Assembly (NCBI GenBank): GCA_009917445.1
Contig: QZEE01000006.1
Coordinates: 62,001 to 126,000 of the forward strand
Source of the DNA: a bacterium D16-76
GTDB lineage: Bacteria > Bacillota > Clostridia > Oscillospirales > Acutalibacteraceae
Length of the DNA stretch: 64,000 nt
Reading direction: 5' to 3'
Made by a program: the position numbers and the translations under genes. This document shows, in pieces, positions 1-64,000 of the stretch. Within the stretch, counting starts at the first letter, position 1. The number at the start of each line of letters is the position of its first letter. Under the pieces are notes generated by a model. The model was not told the DNA's origin, did no database searches, and worked only from the letters and a program-made list of their open reading frames with translations.

Positions 1-68
1 ACGGCTCTGATGAGCAGGACGCCGTAGACGCGCTGGTCAAGTTGGTAGAGTCCGGCTTTGCAGAGTAA
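1..68 (+). CDS. ptsH: HPr phosphocarrier protein, C-terminal end (partial)
   Basis: Only the last 21 codons are in the window, read in the frame that ends at the TAA at 66-68. The peptide GSDEQDAVDALVKLVESGF followed by AE matches the final helix of HPr-family proteins, which shuttle phosphate in the sugar phosphotransferase system (HPr) or act in catabolite control (Crh). The phosphorylated His15 and Ser46 regions lie outside the window, so HPr and Crh cannot be told apart. A strong terminator follows directly. An HPr gene just before uvrC is a common clostridial order, which supports the call. Confidence 0.7.
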   Translation, partial: GSDEQDAVDALVKLVESGFAE

Positions 69-93
69 ATCATCCGGCTACGACCCAGGATAG

Positions 94-121
94 GCACCGC
101 GGAATGCGGTGCTTTCTTTTT
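94..121 (+). terminator. Intrinsic terminator after HPr gene
   Basis: A 7-bp perfect stem GCACCGC / GCGGTGC with a five-base loop (GGAAT) is followed by a T-rich run at 113-121. It lies 25 bases after the HPr stop and should end that transcript. No clear promoter is visible between it and the next gene, so that gene may rely on read-through. Confidence 0.85.
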
Positions 122-150
122 AGTACAGATAAAGAAGGAGGGGGTACCCC

Positions 151-738
151 ATGACACACCTGGGCACAAAAATCATCCAAACACCGCGCCTAACCCTGCG
201 CCCTTTCCGCTGGGAGGACATGCTCCCCATGTTCCGCAACTGGGAAAGCGACCCTGCCGTAACAGAGTTCCTGCGCTGGCCCACGGCAAAATCCACAGAC
301 GAGACAAAGCAGGTGCTGGGGGATTGGATATCCTCCTACAGCGACCCCGCCTTTTACCTGTGGGCCATTGTGCCGGGTGATTTAGGCGAGCCTATCGGCT
401 CCATCAGCGTAGTAGAGCGGGACGACACCGTGAAAAAGGTGCACATCGGCTACTGTATTGGCAGCAAGTGGTGGCACAAGGGCTTTACCAGCGAAGCCTT
501 TGCCGCCATAATCCCCTTCTTTTTTGAAGAAGTAGGCGTCAACCGCATCGAAAGCCAGCACGACCCCCGCAACCCCCATTCCGGCCACGTAATGGAAAAA
601 TGCGGCCTAACCTATGAAGGCACCCTGCGCCAAGCCGACCACAGCAACCAGGGCATTGTAGACGCCTGCATGTACAGCATCCTGTCCAGCGAATACTTTG
701 CCCGCAAAGAAAAAAGCATGCCAGGGCCCGCCAAGTAA
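151..738 (+). CDS. GNAT N-acetyltransferase, RimJ/RimL type
   Basis: This 195-residue protein belongs to the acetyltransferase_3 branch of the GNAT fold, which moves an acetyl group from acetyl-CoA to an amine; RimJ and RimL act on ribosomal protein N-termini, but most members have unknown substrates. The opening TPRLTLRPFRWEDM is the usual first strand and helix. The segment WWHKGFTSEA around residues 110-120 is the acetyl-CoA pyrophosphate-binding loop, and NPHSGHVMEKCGL is the usual late helix. The start is supported by a purine-rich ribosome site (AAGGAGGGGG) eight or so bases upstream. It sits between HPr and uvrC, which says nothing about substrate. Confidence 0.85.
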   Translation: MTHLGTKIIQTPRLTLRPFRWEDMLPMFRNWESDPAVTEFLRWPTAKSTDETKQVLGDWISSYSDPAFYLWAIVPGDLGEPIGSISVVERDDTVKKVHIGYCIGSKWWHKGFTSEAFAAIIPFFFEEVGVNRIESQHDPRNPHSGHVMEKCGLTYEGTLRQADHSNQGIVDACMYSILSSEYFARKEKSMPGPAK

Positions 739-807
739 AAGCCCCTCTTCTTTTTAGAAAAGACAATCCCTGCGCGCCCCGCCTAAAAATGTGAAAGGAG
801 CCACCTC

Positions 808-2742
808 ATGGACACCGCTTCCCAGCTGGCCGAGAAAAAGAAAGAGCTGCGCAAAAAAGCCATGCAGCTCCCCCTGTCCCCAGGGGTATACATTATGCAC
901 GACAAAGCCGGGGAGATCATCTACATCGGCAAAGCCAAAGCGCTGAAAAACCGGGTCAGCCAGTATTTCGGCTCCGACCGCAACCATGAGGAAAAAGTGC
1001 GCCGCATGGTGCAAAACGTGGACTGGTTCGAGTACATCGTCACCGACAGCGAGTTTGAAGCCCTGGTGCTGGAAAGCAGCCTCATCAAGCAGAACCAGCC
1101 CAAGTACAACATCCTCCTAAAAGATGACAAGGGCTACAGCTATATCCGCGTCAGCGGCGGCTCCTGGCCCCGTATCACCGAAGTCAAAAAGATCGAAGAC
1201 GACGGCGCCAAATATATCGGTCCCTACCTTAGCTCCTGGTCCATCAAGCAGACCATTGACTCCGCCCGAAAAATCTTCCGCCTGCCCGACTGCAACAAAA
1301 AATTCCCCCAGGATTTCGGCAAAAGCCGCCCCTGCCTCAACTATTATATCAAGCAATGCTGTGCCCCCTGCCGGGGCCGCATGGGGGAGGACGAGTATAA
1401 CGAGGCCTTCCAGCAGGCCCTGGACTTCATCAAAGGCGGCAGCAGCACATCGGTGCGGGCCCTTACCGCCCGCATGGAGGAAGCCGCCGAAAACATGGAG
1501 TTCGAGCTGGCCGCCCGCCTGCGGGACCGCATCAGCGCCATCAACAAAATGAAAGAGCGCCAAAAGGTAGTGGCCAGCCGCGTAGAAGAGCAGGACGTCT
1601 TCGCCCTGGCCCAAGGGGAGACCCACACAGCTTTCGAGGTCTTCCGCTTTACCGGCGGCAAATTAAGCGACCGAGAAAGCTTCCTCACCGAAGGCTGCCA
1701 GCCAGACCCCGAGGCCCGCTCAGAATTTTTGCGCCAATATTACGCCATACGGGACCGTGTGCCCCCCGTGGTGGCCCTGGACGGCGAAATCGAAGACCAG
1801 GGGCTTATAGAGCGCTGGCTCTCCGAAAAGCGCGGCCGTGCGGTGCACATCACCGTGCCCCAGCGGGGCGAACAGCACCAGCTTGTGCAGATGTGCCGCA
1901 CCAACGCCGCCGAAAGCATTGCCCAGCACACCGGCACCGCCGGGCGCGACGCCTCGGCCTTAGACGAGCTGCGCCGTCTTTTGGGCCTGGAAAAAGCCCC
2001 AGCCTACATCGAATCCTACGATATTTCCAACCTCCAAGGCGGCGAGAACGTAGCGGGCATGGTGGTCTTCGAAAACGGCCGCCCCCTAAAATCCGCTTAC
2101 CGCAAGTTTAAAATCAAAACCGTAGACGGGCAGGACGACTACGGCTCCATGCGCGAGGTGATCCGCCGGCGCTTCGAGGAGTACAAATCCCACCAGCTAG
2201 AGGGCGACAACACCGGCTTCGGCCGCCTGCCCGACCTGATCCTCCTGGACGGCGGCAAAGGCCACGTAGCAGCCGTCCAGCCTCTTTTAGAGGAAATAGG
2301 CGTGCAGGTGCCCCTTTTCGGCATGGTAAAAGACGATAAACACCGCACCCGGGCCATAGCCCTTACCGGCGGCGAAATCGCCATCAGCTCTACCCGCCGG
2401 GCCTTTACCCTGGTGTCCAGCATCCAGGATGAAGTACACCGCTTTGCCATTGGCTACCACCGCCAGCAGCGCAAAAAAGCGGCCATTTCCTCCACCCTCA
2501 CCTCCATCGAGGGCATCGGCCAGTCCCGGGCTAAGGCCCTGCTAAAGCACTTTAAGACGGTTACCGCCATTTCCGAAGCCGACCTCCCCGAGCTGGAACA
2601 AGCCCCCGGCATGACAAAGCCCGCCGCCCGCCGCGTCTTTGAATTCTTCCACGGCCCCCTGGAAGAAGGGCCGGGGCAGGGGGGGCCAACCGGTAAATCC
2701 GGCAAAAAGGAAGAAAAGTCGGGCAAAACCGCGTTAAATTAG
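808..2742 (+). CDS. uvrC: Excinuclease ABC subunit C
   Basis: UvrC makes both the 3' and 5' incisions around bulky DNA lesions after UvrA/UvrB damage recognition. At 644 residues it has normal length. An N-terminal GIY-YIG nuclease domain starts near residue 22 (LSPGVYIMHDKAGEIIYIGKA), a UVR motif that binds UvrB lies near 225-250 (ENMEFELAARLRDRI), the RNase H-like endonuclease half begins around 395 (YDISNLQGG), and a helix-hairpin-helix tail follows near 570 (SIEGIGQSRAKALL). The last 25 residues are low-complexity Gly/Lys-rich. A GAAAGGAG ribosome site precedes the ATG. Confidence 0.97.
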   Translation: MDTASQLAEKKKELRKKAMQLPLSPGVYIMHDKAGEIIYIGKAKALKNRVSQYFGSDRNHEEKVRRMVQNVDWFEYIVTDSEFEALVLESSLIKQNQPKYNILLKDDKGYSYIRVSGGSWPRITEVKKIEDDGAKYIGPYLSSWSIKQTIDSARKIFRLPDCNKKFPQDFGKSRPCLNYYIKQCCAPCRGRMGEDEYNEAFQQALDFIKGGSSTSVRALTARMEEAAENMEFELAARLRDRISAINKMKERQKVVASRVEEQDVFALAQGETHTAFEVFRFTGGKLSDRESFLTEGCQPDPEARSEFLRQYYAIRDRVPPVVALDGEIEDQGLIERWLSEKRGRAVHITVPQRGEQHQLVQMCRTNAAESIAQHTGTAGRDASALDELRRLLGLEKAPAYIESYDISNLQGGENVAGMVVFENGRPLKSAYRKFKIKTVDGQDDYGSMREVIRRRFEEYKSHQLEGDNTGFGRLPDLILLDGGKGHVAAVQPLLEEIGVQVPLFGMVKDDKHRTRAIALTGGEIAISSTRRAFTLVSSIQDEVHRFAIGYHRQQRKKAAISSTLTSIEGIGQSRAKALLKHFKTVTAISEADLPELEQAPGMTKPAARRVFEFFHGPLEEGPGQGGPTGKSGKKEEKSGKTALN

Positions 2743-2751
2743 CTTAAACCG

Positions 2752-2780
2752 TTGACATATGGGTAGAATAATGGGATAAT
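2752..2780 (+). promoter_or_regulatory. Sigma-A promoter for rsmD-coaD
   Basis: A perfect -35 box TTGACA (2752-2757), a 17-base spacer and a -10 box GATAAT (2775-2780). It begins right after the uvrC stop, so rsmD and coaD have their own start of transcription. Confidence 0.85.
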
Positions 2781-2814
2781 AGCAGAAGCATACCGTTTAT
2801 AGGGAGGCGAACCA

Positions 2815-3360
2815 ATGCGCATTATTTCAGGCGCCATGCGGGGTAAAAAGCTCCTTACCCTGGAAGGGGGCTCTGTGCGCCCCACTTCCGACCGGGTAAA
2901 GGAAGCCCTGTTCGACATTTTACAATTCCGCATAGAGGGCCGCCGGTTCCTGGACCTGTTCGCCGGCAGCGGGCAGATCGGCCTGGAAGCCTTAAGCCGT
3001 GGGGCAGCAGAAGCCGTTCTGGTAGATTCTTCCCGGGCCTCCCAGCAGGTCATCGAGAAAAATGTGCGGGCCCTGGGCTTAGAAGGCAAAGCCAAGCTTG
3101 TCCCCATGGACTTCGCCGCGTTCCTGCACAGCAGCCCCGGCCTGTTTGATATCGCGTTTTTAGACCCGCCCTACCACGCCGGCCTTTTGCAGCAGGCCCT
3201 GCCCCTGGCGGCAGGCCACATGAACCCCGGCGGCATCCTGCTGTGCGAGCACCCTAGGGATGAGCAGCTGCCCGAAACAGCTGGCGGGCTCGCCCTCTAC
3301 AGGCAGTACCGGTATGGAAAAATCATGCTCACCAGCTACCAAAGGGTCCAAGAAGGGTAG
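2815..3360 (+). CDS. rsmD: 16S rRNA (guanine(966)-N2)-methyltransferase RsmD
   Basis: RsmD methylates N2 of G966 in 16S rRNA using S-adenosylmethionine. The 181-residue protein shows the family opening MRIISGAMRGKKL, the SAM-binding loop DLFAGSGQIGLEALSRG near residues 45-60 and the catalytic DPPY tetrad at residues 117-120. The start has the ribosome site AGGGAGG. It is followed 22 bases later by coaD, the usual partner in Bacillota, so the two are probably co-transcribed from the promoter just upstream. Confidence 0.95.
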   Translation: MRIISGAMRGKKLLTLEGGSVRPTSDRVKEALFDILQFRIEGRRFLDLFAGSGQIGLEALSRGAAEAVLVDSSRASQQVIEKNVRALGLEGKAKLVPMDFAAFLHSSPGLFDIAFLDPPYHAGLLQQALPLAAGHMNPGGILLCEHPRDEQLPETAGGLALYRQYRYGKIMLTSYQRVQEG

Positions 3361-3382
3361 AAGCCGAAAAAGGAGGCAGACT

Positions 3383-3877
3383 ATGAACCGAACCGCCATA
3401 TGCCCAGGCAGCTTCGACCCCGTGACCATGGGCCATTTGGACATTATCAGCCGGGCGTGCAAAATATTCGACAGGATCATCGTAGCCGTACCGGTAAACC
3501 CCCTAAAGCATTTCAGCTTTTCCGTAGAAGAGCGTATGGAGCTTTTGCAGCGGGTGTGCGATGACGCCGGCCTGCGGAACGTGGAGATCGACCAGGTAAC
3601 CGGCCTTTTGGCCGACTACGCCATGGAGCATAAAGCCATGGTGGTCGTAAAGGGCCTGCGGGCCGTGTCCGATTTTGAGTACGAATTCCAGCAGGCGCTG
3701 GCCAACAAAAAGCTTAACCCGCAGCTAGAGACCATGTTCCTGCCCACCAGCTCGGACAATATGTTTTTAAGCTCTAGCGTCGTCAAGCAGATTGCGGGCT
3801 TTGGGGGGGACATCTCCCACTTTGTGCCCGACTGCATTTTAGATACCATCAAAGAGAGGCTTTGCAAGCAGGGCTGA
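3383..3877 (+). CDS. coaD: Pantetheine-phosphate adenylyltransferase
   Basis: CoaD makes dephospho-CoA from 4'-phosphopantetheine and ATP, the fourth step of coenzyme A synthesis. The protein is 164 residues, standard for the family. It has the nucleotidyl-transferase signature PGSFDPVTMGHLDII (the TxGH-type ATP-binding site), the KGLR segment and the FLSSSVVKQIA motif equivalent to ISSTxVR. An in-frame upstream Met at 3260 would overlap rsmD by 100 bases; the ATG at 3383 is preferred because it has an AAAGGAGG ribosome site and gives the canonical N-terminus MNRTAICPGSFDP. Confidence 0.96.
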   Translation: MNRTAICPGSFDPVTMGHLDIISRACKIFDRIIVAVPVNPLKHFSFSVEERMELLQRVCDDAGLRNVEIDQVTGLLADYAMEHKAMVVVKGLRAVSDFEYEFQQALANKKLNPQLETMFLPTSSDNMFLSSSVVKQIAGFGGDISHFVPDCILDTIKERLCKQG

Positions 3878-3920
3878 GCACCGGCAGGAAACATCCAAGA
3901 AAGGGACGGGAGTTTTTTCC

Positions 3921-4400
3921 ATGGCAAACAATCAAGCGACTATTGAGGACCTCATCGATGAAATGTATGACGTGCTGGAAAAGGGCTGGAAAATGCCCAT
4001 GTCCGGCGGCAAGCTTTTTGTAGACGGCGAGGAGGTCCGGCAGATCCTGGACGAGATCAAAGAGGAGATACCGGCCGAGGTGCAGAAAGCCCGCGCCATT
4101 GTGGCCGACCGCGCCCAGATCCTCAACGAAGCCCAGCGGGAGGCGGAGACCGTCATCCGCGTAGCGGAGGAAAAAGCCCGCGCCCTGGTAGACCAGCAGG
4201 AAATCGTGCGCCAGGCCCAGCAAAAGGCCAACGAGCTCATCGCCCAGGCCCAGGCCAAATTTAAGGAAATGCGCAAGGCCAGCAACGATTATGTAGACGA
4301 TTTAATGCGCCGCACCGACGAAGCTTTGGCCGAAGGCCTTTCCGAATTACGCAAAACCCGGCAGAACATCAAGGCGTCTCAGCGCAATTCACAAATGTAA
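3921..4400 (+). CDS. Coiled-coil protein, DivIVA/ATP-synthase-b-like
   Basis: This 159-residue soluble protein has no transmembrane segment. After a short N-terminal part, residues about 45-140 are a continuous Ala/Glu/Arg-rich coiled coil with heptad-like spacing (repeats such as EAQREAETVIRVAEEKARALV). Such proteins are often named ATP synthase F0 subunit B-like or DivIVA-like, and genes of this kind are seen after coaD in clostridia. It lies 43 bases after coaD and ends at a strong terminator, so it closes the rsmD-coaD unit. A structural or division-related role is possible, given the dcw cluster next door, but not shown. I do not recognise a specific function. Confidence 0.7.
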   Translation: MANNQATIEDLIDEMYDVLEKGWKMPMSGGKLFVDGEEVRQILDEIKEEIPAEVQKARAIVADRAQILNEAQREAETVIRVAEEKARALVDQQEIVRQAQQKANELIAQAQAKFKEMRKASNDYVDDLMRRTDEALAEGLSELRKTRQNIKASQRNSQM

Positions 4401-4445
4401 CCTATCAAAACACGTCAATTTCAATAAAAACCATGTTTTTCTCCA

Positions 4446-4481
4446 TTCCCCTCGCTACATGTAGCGAGGGGAATTTTCGTT
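4446..4481 (+). terminator. Terminator between coiled-coil gene and mraZ
   Basis: A perfect 28-base palindrome (4446-4473, halves TTCCCCTCGCTACA and its complement) followed by TTTTCGTT. It separates the rsmD unit from the division cluster. Confidence 0.88.
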
Positions 4482-4547
4482 CCCCCACTATCTACCCGAA
4501 CATACCATCGGCTCAAAGCCCCGCCCACCTCGAACGGATTTTCCGAA

Positions 4548-4576
4548 TTGCATTTAGGGGGTAGGTAGGGTATAAT
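4548..4576 (+). promoter_or_regulatory. Promoter of the division (dcw) cluster, PmraZ
   Basis: A consensus -10 box TATAAT at 4571-4576 with a weaker -35 TTGCAT at 4548-4553, spacing 17. Transcription would start near 4583, immediately before the array of MraZ boxes, a position that fits repression by bound MraZ. Confidence 0.8.
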
Positions 4577-4584
4577 AAGGAGGT

Positions 4585-4644
4585 CAAGTGGGTGAAAGTG
4601 GGGGAAAGTTCCACGAAGTGTCACAAAAGTGGGGCCATGTGGGC
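4585..4644 (+). promoter_or_regulatory. MraZ operator, six phased GTGGG-type boxes
   Basis: GTGGG boxes start at 4588, 4598, 4629 and 4639, with degenerate GTTCC and GTGTC boxes at 4608 and 4618; spacing is 10, 10, 10, 11 and 10 bases. Most are preceded by AA or AAA. MraZ is known to bind tandem TGGGN or AAAGTGK repeats with this period upstream of mraZ and to repress the cluster. The array lies between the transcription start and the mraZ start codon, so it is an autoregulatory site. Confidence 0.8.
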
Positions 4645-4694
4645 GGCCAGCCACCCCGCCCCCCAAAGGGGAGAAACCAGAAAGGCGCAGGGTT

Positions 4695-5114
4695 ATGTTG
4701 ACAGGTGAATATCAACATAATATGGACCCAAAGGGCCGGGTAACCGTGCCCTCCAAGTTCCGTGAGGACCTGGGGGACAAGTTCTACGTCTGCCGGGGCC
4801 TGGACGGCTGCCTGTTCCTCCTGTCCCAATCCCAGTGGGACAGCCTGGTAGAGAAAGTCTCCGCCATCCCCTTGGCCCAGGGCAAAGGCATCCAGCGCTA
4901 TTTCTTTTCCGGCGCAGCCGAGGTAGAGCCCGACAAGCAGGGCCGCATCCTCATCCCGCCCAACCTGCGGGATCATGCCGGCCTCACCCGCGACGTAACC
5001 GTCATCGGCGCGGCGGTGCGGGCCGAAATCTGGGACACAGCCCGCTGGGCCGCCTACAACGAGAGCCAGACAGATGAAGCCATCGAGGCTTCCATGAACC
5101 TTTTAGATTTCTAA
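4695..5114 (+). CDS. mraZ: Transcriptional regulator MraZ
   Basis: MraZ is a DNA-binding protein that autoregulates the division and cell-wall cluster. The 139-residue protein contains two tandem SpoVT-AbrB domains, each with the DxxxR signature: DPKGRVTVPSKF near residue 12 and DKQGRILIPPNLR near residue 78. The open frame extends 22 codons upstream to 4629, but that part overlaps the operator boxes; the ATG at 4695 gives the standard MLTGEYQHNMDPKGR start. The gene is followed 12 bases later by rsmH, the universal arrangement. The ribosome site (AGGCGCAGG) is weak. Confidence 0.96.
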   Translation: MLTGEYQHNMDPKGRVTVPSKFREDLGDKFYVCRGLDGCLFLLSQSQWDSLVEKVSAIPLAQGKGIQRYFFSGAAEVEPDKQGRILIPPNLRDHAGLTRDVTVIGAAVRAEIWDTARWAAYNESQTDEAIEASMNLLDF

Positions 5115-5126
5115 CGGATAGGAATT

Positions 5127-6083
5127 ATGGAGTTTAATCACAAGCCCGTTTTATTTCGGGAGACAATAGAAGCCCTTCATATCCAGCCCAACGGCCACTA
5201 CATCGACGGCACCATGGGCGGCGGGGGGCACTCAGAAGCCATTGTGCAGCGCCTTACCGGGGGGCGGCTGCTTTCCATCGACCAAGACCCGGATGCCATT
5301 GCCGCCGGCGGGGCCAGGCTCCAAAAGTACCCCCAGTCCACTGTGGTGCAGGGCAATTTCGCCCAAATGGCAGACCTGGCCCGGCAGCAGGGCATGCAGC
5401 AGGTTGACGGCATCCTCTTAGACATAGGCGTCTCTTCCCACCAGCTGGACGACCCAGGCCGGGGCTTTTCCTACCATCACGACGCCCCCCTGGACATGCG
5501 CATGAGCCAGTCCGGCCCCTCGGCAAAAGACCTGGTCAACACCCTGCCCCAAAACGAGCTTGCCCGCATTATCTCCCGCTACGGCGAAGACCGCAGCGCC
5601 GGGCGCATTGCGGCAGGCATCTGCCAGGCCCGCGGGCAAGGAGAGATCACCACCACCCTGCAACTGGCAGAGATCATAAAAGCCTCCGTCCCCGCGGCTG
5701 TCCGCCGGGCAGATGGCCATCCGGCCCGCCGCACCTTCCAAGCCCTGCGCATTGCCGTCAATGGGGAGCTGGACAGGCTGGACGAGGGCCTGCAGGCCGC
5801 TTTCAGCCTTTTGGCCCCTGGCGGCCGGCTGGCGGTCATCACCTTCCATTCCCTGGAAGACCGCATGGTCAAGCAGGCCATGGCCAAGTGGTGCCAAGGC
5901 TGCACCTGCCCGCCGGATTTCCCCGTATGCGTGTGCGGCAAAAAGCCCCAAGGGAAGCTGATATACAAAAAAGGCCTTTCCCCCTCAGCCGAGGAATTAG
6001 CTGAGAACCCCCGTGCCAGAAGTGCAAGGCTGCGGGTATTCGAGAAAGACAGACAACACAGGGGCGCAGCTCCTTTCAAATAA
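5127..6083 (+). CDS. rsmH: 16S rRNA (cytosine(1402)-N4)-methyltransferase RsmH (MraW)
   Basis: RsmH methylates N4 of C1402 in the ribosomal P site. The 318-residue protein has the SAM-binding loop GGGGHSEAI near residue 34, the family stretch SSHQLDDPGRGFSY near residue 105, MRMSQ, and the late motif TFHSLEDRMVK. A Cys-rich insert CQGCTCPPDFPVCVCG near residue 260 is typical of the family. The start ATG at 5127 follows mraZ by 12 bases with a GGATAGGAA ribosome site. It is co-transcribed with the division genes. Confidence 0.97.
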   Translation: MEFNHKPVLFRETIEALHIQPNGHYIDGTMGGGGHSEAIVQRLTGGRLLSIDQDPDAIAAGGARLQKYPQSTVVQGNFAQMADLARQQGMQQVDGILLDIGVSSHQLDDPGRGFSYHHDAPLDMRMSQSGPSAKDLVNTLPQNELARIISRYGEDRSAGRIAAGICQARGQGEITTTLQLAEIIKASVPAAVRRADGHPARRTFQALRIAVNGELDRLDEGLQAAFSLLAPGGRLAVITFHSLEDRMVKQAMAKWCQGCTCPPDFPVCVCGKKPQGKLIYKKGLSPSAEELAENPRARSARLRVFEKDRQHRGAAPFK

Positions 6084-6122
6084 ACAACCCGGCATTTTGC
6101 AAGCCGAAAGGAAGTGAGCGCT

Positions 6123-6662
6123 ATGGCCAACTTTTCAGAAGCCTATGATTTCGCCCTGTTCGAAGAACGGACAGCAGCAGCCCCCGCCGTAGTGGAGCAG
6201 CCCCAGCGGCAGCCCCGCCGGGGCCCCCAGCGCAGCCCCCGTGAAAACGTGGTGGAGCTGCCCAAGCATGAGGCAGAAAAACGGGCCAGGCCCAAACGGC
6301 GCCCCTTCCGGTTTTTGGCGGCTTCCATGTGCTTCCTGGTCGTATCCGCTATCGTGGCCTCCGTGGTGCACAGCCAGGTCCTGCTTACCGAGCTTACCCA
6401 GGAGATCAACAACGTCACCGACAGCTTAGCCAAAGCCGAAAGTGTCGAGATCCAGCTAAGCATGCAGGCGGCCCTGCGCATGAACGACGGGCAGATCGAA
6501 AAGTACGCTGCCGGCGAACTGGGCCTTAGCAAAATTTCCGGCGCCCAGGTAACCTATATCAACGTAGCCCGGGCCGACCAGGGCCAAGTCTTAGGGGACT
6601 TGGACGGCGGCTCTGTGCTGGACAGGCTGTGGGGGAGCCTAAGGGGCCTCTTTGCCAGATGA
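6123..6662 (+). CDS. ftsL: Cell division protein FtsL-like
   Basis: A small bitopic membrane protein of 179 residues in the position always held by ftsL, between rsmH and the septal transpeptidase. It has a basic cytoplasmic part (residues about 20-65, rich in Arg/Pro/Gln), one membrane helix near 66-85 (FLAASMCFLVVSAIVASVV) and an extracellular coiled-coil region followed by a short tail. FtsL forms the FtsQLB complex that activates septal peptidoglycan synthesis. The ATG at 6123 is preferred to a GTG at 6114 because the ribosome site AAAGGAAG is correctly spaced. Sequence identity to FtsL families is always low, so position carries most of the weight. Confidence 0.85.
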   Translation: MANFSEAYDFALFEERTAAAPAVVEQPQRQPRRGPQRSPRENVVELPKHEAEKRARPKRRPFRFLAASMCFLVVSAIVASVVHSQVLLTELTQEINNVTDSLAKAESVEIQLSMQAALRMNDGQIEKYAAGELGLSKISGAQVTYINVARADQGQVLGDLDGGSVLDRLWGSLRGLFAR

Positions 6663-6666
6663 ATTT

Positions 6667-6689
6667 GCCCCCATGGGTATAGTGGGGGC
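6667..6689 (+). other. Hairpin in ftsL-spoVD gap
   Basis: A 7-bp stem GCCCCCA / TGGGGGC with a nine-base loop just after the ftsL stop, without a following T-run. It may stabilise or process the mRNA between ftsL and the transpeptidase gene; it is not a convincing terminator. The rest of the 185-base gap shows no clear promoter. Confidence 0.4.
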
Positions 6690-6847
6690 CCAGCGGGAAT
6701 AACAATAAGAGAGAAGGAACGGTGGGGGAGAAGGGAAACGGGTACACCCGCAAACGTGCGGCGGGCCCATTTCCGGTATAGGGGCAAAAAGCCCGCCCAC
6801 CTTATATTTATTTTAAACCCTAAAAGGATAAAGGACGGTGAGGGCAG

Positions 6848-9127
6848 TTGCCAAAAGGGACAGCGGAAAAAATGCGGAAAAAGGCCATGGGCCTTACGGC
6901 TGTGCTGGTGATCCTGGGCTTTGGGGCCGCTGCGGCCAGCCTGTTCCACTGGCAGATCGTGCGCGGGGAGGAAATGCGCACCGCCGCCATGGACCAAAGC
7001 CTGCGCAGCACGGCCCTGCCCGCCATGCGCGGCACCATATACGACGCCACCGGCACCAAGGTGCTGGCCCAAAGCGCCAGTGTCTGGACAGTAGTCCTGG
7101 AGCCCGCCTTTATCGCTAAGGACGAGGACACCCGGCGGCTGATCTCCTCAGGCCTCGCGCCCATTTTAGAGCTTGACGAAGAAGAGCTCTACCAAAAGAC
7201 CGGCAAGCAAGATTCCTACTATGAGGTCATCAAGCGCAAGGTCGAAACCGAGACCCGGGACGCCGTCAACCAGTTTTTAGTTGACAACCATATCGATTCC
7301 GGCATCCGCCTCATCGACGACTACAAACGCTACTACCCCTACGGCCGGGTGGCCTCCAATATCCTGGGCTTTACCGGCATGGACGGCAACGGCCTGGAGG
7401 GCTTAGAGCTCTACTACGACGACGAGCTCAGCGGCACCCCGGGGCGCATGGTATCCGCCCGCAACGGCTGGAACCTGGATATGCCCTTTGAAAAAGAGCA
7501 GATGGTGCCCGCCGAAAACGGCAACGACCTGGTGCTCACCATAGACGAGACCGTCCAAAGCATCCTGAAAAAATACCTGGCCGAAGGCATCGAGAAATAC
7601 CAGGTGAAAAACGGTGCCGTAGCCATCATGATGGACGTAAAAACCGGCGGCGTCATCGGCCTTTCCACCAGCCCGGACTACGACCCCAACGACCCCTTCA
7701 CCGTTTTGGACGAGCGGATGCTCTTAGAAATAGAGGCCCTGCCAGACGACGAGCAGGACGAAGCCTACAGCGCCGCCCTAAACCGCCAATGGCGCAATAA
7801 AGCCGTAGCCGATACCTACATCCCCGGCTCCGTGTTCAAAATGTGCGTGGGCTCTATGGGCCTGGAGGAAGGCGTCATAGAAGAAGCCAGCCAGTGGACC
7901 TGCACCGGCGGCATGCATTTCGAAGGCATGAAGGATGACATCAGCTGCTGGAAGTCCGGCGGCCACGGCACCACCACCTTCCGGGAGGGCCTGTGCAACT
8001 CCTGCAACCCCTGGTTCATGCACGTAGGCGACCTGCTGGGTGCCCAGACCTTTGCCAAATACCGGGAGGCCTTTGGCTTTACAGAAAAAACCGGCATCGA
8101 CCTGCCCGGTGAATCCTACAGTATCTACCACAGCGTAGACGCCCTGGGCCCGGTAGAGCTGGCCTGCGAGGCCTTCGGCCAAAACTTTACCATCACCCCC
8201 GTGCAGATGATCACCGCCTGCTGCGCCGTAGCCAACGGCGGCTACCTGGTGCGCCCCCACGTGGTGGACCGCATTGTAGACCAAGAGGGCAACATCGTCA
8301 AAACAGCCGACACCACTTACCGCCGCCAGGTCATTTCCGAAAAGACAGCCTCCACCATCACCGATATCCTCCGGCAGAACGCCGAGTCCGGCACAGCGGA
8401 CGGCGGCTACGTGGCCGGTTACCGGGTGTGCGGCAAAACCGGCACCTCAGAAAAAGTCGACAAGCACAACGAAGACCCCACCAAGCACATGGAGTACATA
8501 GCCTCCTACTGCGGCTTTGCCCCGGCAGAAGACCCCCAGTACGCCCTGCTGGTGTTCTTTGACGAACCCGGCGGCGACGACGTAGAGAACAGCGCCTTTA
8601 CCGGCGGCAATAAGGTGGCCGGGCCCATCTTCTCCAAAATCATGGAAGAAGTGCTGCCCTACCTGGGGGTAGACGCCCAGTATACCGAGGAAGAGTACGA
8701 GCAGTTAGACCTGGTATCCCCCTCTGTCACCGGCAAGACCCTGGAAGAAGCCTACGACCTGCTGGAAAGCATGGGCCTTTCCTACAGCATCATCGGCAGC
8801 GAGGAAGAGGGCACCACCATTACCGCCCAAATCCCCGAAAGCGGTGCCAACGTGCCCAAGGGCGGCAAAGTGGTGCTGTATACAGAAGGGTATTCCGAAG
8901 ACAGCACCCTGGTAGAAGTGCCGGACTTTGCCGATTACGACTTGGCAAACGCCAGCTACCTGGCCAACATAAACGGCCTGCAAATCAGTGTAAAGGGCGC
9001 CTCCGATTCCACCGTAAGCCTGCAAAGCATTGACCCAGGCACCAAGGTAAAGCTGGGCACCGTCATTACCTTAACCTTTGCCGACGGCACCATCACAGAC
9101 GGCCACTCCGTAGAATTAAACGAATAG
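6848..9127 (+). CDS. spoVD: Septal/sporulation penicillin-binding protein (FtsI/SpoVD) with PASTA domains
   Basis: A class B penicillin-binding protein of 759 residues that cross-links peptidoglycan at the septum or in the spore cortex. One N-terminal membrane anchor lies near residues 14-32, then a dimerisation domain, then the transpeptidase with nucleophile Ser328 in SVFK, an SCN motif near residue 380 and K530-T-G. Two PASTA repeats occupy about 615-750 (PSVTGKTLEEAYDLLESMG and VEVPDFADYDLANASYL). PASTA repeats and the dcw position fit SpoVD or PBP2b; without a second paralogue in view the two roles cannot be separated. The TTG at 6848 has a GGTGAGGG ribosome site; an ATG at 6872 is the alternative. 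Confidence 0.92.
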   Translation: MPKGTAEKMRKKAMGLTAVLVILGFGAAAASLFHWQIVRGEEMRTAAMDQSLRSTALPAMRGTIYDATGTKVLAQSASVWTVVLEPAFIAKDEDTRRLISSGLAPILELDEEELYQKTGKQDSYYEVIKRKVETETRDAVNQFLVDNHIDSGIRLIDDYKRYYPYGRVASNILGFTGMDGNGLEGLELYYDDELSGTPGRMVSARNGWNLDMPFEKEQMVPAENGNDLVLTIDETVQSILKKYLAEGIEKYQVKNGAVAIMMDVKTGGVIGLSTSPDYDPNDPFTVLDERMLLEIEALPDDEQDEAYSAALNRQWRNKAVADTYIPGSVFKMCVGSMGLEEGVIEEASQWTCTGGMHFEGMKDDISCWKSGGHGTTTFREGLCNSCNPWFMHVGDLLGAQTFAKYREAFGFTEKTGIDLPGESYSIYHSVDALGPVELACEAFGQNFTITPVQMITACCAVANGGYLVRPHVVDRIVDQEGNIVKTADTTYRRQVISEKTASTITDILRQNAESGTADGGYVAGYRVCGKTGTSEKVDKHNEDPTKHMEYIASYCGFAPAEDPQYALLVFFDEPGGDDVENSAFTGGNKVAGPIFSKIMEEVLPYLGVDAQYTEEEYEQLDLVSPSVTGKTLEEAYDLLESMGLSYSIIGSEEEGTTITAQIPESGANVPKGGKVVLYTEGYSEDSTLVEVPDFADYDLANASYLANINGLQISVKGASDSTVSLQSIDPGTKVKLGTVITLTFADGTITDGHSVELNE

Positions 9128-9183
9128 CATATCCCGTGAGGAAGGAAAAAGAGAAGCAAAAACGAGGGAAGGCAGGATAAAAT

Positions 9184-10185
9184 ATGAACAGTATGATCTA
9201 TCTTATAGCCGCCGCGGCAGGCTTTGGCGTAACAGCCCTATTAGGCCGGTGGCTCATACCCTTTCTGCATAAGCTGCGTTTTGGGCAGACCATCCGGGAA
9301 ATAGGCCCCAGCTGGCACAAAAACAAGCAGGGCACCCCCACCATGGGCGGGCTCCTGTTCATCATCGGCATCACTGTGGCCATGGGGGTATGCGTCCCTT
9401 TGGGCCGCAGCGCCGGCCTCTTTGATACATCCCTTACCCAAGTGCGCGTCTTTGGCGGGCTGCTCATGGCCCTGGCCTATGGGGCCATCGGGTTTATGGA
9501 TGACTACATCGGCATAGTCAAAAAGCGCAACCTGGGCCTCACCGAGCTCCAAAAGCTGGTGCTGCAATTCGCCGTAGCCGCCGCCTACCTTGCCTCCCTG
9601 GCCCTGGCTGGCGACGACACCGCCACCGCCATCCCCTTCCTGGGCAAAATAGACCTGGGCCCCGGCTACTATATCCTGGCGGCTGTCCTGCTGGTCGGGC
9701 TGACAAACGCCGTCAATTTTACCGACGGAATCGATGGCCTGAACACCACCGTCACCTTCTTCGCCTTTTTAAGCATGGCCCTGTGCGCCGGCATGCTCTC
9801 CATGACCGGCCTCTCCGCCCTGGGCATTGCTTCAGCCTCCGCCTGCATCGGCTTCCTTGTATGGAACTTCCACCCCGCCAAGGTCTTCATGGGCGACACC
9901 GGCTCCCTGTTTTTAGGCGGCATGGTGGGGGCCCTGGCCTTTGGCCTGGATATGCCCATCCTGCTTTTGCCCATTGGCCTGGTCTATTGGGCAGAGATTC
10001 TGTCCGTAGTACTGCAGGTCTCCTACTTCAAAGCCACCCACGGCAAGCGCCTGTTTAAAATGTCGCCCATCCACCACCACTTCGAAATGAGCGGCTGGTC
10101 CGAGGTAAAAATCTGCGGCGTCTTTGGTTTCGTCTCTCTTTTAGGCGGGGCTATGGCGTTCTGCTGTGTGCTTTGGGGCGTATGA
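9184..10185 (+). CDS. mraY: Phospho-N-acetylmuramoyl-pentapeptide-transferase
   Basis: MraY makes lipid I by moving phospho-MurNAc-pentapeptide from UDP onto undecaprenyl phosphate at the inner face of the membrane. The 333-residue protein is polytopic with about ten helices and shows the catalytic signatures FMDDYIG near residue 102, NFTDGIDGLN near 178, VFMGDTGSL near 235 and the C-terminal PIHHHFEMSGW. Unlike most bacteria, murE and murF do not precede it and murD does not follow it; ftsW is the next gene after 115 bases. Confidence 0.97.
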   Translation: MNSMIYLIAAAAGFGVTALLGRWLIPFLHKLRFGQTIREIGPSWHKNKQGTPTMGGLLFIIGITVAMGVCVPLGRSAGLFDTSLTQVRVFGGLLMALAYGAIGFMDDYIGIVKKRNLGLTELQKLVLQFAVAAAYLASLALAGDDTATAIPFLGKIDLGPGYYILAAVLLVGLTNAVNFTDGIDGLNTTVTFFAFLSMALCAGMLSMTGLSALGIASASACIGFLVWNFHPAKVFMGDTGSLFLGGMVGALAFGLDMPILLLPIGLVYWAEILSVVLQVSYFKATHGKRLFKMSPIHHHFEMSGWSEVKICGVFGFVSLLGGAMAFCCVLWGV

Positions 10186-10300
10186 TTTTCGCCCGCCCCA
10201 AGGTTTTTGTAAGTTTTTTCTTCATGAACCGGCCCCATCTGGGTAAAATACCAGGTATAGGGCTGAAAAATTAAAACCCACAGGGAAAGGAGGGAGGCCC

Positions 10301-11572
10301 ATGGCCGCACAAGGCAGGACAGCCCGGGGCCTGCGCCGCATCCCCCAAACCGCCCCGTCTTCCGGCAGCGGGCGGCAAAGGCGCGAAACCCCGGAGAACA
10401 AACCCCGCCAGCGCCGCACACGGCAGAAATTCCAGATATTCTCCTTAGGCCAGGGGCTGGATATGCCCCTGTTCGTTTTCATCATGGTGCTGCTGGCCGT
10501 AGGGCTTGTCATGCTCTTCTCCGCCAGCTATGCTGACAGCTACTACCGCCAAGGGGACAGCTACTACTATATCAGCCGCCAAGGCCTCTTTGCCCTGGCA
10601 GGCGTAGTGGCCATGCTGTTCATCTCCACCTTTGACTACCACCACTTCCACAAGCTGGTCATGCCCATAGCGGCCGTTACGCTTGTCATGCTGCTGGCCG
10701 TGGTGATTTTCGGCCGCCTGCTGCATATGGAAAAGATAGCCCCCTCTGAAGGCGTGGCGGTGCGGTGGCTGAATATCGCGGGCATCCAGTTCCAACCCTC
10801 CGAGCTGGCGAAATTTGCCATTATCCTCATTTTCGCCCACATGATCTCCATAAACGCCGCCCAAATGCATACCTTCCGCTACGGTGTGCTGCCCTTTTTA
10901 GGGGTGCTGGGCCTTTTCGGCCTGTTGATTTTCCTGGAGCACCACATGTCCGGCACCCTCATCATCCTGCTTATCGGCGGCGCCATGATGTTCGTAGGGG
11001 GCACCCGGCCCCGGTGGTTCATCCTGGGCATCAGCGTGCTGGCCGCGGGGCTCATTGCCTACCTGGTCTTTGGCGGCGGCTACCAGACCGGCCGCGTTAT
11101 CGGCTGGCTGGACCCCTTCAACGCCCCCGAAGGCGTAGACACCTACCAAACGCGCCAGTCCCTATACGCCATCGGCTCCGGCGGCTTTTTAGGCCTGGGC
11201 CTGGGCCAGTCCCGGCAAAAGTACCTGTACCTGCCCGCCCCCCAAAACGATTTCATTTTCGCGATCATCTGTGAAGAGCTGGGCATGGTAGGGGCCCTAG
11301 CCATCATGGTGCTCTTTGGCATGCTCATCTGGCGCGGCATGTACGTCTCCCTAAAAGCTAAAGACCGCTTCGGTATGCTGCTGGGGCTGGGCATCACCTT
11401 TCAGGTAGGCATACAAGCGGTGCTGAATATCTGCGTGGTCACCAACACCATCCCCAATACCGGCATCAGCCTGCCGTTTTTCAGCTCCGGCGGCACGGCG
11501 CTGCTTATGCTGCTGGGCGAAATGGGCATACTGCTGAACATTTCCCGCAGCGCCAACGTAGAAAAGACATAA
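10301..11572 (+). CDS. ftsW: Peptidoglycan polymerase FtsW (SEDS family)
   Basis: A SEDS-family glycosyltransferase that polymerises lipid II at the division site with its partner class B PBP. The 423-residue protein starts with about 60 basic cytoplasmic residues rich in Arg/Gln/Pro, longer than usual, followed by ten membrane helices. Family hallmarks include the loop GWLDPFNAPEG with the catalytic-region Asp, GSGGFLGLGLGQSRQKYLYLPAPQNDF, and NTGISLPFFSSGG near the C-terminus. The ATG at 10301 has an AAAGGAGGGAGG ribosome site. The dcw position supports FtsW rather than RodA or SpoVE, and rodA is found elsewhere at 47.6 kb. Confidence 0.93.
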   Translation: MAAQGRTARGLRRIPQTAPSSGSGRQRRETPENKPRQRRTRQKFQIFSLGQGLDMPLFVFIMVLLAVGLVMLFSASYADSYYRQGDSYYYISRQGLFALAGVVAMLFISTFDYHHFHKLVMPIAAVTLVMLLAVVIFGRLLHMEKIAPSEGVAVRWLNIAGIQFQPSELAKFAIILIFAHMISINAAQMHTFRYGVLPFLGVLGLFGLLIFLEHHMSGTLIILLIGGAMMFVGGTRPRWFILGISVLAAGLIAYLVFGGGYQTGRVIGWLDPFNAPEGVDTYQTRQSLYAIGSGGFLGLGLGQSRQKYLYLPAPQNDFIFAIICEELGMVGALAIMVLFGMLIWRGMYVSLKAKDRFGMLLGLGITFQVGIQAVLNICVVTNTIPNTGISLPFFSSGGTALLMLLGEMGILLNISRSANVEKT

Positions 11573-11601
11573 AGGCCTTTTCAGGCCGCCCATGCAAGTG
11601 C

Positions 11602-11642
11602 GCACCGGGCGCGGGGGAGAAGGCTGCCCTCGTACCCGGTGC
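11602..11642 (+). other. Hairpin between ftsW and murG
   Basis: Outer arms GCACCGGG (11602-11609) and CCCGGTGC (11635-11642) are perfectly complementary and enclose a G-rich then C-rich interior that can pair further. A T-rich stretch (TATTTTT) follows ten bases later. It could act as a partial terminator before the murG promoter. Confidence 0.45.
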
Positions 11643-11669
11643 CTTTGCCGTATTTTTCTCTGGCAGGTA

Positions 11670-11698
11670 TTGATTACAGCCCCTATATCCCTTACAAT
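11670..11698 (+). promoter_or_regulatory. Candidate promoter for murG
   Basis: TTGATT (11670-11675), 17-base spacer, TACAAT (11693-11698). It would give murG and following genes a second transcription start inside the cluster. Confidence 0.6.
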
Positions 11699-11750
11699 AA
11701 GACTAGCAGCCAACAGGCCGCTACCACACTATGGAAAGGATCGAGCAGAC

Positions 11751-12884
11751 ATGAAAGTGTTGTTTACAGGCGGCGGCACAGCGGGCCATATCAACCCCGC
11801 CCTGGCCGTAGCCGGTTATTTGCGGAAAAAGGAACCAGACACCGAAATCCTATACGTAGGCAACCGGGGCGGCATGGAGGAACGCCTGGTAGCCAAAGCC
11901 GGCTACCCCATGCGCACCATCACCATTTCCGGCTTCCAGCGCCGGCTTACCCCCAAAAACCTTATGCGCAACGCCCAAACCGTGGTACGCATGTTCACCG
12001 CCAGCAGCGAAGCCCACCATATCATCAAAGACTTTGCCCCCGACGTATGCGTAGGCACCGGCGGCTACGTAAGCGGCCCGGTCATCCGGGAGGCCGCCCG
12101 CCTGGGCATCCCCTGCGTCATCCACGAGTCCAACGCCTACCCCGGCGTAACCACCCGCATGCTGGCAAAATCCGTGCAGGCCGTCATGCTGGCCGTGCCC
12201 GACGCCAAGAACTATTTTGACCACTCCGTCAACTGCATCGTCACCGGCAACCCCGTCCGGGGCGAGGTTCTCTCTGCCCAGCGGGAGGAATCCCGCAAGG
12301 CCCTGGGGCTGGACGAACGCCCCCTGGTGCTGTCCTTTGGCGGCAGCTTAGGGGCCTCGGCCCTCAACCGCGCGGCAGCTTATATGCTGGCCCAAAGCGC
12401 CAAAAAAGGGGAGGTCCAGCACATCCACGGCTACGGCACCCACGATGAAAACTTCCTGGAAGAGCTGGCCAGCCTGGGCTTTGACCCCGCCCAAAACCCC
12501 CAAATCCGTCTCTTAGAGTATATCGACAACATGCCCCAGTGCCTTTCCGCCGCCGACCTGGTAATCGGCCGCGCCGGCGCCATGACCCTAACAGAGATCG
12601 AGGCCAAAGCCAAAGCTTCCATCCTCATCCCCTCCCCCAATGTAGCGGAAAACCACCAATACCACAACGCCATGGCCCTGGTGCGCCGTGGCGCAGCGGA
12701 GATTATAGAAGAAAAAGACCTGGCAGGGGAGGCCCTCTGGGCCAAAGTAGAAGAAATCCTCTCCGACCCCCAGCGCCTGCGGTCCCTGGGCGAAAACGCC
12801 GGCAAATTGGAGATCACAGACGCCAGCGAGCGCATTTACCGCACTATCAAAGCGGCCAGCGCCGGGGGCCGGGGCAAAAAGTAG
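11751..12884 (+). CDS. murG: UDP-N-acetylglucosamine-lipid I GlcNAc transferase MurG
   Basis: MurG adds GlcNAc to lipid I, giving lipid II, at the cytoplasmic membrane face. The 377-residue GT28 protein has the glycine-rich loop FTGGGTAGHINPALAVA at the N-terminus, a second one SFGGSLGASALN near residue 190, and the UDP-GlcNAc-binding region GRAGAMTLTEIEA near 285. The open frame extends 53 codons upstream, but the ATG at 11751 is chosen because the N-terminus then starts MKVLFTGGG as in homologues and an AAAGGA site is nearby. Confidence 0.96.
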   Translation: MKVLFTGGGTAGHINPALAVAGYLRKKEPDTEILYVGNRGGMEERLVAKAGYPMRTITISGFQRRLTPKNLMRNAQTVVRMFTASSEAHHIIKDFAPDVCVGTGGYVSGPVIREAARLGIPCVIHESNAYPGVTTRMLAKSVQAVMLAVPDAKNYFDHSVNCIVTGNPVRGEVLSAQREESRKALGLDERPLVLSFGGSLGASALNRAAAYMLAQSAKKGEVQHIHGYGTHDENFLEELASLGFDPAQNPQIRLLEYIDNMPQCLSAADLVIGRAGAMTLTEIEAKAKASILIPSPNVAENHQYHNAMALVRRGAAEIIEEKDLAGEALWAKVEEILSDPQRLRSLGENAGKLEITDASERIYRTIKAASAGGRGKK

Positions 12885-12892
12885 GCGGCCTT

Positions 12893-13265
12893 ATGGAGAA
12901 AATAACCCTCTGCGGGGACGATTGTTACAGCTGCCCCCGCTACAACGCCCACACCCGCCAAGAGCAGGAGCGCGTGGCAGAGCTGTGGTACCGCACCGGC
13001 ATGCGGGACAGCATCCCCCCCCGAGGAAATGGCCTGTACCGGCTGTTCCTCCCACAAATCCTGTACATACGGCCTGGTAGACTGCACCCGGGCCCACGGC
13101 GTAGAAAAATGTAGCCAGTGCGCCTCCTTCCCCTGTGAAAAGCTGCGGGCCATACTGGAAAAATCAGCCAAAATCCAAGAAATATGCCGGGCCGTGTGCA
13201 CCCCAAAGGAATACGCCGCCCTGGAAAAGTCTTTCTTCCACAAAGAAGAGAACTTAAAAAAATAA
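12893..13265 (+). pseudogene. DUF3795-type Cys-rich protein, broken by a frameshift
   Basis: Two frames together encode one protein of about 124 residues. The first, from ATG 12893, begins MEKITLCGDDCYSCPRY; the second continues MACTGCSSHKSCTYGLVDC and CSQCASFPCEKL to the TAA at 13263-13265. This Cys-rich layout matches DUF3795 proteins, small putative metal-binding proteins of unknown function. The frames meet at a run of eight C at 13015-13022; seven C would restore one uninterrupted reading frame (…DSIPPEEMACTGC…). The gene sits 8 bases after murG. It may be a real frameshift, a phase-variable tract or a sequencing error. Confidence 0.75.
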
Positions 13266-13345
13266 GCTGCCGCCACACCCCAGCAATCACCGATTTGGGA
13301 ACCTTTCATAAGATAGCGTATGCTAACTTAATCGAGGTGTTCCCT

Positions 13346-14593
13346 ATGATCATTATTGACGGCCCCGCCGAGCTCTGCGGGGAAATCGGCATCCAAGGGG
13401 CCAAAAACAGCACCCTGCCGCTTTTGGCGGCGGCCCTGCTGTGCAAAGGCCAAAGCGTGCTGCACAACTGCCCAGACCTAACGGACGTAGAAACCGCCGT
13501 GCGCATCCTAGAGCACCTGGGCTGCCGCTGTACCCGTGACGGCTCGGACCTGACCGTAGAAAACGCCATGACCGGCTGCGAAGTCCCCCAAGAGCTGATG
13601 CGGGAAATGCGTTCCTCCATCGTGTTCCTGGGGGCTATCGTCTCCCGCTGCGGCCAAGCAAAGCTCTGCTTCCCAGGTGGCTGCGAGCTGGGCCCCCGTC
13701 CCATCGACCTGCACATCTCCTCCCTGCAAAAGCTGGGCGTCGAAATCGAGGAGTCCGGCGGGTGCCTGTACTGCCAGGCGCCCAAGGGCATCCAAGGGGC
13801 TTATGTGTCGCTTTCCTTTCCCAGCGTAGGCGCCACCGAAAACCTGATGCTGGCCGCGGTATGCTCAAAAGGCACCACCATTATCGCCAACGCCGCCCGC
13901 GAGCCGGAAATCGCCGACCTTGCCGCCTACTTAAACCGCTGTGGCGGCCGCATCTACGGGGCAGGGGAGAGCTGCGTCATCATCGACGGCGTCAAAGAGC
14001 TTTTCGGCACTGAGCACCGTGTCATGCCCGACCGCATCGTTTCCGCCACCTACATGGCGGCAGCCGCCGTCACCGGCGGCAGCGTGACCCTGCGGGGGGT
14101 AGACAACGCCCACATCCTGCCCATGCTGTCCCCCTTTGAGGAGTCCGGCTGCGAGGTGAGGCAAATGGGCGGCAGCCTGAACATCATGGCCCCCCGCCGC
14201 CTTATGCCCGTAAAACATATCCGCACCATGCCCTACCCCGGCTTCCCCACAGACGCCCAGCCAGTGGTCATGAGCATGGCGGCAGTGGGCAGCGGCACCA
14301 GCGTTTTTGTAGAAAACATATTCGAAAACCGCTACCGCCACGCCGAGGGCCTGCAGCGCCTGGGGGCCAAAATCAAGGTAGAGGGCAAGGTCGCCATAGT
14401 CGAGGGCGTAGACCGCCTAACGGGCGCCCCTGTGGAAGCCTGGGACCTGCGCGGCGGCGCGGCCCTGGTAGTGGCCGGCCTGGCAGCCCAAGGCCGCACA
14501 GAGATCGAAGGGGTCGAGTTCATACACCGCGGCTATGAAGACATTGCCGGAAACCTGGCCAGCCTGGGCGCGCGCATCCGCGAAACCCGATAA
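13346..14593 (+). CDS. murA: UDP-N-acetylglucosamine 1-carboxyvinyltransferase
   Basis: MurA transfers enolpyruvate from PEP to UDP-GlcNAc, the first committed step of peptidoglycan synthesis and the target of fosfomycin. The 415-residue protein has the EPSP-synthase-like fold, opens with GPAELCGEIGIQGAKNSTLPLLAAA and carries the reactive Cys113 in PGGCELGPRP (Cys115 in E. coli), so fosfomycin sensitivity is expected. The open frame continues upstream into the DUF3795 gene, but the ATG at 13346 gives the canonical start with a GAGGTG site. A weak promoter-like pair TTGGGA (13295) and TATGCT (13319) precedes it. Confidence 0.95.
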   Translation: MIIIDGPAELCGEIGIQGAKNSTLPLLAAALLCKGQSVLHNCPDLTDVETAVRILEHLGCRCTRDGSDLTVENAMTGCEVPQELMREMRSSIVFLGAIVSRCGQAKLCFPGGCELGPRPIDLHISSLQKLGVEIEESGGCLYCQAPKGIQGAYVSLSFPSVGATENLMLAAVCSKGTTIIANAAREPEIADLAAYLNRCGGRIYGAGESCVIIDGVKELFGTEHRVMPDRIVSATYMAAAAVTGGSVTLRGVDNAHILPMLSPFEESGCEVRQMGGSLNIMAPRRLMPVKHIRTMPYPGFPTDAQPVVMSMAAVGSGTSVFVENIFENRYRHAEGLQRLGAKIKVEGKVAIVEGVDRLTGAPVEAWDLRGGAALVVAGLAAQGRTEIEGVEFIHRGYEDIAGNLASLGARIRETR

Positions 14594-14685
14594 GCGCTGG
14601 CAAACATCCACCCCAGCAAAATACAGCCTAAAGGGTTCCCCACCCCCAAGGCCCCAGAAGTCAAAAAGAAAGGAGGCGGCTTGCC

Positions 14686-15924
14686 ATGGCAAAACCCAGG
14701 CCCCCAGCCAGAGGCGTATGGGACGAAGAAGGCTTTGTAGATATCAGCTCCCATTCAACCGGCGAGCCGCCCCAGCGGGCCCGCCCCCTAAAAGGGCCAT
14801 CTCCCAAGCCCCGCCCCCAGCCCCAGCAGCGGCCTGCCCCTGCCAAAAGGCCCCGCCCCGCCCCCAGCCGGCCCGATGGACGCAAACCCCCGCCGCCCCC
14901 CGGCCGCCCCAAGCGCCCCACCAGGCCTAACCAGCCAAGGCCGCAACCCGGCCAGCGAAACAGCCGCCCGCCCCGCCCAGGGGAAAAGCCCAAACGCCCG
15001 CCCCAGCCCCGTAAGCGCAGGCCCCCCATGAAAAAGGGCCTGCGCCGCCTGCTGATGCTGGGTACACTCCTGGCCATGCTGGCCGTCACCTGCCTGCTGG
15101 CCATCTCCCTACTCTTCAAAATATCCGAAATCACCGTAACCGGCGACCTGGTCTACCAAACCCAAGATATCCTAAACCTATGCGATTACCAAATCGGCGA
15201 TAACCTCTTTTTTGTCACCACCGCCGACCGCGTAAAAAAATTAAAATCCCAGCTGCCCTATATCGCAGATGTAGACATACGCCGCCACATCCCCGGCACC
15301 CTAGAGATCCACATTACCGGCACCCAAATCGCCTGCAGCATCTATACAGAAGGCCAGTGGCTCTACGTAAGCGGGGAAGGGAAGATCCTGGAAATCCAAG
15401 CCGACCCCCGGGAAGGCGTCATGCGCATCGAAGGCCTTTCCCCCAAAAACCCCCAAGTGGGGGCCCGTGTGCAACTGGAAGACAAAGGCATAGAAGAAGC
15501 CTATTCCCAGATCCTGGCCAAAATCGTCGAGCTAGGGGCCTGGGGCGAGTTCACCCGTCTGGACATCACCGACCCCTACAACATCACCCTATGGTACCAA
15601 GACCGGGTCGAGTGCAAGCTGGGCAACGGGGCCGAGCTGGACTATAAAGTGCAATTCGGCTACAAGCTCCTGCGGGAAGGCCACATCGGCCCAGAAGAAA
15701 CCGGCGTCCTGGATCTTTCCTACGCCGACGTGCGCCGGGCCGGCTTCACCTCCCAGGCCGTAGACCCTTCAAGCCCATCCTTCAAACCATCCGAAGAAGA
15801 CGGCACCGGCGTCTCCTACCTGGAATGGGACGACGATACCGAGCTCCAAGAAGACGAAGAAACGGACAGTGAAGAACCCCAAGGCCGCGCAAACGATATC
15901 CCCGACACCCCCATAGGCGGATAA
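14686..15924 (+). CDS. ftsQ: Cell division protein FtsQ/DivIB
   Basis: A bitopic divisome protein of 412 residues, long for FtsQ (typically 250-280). Residues about 25-110 are an extreme Pro/Arg/Lys-rich cytoplasmic tail, followed by a membrane helix at roughly 120-140 (LLMLGTLLAMLAVTCLLAISLL), a POTRA domain (FKISEITVTGDLVYQTQDIL) and an FtsQ beta domain (ADVDIRRHIPGTLEIHIT). The last 45 residues are acidic. It closes the cluster where ftsQ normally stands, but ftsA and ftsZ do not follow. The ATG at 14686 has an AAAGGAGG site. Confidence 0.9.
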   Translation: MAKPRPPARGVWDEEGFVDISSHSTGEPPQRARPLKGPSPKPRPQPQQRPAPAKRPRPAPSRPDGRKPPPPPGRPKRPTRPNQPRPQPGQRNSRPPRPGEKPKRPPQPRKRRPPMKKGLRRLLMLGTLLAMLAVTCLLAISLLFKISEITVTGDLVYQTQDILNLCDYQIGDNLFFVTTADRVKKLKSQLPYIADVDIRRHIPGTLEIHITGTQIACSIYTEGQWLYVSGEGKILEIQADPREGVMRIEGLSPKNPQVGARVQLEDKGIEEAYSQILAKIVELGAWGEFTRLDITDPYNITLWYQDRVECKLGNGAELDYKVQFGYKLLREGHIGPEETGVLDLSYADVRRAGFTSQAVDPSSPSFKPSEEDGTGVSYLEWDDDTELQEDEETDSEEPQGRANDIPDTPIGG

Positions 15925-15942
15925 AAAGGGGAGAGGGGGAAG

Positions 15943-16010
15943 GTTTTTGGGGGTCCAGGGGGGATTTTTCCAAAAAAAATCCCCCCTGGCCGCCAGAGGC
16001 GGTCTTGACT
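15943..16010. repeat. GC-rich intergenic repeat with 15-bp hairpin
   Basis: A perfect 15-bp stem (15955-15969 with 15975-15989, CCAGGGGGGATTTTT on the left) with a five-base loop lies just after ftsQ and is followed by a second small hairpin CCGCC/GGCGG. The core GGGGTCCAGGGG…CCCCTGGC and the following GGTCTTG also occur, on the opposite strand, in the 32.1-32.35 kb gap, so this is a member of a repeat family. It may also terminate ftsQ transcription, although no T-run follows. The -35 box of the ileS leader sits on its edge. Confidence 0.6.
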
Positions 16011-16033
16011 TGCCGCCCAAAATAGTGTAAAAT
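16005..16033 (+). promoter_or_regulatory. Promoter of the ileS T-box leader
   Basis: TTGACT (16005-16010), 17-base spacer, TAAAAT (16028-16033). Transcription should begin near 16040, just before the T-box stem I. Confidence 0.82.
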
Positions 16034-16043
16034 ACCCTCAATA

Positions 16044-16314
16044 AGACGAAAGACTGTGACGGAGACAGGCGCAGCAGGCCGAAAATCCCAGAGAGCCGGC
16101 GGTTGGTGTAAGCCGGCATGAGTAAGCCGCGGGCGCATCCCTCCCAAGTCGCAAGCTGAAAGGCGGCGCCTATGCGCCCGCCCAGTAGGTATCGCCGGCC
16201 CCCCGCCGTTACCGGGGCGTGTATTCACACAGGCAGCTTGCCTGCACGATACGCCGAAATGGGTGGTACAGCGAGGATTCGCCCTCGTCCCGTTTGCGCG
16301 GGGCGGGGGCTTTT
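16044..16314 (+). promoter_or_regulatory. Isoleucine T-box leader of ileS
   Basis: This leader senses uncharged tRNA-Ile and lets transcription continue into ileS. Visible parts: the stem I signature CAGAGAG followed by the GCCGGC stem with GGTGTAAG (about 16090-16115), a candidate AUC specifier codon at 16137-16139, and the T-box core TGGGTGGTACAGCG at 16260-16273. Its UGGU (16264-16267) can pair with ACCA at the 3' end of tRNA-Ile. A terminator follows: CCCTCGTCCCG (16282-16292) pairs fully, with G-U pairs, to CGGGGCGGGGG (16299-16309), then TTTT. The antiterminator would use the T-box core and the CGAGG just upstream. Confidence 0.92.
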
Positions 16315-16363
16315 GCGTATCCAAAGGCTTTCGGCAGGAAATTAAAAGGAAGGCGGCAAAAAT

Positions 16364-19300
16364 ATGAGCGAGCTTTATAAGGCGGTCACCCCAGACATGA
16401 ATTTTGTAGACCGGGAGAAAGAGACCGAACGGTTCTGGCAGGAGAACAAAATCTTTGAAAAAAGCATGGAGGAGAGGAAAGACGGCCCCACCTATACCTT
16501 CTACGACGGCCCTCCCACCGCCAACGGCCGGCCCCATATCGGCCACCTGGAGACCCGGGCCTTCAAAGATATGTTCCCCCGCTACCATACCATGAAGGGC
16601 GAAATGGTTCCCCGCAAGGCCGGCTGGGACACCCATGGCCTGCCGGTAGAGCTGGAAGTGGAAAAGCTTCTGGGCATCAACGGCAAAGACCAGATCGAAG
16701 GCTACGGCATCGCCCCTTTTATCGATAAATGCAAAGAAAGCGTCTGGAAATATAAGGGCATGTGGGAGGATTTCTCCCACACCGTAGGCTTCTGGGCCGA
16801 CATGGACGACCCCTACGTCACCTACCACAACAGCTTCATCGAATCCGAGTGGTGGGCCTTAAAGCAGATCTGGGACAAAGGCCTCCTGTATAAAGGCTTC
16901 AAGATCGTCCCCTACTGCCCCCGCTGCGGCACACCCCTGTCCTCCCACGAGGTAGCCCAGGGCTATAAAGACGTAAAAGAGCGTTCTGCCATTGCCAAGT
17001 TCCGGTGCAAAGGGGAGGACGCCTTCATCCTGGCCTGGACCACCACCCCCTGGACCCTGCCCTCCAACGTAGCCCTGTGCGTCAACGCCGGGGAAGACTA
17101 TGTCAAAGTCCACTACACCAAAGAAGACAAAACCGAAACCTACTACCTGGCCGCCGCCCTGTGCGACACCGTGCTGGGCGAGGGCGCCTACACCGTATTA
17201 GAGCGGTATAAAGGCGCGGACCTGGAGCACAAGGAGTACGAGCCCCTGTTCGATTTCGTCAGCCCCAAAGAAAAATGCTGGTACGTGGTGTGCGACGACT
17301 ACGTCACCCTCACCGACGGCACCGGCATCGTGCACATTGCCCCAGCCTTTGGTGAAGACGATGCCCGGGTGGGGCGGCAGTACGGCCTGCCCCTGGTACA
17401 GCTGGTGGACCAAAAAGGCCAAATGACCCCGGAGACCAAGTGGCCCGGCGTATTCTGCAAAGACGCGGACAAAGAAATCCTGGTAGACCTGGACACCCGG
17501 GGCCTGCTGTTCTCAGCCCCCAAGTTCGAGCACAGCTACCCCTTCTGCTGGCGCTGCGACACGCCCCTCATCTACTATGCCCGCGAGTCCTGGTATATCA
17601 AGATGACCGACGTAAAAGACCAGCTCATCCAAAACAACAACACCGTCAACTGGCTGCCCGAAAGCATCGGCAAGGGCCGCTTCGGCGACTGGCTGGAAAA
17701 CGTCCAGGACTGGGCCGTCAGCCGCAACCGCTACTGGGGCACGCCGCTGAACATCTGGGAGTGCGAGTGCGGCCACCGCCACGCCATCGGCAGCATTGCC
17801 GAGCTCAAAGAGCTCTCCCATAACTGCCCCGAAGATATCGAGCTCCACCGCCCCTACGTAGACGCCGTCACCATCCCGTGCCCCCATTGCGGCAAAGAGA
17901 TGCACCGGGTGCCCGAAGTCATTGACTGCTGGTTCGATTCCGGCTCTATGCCCTTTGCCCAGTACCACTACCCCTTTGAGAACAAAGAGCTCTTTGAAAG
18001 CCAGTTCCCCGCCGACTTCATCTCCGAGGCCGTAGACCAGACCCGCGGCTGGTTCTATTCCCTCCTGGCTATTTCCACCCTGCTGTTCGGCAAGGCCCCC
18101 TATAAAAACGTGCTGGTCATGGGTTTAGTGCAGGACGAAGACGGCAAGAAGATGTCCAAATCCAAAGGCAACGCCGTAGAACCTATGGAGGCCCTGGAAA
18201 CCTTTGGCGCCGACAGCCTCCGCTGGTTCTTCTACACCTGTTCAGCCCCCTGGCTGCCCAAAAATTTCAGCAAGAAGGCTGTGGTTGAAGGGCAGAAGAA
18301 GTTCTTCTCCACCCTGTGGAACACCTACGCCTTCTACGTGCTGTACGCCAATATCGACCGCTTTGACCCCACCCAGTACACCCTGGGCCAATGCTCCCTT
18401 ACCACCATGGACAAATGGCTGCTGTCCCGCCTGCACTCCACGGTAAAAGAAGTAGACGCCTGCCTCTCCGCCTATAAAGTGCCCGAAGCCGCCCGGTCTT
18501 TGCAGGACTTTGTGGACGAAATGAGCAACTGGTATGTCCGCCGCAGCCGCGCCCGTTTCTGGGCCCAGGGGGAGCTTGCGGACAAGACCGCCGCCTACAT
18601 GACCCTGCACACAGCCCTGGTGGCCACCGCCAAGCTCTGCGCCCCCATGGCGCCCTTTATCAGCGAGGAAATCTACCGCAACCTGGTGTGCTCCGTAGAC
18701 GCTTCCGCGCCGGTAAGCGTCCACCTGTGCGCCTATCCCGCCGCAGAGGAAGACTGGATCGACGCCAAGCTGGAGCAGGACATGGACGAAGTCCTGAAAG
18801 TCGTGACCCAGGGCCGCGCCGCCCGCAACCTCTCTGGCATCAAAAACCGCCAGCCCCTGCAAAAGCTCTACACCGACGCCGCCTCTGGCCTGGGCAAAAT
18901 GTACCAGGATATCATCAAGCAGGAGCTGAACGTAAAAGCCCTGGAGTTCCTCAGCGACATGTCCGACTTCACTTCCTACACCTTCAAGCCCCAGCTAAAG
19001 CTGCTGGGCAAGAAATTTGGCAAGCGCCTGGGTGAGCTGCGGGAAGCCCTGCAAAACCTGGACGGCTCCGCCGCCAAGAAGCAGCTGGACCAGGAAGGCA
19101 CAGTCACCGTGCCTATGGCCGATGGCGACGTGCAGCTCACCGAAGAAGAGCTCCTCATCGACGCCGCCCAGAAGGAAGGCTTCACCTCCGTCTCCGACCG
19201 CGGCCTCACCGTAGTGCTGGACACCGCCTTGACAGAAGAGCTCATCGAAGAAGGCTTTGTCCGCGAGATCGTGTCCAAGCTCCAATCCATGCGCAAAGAC

Positions 19301-19498
19301 GCCGGCTTCCACGTCACCGACCACATCGAGGTCTACCAGCAAGGCAGCGAAAGAGTAGCCGCCGTCCTAAAAGCTAACGAGTCCTCCATCCTCTCTGACG
19401 TCCTGGGCGATGCCTGCCATTACGGCACCCTAGAGGGCTACACCGCAGAGTGGGACATCAACGGCGAAGCCGTAGAGCTGGGCGTGCGCCGGGTATAA
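16364..19498 (+). CDS. ileS: Isoleucyl-tRNA synthetase
   Basis: Class I aminoacyl-tRNA synthetase that charges tRNA-Ile. At 1044 residues it is of the longer IleS2-like length. It has the HIGH-type motif as GRPHIGH near residue 56, a CP1 editing domain containing WTTTPWTLPSN near 223, a zinc-like Cys cluster CECGHRHAIG…CPHCGKEMH near 465-510, the KMSKS loop (KKMSKSKGNAVEP) near 595 and a C-terminal anticodon-binding region. The ATG at 16364 has an AAAAGGAAGG site. Expression is controlled by the T-box upstream. IleS2-type enzymes are often mupirocin-tolerant, but that is only a family inference. Confidence 0.97.
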   Translation: MSELYKAVTPDMNFVDREKETERFWQENKIFEKSMEERKDGPTYTFYDGPPTANGRPHIGHLETRAFKDMFPRYHTMKGEMVPRKAGWDTHGLPVELEVEKLLGINGKDQIEGYGIAPFIDKCKESVWKYKGMWEDFSHTVGFWADMDDPYVTYHNSFIESEWWALKQIWDKGLLYKGFKIVPYCPRCGTPLSSHEVAQGYKDVKERSAIAKFRCKGEDAFILAWTTTPWTLPSNVALCVNAGEDYVKVHYTKEDKTETYYLAAALCDTVLGEGAYTVLERYKGADLEHKEYEPLFDFVSPKEKCWYVVCDDYVTLTDGTGIVHIAPAFGEDDARVGRQYGLPLVQLVDQKGQMTPETKWPGVFCKDADKEILVDLDTRGLLFSAPKFEHSYPFCWRCDTPLIYYARESWYIKMTDVKDQLIQNNNTVNWLPESIGKGRFGDWLENVQDWAVSRNRYWGTPLNIWECECGHRHAIGSIAELKELSHNCPEDIELHRPYVDAVTIPCPHCGKEMHRVPEVIDCWFDSGSMPFAQYHYPFENKELFESQFPADFISEAVDQTRGWFYSLLAISTLLFGKAPYKNVLVMGLVQDEDGKKMSKSKGNAVEPMEALETFGADSLRWFFYTCSAPWLPKNFSKKAVVEGQKKFFSTLWNTYAFYVLYANIDRFDPTQYTLGQCSLTTMDKWLLSRLHSTVKEVDACLSAYKVPEAARSLQDFVDEMSNWYVRRSRARFWAQGELADKTAAYMTLHTALVATAKLCAPMAPFISEEIYRNLVCSVDASAPVSVHLCAYPAAEEDWIDAKLEQDMDEVLKVVTQGRAARNLSGIKNRQPLQKLYTDAASGLGKMYQDIIKQELNVKALEFLSDMSDFTSYTFKPQLKLLGKKFGKRLGELREALQNLDGSAAKKQLDQEGTVTVPMADGDVQLTEEELLIDAAQKEGFTSVSDRGLTVVLDTALTEELIEEGFVREIVSKLQSMRKDAGFHVTDHIEVYQQGSERVAAVLKANESSILSDVLGDACHYGTLEGYTAEWDINGEAVELGVRRV

Positions 19499-19519
19499 AG
19501 CCAGACAAGCATCACAAAA

Positions 19520-19557
19520 AAGCATCCCTGCCTCATAGCAGCGGATGCTTTTGCTTT
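19520..19557 (+). terminator. Terminator after ileS
   Basis: Stem AAGCATCC-CTGC / GCAG-C-GGATGCTT with one bulged base and a six-base loop, followed by TTGCTTT. Confidence 0.85.
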
Positions 19558-19587
19558 ACAGAATTTTTTCATCCATGGGGAAAAGCC

Positions 19588-19616
19588 TTGCCAAACCCCA
19601 AGCCCTGTGGTATGAT
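19588..19616 (+). promoter_or_regulatory. Promoter for the lipoprotein gene
   Basis: TTGCCA (19588-19593), 17-base spacer, TATGAT (19611-19616), about 40 bases before the start codon. Confidence 0.75.
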
Positions 19617-19658
19617 TGGTTTACAAAATTCTTTGCCCAGAAAGGGAGGGGTTGCCAT

Positions 19659-20441
19659 ATGAAAAAAAGGGTCATAGCCTTGCTGCTCTTGTCCGTGTTC
19701 TGTCTTACCCTGGCAGGCTGTTCGGGGAAGGGCTTCCAAGCTCTCATGGGCAAAGGGGAGGCCCCTGCTTCCTCTACAGGAACGGTGTCTTCTGCCGCTG
19801 CCACGCCTGTGCCTACTGCGAAACCTACCCCCACGCCTCCGGCAGAAGGCAGTTCTATCAAAGAGGACCAGTCTTCTGTTCCCGCTTCCTCCGCTGATGT
19901 CGGCGGCCTGCTTGCTCCTGTGAGCGGGGACAATGCCCCGACCATCCCGCCTGAAATCCAGGACGAGACGCCCTCCGGCTGGGAAGGGGGCGGCTATCCC
20001 GGCGATAGCGTCTATATAGGTACAAAGTCCGGGGAATTTGCAGCATCTCCCAGTATGCTGCCCAAAGAAGACGTGACCCCCGAAGCCCTGATCGCCCACA
20101 TTGCCGAGCTGACCGGCTGGGACCTAACCCTAGCCGAGCCCGTCACCACCGGCAAAGGCGGCATGAGCGTATGCCTGGCCTCCACCTCAGCCCTGTTCCA
20201 AGGCCCGCCGGAAAACCAGAAAGATGAGTTCCACATGTATAGCGCCGAGCAAATGGCCGAAACCCTGCTGGACAGCATCCAGAAGACCCTACAGGAAGGC
20301 TTCACCGGTGCAGGCGGCGACCCCAATAACATCGATATCTATTTCTACATGGAAGGCGAGCAGCCCCTTTCCATCTCCAACATCGGCCTTTCCTGGCCCC
20401 TGGACCAGCCCTACCAGTGGGCAAACGCCATAACCGAATAA
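19659..20441 (+). CDS. Putative lipoprotein of unknown function
   Basis: The 260-residue product starts with a lipoprotein signal peptide (MKKRVIALLLLSVFCLTLAGC), with the lipobox LAGC giving Cys21 as the lipidated residue. A Pro/Ser/Thr/Ala-rich linker runs to about residue 110, and a folded C-terminal domain follows (ALIAHIAELTGWDLTL … IYFYMEGEQPLSI). The domain has some resemblance to GerMN-type domains of spore-germination lipoproteins, but this is weak. The ATG at 19659 is chosen over an upstream in-frame Met because it directly gives the signal peptide and follows GGGAGGGG. It is monocistronic between its own promoter and terminator. Function unknown. Confidence 0.75.
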   Translation: MKKRVIALLLLSVFCLTLAGCSGKGFQALMGKGEAPASSTGTVSSAAATPVPTAKPTPTPPAEGSSIKEDQSSVPASSADVGGLLAPVSGDNAPTIPPEIQDETPSGWEGGGYPGDSVYIGTKSGEFAASPSMLPKEDVTPEALIAHIAELTGWDLTLAEPVTTGKGGMSVCLASTSALFQGPPENQKDEFHMYSAEQMAETLLDSIQKTLQEGFTGAGGDPNNIDIYFYMEGEQPLSISNIGLSWPLDQPYQWANAITE

Positions 20442-20459
20442 TAAAAACTAAGCATATAA

Positions 20460-20489
20460 AAAGGCCGCTGCCAAACCGCAGCGGCCTTT
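20460..20489. terminator. Bidirectional terminator between convergent genes
   Basis: A perfect 12-bp stem AAAGGCCGCTGC / GCAGCGGCCTTT with loop CAAACC. A-rich sequence on the left and T on the right let it serve both the lipoprotein gene and the oppositely oriented oxidoreductase gene. Confidence 0.85.
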
Positions 20490-20499
20490 CCCATACATT

Positions 20500-21468
20500 T
20501 TAGAAGGTATACTTCTTGCCCGTCTTAAAGGACTCATAAGCGCCAACCATAAACCTGGTCAGGGCCACGGCATCGTCCACACCATTGGGGGCCTCGCCAA
20601 TGCCGTTTACAGCATCGATCCAGGCGTCAATAGGCATCGTAGACTTCTCCGGCAGATCCTCCATCACGACCAGCTTGTTGTCAGTCTCCTCGCAGCTATA
20701 CTCCAAGATGTTGTTGTGCACCATCAAAGAGCCCTTAGTGCCGCTCATCTCCATCACATAGGGGATGCCCGTGGTAACAAACCCAGTCTCCGAGACACCA
20801 ATGGTGCCGCCCTCAAACTCAATCACCGAAACCGCGTTGTCCTCCACAGTCTTCCCGGTAACCTCGGTAAACATGGAGACAACCGACTTGGGCTCGCCCA
20901 AGAACCAGTTCAAGGTGTACATGGGGTGTGCGCCCAAATCCATCATAGCGCCGCCGCCGGTCTGGGCCGCGTCATAGAAGTGGGGGGGCAGCCAGCCGGC
21001 AGTACTGCCGTTGTGGTAGTTGTGCACCCGGGCATAGGTAATCTGCCCCAGCTTGCCGCTGTCCACCAGTTCCTTGGCCGCTTTCAGGGTGGGCCAGGTC
21101 TTGTGGGGGTAAGAGATGGTAAACTTCACGCCGCTTTCCTTAATAGCCTTGGCGATCTGTTCCGCCTCCTCATTGGTAAAGGCCAGCACCTTCTCTGTAA
21201 AGATATGCTTCTTAGCCTTGGCAGCCGCCATCAGCACCCCGGTGTGCTGATACGTAGCCGTGGTAATAGAAACCGCGTCAATGCTCTCATCGTCCCAAAT
21301 GGCCTGCAAATCCGGCTGGAAAGGGATGCCGAACTTCTCGGCCATGGCCTTGCCGCGCTCGGCGTCGTCATCCCACAGGCAGCAAAGCTCAGCTTTAGGG
21401 TTCTCCTGGATAGCGGTGGTGTACTCACGGGTGTGCACGTGCCACGCGCCTACAACTGCAACTTTCAT
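20500..21468 (-). CDS. Gfo/Idh/MocA family oxidoreductase
   Basis: An NAD(P)-dependent sugar or inositol dehydrogenase-like enzyme of 322 residues. The N-terminal Rossmann domain starts MKVAVVGAWHVHTREY, a somewhat degenerate dinucleotide loop (GAWHVH rather than GxGxxG). The family EKP motif appears as TEKVLAFTNEEA near residue 92. The C-terminal alpha/beta domain contains the usual GGGAMMDLGAHPMYTLNWFLGEP stretch in pieces (GGGAMMDLGAH). The start at 21468 is preferred over 21495 because AAAGGA lies at proper distance. It lies downstream of the NahK-like kinase in the same direction, suggesting sugar metabolism; the substrate is not evident. Confidence 0.88.
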   Translation of the reverse strand: MKVAVVGAWHVHTREYTTAIQENPKAELCCLWDDDAERGKAMAEKFGIPFQPDLQAIWDDESIDAVSITTATYQHTGVLMAAAKAKKHIFTEKVLAFTNEEAEQIAKAIKESGVKFTISYPHKTWPTLKAAKELVDSGKLGQITYARVHNYHNGSTAGWLPPHFYDAAQTGGGAMMDLGAHPMYTLNWFLGEPKSVVSMFTEVTGKTVEDNAVSVIEFEGGTIGVSETGFVTTGIPYVMEMSGTKGSLMVHNNILEYSCEETDNKLVVMEDLPEKSTMPIDAWIDAVNGIGEAPNGVDDAVALTRFMVGAYESFKTGKKYTF

Positions 21469-21496
21469 GGTAATAACATCCTTTCTTTGTTTCAAA

Positions 21497-21525
21497 GGGG
21501 GCGTCTTCCCCAGAGGGACGCCCCC
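21497..21525 (-). other. Leader hairpin before oxidoreductase gene
   Basis: A 9-bp GC-rich stem GGGGGCGTC / GACGCCCCC with an 11-base loop, between the promoter and the ribosome site on the minus strand. It is followed by only three T, so it may be a stabilising or attenuator-like structure rather than a full terminator. Confidence 0.45.
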
Positions 21526-21545
21526 CAGGTGATATGTACGTCAAC

Positions 21546-21574
21546 AGTGTACACTACCCGCCGGAAAAGTGCAA
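21546..21574 (-). promoter_or_regulatory. Promoter for the oxidoreductase gene
   Basis: On the minus strand: TTGCAC (21574-21569), 17-base spacer, TACACT (21551-21546). It lies in the 142-base gap after the kinase gene, so the oxidoreductase can be expressed on its own. Confidence 0.7.
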
Positions 21575-21610
21575 GGGGTCTGCAAGATTATTTACAATCT
21601 TTTTTACCGC

Positions 21611-22708
21611 TCAGCCCATCAACTCCCGTACCACCCGTCCCATGTCCTCCCGGGCCGCCTCCATTTCCTCCACCAGCTTAAACTGGTTCCGGGCCCGGTC
21701 CAGGTTGTGCTGGGGCCGCGCCGTGCGGAAATACACGTCGCCGTTCAAATAATCAGCCAAAAAGCGCATCCCTACCTCCAAGGTCATCAAGATCGCCCCA
21801 TCCGGCAGCGTATCCCGTTCCTTTTCCGTCAGGATTTCCCCCGCCGCCCGCAAAAACCCCCGGGCATAAGCGGAAAAGCGCTCCAAATCAAACCGTACCT
21901 TTGTCAAATCCGTCTCATCCTCAGCAGCCGTCGCCGCCCCCGCGCGTATAGAATCCCCAAAGTCAAAGGCGCACAGCCCTGGCATCACCGTATCCAGGTC
22001 AATGACGCAAACCGCCTTGCCGGTCTTGTCGTCCAGCAAAATATTGCTCATTTTCGTGTCGTTGTGGGTTACCCGCAGCGGCAGTTCCCCTTTTTCCAAA
22101 AGCCCCGTAAGCAGCCCGCAAGCCTCTTCCCGCTTATAAGCAAAATCCAGCTCCTTGCCCACTTCCGCCACCCGTCCGGCCTTGTCGGTCTTCACAGCCT
22201 CCATCAGCTGGGCAAAGCGGGCCGGCGTATTGTGAAAATCCGGTATGATCTCATGGAGCGTATGGGCCGGATATTCGCTAAGCAGGCGCTGGAAATCCCC
22301 AAAAGCAAAGCCCGCCTCTTCCAGCATAGCCAGGCTTTCCGGCGTTTCATAAGACGTAGCCCCCTCAATATAGCGCAAACAGCGCCAGGGGTGCCCCGCC
22401 CGGTCTGTAAACATAGGCTTGCCATCTGCCGTCGGCCGTACCGTCAACGTCTCTCTCTCCGGGTCGCCGCCCCTTCCCCTTATCTTTTCCTGCAAAAAGC
22501 CCGTAACCCCCGCCATGTTTTCCGTAATATCCTCTGGCCGGGGGAATACAAAACGGTTGACGCGCTGCAAGGTATACCGGGGGCCTCCCGGGGCCTCCTG
22601 GGCCACAAAGGTGTCGTTGATGTGCCCGCCGTACAAAGGCGTCACAGCGGAGGTAGGGGAGAGCCCAAAAGCAGCCAGGATCTCCGGTGTGCAAAGGCTA
22701 TGTTCCAT
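21611..22708 (-). CDS. N-acetylhexosamine 1-kinase-like (NahK/LnpB family) phosphotransferase
   Basis: A 365-residue APH-fold kinase. The N-terminal GGHINDTF is the nucleotide loop; the Brenner-type catalytic motif is HNDTKMSNILLD near residue 225 and the metal-binding segment is VIDLDTVMPGLCAFDFGD near 245. The stretch TVMPGL…DFGDSIR…AEDE strongly recalls NahK/LnpB, which phosphorylates GalNAc or GlcNAc at C1 in the lacto-N-biose/galacto-N-biose pathway of gut bacteria. The phosphorylase gene lnpA and the epimerase are not nearby, so the substrate is inferred. ATG at 22708 follows GGAAAGGAA. Confidence 0.8.
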   Translation of the reverse strand: MEHSLCTPEILAAFGLSPTSAVTPLYGGHINDTFVAQEAPGGPRYTLQRVNRFVFPRPEDITENMAGVTGFLQEKIRGRGGDPERETLTVRPTADGKPMFTDRAGHPWRCLRYIEGATSYETPESLAMLEEAGFAFGDFQRLLSEYPAHTLHEIIPDFHNTPARFAQLMEAVKTDKAGRVAEVGKELDFAYKREEACGLLTGLLEKGELPLRVTHNDTKMSNILLDDKTGKAVCVIDLDTVMPGLCAFDFGDSIRAGAATAAEDETDLTKVRFDLERFSAYARGFLRAAGEILTEKERDTLPDGAILMTLEVGMRFLADYLNGDVYFRTARPQHNLDRARNQFKLVEEMEAAREDMGRVVRELMG

Positions 22709-22755
22709 AAATAAAGTGTTCCTTTCCGTGTTGGATTTTTGTTAAACAAAGGCTA

Positions 22756-22915
22756 GAGTCTGTTTTAAAACTCCGAAACGCGGTCTTTACGTCTAAAAGG
22801 GACGGCTTCTGCGTCAAAAATCCTCGAAAGGCCACAGCCTTTCTTGCGGTTTTTTCCTTGAATCCGTTCCATTTAGACAAACATCCTGGCATTTCTCCGG
22901 CTTTAAAACAGACTC
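22756..22915. repeat. MITE-like inverted-repeat element, family 1
   Basis: A 160-base unit bounded by perfect 14-base inverted repeats, GAGTCTGTTTTAAA (22756-22769) and its complement (22902-22915). Inside, GTCTAAAAGGGACGG pairs imperfectly with CCGTTCCATTTAGAC and AAAGGCCACAGCCTTT forms the tip, so the whole unit can fold into one long imperfect hairpin. No open frame of note. It sits between two minus-strand genes and looks like a non-autonomous element. Confidence 0.65.
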
Positions 22916-22980
22916 CAGGCCACCGAAAGCCCTGCCGCATAAAAACGCCAAAGCCTAGGTGGCTGAAAATAACAGCAAAA

Positions 22981-24300
22981 TTAGAAACGCATTTCCGCCA
23001 GCAAAATAGCTTCCTCCGGCGTGTTGGAAAGGGAAAGGCGGCCGCTGTGCAGCATAACCGTCTCCGCCGTGTTTTCCAGCCCCGAGAAATCCCCCTCTTC
23101 CTCCGGCCGGTCCTCAAAAAGCCAGTGGAGCACCCCGGAAAGCTTCTGCCCCGAAAGCCCGCTGAGCGTAAAGGAAGGTGGGGGAGGGGGCGGGTTCGCC
23201 GCGTACACAGCCTCCAAGCGCAAAGAATCCTCCCCCGGTATCGCCGTAAACCGCACATGCCGTGGCTCCTCTCCCGTGTAAGCCATAGCCTCCCGGCAGG
23301 CGTGCCCCAGCATCTCATGAAAAAGCATACAAAGCTCCGATGTTTTCAAAGGCACGTTGCCCGTCACCGCGTTGCACTGGAAATCAATACCGTTCTGGGC
23401 GGCAAAAGCTGCCTTGGCAGCAATAACCCCATTCAAGTAAGGGTTTTCGTGGTACTGGCGCAGAACAGGCGTCTGGGCCGCCACATGCTTGGCCATATAA
23501 ATGTAGGCCGGCACCTGTTCCGGCACACCGTCCTGCAGCATGACCGAAACCGTGTCCAAGGCATATTCCCCCTTCTTGTGGGCAGCATGTACCTCCTGCA
23601 CAGCGGCAAACAGGTCGCCAAAATCCGCCGACCCCCGGTTCAAACAGCTCTGCCGGTTGGCCACCTCCGCCGCCCCCGCCCGGAAACGCCCGGCCTGGTA
23701 TACGCTGCGGAAGCAAAAAACCATCAGCAGGAAAAGCAAGCTGGCAAACAGCAGCCGTCCGGCCAGGGGGTCAGCCGAAAACAGGAAATCCATCTTCCCC
23801 CAGCAAATCAAATAAACCAACGCCAGCAGCACGCACATCCCCGCCAAAAAAGCCGAAGGGCTGCGGTCGCTGAAGTGGTGGAAGGGCCGGTACAGGCATA
23901 GCCCCATCAGCAGGTACAAAAGCACCGTAAACAGCGCCGAAAGCACACCACCGGCCACCCCCGCCGTATGTATAGGCAGAAGCCCCAACAGCTGGGGCAA
24001 AAAGACTTCCGCATACAGCAGGCAGGCCGGGCACAGCAAAAGCACAAAAAGCTTCTGCAAAATATTGTTGCTATGTATCACCAACGACGCCCCAAACAGC
24101 AGCACAGCCCCCACCCAGCAGGAAAGAAGGTTGGCCAGGGCCGGGTCGTCCACCATGCGGTGCAGCAAAACCCCAGCCAGCAGCGCCAAAAGGGACGCCG
24201 CGCCCCCCACAGCCAGGGTAGTCCAAAAGCGGAAACGGTCCAGCATCAGCGCGGCAAAAAGCCCGGCCGAGCAGAGAAGTACAAGGATAAAGCTTGCCAT
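22981..24300 (-). CDS. Membrane protein with degenerate GHKL histidine-kinase-like domain
   Basis: A 439-residue protein with six to seven membrane helices in residues about 1-205, the architecture of AgrC-type quorum-sensing kinases. The cytoplasmic part resembles GHKL kinases (NPYLNGVIAAKAAFAAQNGIDF recalls the X-region NPxxNxILxxK). But no phosphoacceptor His motif of the RHD type is present, the N-box reads LFHEMLGHACREAM where LxNLLDNAIEA is expected, and no GxGxG nucleotide lid is visible; instead a run of six prolines and a divergent C-terminus follow. It is therefore probably not a kinase, perhaps a ligand-sensing scaffold. The ATG has AAAGGAG upstream. No response regulator adjoins. 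Confidence 0.65.
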   Translation of the reverse strand: MASFILVLLCSAGLFAALMLDRFRFWTTLAVGGAASLLALLAGVLLHRMVDDPALANLLSCWVGAVLLFGASLVIHSNNILQKLFVLLLCPACLLYAEVFLPQLLGLLPIHTAGVAGGVLSALFTVLLYLLMGLCLYRPFHHFSDRSPSAFLAGMCVLLALVYLICWGKMDFLFSADPLAGRLLFASLLFLLMVFCFRSVYQAGRFRAGAAEVANRQSCLNRGSADFGDLFAAVQEVHAAHKKGEYALDTVSVMLQDGVPEQVPAYIYMAKHVAAQTPVLRQYHENPYLNGVIAAKAAFAAQNGIDFQCNAVTGNVPLKTSELCMLFHEMLGHACREAMAYTGEEPRHVRFTAIPGEDSLRLEAVYAANPPPPPPSFTLSGLSGQKLSGVLHWLFEDRPEEEGDFSGLENTAETVMLHSGRLSLSNTPEEAILLAEMRF

Positions 24301-24400
24301 GTCGTCGAACTCCTTTTTCGATTCTCTATAGGGGAAAGCCCCTCAGCCCATCCGGTTTTTGTCGGATTCGCCCGGAAAGGCGTTATATTTTTTGTGCAAA

Positions 24401-24444
24401 TCACAATATGTAGTGACTTCTTCGTCCATTATACCATATTGTGA
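24401..24444 (-). promoter_or_regulatory. Dyad operator overlapping a minus-strand -10 box
   Basis: A perfect 10-bp inverted repeat, TCACAATATG (24401-24410) and CATATTGTGA (24435-24444), brackets a minus-strand TATAAT (24433-24428). The arms would cover the promoter and start region of the membrane-protein gene, about 120 bases upstream of its ATG, so a dimeric repressor site is plausible. The -35 (TGGAAA-like) is weak. The rest of the 24301-24604 gap shows no convincing gene. Confidence 0.5.
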
Positions 24445-24604
24445 GCTGCATTTCCATAGGAAAATAGGATTTTTAATGGATTTTCTTTTCACCCAGGAAC
24501 CATCCAACAGGATAGCCGCTGCCAGCCCCCCAGCCCAAAGCCTTCCCCAGCCAGTCCCCGCACCAAAAAAAGCTCGCCGCATAAGATAGTGTAAGCGGCA
24601 AATG

Positions 24605-24660
24605 AAGGGCTTGCCCAGTGGGCGGGCCCATAAATGAGGTGATTTTTTGGGCAAGCCCTT
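24605..24660 (+). promoter_or_regulatory. Start-codon hairpin of the DUF3343 gene
   Basis: AAGGGCTTGCCC (24605-24616) is the exact reverse complement of GGGCAAGCCCTT (24649-24660). The right arm begins with the last base of the TTG start codon and includes codons 2-4, while the GAGGTGA ribosome site lies in the 32-base loop. The fold could control translation initiation. Confidence 0.5.
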
Positions 24661-24874
24661 ACTTGTGGTAAGCTCGGTCACATACGCCATGAAGGGCAAG
24701 GAGCTCCTTTTCCGCCGGGGTATACGCGCCTATGTAGAGCGCATACCCCAAATGGGGGAGGCCGGCTGCGGCTATGGGGTGTATGTGCCGGAAAGAGCAG
24801 ATGAAGCGGAAAAGATTTTAGCAGAGAACCATATCCGGGTCCTCAGCCGGGTAGAGCAGGAGGCCAACCCGTGA
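24647..24874 (+). CDS. DUF3343 protein (putative sulfur/selenium carrier)
   Basis: A 75-residue protein of the DUF3343 family, described as putative Se/S carrier-like. It has the family pattern LVVSSVTYAMKGKELLFRRGI…VPRI-like (YVERIP) and a GCGYGVYV segment in which Cys43 or so is the likely functional residue. The TTG start at 24647 is supported by GAGGTGA four bases upstream; no ATG is usable. Its stop overlaps the GTG of the next gene, a cysteine desulfurase, which fits handing over persulfide or selenide. Function is inferred from family and context. Confidence 0.82.
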   Translation: MGKPLLVVSSVTYAMKGKELLFRRGIRAYVERIPQMGEAGCGYGVYVPERADEAEKILAENHIRVLSRVEQEANP

Positions 24875-26022
24875 TCTATTTAGATAACAGCGCGACTACG
24901 TACCCAAAGCCGCCCGTGGTACGGCAACAGATGCAAAAGGCCCTGCGGGAGCTGGGCGCAAACCCCGGCCGCAGCGGCTATGAAATGAGCGTGCGCACCT
25001 CCCAGGCCGTCTACCGCTGCCGGGAGCGTGCGGCGCGCATGTTTGGCGCGCCGGGCCCCGAGTGCGTGGTGTTCCAGCCCAGCTGCACCCAGGCATTAAA
25101 CCTGGCCATAAAAGGCAGCCTGCAGCCCGGGGACCACGTAGTAGTCTCCGATATCGAGCACAATGCCGTCATGCGCCCCCTAAAGGCCCTTGAGGGCAAA
25201 GGCGTCACCTATACAAAAGCCGCCACCGTCCCCGGGGACAACGACGCCACCCTGGACGCCTTCCGCAAAGCTATGGGCCCCCGCACCAAGCTGGTGGTGT
25301 GCACGGGGGCCTCCAATGTGTTCGGCATACGCCTCCCCATAGAGCGCGTGGCGGCGCTGTGCCACCAATACGGCGCAAAAATCTGTGTAGACGCCGCCCA
25401 GACCGCCGGTGTAGTCCCCATCCACGTAACCGAAAGCGGTATCGACTACCTGTGCTGCGCCGGCCATAAAGGGCTTTACGGCCCCATGGGCACCGGCATG
25501 CTCATCCTGCGGGACCCCGGCTGCCCCCTGGCCACCTTGGTAGAGGGGGGCACCGGCACCCAGTCCCAAAGCCTTTTGCAGCCCGACGACCCTCCCGAGC
25601 GCTACGAAAGCGGCACCCAGAACGTGCCGGGCATCTTGGGCCTGTACGCGGGCATGGGCTTTGTAGAAAGCATGGGCATCGAAAACATCTACCGCGGCGA
25701 AATGGGCAAGGTGGCCTACCTGTACAGCCGCCTTGCCCGCATCCAGCCAGTCAAGCTTTACACTCAGCCCCCGGCCGCGCCCTATTTCGTGCCGGTGCTT
25801 TCCTTTAATATAGAGGGCGTCCCCAGCGAGTCCGTCGGCCAGGCCCTGGCAAAATCCGGCATAGCCGTGCGCTGCGGCCTGCACTGCGCCCCCAGCGCCC
25901 ACGAAAAAATGGGCACCGCCGGCACCGTCCGGGTGTCCCCCTCCGTCTTTACCAAGCCCCAGGAAATCGACGCCCTGGCGCACCGGGTACAGATGCTTGC
26001 CCGGGGGCGGCCGGCTTCCTAA
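24871..26022 (+). CDS. Cysteine desulfurase family protein (class V aminotransferase)
   Basis: A PLP enzyme of 383 residues that releases sulfur (or selenium) from cysteine as an enzyme-bound persulfide. The N-terminus IYLDNSATTYPKP is diagnostic; the PLP lysine is in CCAGHKGLYGPMGTG near residue 202 and the catalytic Cys lies in RCGLHCAPSAHEKMG near 340, a SufS/CsdB-like (group II) arrangement. The GTG start at 24871 overlaps the stop of the DUF3343 gene by four bases, so translation is coupled. No SufBCD or NifU scaffold is next to it, which suggests a thiolation or selenium role rather than general Fe-S assembly. Confidence 0.9.
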   Translation: MIYLDNSATTYPKPPVVRQQMQKALRELGANPGRSGYEMSVRTSQAVYRCRERAARMFGAPGPECVVFQPSCTQALNLAIKGSLQPGDHVVVSDIEHNAVMRPLKALEGKGVTYTKAATVPGDNDATLDAFRKAMGPRTKLVVCTGASNVFGIRLPIERVAALCHQYGAKICVDAAQTAGVVPIHVTESGIDYLCCAGHKGLYGPMGTGMLILRDPGCPLATLVEGGTGTQSQSLLQPDDPPERYESGTQNVPGILGLYAGMGFVESMGIENIYRGEMGKVAYLYSRLARIQPVKLYTQPPAAPYFVPVLSFNIEGVPSESVGQALAKSGIAVRCGLHCAPSAHEKMGTAGTVRVSPSVFTKPQEIDALAHRVQMLARGRPAS

Positions 26023-26062
26023 ACCCCGGTTCGTAAATTTTATAAAGAAATCAAAAAAAGCC

Positions 26063-26091
26063 TTTTATTTGCGGCCTGCCTGTGATACAAT
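26063..26091 (+). promoter_or_regulatory. Extended -10 promoter for cdaA-cdaR
   Basis: TACAAT (26086-26091) preceded by TGA (extended -10), 17 bases from a weak TTTTAT at 26063-26068. A small hairpin GGCCCG / CGGGCC with a T-rich loop (26104-26125) follows in the leader. Confidence 0.65.
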
Positions 26092-26156
26092 AAACATGGG
26101 CAGGCCCGGGGCTTTTTTTCGGGCCCCACACTACATATAGAAAGGTGATGACGGCA

Positions 26157-27062
26157 ATGGGGGATATTATGGACGCTGCCGCCCGGTTTGGCCAGACCTT
26201 TTTGAACCTGGCGCGGCAGTTTACCTTTAAAGACGCCATAGACGTAGCCATTGTGACCGTACTGCTGTACGGCATTATCAAGCTGGTGCGGGAGACCCGG
26301 GCCGGGCAGCTTGTCAAGGGCATTATCCTGCTGGTGGGCCTGTTCCTTATTTCCTCCACCGAGGCCCTTGACTTTTTGATGCTCAACCAGCTTCTGCGCT
26401 ATTTCTTCCAGTCTGCCTTTATTGTGGTCATCATCCTTTTCCAGCCCGAAATCCGCAAAGCCTTAGAGCAGGTAGGCCACAGCAAGGTAAGCTCCCTGGG
26501 CGGCATTATCGGCAGCAAAGAGAGGGACCAGGACAAGCTTGGCACCCGCCGGGCCATTGCCGGGGTGGTGGGGGCCGTAGGCATCCTGCAGCAGCTGCGC
26601 ATGGGCGCCCTCATTGTCTTCGAGCGCCGCACCAAGCTGGGGGAGATCGTCGAAACCGGCACCATCGTCGAGGCCGAGCCCTCGGCCCAGCTTATCGGCA
26701 ACATCTTTTTCAATAAAGCCCCCCTCCATGACGGGGGCATGGTCATACGGGACGGCAAGGTACACGCCGCAGGCTGCATCCTGCCCCTTACCAGCAGTGA
26801 TAGCGTCAGCGCCGAGCTGGGCACCCGCCACCGGGCCGCCCTGGGCATGAGCGAGAATTCCGACGCCGTGGTGGTGGTGGTCTCCGAAGAGACCGGCCAG
26901 ATCTCCATCGCCGTCGCGGGCCGCTTAACCCGGGACTACACCCGGGCCGCCCTTTCCGACGCCTTGGAGAAATACCTTATCGGCACGCAGGAAAAGGGCG
27001 CTTCCAGCAGCAAGCGTATTCTGGGCAGGCTGGGCTTTGGCTCCGGCCGGAAGGAGGGCTGA
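26157..27062 (+). CDS. cdaA: Diadenylate cyclase CdaA
   Basis: CdaA condenses two ATP into c-di-AMP, which controls potassium and osmolyte balance and cell-wall homeostasis. The 301-residue protein has three N-terminal membrane helices (to about residue 100) and a DAC domain with the DGA-type motif LHDGGMVIRDGKVHAAGC and the RHR motif TRHRAALG. Three possible starts lie close together (GTG 26145, ATG 26148, ATG 26157); ATG 26157 is chosen because AAAGGTG stands nine bases before it. cdaR follows after three bases. Confidence 0.95.
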   Translation: MGDIMDAAARFGQTFLNLARQFTFKDAIDVAIVTVLLYGIIKLVRETRAGQLVKGIILLVGLFLISSTEALDFLMLNQLLRYFFQSAFIVVIILFQPEIRKALEQVGHSKVSSLGGIIGSKERDQDKLGTRRAIAGVVGAVGILQQLRMGALIVFERRTKLGEIVETGTIVEAEPSAQLIGNIFFNKAPLHDGGMVIRDGKVHAAGCILPLTSSDSVSAELGTRHRAALGMSENSDAVVVVVSEETGQISIAVAGRLTRDYTRAALSDALEKYLIGTQEKGASSSKRILGRLGFGSGRKEG

Positions 27063-27065
27063 ACC

Positions 27066-28475
27066 ATGAAGGACGGGAAGCCCGCGGGGAAAAAGAAAAA
27101 GGAAAAATTCTCCCTGCGGAATATTTTCTACCACAACACCTTTGTGCTGGTGTTTTCCTTTGCGATCGCGCTGGTCACCTGGTTTGTCATGGCCTACGGC
27201 AGCGACCGCAACCTGACCTATACCATCTACGATGTCCCCATCACCGTCGTGCTCTCCTCCGAAGCCGAGGCCGACGGCCTGCGGGTGTTTAATAAATCCT
27301 ACAGCACTGCCGATATCGAGGTGTCCGGCAACAGCCTCATTACCTCCAAGCTCACAGCGGAGGATTTCAAAGTCACCGCCAGCCTGAACCCCACCTCCAC
27401 CAAGCTTACCGGCAACACCCTGCAAAAAGCCACCGCCACCGTGCGGGCCGTAAAAACTTCCACCCTCTCCGAATACGACATCGTTTCCGTAAACCCAGGG
27501 GAGATAAACCTGGAATACGACCGCTATAAAGAAGTGACCCTGCCTTTAGAGGATGAGATCGCCTACAGTGCCGACGCCGGCTTCTACCCCGGCTCCCCGG
27601 TCCTCTCCGAAGACAGCGTCACTATCTCCGGCCCCGAATCCTCTGTCAATAAAATCAGCCGCGTGGCCGTAGCCTATACGCTGGATTCCCCCCTGCGTTC
27701 CAGCGAGGAATTTTCCAGCCCCATCCGCCTCTACGACCAGAATAACCAGGAGATCACCGACACGTCCTCCTTGTACCTTTCCCTCAGCACCGATACCGTG
27801 CAGGTGACCATCCCTGTCCTGGCCCGGAAATCCGTAGCCCTGGTGGCCAATACCGTGCACCAGCCCGGCGGCTTCCCGGAAAACCGCATCAGCATCGAGC
27901 CCGCCCAAATCGACATTGCCGGCGCCCAAGAGGTCTTGGACAGCATCAACGAGATCCGCCTGGCCAGCGCCATCGACTTTGCCGACCTGGACTTGAACCG
28001 TCCAACCTCCTTTGAAATGGAGATCCCCCTGCCCAGCGGTGTGCGAAACATCACCAATGCCGGGGAGAACACCATCAACCGGGCCACTGTCACCATTAAC
28101 TTAAACGGCTATACCAAGGCCACCGTCACCGTGCCCGAGGCCAATATCCAGATCCTGAACCCCCCGGCCGGAAAAGACGTGGAGCTTACCACCAAGAGCA
28201 TCGAACTGACCGTGGTAGGCCCCCAGGCCCAGGTAGGCCGTCTCACCGGTGATTCCATCTCCGTGCAGATCGACTTGGCCAACACGCCTAACCGCATTGG
28301 CAGCGCCGAAGCCCCCGTGACCGCCGCCATTTCCGGCAGCGCCGGCGAGGCCTGCTGGATCGTAGGCAGCTATACAGCCGCCATTACCCTAACCGATACG
28401 GCGCTTGTGCAGGCCAATGCCGAAACACCCTCCACAGGCTCCGCTGTAGGGCTGGTGGCAGTCCCCCAAGAATAA
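27066..28475 (+). CDS. cdaR: CdaR, YbbR-domain regulator of CdaA
   Basis: A 469-residue membrane-anchored protein, one helix near residues 20-38 (FVLVFSFAIALVTWFVM), then about four tandem YbbR domains outside the membrane, recognisable by recurring xVPVxV/NPxxV-like strands (ITVVLSSEAEADGL, VTISGPESSVNKI, IDIAGAQEVLDSI, IELTVVGPQAQVGRL). CdaR modulates CdaA activity. In most Bacillota glmM is the third gene; here a terminator and a convergent gene follow instead. A Ser/Thr/Ala-rich tail ends the protein. Confidence 0.9.
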   Translation: MKDGKPAGKKKKEKFSLRNIFYHNTFVLVFSFAIALVTWFVMAYGSDRNLTYTIYDVPITVVLSSEAEADGLRVFNKSYSTADIEVSGNSLITSKLTAEDFKVTASLNPTSTKLTGNTLQKATATVRAVKTSTLSEYDIVSVNPGEINLEYDRYKEVTLPLEDEIAYSADAGFYPGSPVLSEDSVTISGPESSVNKISRVAVAYTLDSPLRSSEEFSSPIRLYDQNNQEITDTSSLYLSLSTDTVQVTIPVLARKSVALVANTVHQPGGFPENRISIEPAQIDIAGAQEVLDSINEIRLASAIDFADLDLNRPTSFEMEIPLPSGVRNITNAGENTINRATVTINLNGYTKATVTVPEANIQILNPPAGKDVELTTKSIELTVVGPQAQVGRLTGDSISVQIDLANTPNRIGSAEAPVTAAISGSAGEACWIVGSYTAAITLTDTALVQANAETPSTGSAVGLVAVPQE

Positions 28476-28479
28476 GAGC

Positions 28480-28520
28480 AAAAAACAGGCGTAAGGGCCA
28501 ACCCCCTGCGCCTGTTTTTT
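28480..28520. terminator. Bidirectional terminator after cdaR
   Basis: A 12-bp stem AAAAAACAGGCG / CGCCTGTTTTTT with a 17-base loop. The A and T runs make it work for cdaR and for the convergent acetyltransferase gene. Confidence 0.88.
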
Positions 28521-28540
28521 ATCCACCTATCCGACTACAC

Positions 28541-29098
28541 TTACTCAAAAAACTTCGCCATAGCATACACATCGCAATAAGACCCATCTGCCAGCTTGCC
28601 TTCCCTGCGCAGGGTCCCTTCCACCACAAACCCCAAAGAAAGGTACAGCCCCAGCGCCCGGGTATTCATCGTGTCCACCGTCAGTTTCAGCTTTTCTATC
28701 CTATGTTCCCGGCACCAATCCATCTGTATGCCCATAAGCCGGCGGCCCAGCCCCATCCGCCAAAAATCCTTCCGTACCGAAATCGCAATCTCCCCAATAT
28801 GCCGCCCACGCCTGCGCCCGCTAGAGTAAAAACACCCGCAGGTAGCGGCAATCTCCCCATCCTCCGTCTCTGCCACCAGGAACAACTTTTCATCCCCAGC
28901 AGCCCATTGAGCCAAAAGCCTGCTTTCCTCTTCCAGGGTATAGCTTTCCGCAAATTCCCCAGGCTCACGGGCCAAAAAGACGGTCTCCCTGTCCACATAT
29001 TCCATGTACGCAAACATCTTGGCCGCATCATCCCCCTCCGCGTTTCGGATGATAAACCGTCCACCTTTCCCTTGAAATTCTTCCCTATAACGCGACAT
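28541..29098 (-). CDS. GNAT N-acetyltransferase
   Basis: A 185-residue GNAT protein. The acetyl-CoA loop FWRMGLGRRLM is near residue 120, preceded by the strand IGEIAISVRKDFW, and the late motif NTRALGLYLSLGFVVEGTLRREGKL is typical of RimI/RimJ-like and aminoglycoside-type members, ending GSYCDVYAMAKFF. The ATG at 29098 is chosen; upstream in-frame codons offer only TTG and overlap the AAAGGAG ribosome site. Substrate unknown. It ends at a terminator shared with cdaR. Confidence 0.85.
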   Translation of the reverse strand: MSRYREEFQGKGGRFIIRNAEGDDAAKMFAYMEYVDRETVFLAREPGEFAESYTLEEESRLLAQWAAGDEKLFLVAETEDGEIAATCGCFYSSGRRRGRHIGEIAISVRKDFWRMGLGRRLMGIQMDWCREHRIEKLKLTVDTMNTRALGLYLSLGFVVEGTLRREGKLADGSYCDVYAMAKFFE

Positions 29099-29136
29099 CT
29101 TTCCAGCCACTCCTTTCAAAAAAATAGAATTTTACT

Positions 29137-29302
29137 TAGGGCGTGTTCACATAAGCTGAGTATGCGGATTTTGGAATGAATTTTTGTCAGATTCAAGGCG
29201 AAAATTCGCCGACGTACTCGCGTGCTTCAAGAATTTTCAACGCAGAAGATGGCAAAAATTTGCCAGAAAGACGCGTATGAACGCTTATGTGAACATGCCC
29301 TA
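29137..29302. repeat. MITE-like inverted-repeat element, family 2
   Basis: A 166-base unit with 20-base terminal inverted repeats: TAGGGCGTGTTCACATAAGC on the left and GCTTATGTGAACATGCCCTA on the right (19 of 20 match). The flanking TA dinucleotides would fit a TA target duplication as in IS630/Tc1-type elements. The inside contains GGCGAAAATTCGCC and other short dyads and no gene. It lies between the acetyltransferase start and the end of the histidine kinase gene. Confidence 0.75.
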
Positions 29303-29369
29303 GTATAGCACAACTCCCCGCCCCCCGCAACCCTGGCCCCTTCAAAAGCAGCGCAACCCAAACACAAAA

Positions 29370-29392
29370 CGCCGCCCCGAAAAAGGGCGGCG
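29370..29392 (-). terminator. Terminator after the sensor kinase gene
   Basis: An 8-bp stem CGCCGCCC / GGGCGGCG with a seven-base loop; on the minus strand it is followed by TTTTGTGTTT. It ends the two-component transcript. Confidence 0.75.
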
Positions 29393-29418
29393 CAGCCGTC
29401 ATTTTAAAATATGTCAAA

Positions 29419-31200
29419 TTAAACAGGCCCATTCCCCTGCGGCATCGGCCTGGCCCCACCAGGGACAGCCTCCACCCCAGGCAGGGGGCCCCCCGGCCTC
29501 ACCACCTGCTTGAACTGCACCGTAGCAATGAATAAATCGCCGTCCGTGCGCACCGAGAAAATCCCCCCGCAAGCCTCCGTAAAGCTCTTGGCAATAGACA
29601 GCCCCAGCCCGCTGCCCTCGGTGGTGCGGTTCTGGTCCCCCCGCACAAACCGCGCGGTCAAATCCTCACCATCCATGGTGATCTCATTGCGGGACACATT
29701 CCGGATGCTCACCACCGCAAACCCGTTCTGGCTGGAAAGCGACACATACGCCCGTGACCCTTCCAGGGCATACTGGTCGCAGTTGCGTATCAAATTCTGG
29801 AAAACCCGGTACATCCTTTGCCCATCCGCATGGACCAGCATAGGCGTATCCGGTATGTCCACCCGCCAAATCAGTTGGGAGTTGCGCAAAGTCTCATCCA
29901 TCTCCCCAAAGGTCTGCTGCAGCAGCTTGCCAATGTCCAGGTCCTCCATGTTCAGGGTGATGTTCCCCGTAGCCGCTTTCGATACCTCAAACACATCCTG
30001 TACAATGTTGCTCAGCCTGTCGGCCTTGTGGGAGATCGTATGGATATAATCCATCACATGGTCAGGCAGGTCCGGTTCCTTTTTCAGCAGCTCAATGTAG
30101 CTGATAATAGACGTCAGCGGCGTCTTAATGTCGTGGGACACATTGGTAATCAGCTCCACCTTGGTGCGGTCGGCCTTGGTGCCTTCCTCCACAGCCTTCT
30201 CAATTCCCGTGCGAATCATGTTCAGCTGCATAGCGCAGTCATACAGGTTCGAGGTAGGGGGCACATGGTTCACCGCGTTCAGGTTGCCCCCATACATTTC
30301 GGTAATCTGCGCCATCAAAGCGTTCCAATCCCGCAGGTCCCGTTTAAGCCCCAGCACATACCACACCACCGTCCCCGCCACCCCCAGCAGGGCGGCGGCG
30401 CCCAGGCTGATAACCGCGGGCCCCATAAAGGCAAAATGGTAAAGCTGGTTAAGGGCCCAGACAATCAGGAAAAAGGACAGCACAAGCAGCCCCGCGACCA
30501 CGCCCAGCGCGGAGAAGACCCGCCTTAAGCTGCGCTGCTCAAAGGTGCTCATGCCCTTAAAGGTGTTCAGCCACTTCAAAACAGAGTGGATGATGTTGTG
30601 CCGGAAAAACTGCCGGTTGTGGCCGATATCCGTACACAAGAAGTAGGCGCTGAGCACCCACAGGCACACGGCCCAGTGCAGGCACAGCTCTGAGATGAGC
30701 ACTAGGCTCAGAAACAGCACCACCATGAGGCATAGGCATTTAACCTCCATCCACATTTTCCCCAGGCCCCCGGCCACCAGCGCCTCAAACTGCCGCCTGT
30801 CCTTGCGGAACGCAAACACCAGCACCAAGGCCGTCAGCAAAATCGCCACCGCGCAGACAATCTGCACCACCCGCTGGTAAAGCGCCTCTTCCTGCTTGGC
30901 CGCCGCGTCAATCACCGCAGGGCCGCTGAAAGTGCCCGGCTCCACCGCCTCCTCAAATTCTTCTTCCACCACGTCCCGCTGTAATTCTTCGTATTCTTCC
31001 CGGGCAGCCTCCGCAAAAGCGCCGGGGTTCTCCCCGGCAAAAGCCTGCAAATTTTCCGCCACCTGGGACTGCACACTGGGGTCCACCAGCACGCGCACAG
31101 ATAAAACCACCCCAATGCACAGCCCGCACAGCAAGGCCAGCAGGCACAGCCAGGAAAGCAGCCCCTTAAAAATATCAGTGCTTTTCGATTTTGTAGCCAA
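29419..31200 (-). CDS. Membrane sensor histidine kinase
   Basis: A 593-residue two-component kinase. It has an N-terminal membrane helix (about 12-32), an extracytoplasmic Glu-rich segment to about residue 100, and five or so further helices to about 285, so it may sense membrane or small extracellular signals. His356 in NVSHDIKTPLTSIISY is the phosphorylated residue; the N-box is FQNLIRNCDQYAL and the nucleotide lid GSGLGLSIAKSF. The TTG at 31200 has AAAGGTGG nine bases upstream and lies inside the end of the response-regulator gene, a 26-base overlap that couples translation. The C-terminus has a Pro/Gly-rich tail. Resembles VanS-like kinases; signal unknown. Confidence 0.88.
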   Translation of the reverse strand: MATKSKSTDIFKGLLSWLCLLALLCGLCIGVVLSVRVLVDPSVQSQVAENLQAFAGENPGAFAEAAREEYEELQRDVVEEEFEEAVEPGTFSGPAVIDAAAKQEEALYQRVVQIVCAVAILLTALVLVFAFRKDRRQFEALVAGGLGKMWMEVKCLCLMVVLFLSLVLISELCLHWAVCLWVLSAYFLCTDIGHNRQFFRHNIIHSVLKWLNTFKGMSTFEQRSLRRVFSALGVVAGLLVLSFFLIVWALNQLYHFAFMGPAVISLGAAALLGVAGTVVWYVLGLKRDLRDWNALMAQITEMYGGNLNAVNHVPPTSNLYDCAMQLNMIRTGIEKAVEEGTKADRTKVELITNVSHDIKTPLTSIISYIELLKKEPDLPDHVMDYIHTISHKADRLSNIVQDVFEVSKAATGNITLNMEDLDIGKLLQQTFGEMDETLRNSQLIWRVDIPDTPMLVHADGQRMYRVFQNLIRNCDQYALEGSRAYVSLSSQNGFAVVSIRNVSRNEITMDGEDLTARFVRGDQNRTTEGSGLGLSIAKSFTEACGGIFSVRTDGDLFIATVQFKQVVRPGGPLPGVEAVPGGARPMPQGNGPV

Positions 31201-31882
31201 TGCCCCATACCACCTTTAAATATTCCGGGTCCGACGGGTTGATCTCGATCTTCTCCCGTATGCGCCGTATATGCACCATTACCGTGTTTTCCGTAGAGTA
31301 AGCCGATTCATTCCAAATCTTGCTGTAAATTTCCTCAGCCGGGAAGATACGACCCGGGTTGCGCATCAAAAGCTCCACGATTTTTGTTTCCGTAGCCGTC
31401 AGCTTGATAGGCTCCCCATCCGCGTAAAGTACATGTTCATCCAGGTTAAAGCACAGCCGGCCGTTAAGTATGGTGTTTTCGCTGCTGGAATGGATATCCC
31501 CCAAGCTGGTATACCGGCGCAGCTGGGACTTCACCCGTGCCGTCAGCTCCATCGGGTTAAAAGGCTTTGTCACATAATCGTCCGCCCCCATCGACAGCCC
31601 AATGACCTTGTCGCTGTTCTCGCTTTTGGCAGACAGCACGATAATAGGCAGGTTTTTCCTTTCCCGTATCTTCATAATAGCCGAAAGCCCGTCCAGCTTA
31701 GGCATCATCACGTCAATGATGATCAGGTGTACTTCCCGTGTCATGGCAATGTCCAGGGCGTCCATGCCGTTGTAAGCTTTCAGTACGTTATAGCCCTCGC
31801 TCTCCAAATTCAGGGCGATTGCCCGCACGATCTCCCGGTCGTCGTCCACCACCAGGATATTCTTGTTTTCCATTGGTTCCAT
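31175..31882 (-). CDS. OmpR-family response regulator
   Basis: A 236-residue regulator with an N-terminal receiver domain (ILVVDDDREIVRAIAL; phosphorylated Asp in LIIIDVMMPKLDG; Lys in TKPFNPMEL) and a C-terminal winged-helix DNA-binding domain (ELLMRNPGRIFPAEEIY…VMVHIRRIREKI). It is the partner of the sensor kinase that begins inside its 3' end. The ATG at 31882 is chosen because residues before it (to 31957) are not conserved-looking; ATG 31873 is the alternative. Expressed from the promoter at 32038-32010. Confidence 0.92.
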   Translation of the reverse strand: MEPMENKNILVVDDDREIVRAIALNLESEGYNVLKAYNGMDALDIAMTREVHLIIIDVMMPKLDGLSAIMKIRERKNLPIIVLSAKSENSDKVIGLSMGADDYVTKPFNPMELTARVKSQLRRYTSLGDIHSSSENTILNGRLCFNLDEHVLYADGEPIKLTATETKIVELLMRNPGRIFPAEEIYSKIWNESAYSTENTVMVHIRRIREKIEINPSDPEYLKVVWGIGYKIEKH

Positions 31883-32009
31883 CTTGATCCAGGCCCCTTT
31901 CTCCAGGCGAAATAAGCAGATGTTTGGGGATATATAGCCATGCGTTCCCAGCCTCAAAAAAAGTCTAGCCGCGAAAGCTTAAAAACCATGGCATGAAAAC
32001 CTTACGAAA

Positions 32010-32038
32010 ATCATACAGTATTTTGTCCCGCCTTGCAA
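32010..32038 (-). promoter_or_regulatory. Promoter of the two-component system
   Basis: On the minus strand TTGCAA (32038-32033), 17-base spacer, TATGAT (32015-32010). The leader to the ATG at 31882 is about 120 bases. Confidence 0.75.
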
Positions 32039-32099
32039 GCCCTATTATGGCATAGGCGCGCCCAAGGCAGGCCGCCAAACCCCTTAGGGCAGGCCCCAA

Positions 32100-32345
32100 A
32101 CGTCTTCGGCCACAGCAAAAACATTTATTTCTGAATTTTTTGCCCAGCTTTAAACCACCGCCCCGCCCAGGCAAGAAGACCTTGGGGCCTTGCCCCAAAC
32201 CCCTTGCTGACGCTTTTGTGGCCTTCGGCAAGACCGTCTCCGACGGCTCAGGGGCTCCGCCCCCAAGGCCCCCGCCAGGGGAAGGGTTCCCCTGGACCCC
32301 AACGCCTGGCCCTCTGGCACGATTTTTGAAAACAGACACCCCATA
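32100..32345. repeat. GC-rich intergenic repeat with tandem hairpins
   Basis: The divergent gap before pdaA holds several perfect short hairpins in a row: TTGGGGC-CTT-GCCCCAA (32182-32198), GGGGC-TCC-GCCCC (32251-32263) and CCAGGGGAA-GGG-TTCCCCTGG (32275-32295), plus ACCGTC/GACGGC. On the minus strand it reads TTGGGGTCCAGGGG…CCCCTGGC and later GACGGTCTTGCCG, which matches the repeat after ftsQ. No coding sequence is supported here and no clear plus-strand promoter for pdaA was seen. Confidence 0.6.
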
Positions 32346-32378
32346 ACCGGCAGCAAGCCCGTGGGGAGGAGGAACGCA

Positions 32379-33251
32379 ATGGAAACCATCAAAAAAGCCA
32401 TAAAAAAATTCTGGGCCCCGCTCTTGTCCCTGGTGGTGATTGCCATCGTCTGCGCCCTGGTGCTGTGGGCCGCCCAGAAAAACGGCGGCGCCGTCTTCGC
32501 CTCGGCAAAGCCAGGGGAGATCACCAACTGGGGCCTCAGCTTCCAGCAAGAGGGTGCCCCCCCAATCGGCAACGCCACCACCGACTTCCTGTCCGGCTAC
32601 GACAGCCTCTACTGTGTGGACACCGAAGAAAAAGTGCTCTACATTACCTTTGACGCCGGCTTCGAAAACGGCAACACCGCCCCCATCCTGGACGCTCTGA
32701 AAAACCACAAAGTAAAAGCCACCTTCTTCCTGGTGGGCAATTATTTCGAGACCCAGCCAGACTTGGTCAAGCGCATGGTGCAGGAAGGCCACACCATCGG
32801 CAACCACACCTACAGCCACCCCGACATGTCCGCCATCGCCCAGGAAAGCGCTTTCCAGGAAGAATTAGAGAAAAATGCCGCCCTCTACCAGCAGGTCACC
32901 GGCCAAGAGATGCCCCGCCTGTACCGCCCGCCCCAGGGCAAATTCTGCGAAAGCAACCTGCAAATGGCCCAGGCCCTGGGCTACCACACCGTGTTCTGGA
33001 GCCTCGCCTACGTAGACTGGTACGAAAACGACCAGCCCACCCATGAGGAAGCCTTCCAAAAGCTGCTCCCCCGGGTACATCCCGGCGCGGTGGTGCTGCT
33101 GCACAGCACGTCCCGCACCAATGGGGAGATTTTAGACGAGCTTCTCACCAAATGGGAAGAAATGGGCTACACCTTCGGCGACCTGGAAGCCCACCTCCTG
33201 GGCGCGTCCCCCGATAAAATCCCCGGCCCCGTTGATTTCCTGCAGCCATAA
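32379..33251 (+). CDS. pdaA: Polysaccharide deacetylase PdaA-like (delta-lactam synthesis)
   Basis: A 290-residue NodB-domain (CE4) enzyme with one N-terminal membrane helix or uncleaved signal (residues 12-30). The catalytic motifs are ITFDAGFENG (Asp92 region), HTIGNHTYSHPDM with the metal-binding His pair, RPPQGKF and HSTS near the end. This set matches PdaA, which removes acetyl from MurNAc in spore cortex so that muramic delta-lactam forms. Its presence suggests a spore-forming ancestry. The ATG at 32379 follows GGGAGGAGG. It ends at a strong terminator, so it is a single-gene unit. Confidence 0.9.
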   Translation: METIKKAIKKFWAPLLSLVVIAIVCALVLWAAQKNGGAVFASAKPGEITNWGLSFQQEGAPPIGNATTDFLSGYDSLYCVDTEEKVLYITFDAGFENGNTAPILDALKNHKVKATFFLVGNYFETQPDLVKRMVQEGHTIGNHTYSHPDMSAIAQESAFQEELEKNAALYQQVTGQEMPRLYRPPQGKFCESNLQMAQALGYHTVFWSLAYVDWYENDQPTHEEAFQKLLPRVHPGAVVLLHSTSRTNGEILDELLTKWEEMGYTFGDLEAHLLGASPDKIPGPVDFLQP

Positions 33252-33256
33252 AGCCC

Positions 33257-33293
33257 AACAGGAGGCCCCCACCCGGCGGGCCTCCTGTTTTTT
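33257..33293 (+). terminator. Terminator after pdaA
   Basis: A 12-bp stem AACAGGAGGCCC / GGGCCTCCTGTT with a nine-base loop and a following T-run. Confidence 0.9.
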
Positions 33294-33313
33294 GTGAAAA
33301 ATCCCCGGGGTGA

Positions 33314-33342
33314 TTGACAGTAGGGGAGAGGCCTGTTATACT
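33314..33342 (+). promoter_or_regulatory. Strong promoter of the MATE-PPTase unit
   Basis: Perfect TTGACA (33314-33319), 17-base spacer ending TGT, TATACT (33337-33342), so both consensus boxes and an extended -10 are present. Confidence 0.9.
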
Positions 33343-33380
33343 GGTGCGGTTAGGGAAAAAAGGAAGGAAGGGATAAGGAT

Positions 33381-34766
33381 ATGTTGGACAAACTGCGCCG
33401 CGACCCCTTTTACCGGCAGATTTTCAAATTGATGCTGCCCATGATGCTGCAAAACCTCTTAAACGCCGCGGTAAACTCCGTAGACGTAGTCATGCTCAAC
33501 TTTGTAGGGGAGTCGGCTATTGCGGCAGTATCCCTGGCCGCCCAGTACGCAAACGTCCTCTTCATGGTCTTTTATGGCCTGGGCACCGGGGCCACCATGC
33601 TCTGCGCCCAGTATTTCGGCAAAGGCGACCTGCGGGCCGTAGAGACCGTCCAGGGCATTGCCCTGCGTTTTTCCATGGGCATCGCGTCCCTGTTTGCCCT
33701 GGCCGCCCTGGCTGTGCCGGAGTTCATGATGCAGGTCTTCACCTCCGACCCCCAGCTCATCGCCCTTGGCGCAGATTATCTGCGTATCCTCAGCATCAGC
33801 TACCTTTGCTGGGGCATCATCGAGGTATACCTTTCCGTCCTACGCAGTGTAGGCCGTGTAGCCATCGGCACCGTGCTTAATACCATTGCCGTATTGCTCA
33901 ACGTGCTTCTTAACGCCGTCTTTATTTTCGGGCTTTTCGGCGCCCCCAAGCTGGGCATCGTAGGCGTGGCCATCGCCACCTCCATTTCCCGGGTAATCGA
34001 GCTGGCGCTGTGCTTCCTGGTCTCCCACCGCAGCACCAGCATAAAGCTGAAATTCTCCATGCTGTTCGTCCGCAACAAGCTCCTTTTCGCCGATTTCGTC
34101 CGCCTCTCCCTGCCCGCCCTGGCCAACGATGTCGTATGGGGCGTAGGCTTCTCCATGTATTCCGTAATCTTAGGCCACCTCAGCGCCGAAGCCGTCGCGG
34201 CCAATTCCTTTGCCATTGTGGTGCGCAACCTGGGCTCGGTGCTGTGTTTTGGCCAGGCCAACGCCGGGGGCATCCTCCTGGGCCAGCTTATTGGTGAAAA
34301 CAAGCTCCACGAAGCCAAAACAGCCGCCAAGCGCGTGGTCAAGCTTACAGTCGTCGGCGGCATCCTGGGCGGCCTGGTGATTTTAGCCATACGCCCCCTG
34401 GTCCTGCAATACGCCGACCTTTCCGCCACCGCCATGGGCTACTTAAGCGCTATGCTGCTTATCAATTCCTACTACATCTTCGGCGGCGCCATCAATACCA
34501 CCCTCATTGCCGGCGTCTTCCGGGCCGGCGGCGACAGCCGCTTCGGCCTCATCTGCGACATCGTCGATATGTGGGTCTACGCCGTGCCCCTGGGCTTCCT
34601 GGCGGCCTTTGTGTTCAAGCTGCCGGTGGTCTGGGTCTACTTCCTCCTCTGCACCGACGAATTTGTCAAATGGCCCTGGGTCTTCAAGCACTACCGCAGC
34701 GGCAAATGGCTGAAAAACATTACCCGCGAAGGCCTCTTCGAAGAGCCCGCCCCCAAAGCCCCATGA
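33381..34766 (+). CDS. MATE family efflux transporter
   Basis: A 461-residue membrane protein with twelve predicted helices in two MatE halves. The start LRRDPFYRQIFKLMLPMMLQNLLNAAVNSVDVVML is typical of the NorM/DinF-like clostridial subgroup, where QN near the first helix and the VD pair are conserved. Such proteins export drugs or metabolites using sodium or proton gradients. It is followed by a phosphopantetheinyl transferase whose ATG overlaps its stop by four bases, so they are co-translated. Substrate not predictable. A AAGGAAGGG site precedes the ATG. Confidence 0.92.
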   Translation: MLDKLRRDPFYRQIFKLMLPMMLQNLLNAAVNSVDVVMLNFVGESAIAAVSLAAQYANVLFMVFYGLGTGATMLCAQYFGKGDLRAVETVQGIALRFSMGIASLFALAALAVPEFMMQVFTSDPQLIALGADYLRILSISYLCWGIIEVYLSVLRSVGRVAIGTVLNTIAVLLNVLLNAVFIFGLFGAPKLGIVGVAIATSISRVIELALCFLVSHRSTSIKLKFSMLFVRNKLLFADFVRLSLPALANDVVWGVGFSMYSVILGHLSAEAVAANSFAIVVRNLGSVLCFGQANAGGILLGQLIGENKLHEAKTAAKRVVKLTVVGGILGGLVILAIRPLVLQYADLSATAMGYLSAMLLINSYYIFGGAINTTLIAGVFRAGGDSRFGLICDIVDMWVYAVPLGFLAAFVFKLPVVWVYFLLCTDEFVKWPWVFKHYRSGKWLKNITREGLFEEPAPKAP

Positions 34767-35338
34767 TCTACCTAACCCAGCTGCCCCAGCCCCAGCCCGG
34801 CCAAAACCAAAAACAGCTCCTGCACAAAAGCGCCTGGGCCCTGCTGTCCCACGCCCTGGGGGATTCCTCCCCCCGCCCGTCCTGGGCCGGTTCCCTGCGT
34901 TTTGGCCCCCACGGCAAGCCCTACCTGGAGGGCGGCCCCTCTTTCAGCATCGCCCACACTAAGGGCCTGGCCCTGTGCGCCCTGGAGGACTGGAACACCG
35001 GCATAGACGCAGAGCGCCCCCGCGCCTTTTCCCCCCAGCTGCAAAGCCGCGTCTTCACCCCCAGCGAGCAAAGCCTTGCCGCTGCCGCCCCATCCCCAGA
35101 CGCCCTCTTTACCACCCTCTGGACCCTAAAGGAAAGCTATATGAAATACACCGGCCTGGGCCTGGCCCAAGGTGCCGCCACCCTTTCCTTCCAATTTGAA
35201 AACGGCCAGCCCATCCTGCAAGGCAGCCCCCTGTCTTTCCGCACGGCCATATGGCAGGGCTTCCACATCTCCCAGTGCGGCCCCGCCCCCTTTGCCCTTA
35301 CCTTAGTCCCTATAAGCTTTGACCAGCTGCGTCTATAA
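34763..35338 (+). CDS. 4'-phosphopantetheinyl transferase (Sfp/AcpT type)
   Basis: Transfers the phosphopantetheine arm of CoA onto carrier proteins. The 191-residue protein has the two signature motifs of the superfamily: GIDAERPRAF (the (V/I)G(I/V)D motif with Mg-binding Asp) and FTTLWTLKESYMKYTGLG (the WxxKES/A…K motif). The frame extends upstream inside the MATE gene, but the ATG at 34763 overlaps the MATE stop (ATGA) and gives a normal N-terminus. Sfp-type rather than AcpS-type by length. No polyketide or peptide synthetase is present in the window, so its carrier protein is not known. Confidence 0.88.
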   Translation: MIYLTQLPQPQPGQNQKQLLHKSAWALLSHALGDSSPRPSWAGSLRFGPHGKPYLEGGPSFSIAHTKGLALCALEDWNTGIDAERPRAFSPQLQSRVFTPSEQSLAAAAPSPDALFTTLWTLKESYMKYTGLGLAQGAATLSFQFENGQPILQGSPLSFRTAIWQGFHISQCGPAPFALTLVPISFDQLRL

Positions 35339-35423
35339 GCCCTTAAAAAAGAAAATGCTGCATACAAGCCGCATGCCTCTCATATCTATTGTTACAGGAC
35401 TAAACAGAGAGGAACGGTGTAAA

Positions 35424-36107
35424 ATGGTCGTATCGCTGAAAGCAAACAAAAAGCGGGTCATAGCCTTCCTGGTGCTGGCCGCGGTCGTGGTGGGGGCCTG
35501 CATCTTCCTGCGTATGGACGCCCAGCAGGAGCCCCCGCAGCCCAAAGAGGTCGTAGGGGAGACCAACGAAGAGCGGGTAGCCTTCCTGGAATCCTTTGGC
35601 TGGCAGGTAGAAGCCCAGGCCGCCGAAACCCGGGAGGTCATGATACCAGCCCAGTTCAACGACGTGTACACAGCCTATAACGCCATGCAGCAGGCCCAGG
35701 GGTTTGACCTTCTGCCCTATGCCGGCCAGGTCTGTACCCAGTACAAGTACAAAATCACCAACTATCCCGACCAGACCGAGGTCTACGCCACCCTGCTGGT
35801 ATACGGGCGCATCGTCATCGGCGGCGACATAGCCTGTGCCGAAGTAAACGGCTTCATGCACGGATTCGCCTCCGACAGCGCCCATTATGGCGAAACCGCT
35901 GTAAACAACGCGGGCTCCCGCACCAGCCAGGCCGAAACCCCGGTAAGCAGCGCCCCCATGGAGGGCTCTCCCGCTGAAAGCACAGCCACCGAGAGCATCC
36001 CCGCCGAGGACGCCGGCATCGATTCCGCCGCCGAGCCCGCAGAGGAAGGCTCCACAGAATCCACCGGCGGCGGGCTCTGGCCCGAAGAAGCTTTTCCAAC
36101 CGACTAA
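35424..36107 (+). CDS. DUF4830 domain protein, membrane-anchored
   Basis: A 227-residue protein with a single N-terminal membrane helix (residues about 12-30, VIAFLVLAAVVVGACIFL) and an extracellular domain that matches DUF4830: RVAFLESFGWQVE, EVMIPAQFNDVYTAYNAMQ, GFDLLPYAG and the ending VIGGDIACAEVNGFMHGF. The last 60 residues are a Ser/Glu/Ala/Pro-rich low-complexity tail. This family is found in spore-forming clostridia; its role is unknown. The ATG at 35424 is preceded by AGAGAGGAACG. It is followed by a pseudouridine synthase gene 75 bases on. Confidence 0.8.
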   Translation: MVVSLKANKKRVIAFLVLAAVVVGACIFLRMDAQQEPPQPKEVVGETNEERVAFLESFGWQVEAQAAETREVMIPAQFNDVYTAYNAMQQAQGFDLLPYAGQVCTQYKYKITNYPDQTEVYATLLVYGRIVIGGDIACAEVNGFMHGFASDSAHYGETAVNNAGSRTSQAETPVSSAPMEGSPAESTATESIPAEDAGIDSAAEPAEEGSTESTGGGLWPEEAFPTD

Positions 36108-36182
36108 CCCAGGCAGGCACGGCAGGGTTGGGGCACAGGCCCCAGCCTTTGCCGCGTTTTGCGCCGAAATAAGGAGGCCCCC

Positions 36183-36917
36183 ATGCTGGAACGCCTAGAC
36201 AAATTCCTAACCTCCCAAAATATCTGCACCCGCAAAGAAGCCGCCAGGCTGGTGCGCTCCGGCCTGGTCCTCCTAAATGGCCAGCAGGCCCACAGCCCCG
36301 CCCAAAAGCTGGACCCCCAAACCGACCAGGTAACCGTAGAAGGCCAGCCCATCGAGTACCGGCGCTATACCTATATTATGATGAACAAGCCCGCCGGGGT
36401 GCTTTCCGCCACAGAAGACCGCCGCACCCCCACCGTGCTGGGCCTTCTGCCCCCCAGCCTGTGCCGCCGGGGGCTTTTCCCCGCCGGCCGGCTGGACAAG
36501 GACACCACAGGCCTCCTGCTCCTTACCGACGATGGCCCCTGGGCCCACAAGATGCTGGCCCCCAAAAGCCACGTGTACAAGCTGTACCGCGCCCAGCTGC
36601 AAGCCCCCATCACCCCAGAAGACATCACGGCCTTTGAAAAAGGCGTCGCCCAGGGCGGCGTGACCTTTGCCCCCGCCAAGCTCTACACCCTGCCCGGCGA
36701 AGACCCCCTCGCCGCCTATGTAGAGATACGGGAAGGCAAGTTCCACCAGGTCAAGCGCATGTTCCAGGCCATAGGCAACCAGGTGCTGGGCCTCACGCGC
36801 CTGCGCATCGGCGCCCTCTGCCTAGACGCCACCCTGCCCCTGGGCGCCTGCCGCCTGCTAACCGAGGAAGAAGCCCTTAAGGTCTTCCAAAGCCCAGAAG
36901 GCCCCAAAGGGCCATAG
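36183..36917 (+). CDS. Pseudouridine synthase, RsuA/RluB family
   Basis: Isomerises a specific uridine in rRNA to pseudouridine. The 244-residue protein has an N-terminal S4 RNA-binding domain (MLERLDKFLTSQNICTRKEAARLV…GLVLLNGQ) and the catalytic domain with GRLDKDTTGLLLLT, whose Asp is the nucleophile, plus the KLYRAQL and EGKFHQVKRMF motifs. Length and sequence fit RsuA (16S U516) slightly better than RluB. The ATG at 36183 has an AAGGAGG site. Confidence 0.9.
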   Translation: MLERLDKFLTSQNICTRKEAARLVRSGLVLLNGQQAHSPAQKLDPQTDQVTVEGQPIEYRRYTYIMMNKPAGVLSATEDRRTPTVLGLLPPSLCRRGLFPAGRLDKDTTGLLLLTDDGPWAHKMLAPKSHVYKLYRAQLQAPITPEDITAFEKGVAQGGVTFAPAKLYTLPGEDPLAAYVEIREGKFHQVKRMFQAIGNQVLGLTRLRIGALCLDATLPLGACRLLTEEEALKVFQSPEGPKGP

Positions 36918-37033
36918 CCCCTCCAGCCCTCTTTCCCCGCGCCCCAGCCAGCCCCATTCCCGCCATGAGAAAGGAAAAAGAAGCCAAATCCAATACTTTA
37001 TCTGAAATAGCCAAAGTTTTTTTCAAAAAAAGG

Positions 37034-37062
37034 TTGAATTTTCCCAAAAGATTCTGTAAAAT
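37034..37062 (+). promoter_or_regulatory. Promoter of the PucR-type regulator
   Basis: TTGAAT (37034-37039), 17-base spacer, TAAAAT (37057-37062) in an AT-rich gap, 80 bases before the start codon. Confidence 0.78.
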
Positions 37063-37141
37063 GATACTAGGTAAATTTCTGTACTTGCAAAAAGGAATCT
37101 TTGGCGGGCAAAGGCCTGCCGTTTGTGAAAGGGGAAGAGAC

Positions 37142-38227
37142 ATGTCAAACAGATTGTTCCAGGGTATCATCCATCAGATGAGGGATACCATTGACCGCAC
37201 CATCGGCGTCATCGATGAATCTTCCGTTATTATTGCATGCAGCGACTTGGGGAAAATCGGCGAGGTAAACAGCGAAGTCACCACAGACGCCCTTTCTTCC
37301 TCCGATGTTTTCCAGACAGAAGAGTATACGTTTAAATCCTTTGGCAGCCGCCCCCACCCCGAGTACGCCGTTTTTGTGGAAGGGGCAGACCCCGAGGCCC
37401 GGAAATACGTGAAGCTGCTGGCCGTGTCCCTCAACAGCATCAAGCAGTATTACGACGAGAAATACGACCGGGGCAACTTTATCAAAAATGTGATCTTAGA
37501 CAACATCCTCCCCGGCGATATCTACCTGAAAAGCCACGAGCTGCACTTTGACTCCGACGTAAGCCGGGTGTGCATGCTCATCAAGATCACCGATAAAAAC
37601 GACATTTCCGCCTACGAGGTCCTGCAAAACCTGTTCCCAGACAAAAACAAAGACTTTATTATCAATATCAACGAGTCAGACATCGCCCTGGTAAAAGAGA
37701 TTAAGCCCAACATCGACGCCCACGACATTGACAAGCTGGCCGGCTCCATTGTAGACACCCTGTCCAGCGAGTTCTACACCCACTGCATGGTGGGCATCGG
37801 CACCGTGGTAGACAGCATCAAGGACCTGGCCCGTTCCTTCAAAGAAGCCCAGGTGGCCCTGGAAGTAGGCAAGGTCTTTGATACCGAGACCACCATCGTC
37901 AGCTACAACAACCTGGGCATTGCCCGGCTCATCTACCAGCTGCCCACCACCCTGTGCGATATGTTCCTAAAAGAAGTCTTCAAGCGCGGCTCCATCGATT
38001 CCCTGGACCACGAGACCCTCTTCACCATCCAGCGCTTCTTCGAAAACAACCTGAACGTATCCGAGACCTCCCGCAAGCTGTTCGTGCACCGCAACACCCT
38101 GGTGTACCGCCTGGAAAAAATCAAGAAGATCACCGGCCTGGACCTGCGGGAATTTGAAGACGCCATCGTCTTCAAGGTAGCGCTGATGGTAAAGAAATAT
38201 TTGTCAAATAACCCGGTAAAGTTCTGA
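37142..38227 (+). CDS. PucR/CdaR-type helix-turn-helix regulator
   Basis: A 361-residue transcription factor. Residues about 1-110 may form a ligand-sensing domain, 130-270 resemble the GGDEF-like middle domain of the PucR family (VSRVCMLIKITDK … MVGIGTVVDSIKDLARSFKEAQVAL), and the C-terminus is the HTH_30 domain (TIQRFFENNLNVSETSRKLF, HRNTLVYRLEKIKKITGLDL). The ATG at 37142 follows GGGAAGAGA. A gene of this type commonly precedes ftsEX in clostridia, so control of ftsEX is possible but ftsE has its own promoter. Effector unknown. Confidence 0.88.
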   Translation: MSNRLFQGIIHQMRDTIDRTIGVIDESSVIIACSDLGKIGEVNSEVTTDALSSSDVFQTEEYTFKSFGSRPHPEYAVFVEGADPEARKYVKLLAVSLNSIKQYYDEKYDRGNFIKNVILDNILPGDIYLKSHELHFDSDVSRVCMLIKITDKNDISAYEVLQNLFPDKNKDFIININESDIALVKEIKPNIDAHDIDKLAGSIVDTLSSEFYTHCMVGIGTVVDSIKDLARSFKEAQVALEVGKVFDTETTIVSYNNLGIARLIYQLPTTLCDMFLKEVFKRGSIDSLDHETLFTIQRFFENNLNVSETSRKLFVHRNTLVYRLEKIKKITGLDLREFEDAIVFKVALMVKKYLSNNPVKF

Positions 38228-38307
38228 AAGCAGTGGAAGGGCGGCCAGAAATTGTAAAATTTGCGTAATATATGTTACAAACTTATTACAAATAATTCTT
38301 TAGTGGA

Positions 38308-38336
38308 ATTAAAACGCGAGCGCCCATTGGTATAAT
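38308..38336 (+). promoter_or_regulatory. Extended -10 promoter of ftsEX
   Basis: Perfect TATAAT at 38331-38336 preceded by TGG (extended -10) with a poor -35 (ATTAAA, 38308-38313, 17-base spacing). The AT-rich stretch upstream (38255-38310) could act as an UP element or regulator site. Confidence 0.75.
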
Positions 38337-38418
38337 ACGTCTATGCCGGTGGGTGCTGTTGCGTATACCGCGGGAAAGCCCATCCGCACCCGCGGGGAAA
38401 GGGAGACGGTCGTAAGGT

Positions 38419-39396
38419 ATGATAGAATTTCAAAACGTATCGAAAGTGTATAACAATGGCACAGAGGCCCTGCACAACATCAACTTAAAGGTAGAGAAGG
38501 GGGAGTTCGTCTTTATCGTGGGCTCTTCCGGCGCCGGCAAAAGCACCTTTTTAAAGCTGGTCATGTGCGAAGAGCGCCCCAATTCCGGGCAGATCATCGT
38601 CGACGGCATAGACGTCTCCCGCATCCGGAAACGGAAGATCCCTTACATACGCCGCAAAATGGGCATCGTCTTCCAGGACTTCCGCCTCATCGACCACATG
38701 ACCGTATACGACAACGTGGCCTTTGCCATGCGCGTGGTAGGGGCGTCCCCCCGCACCATCCGCAAGCGGGTGCCCTACATCCTCAGCCTGGTGGGCTTAC
38801 AGCATAAGGCCAAGCATTACCCCACCGAGCTTTCCGGCGGCGAGCGCCAGCGCGTGGGCCTGGCCCGTGCCCTGGTGAACAACCCGTCCATGATCGTGGC
38901 GGACGAGCCCACCGGCAACATCGACCCCGCCTTGTCCTTTGAGATTGTGGACCTGTTAAGCGAGATCAACCGCCGGGGCACCACTGTGCTTATGGTGACC
39001 CACGAGCACTCCCTGGTCAAGCATTTCCATAAGCGCATTATCCAGATCCACAGCGGCGAGATCGTAGCGGACACCGCCGCTATGCAGGCCCCGCCCCCCC
39101 GGCAGGACCTGCCCGCCGAAGCCGCGGCAGACAGCGACTACGCCGAGTACGACAACACCGAGCCCTACCAGCCCGAAGAACAGGCCGCGGCGGAAGCCCT
39201 GGGGGAAGACCCCCCGGCTTACACGGGCCACGATTACACCGGGCGCTACGAGCCCCCCGAGCGCACCGTGGGGGAGGCCCTGGCCGTCGAACCGGAGGCC
39301 TACGAGGACAACGATTACGACATGTACGACGACTATGAAGACATCACCGGGGACTACCAGCCGGAAGGCCAATACGACGGGGAGGAGGACTACTGA
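38419..39396 (+). CDS. ftsE: Cell division ATP-binding protein FtsE with acidic tail
   Basis: ATPase of the FtsEX complex, which activates cell-wall hydrolases during division rather than transporting a solute. Residues 1-218 are a complete ABC domain: Walker A GSSGAGKST, Q-loop, signature LSGGERQRVG, Walker B MIVADEPTG and a switch His in VTHEHSL. Normal FtsE ends there (about 220-230 residues); this one goes on to 325 with an Asp/Glu/Tyr/Pro-rich tail containing repeated YEPPE/YQPEE-like units. The tail is in frame, without stops, up to the TGATG overlap with ftsX, so it is real. Weak ribosome site (GTAAGGT). Confidence 0.95.
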   Translation: MIEFQNVSKVYNNGTEALHNINLKVEKGEFVFIVGSSGAGKSTFLKLVMCEERPNSGQIIVDGIDVSRIRKRKIPYIRRKMGIVFQDFRLIDHMTVYDNVAFAMRVVGASPRTIRKRVPYILSLVGLQHKAKHYPTELSGGERQRVGLARALVNNPSMIVADEPTGNIDPALSFEIVDLLSEINRRGTTVLMVTHEHSLVKHFHKRIIQIHSGEIVADTAAMQAPPPRQDLPAEAAADSDYAEYDNTEPYQPEEQAAAEALGEDPPAYTGHDYTGRYEPPERTVGEALAVEPEAYEDNDYDMYDDYEDITGDYQPEGQYDGEEDY

Positions 39397-40304
39397 TGCA
39401 CAGCTTTGGATATCTGCTCTCAGAAGGCTTAAAAAGCCTGTGGAAAAACAGGACCATGAGCATTGCCTCCATTGGCGTGCTGATTTCCTGCCTGCTGATG
39501 ACCGGCATAGCCGGCCTGCTTTCCCTAAACCTTTCCGAAACCATGGAGTCCTTTGAGGGCAACAACGTAACCACCGTGTTCCTGGACGAAAGCCTCCCAT
39601 CCCTAACCGCCGTCAAGGTAGGCGAAGAGCTCAAAAGGCTTGACAATATCGCCGAGTGCACCTTTGTGCCCAAAGACGACGGCCTGGCCAATATCATGGC
39701 CAGTATGGAAGGGGACAGCGACGCCCTGTTCTACGGCCTGCAAGGCCTGGAAAACCCCCTGCCGGACTCCTACACCATCTCCATGGTAGACCTAAGCCAG
39801 TACGACGCCACCATCGCCGCCATTGAAGCGGTCGAGGGCGTAGACCACGTCCAAAGCATCCGGGACGTAGCCGCCAAGCTGAGCAACCTGGACAGGCTTG
39901 TGCGCTATTGCAGCATCGGCATCGTGGTGGTGCTGGGCGTGGTGTCCCTGTTCATCATCTCCAATACCGTAAAAGTCACCATGTTCTCCCGCCGTATGGA
40001 GATCAACATCATGAAGTCCGTTGGCGCCACCAACGGCTTTGTGCGCATCCCGTTCATCATCGAAGGCATGGTCATCGGCATGCTTTCCGGCAGCGTTTCC
40101 GCCACCGTACTTTACTTTGCCTATGACAAGGCCGTGGCCGTAGTGTACGGCATAGCACCATTCCTGTCCATCGTAGACATCCATCCGTATGTCTGGATGC
40201 TGTATACCGCCTATATCGTGGTGGGCATGCTGTTTGGTATGATGGGCGGCTTAATCTCCATCAGCAAGTACTTAAAAAAGGAAGGAGAAAACGCGATTGT
40301 ATAA
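39396..40304 (+). CDS. ftsX: Cell division protein FtsX
   Basis: Membrane partner of FtsE, 302 residues. It has the family layout: cytoplasmic N-terminus with LKSLWKNRTMSIASIG, one helix, an extracellular loop of about 120 residues (ECTFVPKDDGLANIM …) that contacts the hydrolase, then three more helices in the C-terminal FtsX domain (SIGIVVVLGVVSLFIISNTVKVTMF, RRMEINIMKSVGAT). The ATG overlaps the ftsE stop (TGATG), so translation is coupled. The next gene starts eight bases before its stop. Confidence 0.95.
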   Translation: MHSFGYLLSEGLKSLWKNRTMSIASIGVLISCLLMTGIAGLLSLNLSETMESFEGNNVTTVFLDESLPSLTAVKVGEELKRLDNIAECTFVPKDDGLANIMASMEGDSDALFYGLQGLENPLPDSYTISMVDLSQYDATIAAIEAVEGVDHVQSIRDVAAKLSNLDRLVRYCSIGIVVVLGVVSLFIISNTVKVTMFSRRMEINIMKSVGATNGFVRIPFIIEGMVIGMLSGSVSATVLYFAYDKAVAVVYGIAPFLSIVDIHPYVWMLYTAYIVVGMLFGMMGGLISISKYLKKEGENAIV

Positions 40305-41457
40305 AAAACCCTTGGGCCAAAAGGCCCCGCCGGCCTGCCGGGCTTTGGCGGCGCTGCTTGCCGCCGTGCTGCTGTGCTGTGGGCCCGTGGCCCTGGCCGC
40401 AGATACCCTGGAGGAGCTCCACGCCAAGCAGGACCGCCTGGAGACCCAGAAAGAGATCAACGACCAGCGCCTGGAAGAGCTGGAAAAAACCGCGGAGGAA
40501 AAAGCCATCTACCGCGATGAGCTCAACCAGCGCATCGAAGCCGTGCAGGAGGAGATCGTCTCCCTGCGTGCCGAGATCGACGGCCTCAACCAAGAGATTT
40601 CCCGCCTGGAAGACCAGATCGCCGGCAAGCAGGGCCAGATGGACAAAAACCGCGACCTGCTGAAAGCCCGCATCCGCGCCCTGTACGTTACCGGCGAGCC
40701 CTCCACCCTGCAAGTGATCTTAAACAGCCGCAGCCTGGTAGACGTGGCCCAAAAAACCCAGCTGCTCAAAGCCGTCAGCAAGCGGGATAAGCAGCTCATT
40801 GACCGGCTCAGCACCCAAATGCGGGCCATCGAAGGGGACCTCAACAAAGTCAACGCCGACAAACAGCTTCTCAGCCAGCGCCAAACGGCCTTAGAGTCCA
40901 AAAACGCCGAGCTGTTGGAGCTGTACCAGGAGGCCCAGGATCTAGCGGCCAACGCGGAAGATAAGCAGTATGGCGTGCAGTCCATTGCCGACATGCTGGA
41001 AACCCAGATGCAGGAGAACGAGGAAGCCATTGCCCAGCTGGAAGTCGAAATCTATGGCAGGCGCGTCAGCGGGGGGGAGTATACCGGCACCGGCAGCTTC
41101 ATTTGGCCCATGCCCGGCTACACCTACCTCACCTGTAACTTTGGCGACGGCGGCCACCGGGGCATCGACATTGCCGGGGGCGATATCTACGGCAAGCCCA
41201 TAGCGGCGGCCGACAGCGGCACCGTGCTCTACGCCGGGTGGAACGACAGCTACGGCTACTGCGTCTTCATCGACCACGGAAACGGCTACGAGACCCGCTA
41301 CGCCCACATGAGCGAGCTGGCCGTAGAGACCGGCGACCTGTTAGAACAAAGCCAGGTCGTAGGCTACGTAGGCAGCACCGGCAATTCCACCGGCCCCCAC
41401 CTGCATTTTGAAACCATCTATTATGGCGAGCTCCAAGACCCCATGGGCTTCTTCTAG
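40297..41457 (+). CDS. FtsEX-linked M23 murein hydrolase with coiled coil
   Basis: A secreted 386-residue peptidase of the EnvC/NlpD-like family. It has a signal peptide (about 1-33, ending near VALAADT), a long coiled coil at 34-250, and a LytM/M23 domain at 265-386. Zinc ligands are intact: His287 and Asp291 in GHRGIDI and His368-x-His370 in GPHLHFE, so it should cut cross-links itself, unlike E. coli EnvC. The TTG at 40297 has AAGGAG at proper distance and overlaps ftsX by eight bases. Position and architecture make it the target of FtsEX, equivalent in role to CwlO of Bacillus. Confidence 0.92.
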   Translation: MYKKPLGQKAPPACRALAALLAAVLLCCGPVALAADTLEELHAKQDRLETQKEINDQRLEELEKTAEEKAIYRDELNQRIEAVQEEIVSLRAEIDGLNQEISRLEDQIAGKQGQMDKNRDLLKARIRALYVTGEPSTLQVILNSRSLVDVAQKTQLLKAVSKRDKQLIDRLSTQMRAIEGDLNKVNADKQLLSQRQTALESKNAELLELYQEAQDLAANAEDKQYGVQSIADMLETQMQENEEAIAQLEVEIYGRRVSGGEYTGTGSFIWPMPGYTYLTCNFGDGGHRGIDIAGGDIYGKPIAAADSGTVLYAGWNDSYGYCVFIDHGNGYETRYAHMSELAVETGDLLEQSQVVGYVGSTGNSTGPHLHFETIYYGELQDPMGFF

Positions 41458-41491
41458 CCCGCTCAGCCCCAGCGCATAGCGTGCTTATTTG

Positions 41492-41513
41492 CCCCCGGCG
41501 AACCGGGGGTTTT
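41492..41513 (+). terminator. Terminator after the ftsEX operon
   Basis: Stem CCCCCGG / CCGGGGG with loop CGAA followed by TTTT. Confidence 0.85.
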
Positions 41514-41555
41514 GCTGGTTTGGGTACCCCCCATGAAAAACCTGGCATTTTTTTC

Positions 41556-41584
41556 TTGCTGAACGCCCCCACATGTGCTATACT
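41556..41584 (+). promoter_or_regulatory. Promoter of tepA-uppP-ftsK
   Basis: TTGCTG (41556-41561), 17-base spacer ending TGC, TATACT (41579-41584), an extended -10 promoter. The leader to the tepA ATG is about 225 bases and includes a GGCGCCC/GGGCGCC hairpin (near 41594) and the inverted-repeat element at 41687-41790. Confidence 0.75.
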
Positions 41585-41686
41585 TAAAAACGCCGGCGCC
41601 CTGTGGGGCGCCCCAGGCAAAGGCTTTGTAAAAAAACGGGCGGTATTTTCCTTCCCCGGTATGATTCGCCTCCCTTTTTGGCAGAC

Positions 41687-41790
41687 TTATAGTAAACACC
41701 CTTGGTATCGGGCCCAGCCCTATCCCAAGCACGGCGGCCCTGCCGCCCGTCCAAAAGGGCCCAGCCCCTTTTGGGCCGTGTTCACTATAA
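41687..41790. repeat. Short MITE-like inverted-repeat element in tepA leader
   Basis: A 104-base unit with 13-base ends TTATAGTAAACAC (41687-41699) and GTGTTCACTATAA (41778-41790), 12 of 13 pairs. Inside are GGGCCC-containing dyads such as CAAAAGGGCCCAG / CCCCTTTTGGGCC. It lies between the promoter and the AAGGAGG ribosome site of tepA, so it will be part of the mRNA leader as a long stem. Confidence 0.6.
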
Positions 41791-41816
41791 ATCCCCATAA
41801 GGAGGCAGCTGTCACC

Positions 41817-42596
41817 ATGAAAAAAGGTACCGATAAAAAAAGCCACACAAAAGCCATGCAGAATGTAGACGAGGAACAGCAGGACCAGGAGCTGGATGGG
41901 GCCACAGCCCAGCAGAAGCAGATCAACGAGAGCGGGTCGGTGACCACCCGCTGCCAGGGCCATACCATCCATTGCCTTACCGTCATTGGGCAGATCGAGG
42001 GGCACTACATCCTGCCCTCCCAGAACAAGACCACCAAGTACGAGCATGTTATCCCTCAGATCGTAGCCGTAGAAGAGGACCCGGAGATCGACGGGCTCTT
42101 AATGCTGCTCAATACCGTGGGGGGCGATGTAGAGGCGGGCCTGGCCCTGGCGGAGCTGGTGGCGGGCATGAAAAAGCCTACCGTCTCCCTGGTGCTGGGG
42201 GGCGGCCACTCCATCGGCGTGCCCCTGGCTGTGGCGGCAAAGCAGTCCTTCATTGCGGAGTCTGCCTCCATGACCATCCACCCGGTGCGCATGAACGGCC
42301 TGGTGCTGGGCATCCCCCAGACCCTGGAATATTTCCAGCGCATGCAGGACCGCATTACCAACTTTGTCACCCAGAATTCCAACATTAGCAAAGAGCGCTT
42401 CACCACCCTGGCCATGAACACCCAAGAGCTGGTCATGGACGTCGGCACCGTCTTAGACGGCCCCGACGCCGTAGACGAAGGGCTCATCGATTCCCTGGGC
42501 TCCCTTTCCGACGCTATGGACTGCCTTTTGGACATGATCGGCAAAGGGAAGAAGAAAAGGGCCAAAACTACCCCGGCGAAACGGAAGGGGCGCTAA
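41817..42596 (+). CDS. tepA: ClpP-family serine protease TepA
   Basis: A 260-residue cytoplasmic protease of the ClpP/crotonase fold, related to TepA (YmfB) of Bacillus, which lies before spoIIIE just as here. The core IDGLLMLLNTVGGDVEAGLALAELV has the oxyanion region, the catalytic Ser is in GGGHSIGVPLAVAA near residue 132 and the His in SMTIHPVRM near 157. The first 40 residues (Lys/Gln/Glu-rich) and the last 15 (Lys/Arg-rich) are disordered. The ATG at 41817 follows AAGGAGG; the upstream open frame is leader. Role suggested in Bacillus: degradation of small spore proteins or signal peptides. Confidence 0.9.
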   Translation: MKKGTDKKSHTKAMQNVDEEQQDQELDGATAQQKQINESGSVTTRCQGHTIHCLTVIGQIEGHYILPSQNKTTKYEHVIPQIVAVEEDPEIDGLLMLLNTVGGDVEAGLALAELVAGMKKPTVSLVLGGGHSIGVPLAVAAKQSFIAESASMTIHPVRMNGLVLGIPQTLEYFQRMQDRITNFVTQNSNISKERFTTLAMNTQELVMDVGTVLDGPDAVDEGLIDSLGSLSDAMDCLLDMIGKGKKKRAKTTPAKRKGR

Positions 42597-42665
42597 GCCC
42601 CCGGCGTTTACGCCGTTACATAAAGCTGCCATATTTTGTTACCACATACCGAAAAGGAGGCCGCC

Positions 42666-43607
42666 ATGACCATATTTGACGCGGCCCTGCAGGGCATCAT
42701 CCAGGGGGCCACAGAGTTCCTCCCCGTGTCCAGCAGCGGCCATCTTTCCATTTCCCAGCACCTGTTCGGCATCCAGCTGCCGGGCATCCTGTTCGACATC
42801 ATGCTGCACCTGGGCACCTTAGCCGCCGTGGTCTTTGTGTACCGCCAGCTGGTGTGGCGGCTTATCAAAGAGTTCTTTTCCCTTTGCGGCGATATCCTCC
42901 ACAAGCAGTTCAAATGGGGCGAAATGAGCCGCGACCGCCGCCTGCTCATGATGCTCATCATCGGCCTTGTGCCCCTGTTCCTTTTGTTCCTGCCCATCCC
43001 GGGCACCGGCATGAAGATCAAAGACTTTTCCGAAATGCTGGCTTCCGACACCTCCATCCTCATGGAAGGCCTGTCCCTGCTGCTCACCAGCGCGCTGCTT
43101 TTCCTGGGCATCCACGCCAATAAGCAGAACCAGCAGAAAATGGTCAAAAACCGGGACGGCGCCCTGGTCCCCTCCAAAGGCCGCAGAAAAATCCACACCG
43201 TGGACGCCCTGGTCATTGGCTTTACCCAGTGCATGGCGGCAGTGTTCCCGGGCCTGTCCCGTTCCGGCTCTACCCTGTCGGTAGGGCTTATGCGGGGCAT
43301 CAGCCAGCAAACCGCCCTGGACTATTCCTTTGTGCTGGGCATCCCCTCCATTGCCGCCGCGGCCCTGGTGTCCCTAAAAGACATCGGCTCCACCGGCGAA
43401 AGCATCGGCGCGGCCCCGCTGATTGTGGGGGTAGTGGTGTCGGCCATCGTGGGCTTTTTGGCCATTAAGCTGCTGCGGTGGATCGTCACCACCAACAAAA
43501 TGGAAGTTTTCGCGTATTATACCCTAATCGCCGGCGGCATCGTCACGGTTTTGGGCATCATCGAACATATCATAGGAAAAAACCTGTTTACCGGCCTCCC
43601 GTTGTAA
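42666..43607 (+). CDS. uppP: Undecaprenyl-diphosphatase UppP (BacA)
   Basis: An integral membrane phosphatase that recycles the lipid carrier undecaprenyl pyrophosphate and gives bacitracin tolerance. The 313-residue protein has both signature regions: GIIQGATEFLPVSSSGHL near residue 10 and PGLSRSGSTLSVGLMRG near 200, plus about eight helices. It is somewhat longer than average because of an extra cytoplasmic loop around residues 75-90 and 155-180. The ATG at 42666 has AAAAGGAGG. It lies between tepA and ftsK. Confidence 0.95.
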   Translation: MTIFDAALQGIIQGATEFLPVSSSGHLSISQHLFGIQLPGILFDIMLHLGTLAAVVFVYRQLVWRLIKEFFSLCGDILHKQFKWGEMSRDRRLLMMLIIGLVPLFLLFLPIPGTGMKIKDFSEMLASDTSILMEGLSLLLTSALLFLGIHANKQNQQKMVKNRDGALVPSKGRRKIHTVDALVIGFTQCMAAVFPGLSRSGSTLSVGLMRGISQQTALDYSFVLGIPSIAAAALVSLKDIGSTGESIGAAPLIVGVVVSAIVGFLAIKLLRWIVTTNKMEVFAYYTLIAGGIVTVLGIIEHIIGKNLFTGLPL

Positions 43608-43658
43608 AGGCGGGGGCCAAGGGCCGCGGGCCCAGTGAGGAAAGGAAGGGGTATTGTA

Positions 43659-46385
43659 GTGGCTGAGAAAAAAGAGGCCCCGGCGGCCCAGAAAAAGCCG
43701 GCGGCTAAAAAGAGGGCGGCAAGCCCGGCGGGGAAGAGGAAGCCGTCAGGCGCCCGGGGCAAAGGCAGCGCCCCGGCCCGCATGAACGCCGAGGCCATAC
43801 GCCAGCGCAACCAGATGCGGGCCGTGGTCATGTTTGCCTGCGCCATTTTCCTGGGCTGCCTGGTGCTCATCCCCGGGGACAACCTGTGGAAATGGGCCCA
43901 CGAAGTGGTGCTGGGCCTGTTTGGCAGCTGGGCGCTGCTGTGGCCGGTCTTAATGATTTACGTAGCCGTCATCACCACCCTGGAAAAACCCCGGGGCCCC
44001 ATCACCGGCAAGGTATGGCTTACGGTGCTCATCATCGTGCTGTTTTGCATGACAGGCTTTATCTTTGGCGGCGCAAAGCTGGCCCAGGGCCTAAACTTCG
44101 GCGAATACATAAGCGCCCTCTACACCCGCAATTCCGGGGTAGGCGGCGGCGTGACCGGCGGCCTTTTAGGCCAGCTTCTCCTTAAGGCGGCGGGCATCAC
44201 CGGCGCCAAGATCATCGTGCTGCTGCTGCTTTTCGTGGCTCTGATGGTCCTAACCGGTACCACCCTCATCGGCCTGTTCCGCACCATCAAGCGGCCTGTA
44301 GACGCCATGTCCGAAGGCCTGCAAAGCGCCCGCCAGCGCCGGGAGGAAGAGCGCCTGATCTTAGAGCAGGACCGCCACAGCATCGACGTACCCTTAGAGC
44401 CCGCCGATATATCCCCCGCCGTAGCCGCCGGGGACCTGTCCGCCCTGTTCCCAAAATCAAAGCCCAAAAAAGGGAAGCCCCAGCGCAATGAAAAGCTGGA
44501 CAAGCTCCAAGCCGTCTTCGGCATCGAGCAGGAGCCCCCCGCCGCGCCCGCCCCTGAAGAGGCGGAGCCGGAGCCTGCGCCTGCCGCCCCCGAGACCCCC
44601 GCCATTGCCGAAGCTACCCAAGAACTGGACGAGGCCTTAAAAGAGATCCAGGAAATGCCCCTGCCCGTTCCCCCAGGCATAGCGCCGCCACCGCCCCCGG
44701 AAGAAATGGAGGATCTTTCCTCTGGCCAGCCGGAAGACACCGGGGCCCATGGGGAAGAGGGCCCTGGGCAAGAGCTGCAGGCCTTCCTGGAAAACGCCGC
44801 CCCCAAGCCCCAGGCAGAGCCCCCCGCCGCCACCCCCGAGCAGATGGCCTTGTACCAGGCGGCAGAGCAGATGCAGGACCCGGCCCTCTACTGCTTCCCG
44901 CCGGTAAGCATGCTCAAAGAAAGCCCCAAGGCAGACCCCGCCAAAGAGACCGAAGAGCTGCAGACCAACGGCCGCATCCTGGTAGATACCCTCAACAGCT
45001 TTGGGGTGCAGACAAAGATCCTGGATATCTGCCACGGCCCCTCTGTCACCCGGTATGAGATCCAGCCCGCCGCCGGGGTAAAGATCAGCAAGATCACCAA
45101 CCTGGCCGACGACCTGGCCCTAAACCTGGCCGCCACCGGCGTGCGCATCGAAGCCCCCATCCCCGGCAAGGCCGCCGTAGGCATCGAGGTGCCCAATAAG
45201 ACCCGCAACATGGTCTGCATGCGGGACCTCATCCAGTCCAACGCCTTCCAGACCTCCAAAGGCAAGCTTTCCGCCGCTCTGGGCCGGGACATCGCCGGCC
45301 AGCCCGTCATTGCGGACCTGGCTAAAATGCCCCACCTGCTCATTGCGGGTACCACGGGTTCCGGTAAATCCGTGTGTATCAACTCCATCATCATCAGCAT
45401 TTTGTATAAAGCCGACCCCAGCGAGGTGCGCTTTTTAATGATCGACCCCAAGGCCGTAGAACTCACCGAGTACAACGGCCTGCCCCACATGCTGGTGCCC
45501 GTTGTCACCGACGCCCACAAGGCCTCCGGGGCCCTGGGCTGGGCGGTCTCCGAAATGATGAAGCGGTATAAGATTTTCTCCGAAACCGGTGTGCGCAACC
45601 TGTCCGGCTACAACTCCCTGGCAGAAGCCCAGGACTACCAGGACGAAAACGGCCAGCCCATGCCGGCCCTGCCCCAAATCGTCATTATCATCGACGAGCT
45701 GGCCGACCTGATGATGGCCGCCCCCAAAGAGGTGGAGGACTCCATCTGCCGCCTGGCCCAGCTGGCCCGCGCGGCAGGCATGCACCTGGTGGTGGCCACC
45801 CAGCGCCCCTCGGTAGACGTAGTGACCGGCCTGATCAAAGCCAACATCCCCAGCCGCATCGCCCTTACGGTTTCCAGCCCCGTAGACTCCCGCACCATCC
45901 TGGACTCCGTAGGCGCTGAAAAGCTCTTGGGCCGTGGCGATATGCTCTTCGCCCCCGTAGGCGTCAACAAGCCCGTGCGTGTCCAGGGCTGCTTCCTGGC
46001 TGATGAAGAAATTTCCTCCATCGTCGAGTTTGTAAAAAAGACAAAAGAAATGGAGTACGACGAAAGCGTCTGGGAAGAAATCGAGCGCAACGCCGCCAGC
46101 GAAGGCGGCCGCGACGACGCCCTGGACGGCGGCAGCGACGAGCGCGACCCCATGCTGGAAGAAGCTGTCAAGTGCGTGGTAGAGGCCGGCCAGGCCTCCA
46201 CGTCCCTTTTGCAGCGCCGGCTGCGTCTGGGCTATGCCCGTGCAGGCCGCATCATTGACGAAATGGAGCAGCTGGGCATCGTAGGCCCCCACGAGGGCTC
46301 CAAGCCCCGCCAAGTGCTCATGACCTACGCCCAGTGGATGGAGCGCAACATGCAAAAGCCCGACCCACCCGCCGGGGAGGAATAA
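43659..46385 (+). CDS. ftsK: DNA translocase FtsK/SpoIIIE
   Basis: A 908-residue hexameric pump that moves chromosome ends through the closing septum or into the forespore. An Ala/Lys-rich start (1-45) is followed by four membrane helices to about 205, a Pro/Glu-rich linker to about 415, then the motor: alpha domain ([20 protein letters not shown]), beta domain with Walker A GTTGSGKS at 564-571 and Walker [14 protein letters not shown], and the winged-helix gamma domain ([21 protein letters not shown]) that reads KOPS/SRS sequences. The GTG start at 43659 has AAAGGAAGG ten bases upstream. Linked to tepA as in Bacillus spoIIIE. Confidence 0.95.
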
Positions 46386-47321
46386 ATGGCGGCAAACAAG
46401 CCCGGTGGGGAAGGGGCCCAGCGCCCCAAAAGGGCCATAGGCACCCGCGCGGCCGTCTTCTGCGTCTTTGTCCTGCTGTATTCCCTCACGCCCCTGGGCG
46501 CCCGTTTCTGGCGGCAGGCTTTTGCAGACAGCGGCTTTACCGACCGGGCCGAAAACACCCCCTTTGCCCTTATGCGCGTCCACGTGCTGGACGTAGGCAA
46601 AGCCGACGCCATCCTGCTGGAAAGCCAGGGCCGCTATGCCCTTTTAGACGCCGGCACCTATGTAGAAGGCGCTTACGTAGCCGACTACCTGGCCCGCCAG
46701 GGCGTCACAAGCTTAGACTACATCCTGGCCTCCCACCCAGACAACGACCATATCGGCGGCATGGTACAGGTGATGGAAGGATTCCCCACCGCCGCCTTCC
46801 TCCGCGGGGAGGGCTGGGAGGAGCCCGGCCAAGAGGCCCAAGACCTCCTCCGCTACCTGGAAGCCGAAGGCATCCCCCAGCGCGTCCTCTCCCCAGGGGA
46901 CACCCTCCCCCTGGGCCACGGGGAGCTGGCCGTGCTGGGCCCTCTGTACCCCTACGAAGACACCAACAACGGCTCCCTGGTTCTAAAGCTCACCTGCTTC
47001 CAGTTTTCCGCCCTGTTCTGCGGCGACATCGAAAAAGAAGCCGAACAAGACCTGCTGGATTCCGGCCAGGATCTTTCCGCCAACCTGTTAAAAGCCGCCC
47101 ACCACGGCAGCCGCACTTCCTCTACAGAGGATTTTTTGGCGGCCGTCTCCCCGCAGCTGGCCGTGGTGCCGGTAGGCCCGGACAACAACAACCTGCCCCG
47201 CCCCCAAGCCCTGTCCCGGCTGGAAGCCGCCGGGGCCCGCATCCTACGCACCGACCTGGACGGGGACATCCTCTTCTCTTACGACGGGGAGCACATCGGC
47301 ATAAAGACCGCCAAAAAATGA
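46386..47321 (+). CDS. ComEC/Rec2-like metallo-beta-lactamase fold hydrolase
   Basis: A 311-residue protein with one N-terminal membrane helix (about 18-38) followed by a metallo-beta-lactamase domain like the C-terminal part of ComEC. The metal motif HPDNDH is at residues 117-122 (SHPDNDHIGGM), preceded by VHVLDVGKADAILLE and followed by KAAHHGSRTSS. The ComEC channel helices are missing, so it is a stand-alone exported or membrane-facing nuclease/hydrolase. Its ATG directly follows the ftsK stop. The DUF3006 protein comes next, a frequent partner. Confidence 0.87.
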   Translation: MAANKPGGEGAQRPKRAIGTRAAVFCVFVLLYSLTPLGARFWRQAFADSGFTDRAENTPFALMRVHVLDVGKADAILLESQGRYALLDAGTYVEGAYVADYLARQGVTSLDYILASHPDNDHIGGMVQVMEGFPTAAFLRGEGWEEPGQEAQDLLRYLEAEGIPQRVLSPGDTLPLGHGELAVLGPLYPYEDTNNGSLVLKLTCFQFSALFCGDIEKEAEQDLLDSGQDLSANLLKAAHHGSRTSSTEDFLAAVSPQLAVVPVGPDNNNLPRPQALSRLEAAGARILRTDLDGDILFSYDGEHIGIKTAKK

Positions 47322-47342
47322 AAATAAAGGAGCACCGGCACT

Positions 47343-47564
47343 ATGAGACAGTTGACCATCGACCGCTATGAAGGAAAATATGCCATCTGCGAGGACCAGG
47401 AGCAGAAGTATTTCGCCATCGAAATCTCCGAGCTGCCCGAGGGCGCCAAGCCCGGCTCCGTGCTGGCCATCAGCGACGAAGGGCAGCTAAGCCTGGACCT
47501 GGAAGAGACCCAGCGCCGCCGCCAGCGCATCCTGGAAAAGCAGCGCCGGGCCTTTGGCGGATAA
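47343..47564 (+). CDS. DUF3006 small protein
   Basis: A 73-residue protein, MRQLTIDRYEGKYAICEDQ at the start, then a short beta-rich domain (FAIEISELPEGAKPGSVLAI) and a basic C-terminal helix. This matches DUF3006, small proteins typically encoded beside ComEC-like metallo-hydrolases; the function is unknown. The ATG has AAAGGAG upstream and lies 21 bases after the hydrolase gene, so they form one transcript that ends at the following terminator. Confidence 0.85.
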   Translation: MRQLTIDRYEGKYAICEDQEQKYFAIEISELPEGAKPGSVLAISDEGQLSLDLEETQRRRQRILEKQRRAFGG

Positions 47565-47617
47565 AAAAAGAATAGGCTGGCAGGGCGCACACAGCCCAGG
47601 CCAGCCTATTCTTTTTT
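47564..47617. terminator. Bidirectional terminator between DUF3006 gene and rodA
   Basis: A 17-bp stem AAAAAAGAATAGGCTGG / CCAGCCTATTCTTTTTT with a 20-base loop, serving two convergent genes. Confidence 0.92.
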
Positions 47618-47632
47618 GTTTTGTAAAGGATT

Positions 47633-48829
47633 TTAAGGGCTCTTCATCTTGCTGGTAAAGCGCAGGGGCTGCATACGCCGCAGCCGCAGGCCGTCGCTTT
47701 CCTTGCGGCGCATGTGCACGCTTTGTACCAGCCCAAAGCCCAAATACAGGCAGGCCGCCGACGACCCCCCCGCGCTGAAGAAGGGCAGCGTAACGCCCAT
47801 AACCGGCAGCAAAGCCAAGCACATGCCAATGTTCACCACAGACTGCAAGGCGATCATCCCAAAAAACCCAAAGCACATGTACTTGCCCAAATCGTCCCGG
47901 GCCATGCTGGCCACATGCAGCACCTTGGCCATAAACAAGAACAACAGCAGCAAGATCAGCGAACAACCCACAAACCCCAGCTCCTCGCCGGCCACCGAGA
48001 AAATGTAGTCGCTCTGCTGGAACGTCACCACATTGCTGGCCACCCGGGTGCCCTGAAAAAGCCCCTGGCCGTGCAGCTTCCCGCTGCCAATAGAGATGCG
48101 CCCCTGGTACTGCTGGTACCCGCCCTCCATCTGCACCGTAGGGTCTTCCAGGTTAAAGACAGCGGTAAACCGGCTCTTCTGGTAGTCCGGCAGCAAAAAT
48201 TCCCAGGCAATCGGGAAGGCCACCAAAATCACCACAAACAAAATGACAAAATACCGCAGCTGCACCCCAGCCCCCAGGCTCATGGCCAAGAACATAAAGA
48301 AGAACACCACCGCGGCCCCAGTATCCTTTTGCAGCTGGCACAGCAGCACCGGCACCAGGGCATGGCAGCCCAGCAAAACCACCTGCAAGGGCTCATCCAG
48401 CCGCCCGCGCCTTTTCACAGCGTCCAGGTGCTTGGCAAAGGTGACCATAAAAGCGATCTTCACCAGTTCCGAGGTCTGGAAGGTGCGCCCGGCCAGGTTA
48501 ATCCACGCCCGGGCGTCCACGCCGCCAGAGCCCTGCACGCGTATGCCGAAAAAGAACGTATAAATCATTAAAAACACAGAGGCCAGCGAGATCAACAGCC
48601 AAAAATTCGCCACCTCCGCATAGTCAATCAAGCTCACCACCACTGCCGCCGCCACCCCCAAGCCAATGGCCATCAGCTGTGTGCGGAAGTAATTGGTGCC
48701 CGTAGCAATCGATACGCTGCGCAGCAGCAGCAGGCTGTAAATGGAGATAGCCGCCAGCAGCAGCCATAAAAGGATGTCCGCCCGTTTCAGATACCCCCAT
48801 ATCCCTTTTAAAAAATGGTTTCCCTTCAT
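47633..48829 (-). CDS. rodA: Rod-shape SEDS polymerase RodA
   Basis: A SEDS peptidoglycan polymerase for lateral wall growth. With the ATG at 48829 it has 398 residues and ten membrane helices; landmarks are GVDARAWINLAGRTFQTSELVKIAF, FLGAMSL-like MFLAMSLGAG, SIGSGKLHGQGLFQGTRVA and VMGVTLPFFSAGGSSAACLYLGFGL at the end. These RodA-type signatures (AGRTFQTSEL) separate it from FtsW. An in-frame TTG at 48898 would add 23 residues; I prefer 48829 because the protein then begins MKGNHFLKGIWGYLKRADILL. A AAAGGA site lies 25 bases before it, separated by a GGGCGCGCGCCC palindrome. No mreBCD nearby. Confidence 0.9.
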   Translation of the reverse strand: MKGNHFLKGIWGYLKRADILLWLLLAAISIYSLLLLRSVSIATGTNYFRTQLMAIGLGVAAAVVVSLIDYAEVANFWLLISLASVFLMIYTFFFGIRVQGSGGVDARAWINLAGRTFQTSELVKIAFMVTFAKHLDAVKRRGRLDEPLQVVLLGCHALVPVLLCQLQKDTGAAVVFFFMFLAMSLGAGVQLRYFVILFVVILVAFPIAWEFLLPDYQKSRFTAVFNLEDPTVQMEGGYQQYQGRISIGSGKLHGQGLFQGTRVASNVVTFQQSDYIFSVAGEELGFVGCSLILLLLFLFMAKVLHVASMARDDLGKYMCFGFFGMIALQSVVNIGMCLALLPVMGVTLPFFSAGGSSAACLYLGFGLVQSVHMRRKESDGLRLRRMQPLRFTSKMKSP

Positions 48830-48937
48830 GCAGCCGTCCAGGGCGCGCGCCCATTCCTTTCTAAAATGATTCCACCGCCCCAGCCCCTCTTCATGCAAAA
48901 GGGCCCCAGGGCCTGTTTTCCCGATTTATGTAAAGCA

Positions 48938-48966
48938 ATTATACCACGTTTCCCGGTTTTCGGCAA
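48938..48966 (-). promoter_or_regulatory. Promoter of rodA
   Basis: Minus strand: TTGCCG (48966-48961), 17-base spacer ending TGG, TATAAT (48943-48938), an extended -10 promoter. Confidence 0.85.
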
Positions 48967-48983
48967 GTTTTTTTGTTTCAGGC

Positions 48984-49012
48984 TTTACTATTCCGCCAAG
49001 ATAATTTATAAT
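48984..49012 (+). promoter_or_regulatory. Promoter of fhs
   Basis: TTTACT (48984-48989), 17-base spacer, TATAAT (49007-49012). It is back-to-back with the rodA promoter, with the -35 boxes only 17 bases apart. Confidence 0.78.
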
Positions 49013-49069
49013 GCATAAAGGAAAGAAAAATCTTTTGGCCCCAGTGGCCGGAAAGGCGTGAGGTCCCTT

Positions 49070-50749
49070 ATGCTAACCGATATTGAGATCGCACAGAGCA
49101 CCACCATGAAACCCATCACCCAGGTGGCACAGGAGCTGGGCATACTGGAAGAGGAATTGGAGCTGTACGGCCGCTACACAGCCAAGCTCAACAACGCCGC
49201 TTTCCAGCGCCTGTCCCCAAAGCCGGACGGCAAGTTGGTCCTGGTGACAGCCATCAACCCCACCCCGGCCGGCGAGGGCAAGACCACCACTACCGCGGGT
49301 TTGGGCCAGGCCATGGCGAAAATCGGCAAAAACGCCATCATCGCCCTGCGCGAGCCCTCTTTGGGCCCCGTGTTCGGCATCAAGGGCGGCGCGGCCGGCG
49401 GCGGCTATGCCCAGGTGCTGCCCATGGAGAACATCAACCTGCACTTCACCGGGGACATGCATGCCATCACCTCGGCCAACAACCTGTGCTGCGCCATGCT
49501 GGACAACCACCTGCAGCAAGGCAACCCCTTAGGGATAGACCCCCGCCGCATCCTCATCAAGCGCTGCCTGGACATGAACGACCGGGCCCTGCGCAACGTA
49601 AACGTAGGCCTGGGCGGCAAAATCAACGGCGTTCCCCGGGAGGACGGCTTCATCATCACCGTAGCCTCCGAAGTCATGGCGATTTTGTGCCTGGCCGCCG
49701 ACATGCCCGACCTGAAAAAGCGCCTGGGCAATATCCTCATTGCCTACACCTACGACAATAAACCCGTCTACGCCCGCGACATCAAGGCCCAGGGGGCCAT
49801 GGCCGCCTTGCTGAAAGACGCCATCAACCCCAACCTGGTGCAGACCGTAGAAGGCACCCCGGCCATCATGCACGGCGGGCCCTTCGCCAATATCGCCCAC
49901 GGGTGCAACTCTGTGCGGGCCACCCGCCTGGCCCTAAAGCTGGCAGACTACTGCATTACCGAAGCCGGCTTCGGCTCAGACTTAGGCGCCGAAAAGTTCC
50001 TGGACATCAAGTGCCGCATGGCCGGCCTCAAGCCCTCCTGTATTGTGGTAGTGGCCACCGTACGGGCCCTCAAGTATAACGGCGGCGTGCCTAAGGCCGA
50101 TTTAGCCGCTGAAAATGTACCGGCCCTGGAAAAAGGCATCGTAAACCTCAAGGCCCACGTAGAGAACATGCATAAATTTGGCGTGCCGGTAGTGGTAGCC
50201 ATTAACCGCTTTGGCACCGACACCAACGCTGAGCTGCAAGTCATTGACAACTGCTGCAAAGAGCTGGGCGTGTCTTACGCCCTGTCCGAAGTCTTCGCCA
50301 AAGGCGGCCAGGGCGGCATGGAGCTGGCCCAGACCGTCTGCGACGTCATCGACAAGTGCGAGGGCTGCCAGACAAACTTTGCCCCCATCTATCCCGACGA
50401 CGCCACTATCGAAGAGAAGATCGGCACCATTGCCCAGAAGATCTACGGCGCAGACGGCGTCATCTTCACCAAGCAGGCCCAGAAATCCCTAAAAGACATC
50501 AAGGCACTGGGCGGCGATGCCATGCCCGTGTGCATTGCCAAAACCCAGTATTCCCTGTCAGACGACCCCGCCCTGCTGGGCCGGCCCACAGGCTTTACCA
50601 TCACCATCCGGGACTTAAAGCTCTCTTCAGGCGCCGGCTTTGTAGTAGCCTACGCTGGGGACATCATGACCATGCCGGGCTTGCCCAAAGTGCCCGCGGC
50701 CGAGAAGATCGACGTGGACGAAGCTTCCGTGATCCACGGCCTGTTCTAA
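49070..50749 (+). CDS. fhs: Formate-tetrahydrofolate ligase
   Basis: Fhs makes 10-formyl-THF from formate, THF and ATP, feeding one-carbon metabolism; folD at 59.5 kb supplies the next steps. The 559-residue protein has the standard start [20 protein letters not shown], the P-loop [12 protein letters not shown] near residue 62, and the [15 protein letters not shown] and [13 protein letters not shown] signatures. The ATG at 49070 (not the GTG at 49058) gives the conserved N-terminus with GTGAGG as the ribosome site. Highly conserved in clostridia, including acetogens, but also in non-acetogens. Confidence 0.96.
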
Positions 50750-50752
50750 GCC

Positions 50753-51187
50753 ATGGCCCAAACGTTTTATACCGATTCCCCCGAGGCCACCCAGGCCCTG
50801 GCCGCCCGCCTGGCCCCCCAGCTGCGGGGCGGTGAGGTGCTGGCCTTTACCGGCGGTATGGGTATGGGCAAAACCGCCTTTACCCGGGGCCTTGCCGCCG
50901 CCCTGGGGGCCGGGGACGTGGTGCAGAGCCCCACTTTTGCCCTGGTAAACGAATACACGGGCCGGCTGACCATCGAGCACTTTGACATGTACCGCGTCGA
51001 GACCTGGGAGGACCTGTACTCCACCGGCTTTTTCGACTACCTGGGTACAAACCGGGTGCTGGTCATTGAGTGGAGCGAAAATATTGATGGCGCCCTGCCG
51101 GAAGATACCGTCTATATCCACATCGCCCCCGGCGGTTCCGAATCCCAAAGGCGCATCACCATAGAAGGCTGGAAAGGGGAAATATAG
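50753..51187 (+). CDS. tsaE: tRNA threonylcarbamoyladenosine biosynthesis ATPase TsaE
   Basis: TsaE is the ATPase that, with TsaB and TsaD, puts threonylcarbamoyl on A37 of ANN-decoding tRNAs. The 144-residue protein has Walker A GGMGMGKTAFTRG near residue 39, SPTFALVNEY and the FDMYRVETWEDL segment, all typical. It begins three bases after the fhs stop and ends two bases before tsaB, so all are on one transcript. Confidence 0.95.
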   Translation: MAQTFYTDSPEATQALAARLAPQLRGGEVLAFTGGMGMGKTAFTRGLAAALGAGDVVQSPTFALVNEYTGRLTIEHFDMYRVETWEDLYSTGFFDYLGTNRVLVIEWSENIDGALPEDTVYIHIAPGGSESQRRITIEGWKGEI

Positions 51188-51189
51188 CT

Positions 51190-52350
51190 ATGCTGGTTTT
51201 AGGGATCGAGTCCTCGGCCACAGCGGCCTCCGTGGCGGTGGTAGAGGGGGAAAAGCTCCTGGGGCAATACTACTGCAACACCGCCATGACTCACAGCCAG
51301 ACCCTGCTGCCCATGGCCGAAGCCCTTGTCCAATCCCTGGGGAAAACCTGGGCCGATTTCGGCCTGCTGGCAGTTTCCGCAGGGCCCGGGTCTTTTACCG
51401 GGGTGCGCATCGGGGTGTCATGTGTAAAGGGCATAGCCTTTGCGCATAATATCCCTTGCTGCGGCGTTTCCACTTTAGAAGCCATTGCCTACAACGGCCT
51501 TGCCTGCGAAGGCAGCATCCTCTGCGCCGTTATGGACGCCCGGTGCGGGCAGGTCTACAACGCCCTGTTCCAAGTAGAAAAAGGGGCCCTCCGGCGCTTA
51601 ACAGAGGACCGGGCCCTGGCCATAGAAGCCCTGGGGGAAGAGTGTAAAGCCCATAGCCCTCACATCATGCTGTTGGGGGACGGCGCGGCCCTGTGCCACC
51701 AGGCCTTTTCAAGCTGGGGCGCACGCCTGGCGCCAGAAACCCAAAGGTTCCAGCAGGCGGCCAGCGTAGCCTTTATCGGGCAGCAGAGGGCTCAGCAGGG
51801 CCTGGCTGTCCCGGCCGCAGAGCTGCTGCCTGCCTACCTGCGCCTGCCCCAAGCAGAGCGGGAATTGAAACGAAAAAAGGAAAAGGAAGGGAAGGGAATT
51901 GAAATGAGAGTAGCGCTTGGCTGTGACCACGGCGGCTTCCAGCTGAAAGAAGCCGTAAAGCAATACCTGACAGAAAAAGGCGTCCTCTGTGAAGATTTCG
52001 GCACCCACAGCACCGAATCCGTAGATTACGCGCCCATTGCCGCCAAAGCCGCCCGCTGCGTAGCCCAGGGCAAGGCCGATTTCGGCATACTTGTCTGTTC
52101 CACCGGCATCGGCATTTCCATGGCCGCCAACAAGGTAAAGGGCATCCGGGCGGCGGTGTGTACCGACGCCCACTGCGCGGAAATGACCCGCCGCCACAAC
52201 AACGCCAATGTGCTGTGCATGGGCGGCCACGTGGTTGACAAGCAAACCGCTTTACAACTCGTAGACATTTTCCTGGAAACCGGCTTTGAAGGCGGTCGCC
52301 ACCAGCGCCGCATCGATCAGATTGCACAAATCGAAGAAGGAACCTTGTGA
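51190..52350 (+). CDS. tsaB: Fused reading frame TsaB - ribose-5-phosphate isomerase B
   Basis: One 386-codon frame joins two normally separate proteins. Residues 1-226 are TsaB, the dimerisation and scaffold subunit of the t6A tRNA-modification complex ([17 protein letters not shown] at the start, [25 protein letters not shown] at the end). Residues 227-238 are a Lys-rich linker ([12 protein letters not shown]). Residues 239-386 are a complete RpiB. No stop codon lies between, whereas TsaB normally ends here. The linker DNA contains an AAGGAAGGGAAGGG ribosome site, so a separate RpiB could also be made from the ATG at 51904. Whether the fusion protein accumulates is unknown. Confidence 0.85.
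51904..52350 (+). CDS. rpiB: Ribose-5-phosphate isomerase B, possible internal start within the tsaB frame
   Basis: RpiB interconverts ribose 5-phosphate and ribulose 5-phosphate. The 148-residue unit from ATG 51904 begins [19 protein letters not shown] as free RpiB proteins do, has the active-site Cys in [14 protein letters not shown] and the [13 protein letters not shown] motif, and ends [12 protein letters not shown] strong purine ribosome site lies 5-15 bases upstream inside the linker codons, so this may be the main product of the distal half. Next gene: upp, 46 bases on, linking ribose phosphate to PRPP-dependent salvage. Confidence 0.8.
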
Positions 52351-52396
52351 AGCTAAAAAGCTTTACAGATATGCCTACAGAACGGAGGAGCTCTGC

Positions 52397-53038
52397 ATGA
52401 AAAAACTGCATGAAAACGTATTTGTCATGGACCATCCCCTGATCCAGCACAAGCTAACCTTTTTGCGCAGCAAAGACACGGGTACAAAAGAATTCCGTGA
52501 GCTTGTCAGCGAGATCGCCAACCTGATGTGCTACGAGGCCACCCGGGACCTGCCCCTAATGGACGTGGAGACCGAGACCCCCATGGAAAAAACCACCACC
52601 CAGGTCATTGCCGGCCGCAAGCTGGCCTTTGTGCCCATCCTGCGGGCAGGCCTGGGCATGGTTGACGGCATGCTGCGCCTGGTGCCCTCGGCCAAAGTGG
52701 GGCACATCGGCCTGTACCGGGACCACGACACCCTAAAGCCCGTAGAATATTACAACAAGCTGCCCCAGGACATCACCGAGCGTGACGTCATCGTCCTAGA
52801 CCCCATGCTGGCTACCGGCGGCTCGGCTATGGATGCCATCACCATCGTCAAGCGCAGCGCCCCCAAAAGCGTGAAGTTCCTGTGCGTCATCGCCGCCCCC
52901 GAGGGCATTGAGGCCCTGCGCCAAGCCCACCCCGATGTGCAGATTTACTGTGCCGCCGTAGACCGGAAGCTCAACGAGAACGGCTACATTCTGCCGGGCC
53001 TGGGGGACGCGGGGGACCGCATTTTCGGCACCATCTAA
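52397..53038 (+). CDS. upp: Uracil phosphoribosyltransferase
   Basis: Upp salvages uracil to UMP with PRPP. The 213-residue protein has typical length, with [16 protein letters not shown] at the N-terminus, the PRPP-binding loop [14 protein letters not shown] near residue 135, and the uracil-binding end [17 protein letters not shown]. An in-frame upstream start would overlap rpiB; the ATG at 52397 follows CGGAGGAG. Confidence 0.96.
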
Positions 53039-53080
53039 AAAACAGGGCGGCAAGCCTGCCCACGAAAGGTTATTATATAC

Positions 53081-54346
53081 ATGACAAATCCATTGCAATC
53101 CTGCCCCCTTACCGGGGGGGCATCCCTGAAAAGCCTGTCAGACCCGCGCTTTAAGACCATGCGGGTATCGGTAAACATGCTGGTGCCCCTGTCCAAGAAG
53201 ACAGCCGCCGCCTACGCGCTGCTGCCGTCCCTTGTCAGCCGCTCTACCCAGCAGTACCCAGACTACACCGCACTCAACCGCCGCCTGGCCGAGCTTTACG
53301 GCGCTTCCCTCAACTCCTGCGTGCGCAAGTTTGGCAGCTGGCAGTCCATTGGGCTTTCTGTAAGCGGCATTGCCAGCCGCTACGCCTTTGGGGGCGAAGA
53401 TATGCTGGAAGAGCTTTCCAGCCTGCTTTTCAGCGTACTCTTTTCCCCCTTAAAGGACGGGGACGGCCTGTTCCCCGAAGAGGGCTTCCGGCAGGAAAAG
53501 CGCCAGCTGTTAGAGTTAAAGGACGCCGAATACAACGATAAAATGACCTATGCCCACCAGCGCTGCGAAGAGATCCTGTTCCAAGGCCAGCAGGCGGGCA
53601 TCAACCGCTGCGGCAGCCGGGAAGACATCGAGGCCCTGGGCCGGGAAGGCCTGCCCGCCTTGTGGGACGGCCTTCTAAAGTCGGCCCGCTTTGAAATCTT
53701 TACCCTGGGCGACTGCGCCCCAGACCCGGCCCTGTTTCAAGAAAAATTCGCGGGCCTGGGCGGGGCCCATGCCCTGGGCCCCGTACCCTATGCCGCCCCA
53801 GGCCAGCCCCGCCGGGAGACCGAGGAACAGCCCCTGTCCCAGTCCAAACTTTCCATGGCCTTCCGGCTGGACTCAACGCCCGGGGAGCGCATGCTTTTCC
53901 AGCTGATGAGCGCTGTGCTGGGGGGGACACCCAGCTCCAAGCTTTTCCAGAACGTGCGGGAAAAAATGGGCCTGTGCTATTACTGTTCTTCCAGCCTGGC
54001 CAGTGCCAGCGGCGCGCTTTTTGTAGAGAGCGGCGTGGAAACGGAAAACCTGGAAAAAACCGAAGAAGCCGTGCTGGGGCAGCTCGCGGCCCTGCAGCGG
54101 GGCGACGTAACCGAGGAAGAGCTCACCTTTGCCAAGCTGGCCCTGTGCAACGCCCTCCATTCTGTGGGGGACTCTTTAGGGGCCGTGGAAAACTGGTACC
54201 TGTCCCGGGCCTTTGACGAGCCCAGCCAAAGCCCGGACATGGCGGCACAGCAGCTGATGGGCTATACGTTAAAGGACGTGGTAAGCGCGGCCAACCGGCT
54301 GCGGCTGCATACGGTCTACCGTCTGAAAGGAAGCGGGGTGAACTGA
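53081..54346 (+). CDS. yfmF: M16-family protein YfmF (inactive peptidase-like)
   Basis: A 421-residue M16 peptidase-like protein that lacks the HxxEH zinc motif, so it is the inactive partner of a pair with the next gene. Landmarks: FKTMRVSVNMLVPLSKKTAAAYALLPSLVSRSTQQYPDY near the start and LFQNVREKMGLCYYCSS near residue 290. In Bacillus yfmF and yfmH are associated with 5-aminopentanol modification of elongation factor P. It begins 42 bases after upp with GAAAGG as ribosome site and ends one base before yfmH. Confidence 0.85.
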   Translation: MTNPLQSCPLTGGASLKSLSDPRFKTMRVSVNMLVPLSKKTAAAYALLPSLVSRSTQQYPDYTALNRRLAELYGASLNSCVRKFGSWQSIGLSVSGIASRYAFGGEDMLEELSSLLFSVLFSPLKDGDGLFPEEGFRQEKRQLLELKDAEYNDKMTYAHQRCEEILFQGQQAGINRCGSREDIEALGREGLPALWDGLLKSARFEIFTLGDCAPDPALFQEKFAGLGGAHALGPVPYAAPGQPRRETEEQPLSQSKLSMAFRLDSTPGERMLFQLMSAVLGGTPSSKLFQNVREKMGLCYYCSSSLASASGALFVESGVETENLEKTEEAVLGQLAALQRGDVTEEELTFAKLALCNALHSVGDSLGAVENWYLSRAFDEPSQSPDMAAQQLMGYTLKDVVSAANRLRLHTVYRLKGSGVN

Positions 54347-54347
54347 A

Positions 54348-55622
54348 ATGGAATGGCAAAAAGTAACGGGCCAGCGGGTAGGCGACCATTATTTTAAGGG
54401 CAGCCACCCCACAGGCCTTACCATCTACCTGTACCCAAAAGAGAGCGGCAACACCAGCTATGCCATTTTCGGCGCCAAATACGGCTCGATTGACAACTGC
54501 TTCCGCCGCAGCGACGAGCCCGGCCCTGAGTCTGTGCCTGAGGGCATTGCCCATTACCTGGAGCACAAGCTCTTTGAAAGCGAAGACGGCGACGCCTTTT
54601 CCCGTTTTGCCCAAACCGGGGCCAGCGCCAACGCCTACACCTCTTTTGAATCCACCTGCTACCTGTTTTCCTGCACCGACCGCCTGTATGAATCCCTGGA
54701 AATTTTGCTGGACTTTGTGCAGGCCCCCTACTTCACCAAAGAGACCGTAGCAAAGGAGCAGGGCATTATCGGCCAGGAAATTAAAATGTACGACGACGAC
54801 CCCCAGTGGCGGGTAATGTTCAACTACCTGCGGGCCATGTACCATGCCCACCCCATCCGCCTAGACATTGCGGGCACTGTGGAGAGCATCGCCCAGATCA
54901 CCCCGGAATACCTGTACCGGTGCTATAACACCTTCTACAACCTGCATAACATGGCGCTGGTGGTGGTGGGCCGGTTCGACCTGGAAAAAGTCACGGCCCT
55001 GTGCGACAAAATGCTCAAGCCCTGCGCCCCTGTCCGTGTAGACCGGGTGTTCCCGGAGGAGCCGGAAACCGTCGTGCAGCCCCAGGTGGAGGAGCGCCTG
55101 GCCGTGGCCTTGCCCCTTTTCCAGTTTGGCTTCAAGTGCGGCAGCGCCCCCCGGACGGAAAAGGATTTGGCGGCTATGGAAATCCTGCTGGACGTGCTGG
55201 CGTCTGAGGCTTCGCCCCTGTTCCGCAAGCTGCTGGATGATGGGCTGGTCAACGAGTCCAGCTTCAGCTACGAGTTTTTTGAGGGCGCGGGCTACGCCAC
55301 GGTCCTCTTTGGCGGCGAGTCCCGCAACCCCCAGGCAGTGGCCCAGGCCATCAACCAGGAGGTGGCCCGGCTGGGCCAGGAGGGCATACCGGAGGAGGCT
55401 TTCCAGCGGGCCAAGCGGGCGCTGTATGGGGAGAACGTGGCCGCCTTGAACAGCGCTTCCAGCATTGCCAACGGCGTCTTGAGCCTGTCCCTGAAGGGCC
55501 GGGAGCTGTTCACGTATATCGACGCCCTGGCAGCGGTCACAGCGGCAGACGTGGCCCAAAGCCTGCAAGCTTTGCGGGAGGACCGCAGCGTGCTTTCGGT
55601 GATCGGGCCGCTGGAAAAATAG
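54348..55622 (+). CDS. yfmH: M16-family zinc metallopeptidase YfmH
   Basis: A 424-residue M16 peptidase. The inverted zinc motif HYLEH is at residues 69-73 (GIAHYLEHKLFE), so unlike YfmF it should be active; the C-terminal half (FKCGSAPRTEKDLAAMEILLDVL…) is the structural repeat. It forms the usual heterodimer-type pair with YfmF, one base upstream. In Bacillus these proteins are needed for EF-P maturation. Around this gene the base composition of the plus strand changes from C-rich to G-rich. Confidence 0.87.
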   Translation: MEWQKVTGQRVGDHYFKGSHPTGLTIYLYPKESGNTSYAIFGAKYGSIDNCFRRSDEPGPESVPEGIAHYLEHKLFESEDGDAFSRFAQTGASANAYTSFESTCYLFSCTDRLYESLEILLDFVQAPYFTKETVAKEQGIIGQEIKMYDDDPQWRVMFNYLRAMYHAHPIRLDIAGTVESIAQITPEYLYRCYNTFYNLHNMALVVVGRFDLEKVTALCDKMLKPCAPVRVDRVFPEEPETVVQPQVEERLAVALPLFQFGFKCGSAPRTEKDLAAMEILLDVLASEASPLFRKLLDDGLVNESSFSYEFFEGAGYATVLFGGESRNPQAVAQAINQEVARLGQEGIPEEAFQRAKRALYGENVAALNSASSIANGVLSLSLKGRELFTYIDALAAVTAADVAQSLQALREDRSVLSVIGPLEK

Positions 55623-55877
55623 GCCCGTCAAATTGCACAATCGCGAAAAGAACTAAAGGGTTACAAAGGTTACAAACCGTTTACAAAACGGCTGGTTTTC
55701 CGAAATCCTTGTCGGTTTTTTCGTTGTGTTACTGGTTTTTAATATTCTTTTTTGACATTTAAAGATGTCTGGCGGCTTGAATTTGTGCAAATCCACAATA
55801 AATTTAGGCCTTTAAAAGCGACTGGAAATGCCCCCTCGCAGGGGCATTTCCCCTATAAAAACCATGAGGGAGGATGT
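55623..55877. other. AT-rich intergenic region before the GH3 gene
   Basis: The first half holds repeated TTACAAA units (GGTTACAAAGGTTACAAACC) and two weak hairpins, CCGTTT/AAACGG and CCGA/TCGG before TTTTTT (55715-55722), which may together end the yfmH transcript. Further on, TTGACA (55752-55757) is a good -35 but lacks a clear -10 at 16-18 bases. A small dyad TTGTG/CACAA (55783-55798) could bind a regulator; its half-sites resemble those at 24401-24444. Confidence 0.5.
55824..55851 (+). other. 11-bp hairpin in the GH3 leader
   Basis: A perfect stem GGAAATGCCCC / GGGGCATTTCC with a six-base loop (CTCGCA), 27 bases before the start codon and not followed by a T-run. It may stabilise the leader or affect translation. 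Confidence 0.6.
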
Positions 55878-58103
55878 ATGACTATGGATGAGAAGGATTT
55901 TCGGATTTACAAAAACCCGGATGGGCCCGATATTGGCGCGGCCTCGGCCCCGGTCTTAGAGGTGGACGGGCTTTACTTTAAGGACCTGGCGGGCACGGGG
56001 GAGCTGCTGCCCTATGAAGATTGGCGCCTGGACGACGACACCCGGGCCAAGGACCTGGCCAAACGGCTTTCCCTGGAAGAGATTGCGGGGCTGATGCTTT
56101 ACTCGCCCCACCAGATGGTGCCCACTCTGCCCGGCGAGCCCTTTAAAGCTACTTACGGCGGCAAGGCTTTTCCAGAAAGCGGCCTGGAAAAATGGGCCCT
56201 TACCGACCAGCAGAAGCACTTTTTGGAGAAGGACCATGTGCGCCACGTGCTGGCTATGAAGCTGGAATCCGGGGAGGTTGCGGCCCGGTGGTCCAACGGG
56301 CTGCAGCGGTTCGCGGAAAGCCTGCCCTGGGGCATCCCGGTGAATATTTCTAGCGACCCCCGCCACGGGGCCAGCAAGGCCGGGGCCGAGTTTAAAAGCG
56401 GGGCCGACGACGTCTCTAAATGGCCGGAGGGCATGGGTATTGCCGCTACCTTCAGCCCGGAGGTCTGCAAGGCTTTTGGCGAGGCCATTGCTGAGGAATA
56501 CCGGGCGCTGGGCATTACCACGGCCCTGTCCCCGCAGGTGGATTTGGCCACAGAGCCCCGCTGGATGCGCTTTGAGGACACCTTTGGCACCCACCCGGAT
56601 ATGGTGACGGAATTGGGGCGCATTTACTGCGACAGCTTACAGACTACAGAGGGTCAGGCGGACGGCTGGGGGAAAAACAGCGTGTGCGCTATGGCCAAGC
56701 ACTGGCCCGGCGGCGGCCCCTGCGAGGCCGGGCGGGACGCCCACTACCCCTTTGGCAAGTTTGCCGTGTACCCGGGCCAGAACGCCAAGGAGCACCGCAA
56801 GCCCTTTACCCAGGGCGTCTTTAAGCTGGACGGCCCTACCGGCATGGCGGCGGCGGTCATGCCCTATTACACCATTTCTTGGGGGCTGGACAAGGAAAAC
56901 GGGAAGAATGTGGGCAACTCCTACAGCCGGTACCTGATCCATGACATGCTGCGGGGGACGTACCAGTACGACGGCATTGTCTGCACCGACTGGGGTATTA
57001 CCGCCGACCCGCTGCCGGACATCGATTCTTTCAGCAGCCGCTGCTATGGCGTGGAGGATTTGACGGTGGCCGAACGCCACCTGCTGGCCATAGAAAACGG
57101 GGTGGACCAGTTTGGCGGCAATTCGGAGATCGGGCCGATTTTGGAGGCGTACCGGATCGGCTGCGAAAGGCACGGGGAAGAGGCCATGCGGGCGCGGATG
57201 GAGGAATCGGCGGTGCGGCTGCTGAAGAATATTTTCCGCTGCGGGCTGTTTGAGAACCCTTACCTGGACCCGGAGGAAAGCGTGCGGGTCATTGGCAGCC
57301 GGCGGCTGTGCGAGGCAGGCTTTGAGGCCCAGCTTAAGTCGGTGGTTATGGTGAAAAACCAAGGGGCCCTGCCGGTGGCGGGGAAAAAGAGCGTTTACAT
57401 CCCTACGCGCACCATTAAGGCCCGCAAGGGGTTCTTCCGCCAGCCTATGCCGGAGCAGCAGGTAGACCCGGTGTCCAATGCCTTAGTAGGGAAGTATTTC
57501 CAGCGGGTACAGCGGCCCGAGGATGCGGATTTTGCCCTGGTGTTTATAGAGAGCCCCTTGTCCGATGGTTATTCGTCGGAGGATAGGGCTGAAGGGGGCA
57601 ATGGGTATATGCCTATCTCCCTGCAATACCGGCCTTACCGGGCGGACGCGGCCCGGGAGGAAAGCATTGGCGGCGGCGACTTCCGGGAGGATTTTACAAA
57701 CCGCGGCTATAAAGGCAAGGTGGGTACGGTGGCCAATGAGTCCGATTTGGATTTGGTGTTGGACACCAAGGCAGCTATGGGGGATAAGCCTGTGATCGTG
57801 TGCCTGCGGATGCATAACCCCACGGTGGTATCGGAACTGGAAGCCGCGGCGGACGCCATCTTGATTGACTTTGGCGTGCAGGCCCAGGCGGTGTTTGAGC
57901 TGGTCAGCGGCAAGGCGGAGCCTTCGGGCTTGCTGCCGGTGCAGATGCCAGCTAATATGGAGACCGTGGAAAAGCATTGTGAGGACGTGCCCTTTGATAT
58001 GGAGCCCTATGTGGACAGCGCGGGCCATGCTTACGATTTTGCCTTTGGCATGGACTGGTCCGGGGTGATTGAGGACGGACGGGTGCGCCGGTTTAAAAAA
58101 TAA
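55878..58103 (+). CDS. Glycoside hydrolase family 3 protein (beta-glucosidase-like)
   Basis: A 741-residue GH3 enzyme, (beta/alpha)8 barrel first and alpha/beta sandwich second. Family landmarks: PVNISSDPRHGA, KHWPGGGPCEAGRDAH, and the catalytic nucleophile Asp371 in IVCTDWGIT. The second domain starts near residue 470. There is no signal peptide, so it works on imported oligosaccharides in the cytoplasm. No fibronectin-III domain is evident at the C-terminus. The ATG at 55878 follows GAGGGAGG; the frame extends 42 codons further up through the leader hairpin, which I regard as non-coding. Specificity (beta-glucosidase or xylosidase) cannot be set from the sequence. No transporter gene adjoins. 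Confidence 0.88.
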   Translation: MTMDEKDFRIYKNPDGPDIGAASAPVLEVDGLYFKDLAGTGELLPYEDWRLDDDTRAKDLAKRLSLEEIAGLMLYSPHQMVPTLPGEPFKATYGGKAFPESGLEKWALTDQQKHFLEKDHVRHVLAMKLESGEVAARWSNGLQRFAESLPWGIPVNISSDPRHGASKAGAEFKSGADDVSKWPEGMGIAATFSPEVCKAFGEAIAEEYRALGITTALSPQVDLATEPRWMRFEDTFGTHPDMVTELGRIYCDSLQTTEGQADGWGKNSVCAMAKHWPGGGPCEAGRDAHYPFGKFAVYPGQNAKEHRKPFTQGVFKLDGPTGMAAAVMPYYTISWGLDKENGKNVGNSYSRYLIHDMLRGTYQYDGIVCTDWGITADPLPDIDSFSSRCYGVEDLTVAERHLLAIENGVDQFGGNSEIGPILEAYRIGCERHGEEAMRARMEESAVRLLKNIFRCGLFENPYLDPEESVRVIGSRRLCEAGFEAQLKSVVMVKNQGALPVAGKKSVYIPTRTIKARKGFFRQPMPEQQVDPVSNALVGKYFQRVQRPEDADFALVFIESPLSDGYSSEDRAEGGNGYMPISLQYRPYRADAAREESIGGGDFREDFTNRGYKGKVGTVANESDLDLVLDTKAAMGDKPVIVCLRMHNPTVVSELEAAADAILIDFGVQAQAVFELVSGKAEPSGLLPVQMPANMETVEKHCEDVPFDMEPYVDSAGHAYDFAFGMDWSGVIEDGRVRRFKK

Positions 58104-58195
58104 AGGGTGCGGGCAAAAAAGATAGTGGATGGGCGGCAAGTCGGGCGCGGCGGGCCGCCTGACGTTTTCTGTGGGGATTAAATTGCGTACAAGTC

Positions 58196-58224
58196 TTGCA
58201 AGGCAGGGGTAAAATTGGTATAAT
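58196..58224 (+). promoter_or_regulatory. Strong promoter of lgt-folD-dxs
   Basis: TTGCAA (58196-58201), 17-base spacer ending TGG, TATAAT (58219-58224), an extended -10 promoter. Confidence 0.87.
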
Positions 58225-58300
58225 AGGGAAGTGTATTCGGCCTTTGCGGAAAGGGCCGGAGGAAAAGGCGGGCTTTTGCGCCTGCAAGGAGGATTTTTTT

Positions 58301-59431
58301 ATGACCCATACGGTTTCATTCCCCGGCCTGGGGCTGGAATTCCACGTAAACGAGGTAGCCATCCCCATTGGGCAGATGCTGGGCTTTGGGGATTACGCCA
58401 TCCGCTGGTACGGCATTTTGATTGCGCTGGGCTTTCTGCTGGCCATGCTGTATGTGGGCTTTGCAGTAAAGAAGATGAACCTGGACATGTCCCGCCTGTT
58501 TGACGCGGTGCTGGTGGGGCTGGTGGGCAGCATTATCTGCGCCCGGCTTTATTATGTGGCTTTTTACCCGGGGGACAAGTATATCCAGAACCCCATGGAG
58601 ATTTTTAAGATACACGACGGCGGTATTGCTTTGTATGGCTCGCTGATCGGCGCGCTGGTGTTTGGGGGGCTTATGGCTAAGTTCCGCAAGCTGCGGGTGC
58701 TTGCTGTGCTGGACGTGGTTTCTCTGGGCTTTCTAATCGGCCAGGCAGTGGGGCGCTGGGGCAATTTTGTCAACCAGGAGTGCTTTGGCACCCCTACTAT
58801 GCTGCCCTGGGGCATGGCAAGCGACAACACAGGGAACGTGACGGTGCACCCCTGCTTTTTGTATGAATCCCTGCTGTGCGCGGTGGGGTTTGTGCTGCTG
58901 CATTTCTTTAACCTGCGGCTGCGCCGCTATGACGGCCAGACCTTCCTGCTGTACCTGGTGTGGTATGGGGCTGTGCGCTTCTTTATTGAGGGCATGCGCA
59001 CCGACAGTTTGATGCTCCATATGGTGAACCTGCGGGTGTCCCAGGTGGTGGCCGCTGGCTGCGTGGTGGTAGGGCTTATCCTGCTGTTTGTGTTCCGGCA
59101 TAGGACCAGCCTTTCGGGCTGCGGCAGCCGGGAGGTCATGGAGGCGGTAGGCCTTGTAAAGCCGGAGGTGGACCCGGCGCTGGAAAAGAGCACAATTTTT
59201 GGGGATTTGCCGGCCGAAGAGGAAAGCGGGGAAACGGACGGAAAGCAGGAAGATGGTGCCGGGCAGGAGGAAGAAAAGGGCCCGGAGGCCGTGGAGGAGC
59301 CGGTGGAGGCCGGGAAGGGCGAATCGGCAGAAGAGGGGAAGGAAGAAACAGGGGAAGGGCCGGAGAAGGAAGAGGAGCCTGTAGGAAAGGGAAAGAAAAA
59401 AGAAAAAAAGGCCAAGAAAAAGGACAAGTAA
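58301..59431 (+). CDS. lgt: Prolipoprotein diacylglyceryl transferase with charged tail
   Basis: Lgt attaches diacylglycerol to the lipobox Cys of pre-lipoproteins. Residues 1-273 hold seven membrane helices and the signature GRWGNFVNQECFG near residue 150, plus the GGIALYGSLIGA motif. Normal Lgt ends near 270-280; here about 100 more residues follow that are almost only Glu, Gly, Lys, Pro and Asp, ending in a Lys-rich stretch. The frame is open to the TAA at 59431 and folD begins 21 bases later, so the tail is real. The ATG at 58301 has AAGGAGGA; the earlier open frame is leader. Confidence 0.95.
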   Translation: MTHTVSFPGLGLEFHVNEVAIPIGQMLGFGDYAIRWYGILIALGFLLAMLYVGFAVKKMNLDMSRLFDAVLVGLVGSIICARLYYVAFYPGDKYIQNPMEIFKIHDGGIALYGSLIGALVFGGLMAKFRKLRVLAVLDVVSLGFLIGQAVGRWGNFVNQECFGTPTMLPWGMASDNTGNVTVHPCFLYESLLCAVGFVLLHFFNLRLRRYDGQTFLLYLVWYGAVRFFIEGMRTDSLMLHMVNLRVSQVVAAGCVVVGLILLFVFRHRTSLSGCGSREVMEAVGLVKPEVDPALEKSTIFGDLPAEEESGETDGKQEDGAGQEEEKGPEAVEEPVEAGKGESAEEGKEETGEGPEKEEEPVGKGKKKEKKAKKKDK

Positions 59432-59452
59432 GGGAAAGGGAGGTATGGCGCT

Positions 59453-60310
59453 ATGGCGGTACGGATTGACGGGAAGGCTATATCGGCTAAGGTACGGGAA
59501 GAGGTTGCCGGGGAAGTGGCGGCTTTGAAGGATCAGGGCATACAGCCTGGCCTGGCGGTGGTGATTGTAGGCGACGACGCGGCTTCCCGGATTTATGTCA
59601 ACAACAAGAAGAAGGCTTGCGAGGCTGTGGGTATTTACTCGGAGGAGTACGCTTTGCCGGGGGATACCACCCAGGAAGAGCTGCTGGCTTTGATTGATGA
59701 GCTGAACCGGAAGCCGGAAATAAACGGCATACTGGTGCAGTCGCCGCTGCCTAAAGGGTTGGATGAGGCCGCAGTGGTGGAGAAGATCGACCCGAAGAAG
59801 GATGTGGACGCTTTTCACGCTTACAATGTGGGGAAGATCATGCAGGGGCAATATACCTTTTTGCCCTGCACGCCTGCGGGGGTCATTGAGCTTATACGGT
59901 CTACCGGGGTGGATATCTGCGGGAAACAGTGCGTGGTGATTGGCCGCAGCGATATTGTGGGCAAGCCTATGGCCATGCTGCTGCTCCATGAAAACGGTAC
60001 GGTGACCATCTGCCACAGCCGCACGGAAAACCTGGGGGAGATCTGCCAGGGTGCGGACATTTTGGTGTCGGCAGTGGGCAAGGCCCACTTTGTGCGGGGC
60101 AGCATGGTAAAGCCCGGGGCGGTGGTCATTGACGTGGGCATGAACCGGGACGAAAACGGCAAGCTTTGCGGCGACGTGGAGTTTAGCGAAGCCGAGCCCA
60201 GGGCGGGGTTTATTACCCCGGTGCCGGGGGGCGTAGGGCCTATGACCATTGCTATGCTGATGAAAAATACCGTGGCTGCTGCCAAGCTGCAACATGAGGT
60301 CAGGAGTTGA
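59453..60310 (+). CDS. folD: Bifunctional methylene-THF dehydrogenase/cyclohydrolase FolD
   Basis: FolD interconverts methylene-, methenyl- and 10-formyl-THF, working with Fhs (49 kb). The 285-residue protein contains the substrate-binding [23 protein letters not shown], the catalytic Lys therein, [10 protein letters not shown], the NADP Rossmann region [13 protein letters not shown] and the closing [12 protein letters not shown]-like [16 protein letters not shown]. Its ATG has GGGAGG upstream. dxs begins six bases after the stop; xseA, xseB and ispA, which usually separate them, are missing. Confidence 0.97.
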
Positions 60311-60316
60311 CGGGGG

Positions 60317-62203
60317 ATGGGGAAAATCTTGGAGGGCATCCGTTCGCCCCGGGACATAAAGGGTTTGGACAAAGAGCAGCTTTGCGCCCTCTGCGAAGAG
60401 ATGCGGGAGGTTATTATTGAGACCGTTTCCCGCAACGGCGGGCATTTGGCGTCAAACCTAGGGGTGGTAGAGCTTACCGTGGCCCTGGGCCTTGCTTTTG
60501 ACCCGCCGGAGGATACCATTGTGTGGGATGTGGGCCACCAGAGCTACCCCTACAAGCTGCTTACCGGGCGTTATGGGCAGTTTTCCACCATCCGGCGGGA
60601 GGGGGGCTTGGCGGGGTACCCCTGCCGGGAGGAAAGCCCCTTTGACACCTTTAGCAGCGGCCACAGCAGCACGTCCATCTCAGCGGCGCTGGGGGTTTCG
60701 GAGGCCAACGCCATACAAGGGAAAGAGGGCTATGTGGTGGCGGTTATAGGGGACGGCGCGTTGACGGGGGGGCTCGCTTATGAGGGCCTGAACAACGCGG
60801 GGCGGCTGCACCGCAACTTTATTGTTATCCTCAACGACAACACCATGTCGATTTCAAAAAACGTGGGCTCTATGGCCCGGTACCTTACCTATATCCGCAC
60901 AAAGCCAGGCTATATTAAAATCAAGCACAATTTGGAGAGCTCTTTTCAGCGCCTGCCCCTGCTGGGCAAGCCTTTGGGGGCACTTTTGCGGCATATGAAG
61001 GCGCGTATTAAGAAATTTTTCTATAACCCTACGATTTTTGACGATTTGGGGTTTGCCTATTATGGACCCTTTGACGGACACAATATCAAGGAACTGACCG
61101 AGACCCTGGAAAGCGCCAAGCTGCTGCACAAGCCGGTGCTGCTGCATGTGCGCACCTATAAGGGCAAGGGCTATCAATATGCCGAACAGGACCCCGGCAT
61201 CTACCACGGACTTTCGGGTTTTGATGTGAACACCGGGGATACGGGGGACAAGTCTCAAAGCTTTTCGGATGCCTTTGGGGAGGCGCTGTGCCAGCTGGCG
61301 GAAGAGGATCCCCGGATTTGTGCCATTACGGCGGCTATGCAGTCTGGCACAGGGTTGACGGGGTTCCGGGAGAAATTCCGCGGCCGGTTTTATGACGTGG
61401 GGATTTCGGAGGGCCATGCCGTTACCTTTGCGGGGGGGCTGGCCGCTGGGGGCATGCTGCCGGTTTTTGCGGTGTATTCCAGCTTTTTGCAGCGGGGGTA
61501 TGACCAGCTGATCCACGATATCTCCCTGCAGGGGGTAAAGGCCCTGTTGGCCATCGACCGGGCCGGGGTGGTGGGGGAGGACGGCAAGACCCACCAGGGG
61601 GTCTTTGACGCGGCTTATTTGCAGACTGTGCCGAACGTGACGTTATATTCCCCGGCGTTTTTTTCGGAGATGCAGGCCCAGCTGGCTTTTTTGGTGAAGA
61701 AGGGGCAGGGGCTGTGCGCCATCCGTTACCCACGGGGGCGGGAGTTGTACCGGCCGGGGTTTTTTGAAGATACGGTGGCACCCTTTAGCTTGTATGGGCA
61801 GGGGGAGGTTTGTATCGTCACCTATGGGCGGTTATTTTCCTTTGCGGCGGAAAGCCTGGCCCAGCTGGAGCGGGCGGGGCTTTCGGTGCGGCTGCTGAAG
61901 CTTAACCGTATTATCCCGCTTGACCCGGAGGCGGTTAGGGCGGCTGCCGGCTGCGGGAAGGTGTTTTTCTTTGAGGAAGGCGTAGGGCGCGGGGGGATCG
62001 GCCAGCACTTTGGGTTCCTCCTGCAAGGGATGGGGTTTCAGGGCCGTTATTTCCTGCGGGCTATGGAGGACCCGTTTATCCCGCACGCCCCTATGTTCCG
62101 GGCGTTGGAGTCTTTGGGGTTAAACGCCCAGGGTATGGCCGCTATGGTGCTGGGGTACTGTGAAGAAGAGAAAGGAGCCGGTTCCCTTGAAAAAGAGACT
62201 TGA
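60317..62203 (+). CDS. dxs: 1-deoxy-D-xylulose-5-phosphate synthase
   Basis: Dxs condenses pyruvate and glyceraldehyde 3-phosphate, the first step of the MEP isoprenoid route, using thiamine diphosphate. The 628-residue protein has WDVGHQSYPYKLLTGR near residue 75, the TPP-binding motif GDGALTGG…NDNTMSIS, the DRAGVVGEDGKTHQG segment near 415 and the C-terminal transketolase domain. The pathway supplies the undecaprenyl carrier used by MraY, MurG and UppP. tlyA begins 17 bases before its stop. Confidence 0.97.
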   Translation: MGKILEGIRSPRDIKGLDKEQLCALCEEMREVIIETVSRNGGHLASNLGVVELTVALGLAFDPPEDTIVWDVGHQSYPYKLLTGRYGQFSTIRREGGLAGYPCREESPFDTFSSGHSSTSISAALGVSEANAIQGKEGYVVAVIGDGALTGGLAYEGLNNAGRLHRNFIVILNDNTMSISKNVGSMARYLTYIRTKPGYIKIKHNLESSFQRLPLLGKPLGALLRHMKARIKKFFYNPTIFDDLGFAYYGPFDGHNIKELTETLESAKLLHKPVLLHVRTYKGKGYQYAEQDPGIYHGLSGFDVNTGDTGDKSQSFSDAFGEALCQLAEEDPRICAITAAMQSGTGLTGFREKFRGRFYDVGISEGHAVTFAGGLAAGGMLPVFAVYSSFLQRGYDQLIHDISLQGVKALLAIDRAGVVGEDGKTHQGVFDAAYLQTVPNVTLYSPAFFSEMQAQLAFLVKKGQGLCAIRYPRGRELYRPGFFEDTVAPFSLYGQGEVCIVTYGRLFSFAAESLAQLERAGLSVRLLKLNRIIPLDPEAVRAAAGCGKVFFFEEGVGRGGIGQHFGFLLQGMGFQGRYFLRAMEDPFIPHAPMFRALESLGLNAQGMAAMVLGYCEEEKGAGSLEKET

Positions 62204-62993
62204 CCTGCTGGTTTATGAGCAAGGGGCGGCGGAAAGCCGGGAAAAGGCCAAAGCCCTCATTATGGCCGGGCTGGTGTATGTAGACAACCAGAAAGCCGAC
62301 AAGCCCGGCGACATGTACCCCGAAGAGGCCCCCATTGAGGTGCGGGGCAAGGGCCTGGCTTATGTGAGCCGGGGCGGGCTGAAGCTGGAAAAGGCTATGT
62401 CTGCCTTTGGGCTGGGGCTTGAGGGGGCGTTGTGCATGGACGTGGGGGCGTCTACCGGCGGCTTTACGGACTGCATGCTGCAAAACGGCGCCAGGAAGGT
62501 TTATGCGGTGGACGTGGGTTATGGGCAATTGGCCTGGGGCCTGCGCAACGACCCCCGGGTGGTGAATTTGGAGCGCACCAACGCCCGCTATTTGACCCGG
62601 GAACAGGTGCCCGAGCCCATTGACTTTATGTCGGTGGATGTTTCGTTTATCTCCCTTTCTTTGATTTTGCCGGCTGCACGGCCGCTGCTGGCGGAAGAGG
62701 GGCAGGCGGTATGCCTGATTAAGCCGCAGTTTGAGGCGGGGCGGGGGAAGGTCGGCAAAAAAGGGGTGGTGCGGGATAAGGCCGTCCACCAGGAAGTGAT
62801 TGAGAAGGTAATGGGGTTCTCCCTGGAAAACGGCTTTTCGGTGAAGGGGCTGACCTTTTCGCCGGTAAAGGGGCCGGAGGGGAACATCGAATACCTGATC
62901 TATCTGCAAAAGGCGGAGCGCCCCCAGCTGTTGGAGGGGGTGGCGGGCCCAAGGGAGACGGTGGAGGCCTCCCACCAGGAGCTGGACCGATGA
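62187..62993 (+). CDS. tlyA: TlyA-family rRNA 2'-O-methyltransferase
   Basis: A 268-residue protein with an N-terminal S4 domain (KKRLDLLVYEQGAAESREKAKALI…GLVYVDNQ) and an FtsJ-like methyltransferase domain: SAM motif DVGASTGGFTDCML near residue 82 and the K-D-K-type residues in VSFISLSLILPA and KPQFEAGRG. TlyA modifies C1409 (16S) and/or C1920 (23S) and affects capreomycin sensitivity in mycobacteria. The TTG at 62187 is chosen because AAAGGAG lies nine bases before it; the frame reaches back to 62160. It overlaps dxs by 17 bases. Confidence 0.92.
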   Translation: MKKRLDLLVYEQGAAESREKAKALIMAGLVYVDNQKADKPGDMYPEEAPIEVRGKGLAYVSRGGLKLEKAMSAFGLGLEGALCMDVGASTGGFTDCMLQNGARKVYAVDVGYGQLAWGLRNDPRVVNLERTNARYLTREQVPEPIDFMSVDVSFISLSLILPAARPLLAEEGQAVCLIKPQFEAGRGKVGKKGVVRDKAVHQEVIEKVMGFSLENGFSVKGLTFSPVKGPEGNIEYLIYLQKAERPQLLEGVAGPRETVEASHQELDR

Positions 62994-63009
62994 AAAGGGG
63001 GGCTTTGCC

Positions 63010-63840
63010 ATGAAAATCGCTTTGATACCCAACGGCGCCCGGGAAGAGGCCGCCCACTGTACCCAACTGGCTTTGGAGGCCCTGCGGGGCTGCGGGTGCG
63101 AGATTTTGTTGAGGCCTTATTCTTACAGCCAGGGCTGTGTGGGGGACATGGCGGCTGACCCGGAACTGGCCCAGTGCGGCCTGTTTTTGGCGGTGGGCGG
63201 GGATGGCACCATCATCCACGTGGCCAAGGTGGCGGCTGAGCTGGACAAGCCGGTTTTGGGCGTCAACGCGGGCAAGCTGGGGTTTACGGCGGTGGTGGAG
63301 CCGGGGGAGCTTTCTTTACTGCCCCGGCTGGTAAGCGGGGATTACAAAGAGGAACCGCGCCTGATGCTGATGGTGGAAAGGCGCGGGGAAAAGGGCCGGG
63401 CGGTGTACCACGCTTTGAACGACGCGGTGGTGTCGGCGGAGCTTGCGAAGATTATTGACTACCGCTTGGCGCTGGGGGGCGGGGAAAGCTACCGGTACCG
63501 GGCGGATGGTTTTATTGTCTGCACACCTACGGGGTCTACGGCTTACTCCCTTTCGGCTGGGGGGCCGGTGGTGGACCCGGCTTTGGACAGTTTGGTTTAT
63601 ACCCCGATCTGCCCCCATTCGCTTTTTAACCGCAGCGTGCTTTTTGGCGCGGGCACCCGGCTGGAGGTGGACATACCCGAAAACCGCAGCCGGCTGTACC
63701 TGACCATAGACGGCGAAGCGCCGGTGGAGCTGCTGCCGGGGGACAAGCTGGTGTTTTCCCGGTCGCCCCGGCGGGCGCGGTTCATCAAATTGACAAAACG
63801 GAATTTTTACGATATATTAAATCAGAAGCTGGTCAACTAA
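63010..63840 (+). CDS. nadK: NAD kinase
   Basis: NadK phosphorylates NAD to NADP, which FolD and anabolic enzymes need. The 276-residue protein has the GGDGT motif at residues 63-67, NAGKLGFT at about 85, and the GYRYRADGF / [15 protein letters not shown] diacylglycerol-kinase-like signature. Its ATG follows AAAGGGGGG, 16 bases after tlyA. tlyA-nadK-argR is the standard clostridial order (recN would be next, outside the window). Confidence 0.96.
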
Positions 63841-63880
63841 TGCACAAACAGGCAGGCGGCCCCCGCCGGAAAGGATCAAC

Positions 63881-64000
63881 ATGAAAACCCGACGCCATAG
63901 CAAAATTCTAGAGCTGATCAAAGAGCACGACATCGAGACCCAGGACGAGCTGTTGCGCTATTTGCGGGACAGCGGCTTTGACGTGACCCAGGCTACGGTC
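63881..64000 (+). CDS. argR: Arginine repressor ArgR, N-terminal part (partial)
   Basis: The first 40 codons of ArgR, cut by the end of the window. [19 protein letters not shown] followed by [21 protein letters not shown] is the winged helix-turn-helix DNA-binding domain of ArgR/AhrC, which represses arginine biosynthesis genes with arginine bound. A GAAAGGAT ribosome site precedes the ATG. The arginine-binding hexamerisation domain is out of view. Confidence 0.93.

Follow-up and report, generated by a model that had tools for sequence, protein, structure and literature searches.

A tsaB-rpiB fusion found in a single genome, probably a recent accident that joined two operon neighbours

RpiB is found joined to other protein domains elsewhere in the Bacillota. 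We scanned nine long RpiB frames, picked for length from 19 and read from stop to stop. Five of the nine were LMWPc-RpiB fusions (L229, L233, L239, L241, and L242) and four were RpiB-DUF436 fusions (L228, L231, L232, and L236). Hence, since RpiB has been joined to either LMW-phosphatase or DUF436 domains, such fusion events are not unusual. Among ten further RpiB frames, the stretches upstream of RpiB in L243-L246 do not look like a domain. Gene pairs with overlapping ends are typically coupled by termination-reinitiation, as set out in excerpts from two sources (PMC6728339; PMC10666635). Frame-changing insertions and deletions between adjacent genes are treated in general terms in part of a further source (PMC3711429). 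Here, we describe a locus where tsaB and rpiB, which are separate neighbours in relatives, share one reading frame.

The locus lies in the window, by which we mean the whole 64,000-nucleotide stretch of DNA that was analysed. This is part of contig C116 in a genome, G000, of 3.78 Mb and 148 contigs. On the forward strand, the fused frame (51190-52350) runs for 386 codons from the ATG at 51190 to the stop at 52348-52350, with no interruption. The 386-residue product has a predicted mass of 41.0 kDa. The TsaB part spans residues 1-218 (51190-51843, + strand), where model TIGR03725 matches residues 3-218 with 158.3 bits, compared to a curated NCBIfam cut-off of 69.3. The sequence GPGXXTGXR, named as a TsaB motif in PMC9654439, is present as GPGSFTGVR at residues 65-73. 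The RpiB part (51904-52350, + strand) has its own ATG, at 51904-51906, in the same place as the RpiB start in relatives. Here, TIGR01120 matches residues 240-382 with 185.3 bits, against a curated cut-off of 138.65. If initiated internally, this part would yield a protein of 148 residues and 15.9 kDa. Pfam is concordant, placing the TsaD family on the TsaB part and LacAB_rpiB on the RpiB part. Similarly, solved TsaB and RpiB structures each match their own half of the fused protein, separately, and the best-matching solved RpiB spans residues 235-383. With 386 open codons, and both domains above curated cut-offs, the single frame from TsaB start to RpiB stop reported in a preliminary description is upheld. 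The masses given there, about 41 and 16 kDa, agree with those computed for the fusion and free RpiB.

Between the two domain models are 20 residues (219-238; 51844-51903, + strand) that belong to neither. Comparison with the TsaB tail of a close relative, G010, identifies these as conserved TsaB tail followed, from about residue 235, by residues created by a frame shift. Because LPQAEREL (residues 219-226) is part of the conserved tail, the linker itself consists of residues 227-238; this is the 12-residue linker noted previously. At each of the 112 columns conserved in at least 85% of 39 relatives, the fused protein has the common residue. For the RpiB part, there are no deviations at 53 columns conserved in at least 85% of the 39. 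When the window is compared with G010, dN is 0.13 for tsaB and 0.09 for rpiB, and dS is near 1.0. Note that these values span the whole time since the split from G010 and are silent on the time after fusion.

The genes either side of the fused frame are those found in relatives. Upstream is tsaE (50753-51187, + strand; Pfam TsaE, 127.2 bits) and downstream is upp (52397-53038, + strand; Pfam UPRTase, 271.9 bits). Of 28 other genomes in the genus, 25 have adjacent, separate tsaB and rpiB genes, and the order is always tsaE-tsaB-rpiB-upp, with tsaE upstream and upp downstream at 25 of 25 loci. The genomes lacking the pair (G002, G013, and G024) are 60-87% complete. At 17 of the 25 loci, the tsaB stop and rpiB start overlap by 4 nt; in total, 21 have the two within 4 nt (gaps of -4, -1, +1, and +2). 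The remaining four have gaps of 26, 36, 38, and 234 nt. From the gene order and overlaps in relatives, we conclude that the operon link between rpiB and tsaB is older than the fusion. Hence, the proposal that fusing ties isomerase dosage to tRNA modification is not supported, since the separate genes of relatives already share an operon (25 of 25) and 17 pairs overlap by 4 nt. In a group of seven loci (L038, L046, L047, L058, L123, L126, and L142) tsaB and rpiB are in the same frame, 0 or 3 nt apart, with one stop codon. Loss of this one stop would therefore fuse the two genes. The tsaB-rpiB junctions of L046 and L126 are identical.

To determine how widespread the fusion is, two sets of loci were parsed. 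In the first, where some genomes are represented more than once, 113 of 117 loci have the tsaB-rpiB pair, and one of the 113, that of the window, is fused. In the second, which shares one locus with the first, the pair is present at 39 of 40 loci and none of the 39 is fused. Across 29 genomes of the genus, including that of the window, no joint TsaB-RpiB match without a stop was found besides the window. Likewise, there was no second unbroken joint match among the matches listed for 99 relatives, 398 family, 394 order, and 199 phylum genomes, noting that these sets, and that of the genus, overlap and each include G000. Fusions that score weakly, or have a long linker, could exist beyond the matches listed. 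An established fusion would be expected in more than one species; only G000 carries this one among the loci parsed and matches listed. The same window-only occurrence answers an earlier call to check for conservation in related genomes, and rules out the fusion as a conserved feature of the loci parsed and matches listed. Other candidates were rejected. In G020, the two parts were listed with a 493-residue frame, giving the look of a second fusion, but TsaB there ends at a stop and 234 bp separate it from rpiB. None of G048, G373, G281, G290, G104, G098, G096, G457, G427, G416, G045, and G101, which had long frames or joint matches, is fused. In G094, the stretch examined has no tsaB-rpiB pair. 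A TsaB-RpiB fusion was not found in the literature searched, where one paper, on Listeria, has both proteins, but may nonetheless be in print. The G020 spacer (L016) belongs to a repeat rich in hairpins, of which both G020 and G000 carry many partial copies. There are at least 44 matches in each genome, counted from 40 scored candidates of 253 and 111, respectively. In G000 these are on many contigs; the window contains only a 27-bp piece, at 32176-32202.

The junction was compared with those of two close relatives, G005 and G010. The latter, Neglectibacter sp. X58, is the nearest named relative among the loci compared. The tsaB product of G010 ends KRKKEKEGN, and that of G005 KRKKESEGN; in both, a single base separates the TGA stop from the rpiB start. 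The TsaB tails of both agree with the window up to the point of the shift, and alignment shows that the window junction is exactly 5 bases longer than either. This corresponds to a period-5 tract, GGAAGGGAAGGGAA, at 51885-51898 (+ strand), with AAGGG copies at 51887-51891 and 51892-51896 that we interpret as a 5-bp tandem duplication. If one AAGGG unit is removed, the window frame would end KRKKEKEGN and then stop, identical to G010. The old tsaB stop can still be seen as a TGA at 51900-51902 (+ strand), now out of frame, at the position where G010 and G005 have theirs in frame. Period-5 tracts of at least 14 nt are rare; they occur three times in 139 kb, one being the tsaB-rpiB junction, and 0-2 times in ten resampled controls. 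No such tract was found at the junction in 24 genus relatives; in one of them, a different unit forms an 11-nt tract. Judged from the alignment, a 5-bp tandem duplication would be the simplest account of the junction. Briefly, tsaB has a purine-rich end, and duplication of AAGGG there would shift the frame by two. The TGA, one base ahead of the rpiB start, would no longer be in frame, and the tsaB frame would run on into rpiB, directly downstream in the conserved operon. Such an event was presumably recent, near neutral, and specific to the species or strain.

The sequence before rpiB is also a potential ribosome binding site. The segment AAGGAAGGGAAGGG, at 51883-51896, precedes ATG 51904-51906, and the site predicted at 51884-51896 (+ strand) has a pairing energy of -12.7 kcal/mol and a 7-nt spacer. 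Of the 789 ATGs that the + strand of the window contains, 1.1%, the rpiB ATG among them, have a score this low or lower. For these energies, we used what we take to be the 16S 3' end; the sequence, GGATCACCTCCTTTCT, occurs once in the genome of the window. At all 26 genus junctions scored, including that of the window, the 16S tail is predicted to pair ahead of rpiB (-9.2 to -16.4 kcal/mol). Hence, because a site is predicted ahead of rpiB in all 25 genus relatives with the pair, that inside the fused gene is an inherited rpiB signal. Predicted mRNA structure around the rpiB start is weakest in the window, at -15.3 kcal/mol, compared with -15.5 to -33.2 kcal/mol in 13 relatives folded of the 25. 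By sequence criteria, the ribosome site noticed previously, right before the RpiB ATG, is indeed strong. Together with the continuous frame, this fits the earlier expectation that a fusion, free RpiB from internal initiation, or both, could be made. Elongating ribosomes would cross the junction, so that most ribosomes on tsaB would now yield the 41.0-kDa TsaB-RpiB fusion. Meanwhile, 30S subunits should still be able to bind 51884-51896 and start some free RpiB at 51904. The likely products are thus the 41-kDa fusion and some free 16-kDa RpiB, and both domains presumably still work.

We next consider whether the extra 5 bases could be spurious, with the cell having separate genes. The claim of fusion relates to one strain and one assembly, in 148 contigs, and separate genes are the rule in the relatives examined; both points are compatible with a sequencing or assembly error. 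However, the usual sequencing error is a single base in a homopolymer, and here a complete 5-base unit is duplicated. The G000 assembly is also 99.98% complete, with 0.2% contamination. Furthermore, when 74 gene-like segments shared with G010 were compared, with frames chosen by bit score, a frame of G000 spanned two or more of G010 in only two cases. These were tsaB-rpiB and C116:77782-78828; the two G010 partners of the latter are themselves overlapping and resemble shadow frames. A cruder scan against G010 gave five possible frame changes on C116, two being the tsaB-rpiB junction, once as an antisense shadow. Outside the window, C116:60541-61507 and the opposite-strand frame pair C116:133456-134139 are possible frame changes that may be shadow frames. 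We judge error unlikely and put the chance that the fusion is real at about four in five.

If the fusion is real, its effect on TsaB matters. The C-terminal tail of TsaB contacts TsaD in solved complexes, according to PMC9654439, and the G000 genome has one TsaB match above the cut-off, that of the fused frame; a second, on C148, is below it. Hence, the cell must either tolerate the fusion, cut it, or bypass it. From an extract of PMC10792529, a bulky C-terminal extension on a single-copy TsaB might be expected to be harmful, and this counts against the explanation we favour. The RpiB activity of the cell may not depend on the fused gene alone, given a second full-length RpiB-family gene on contig C99 (L002:1429-1938; Pfam) and a partial match on C33. 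By eye, the C99 gene adjoins a candidate sugar-phosphate cytidylyltransferase gene, perhaps in a surface-polymer cluster. One means of bypass would be -1 frameshifting at an in-frame A_AAA_AAG heptamer (51873-51879, + strand), which we assume to be slippery. Free TsaB would still be made, since the -1 frame ends at the relict TGA, 51900-51902, next to the rpiB start. Yet the heptamer occurs 11 times in the 42,421 codons of 123 gene-like ORFs of C116, and one is likely in a tail so rich in lysine. Hence, the heptamer is not rare enough to be more than weak evidence, and we consider frameshifting very improbable. Another reading is that the fusion is a selected bifunctional protein, in which RpiB, as an oligomer, holds TsaB-TsaD complexes together or ties the supply of ribose phosphate to tRNA modification. 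The RpiB fusions in other Bacillota, and the conserved tsaB-rpiB neighbourhood, are in keeping with this. Conversely, the fusion was seen in one genome alone, the relict stop is intact, and both linker and junction have the look of a frame shift that has not since been edited; selection for two functions is improbable. The AAGGG copy number could instead be a slippage register, switching between separate and fused products, in which case strains would carry mixed states. One copy is computed to give TGA-A-ATG, two the fusion, and three an ATGA overlap. We rate such switching as a very slim chance. Our favoured explanation, with a probability of roughly two in three, is that AAGGG duplication caused a recent, single-lineage escape from the tsaB stop, fusing operon neighbours, with the fusion mostly made, some free RpiB, and both domains working. 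The fused protein then probably arose by chance, recently and in one lineage, and would not be an established two-in-one enzyme.

The locus provides a natural test of whether TsaB can function with a partner at its C-terminus, and of the amount of internal initiation that remains. Alone, the fusion is no pointer to a new link between pentose phosphate and tRNA modification. In comparison with known systems, it can be grouped with the known cases where a lost stop has joined neighbours in an operon, and lies outside any established fusion family. Like the LMWPc-RpiB proteins, it has RpiB in one frame behind another domain and a linker, whereas the N-terminal partner differs, and those fusions, in five genomes, are apparently established. 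The RpiB-DUF436 proteins likewise combine RpiB and a second domain in one frame, but there RpiB is N-terminal. What is new is a different RpiB partner, TsaB, in one genome. The parental junction of the genus, with a 4-nt overlap at 17 of 25 loci and TGA-N-ATG/TTG in G005 and G010, resembles the overlapping, or nearly overlapping, coupled pairs described in the excerpts of PMC6728339 and PMC10666635. The window differs from termination-reinitiation pairs in that its tsaB frame has no stop. Hence, ribosomes would read through, perhaps with new initiation, in place of reinitiating. The locus thus illustrates that one minor change can be enough to merge a nearly overlapping, and probably translationally coupled, pair of genes, leaving the former stop in view and the former ribosome site inside the merged gene.
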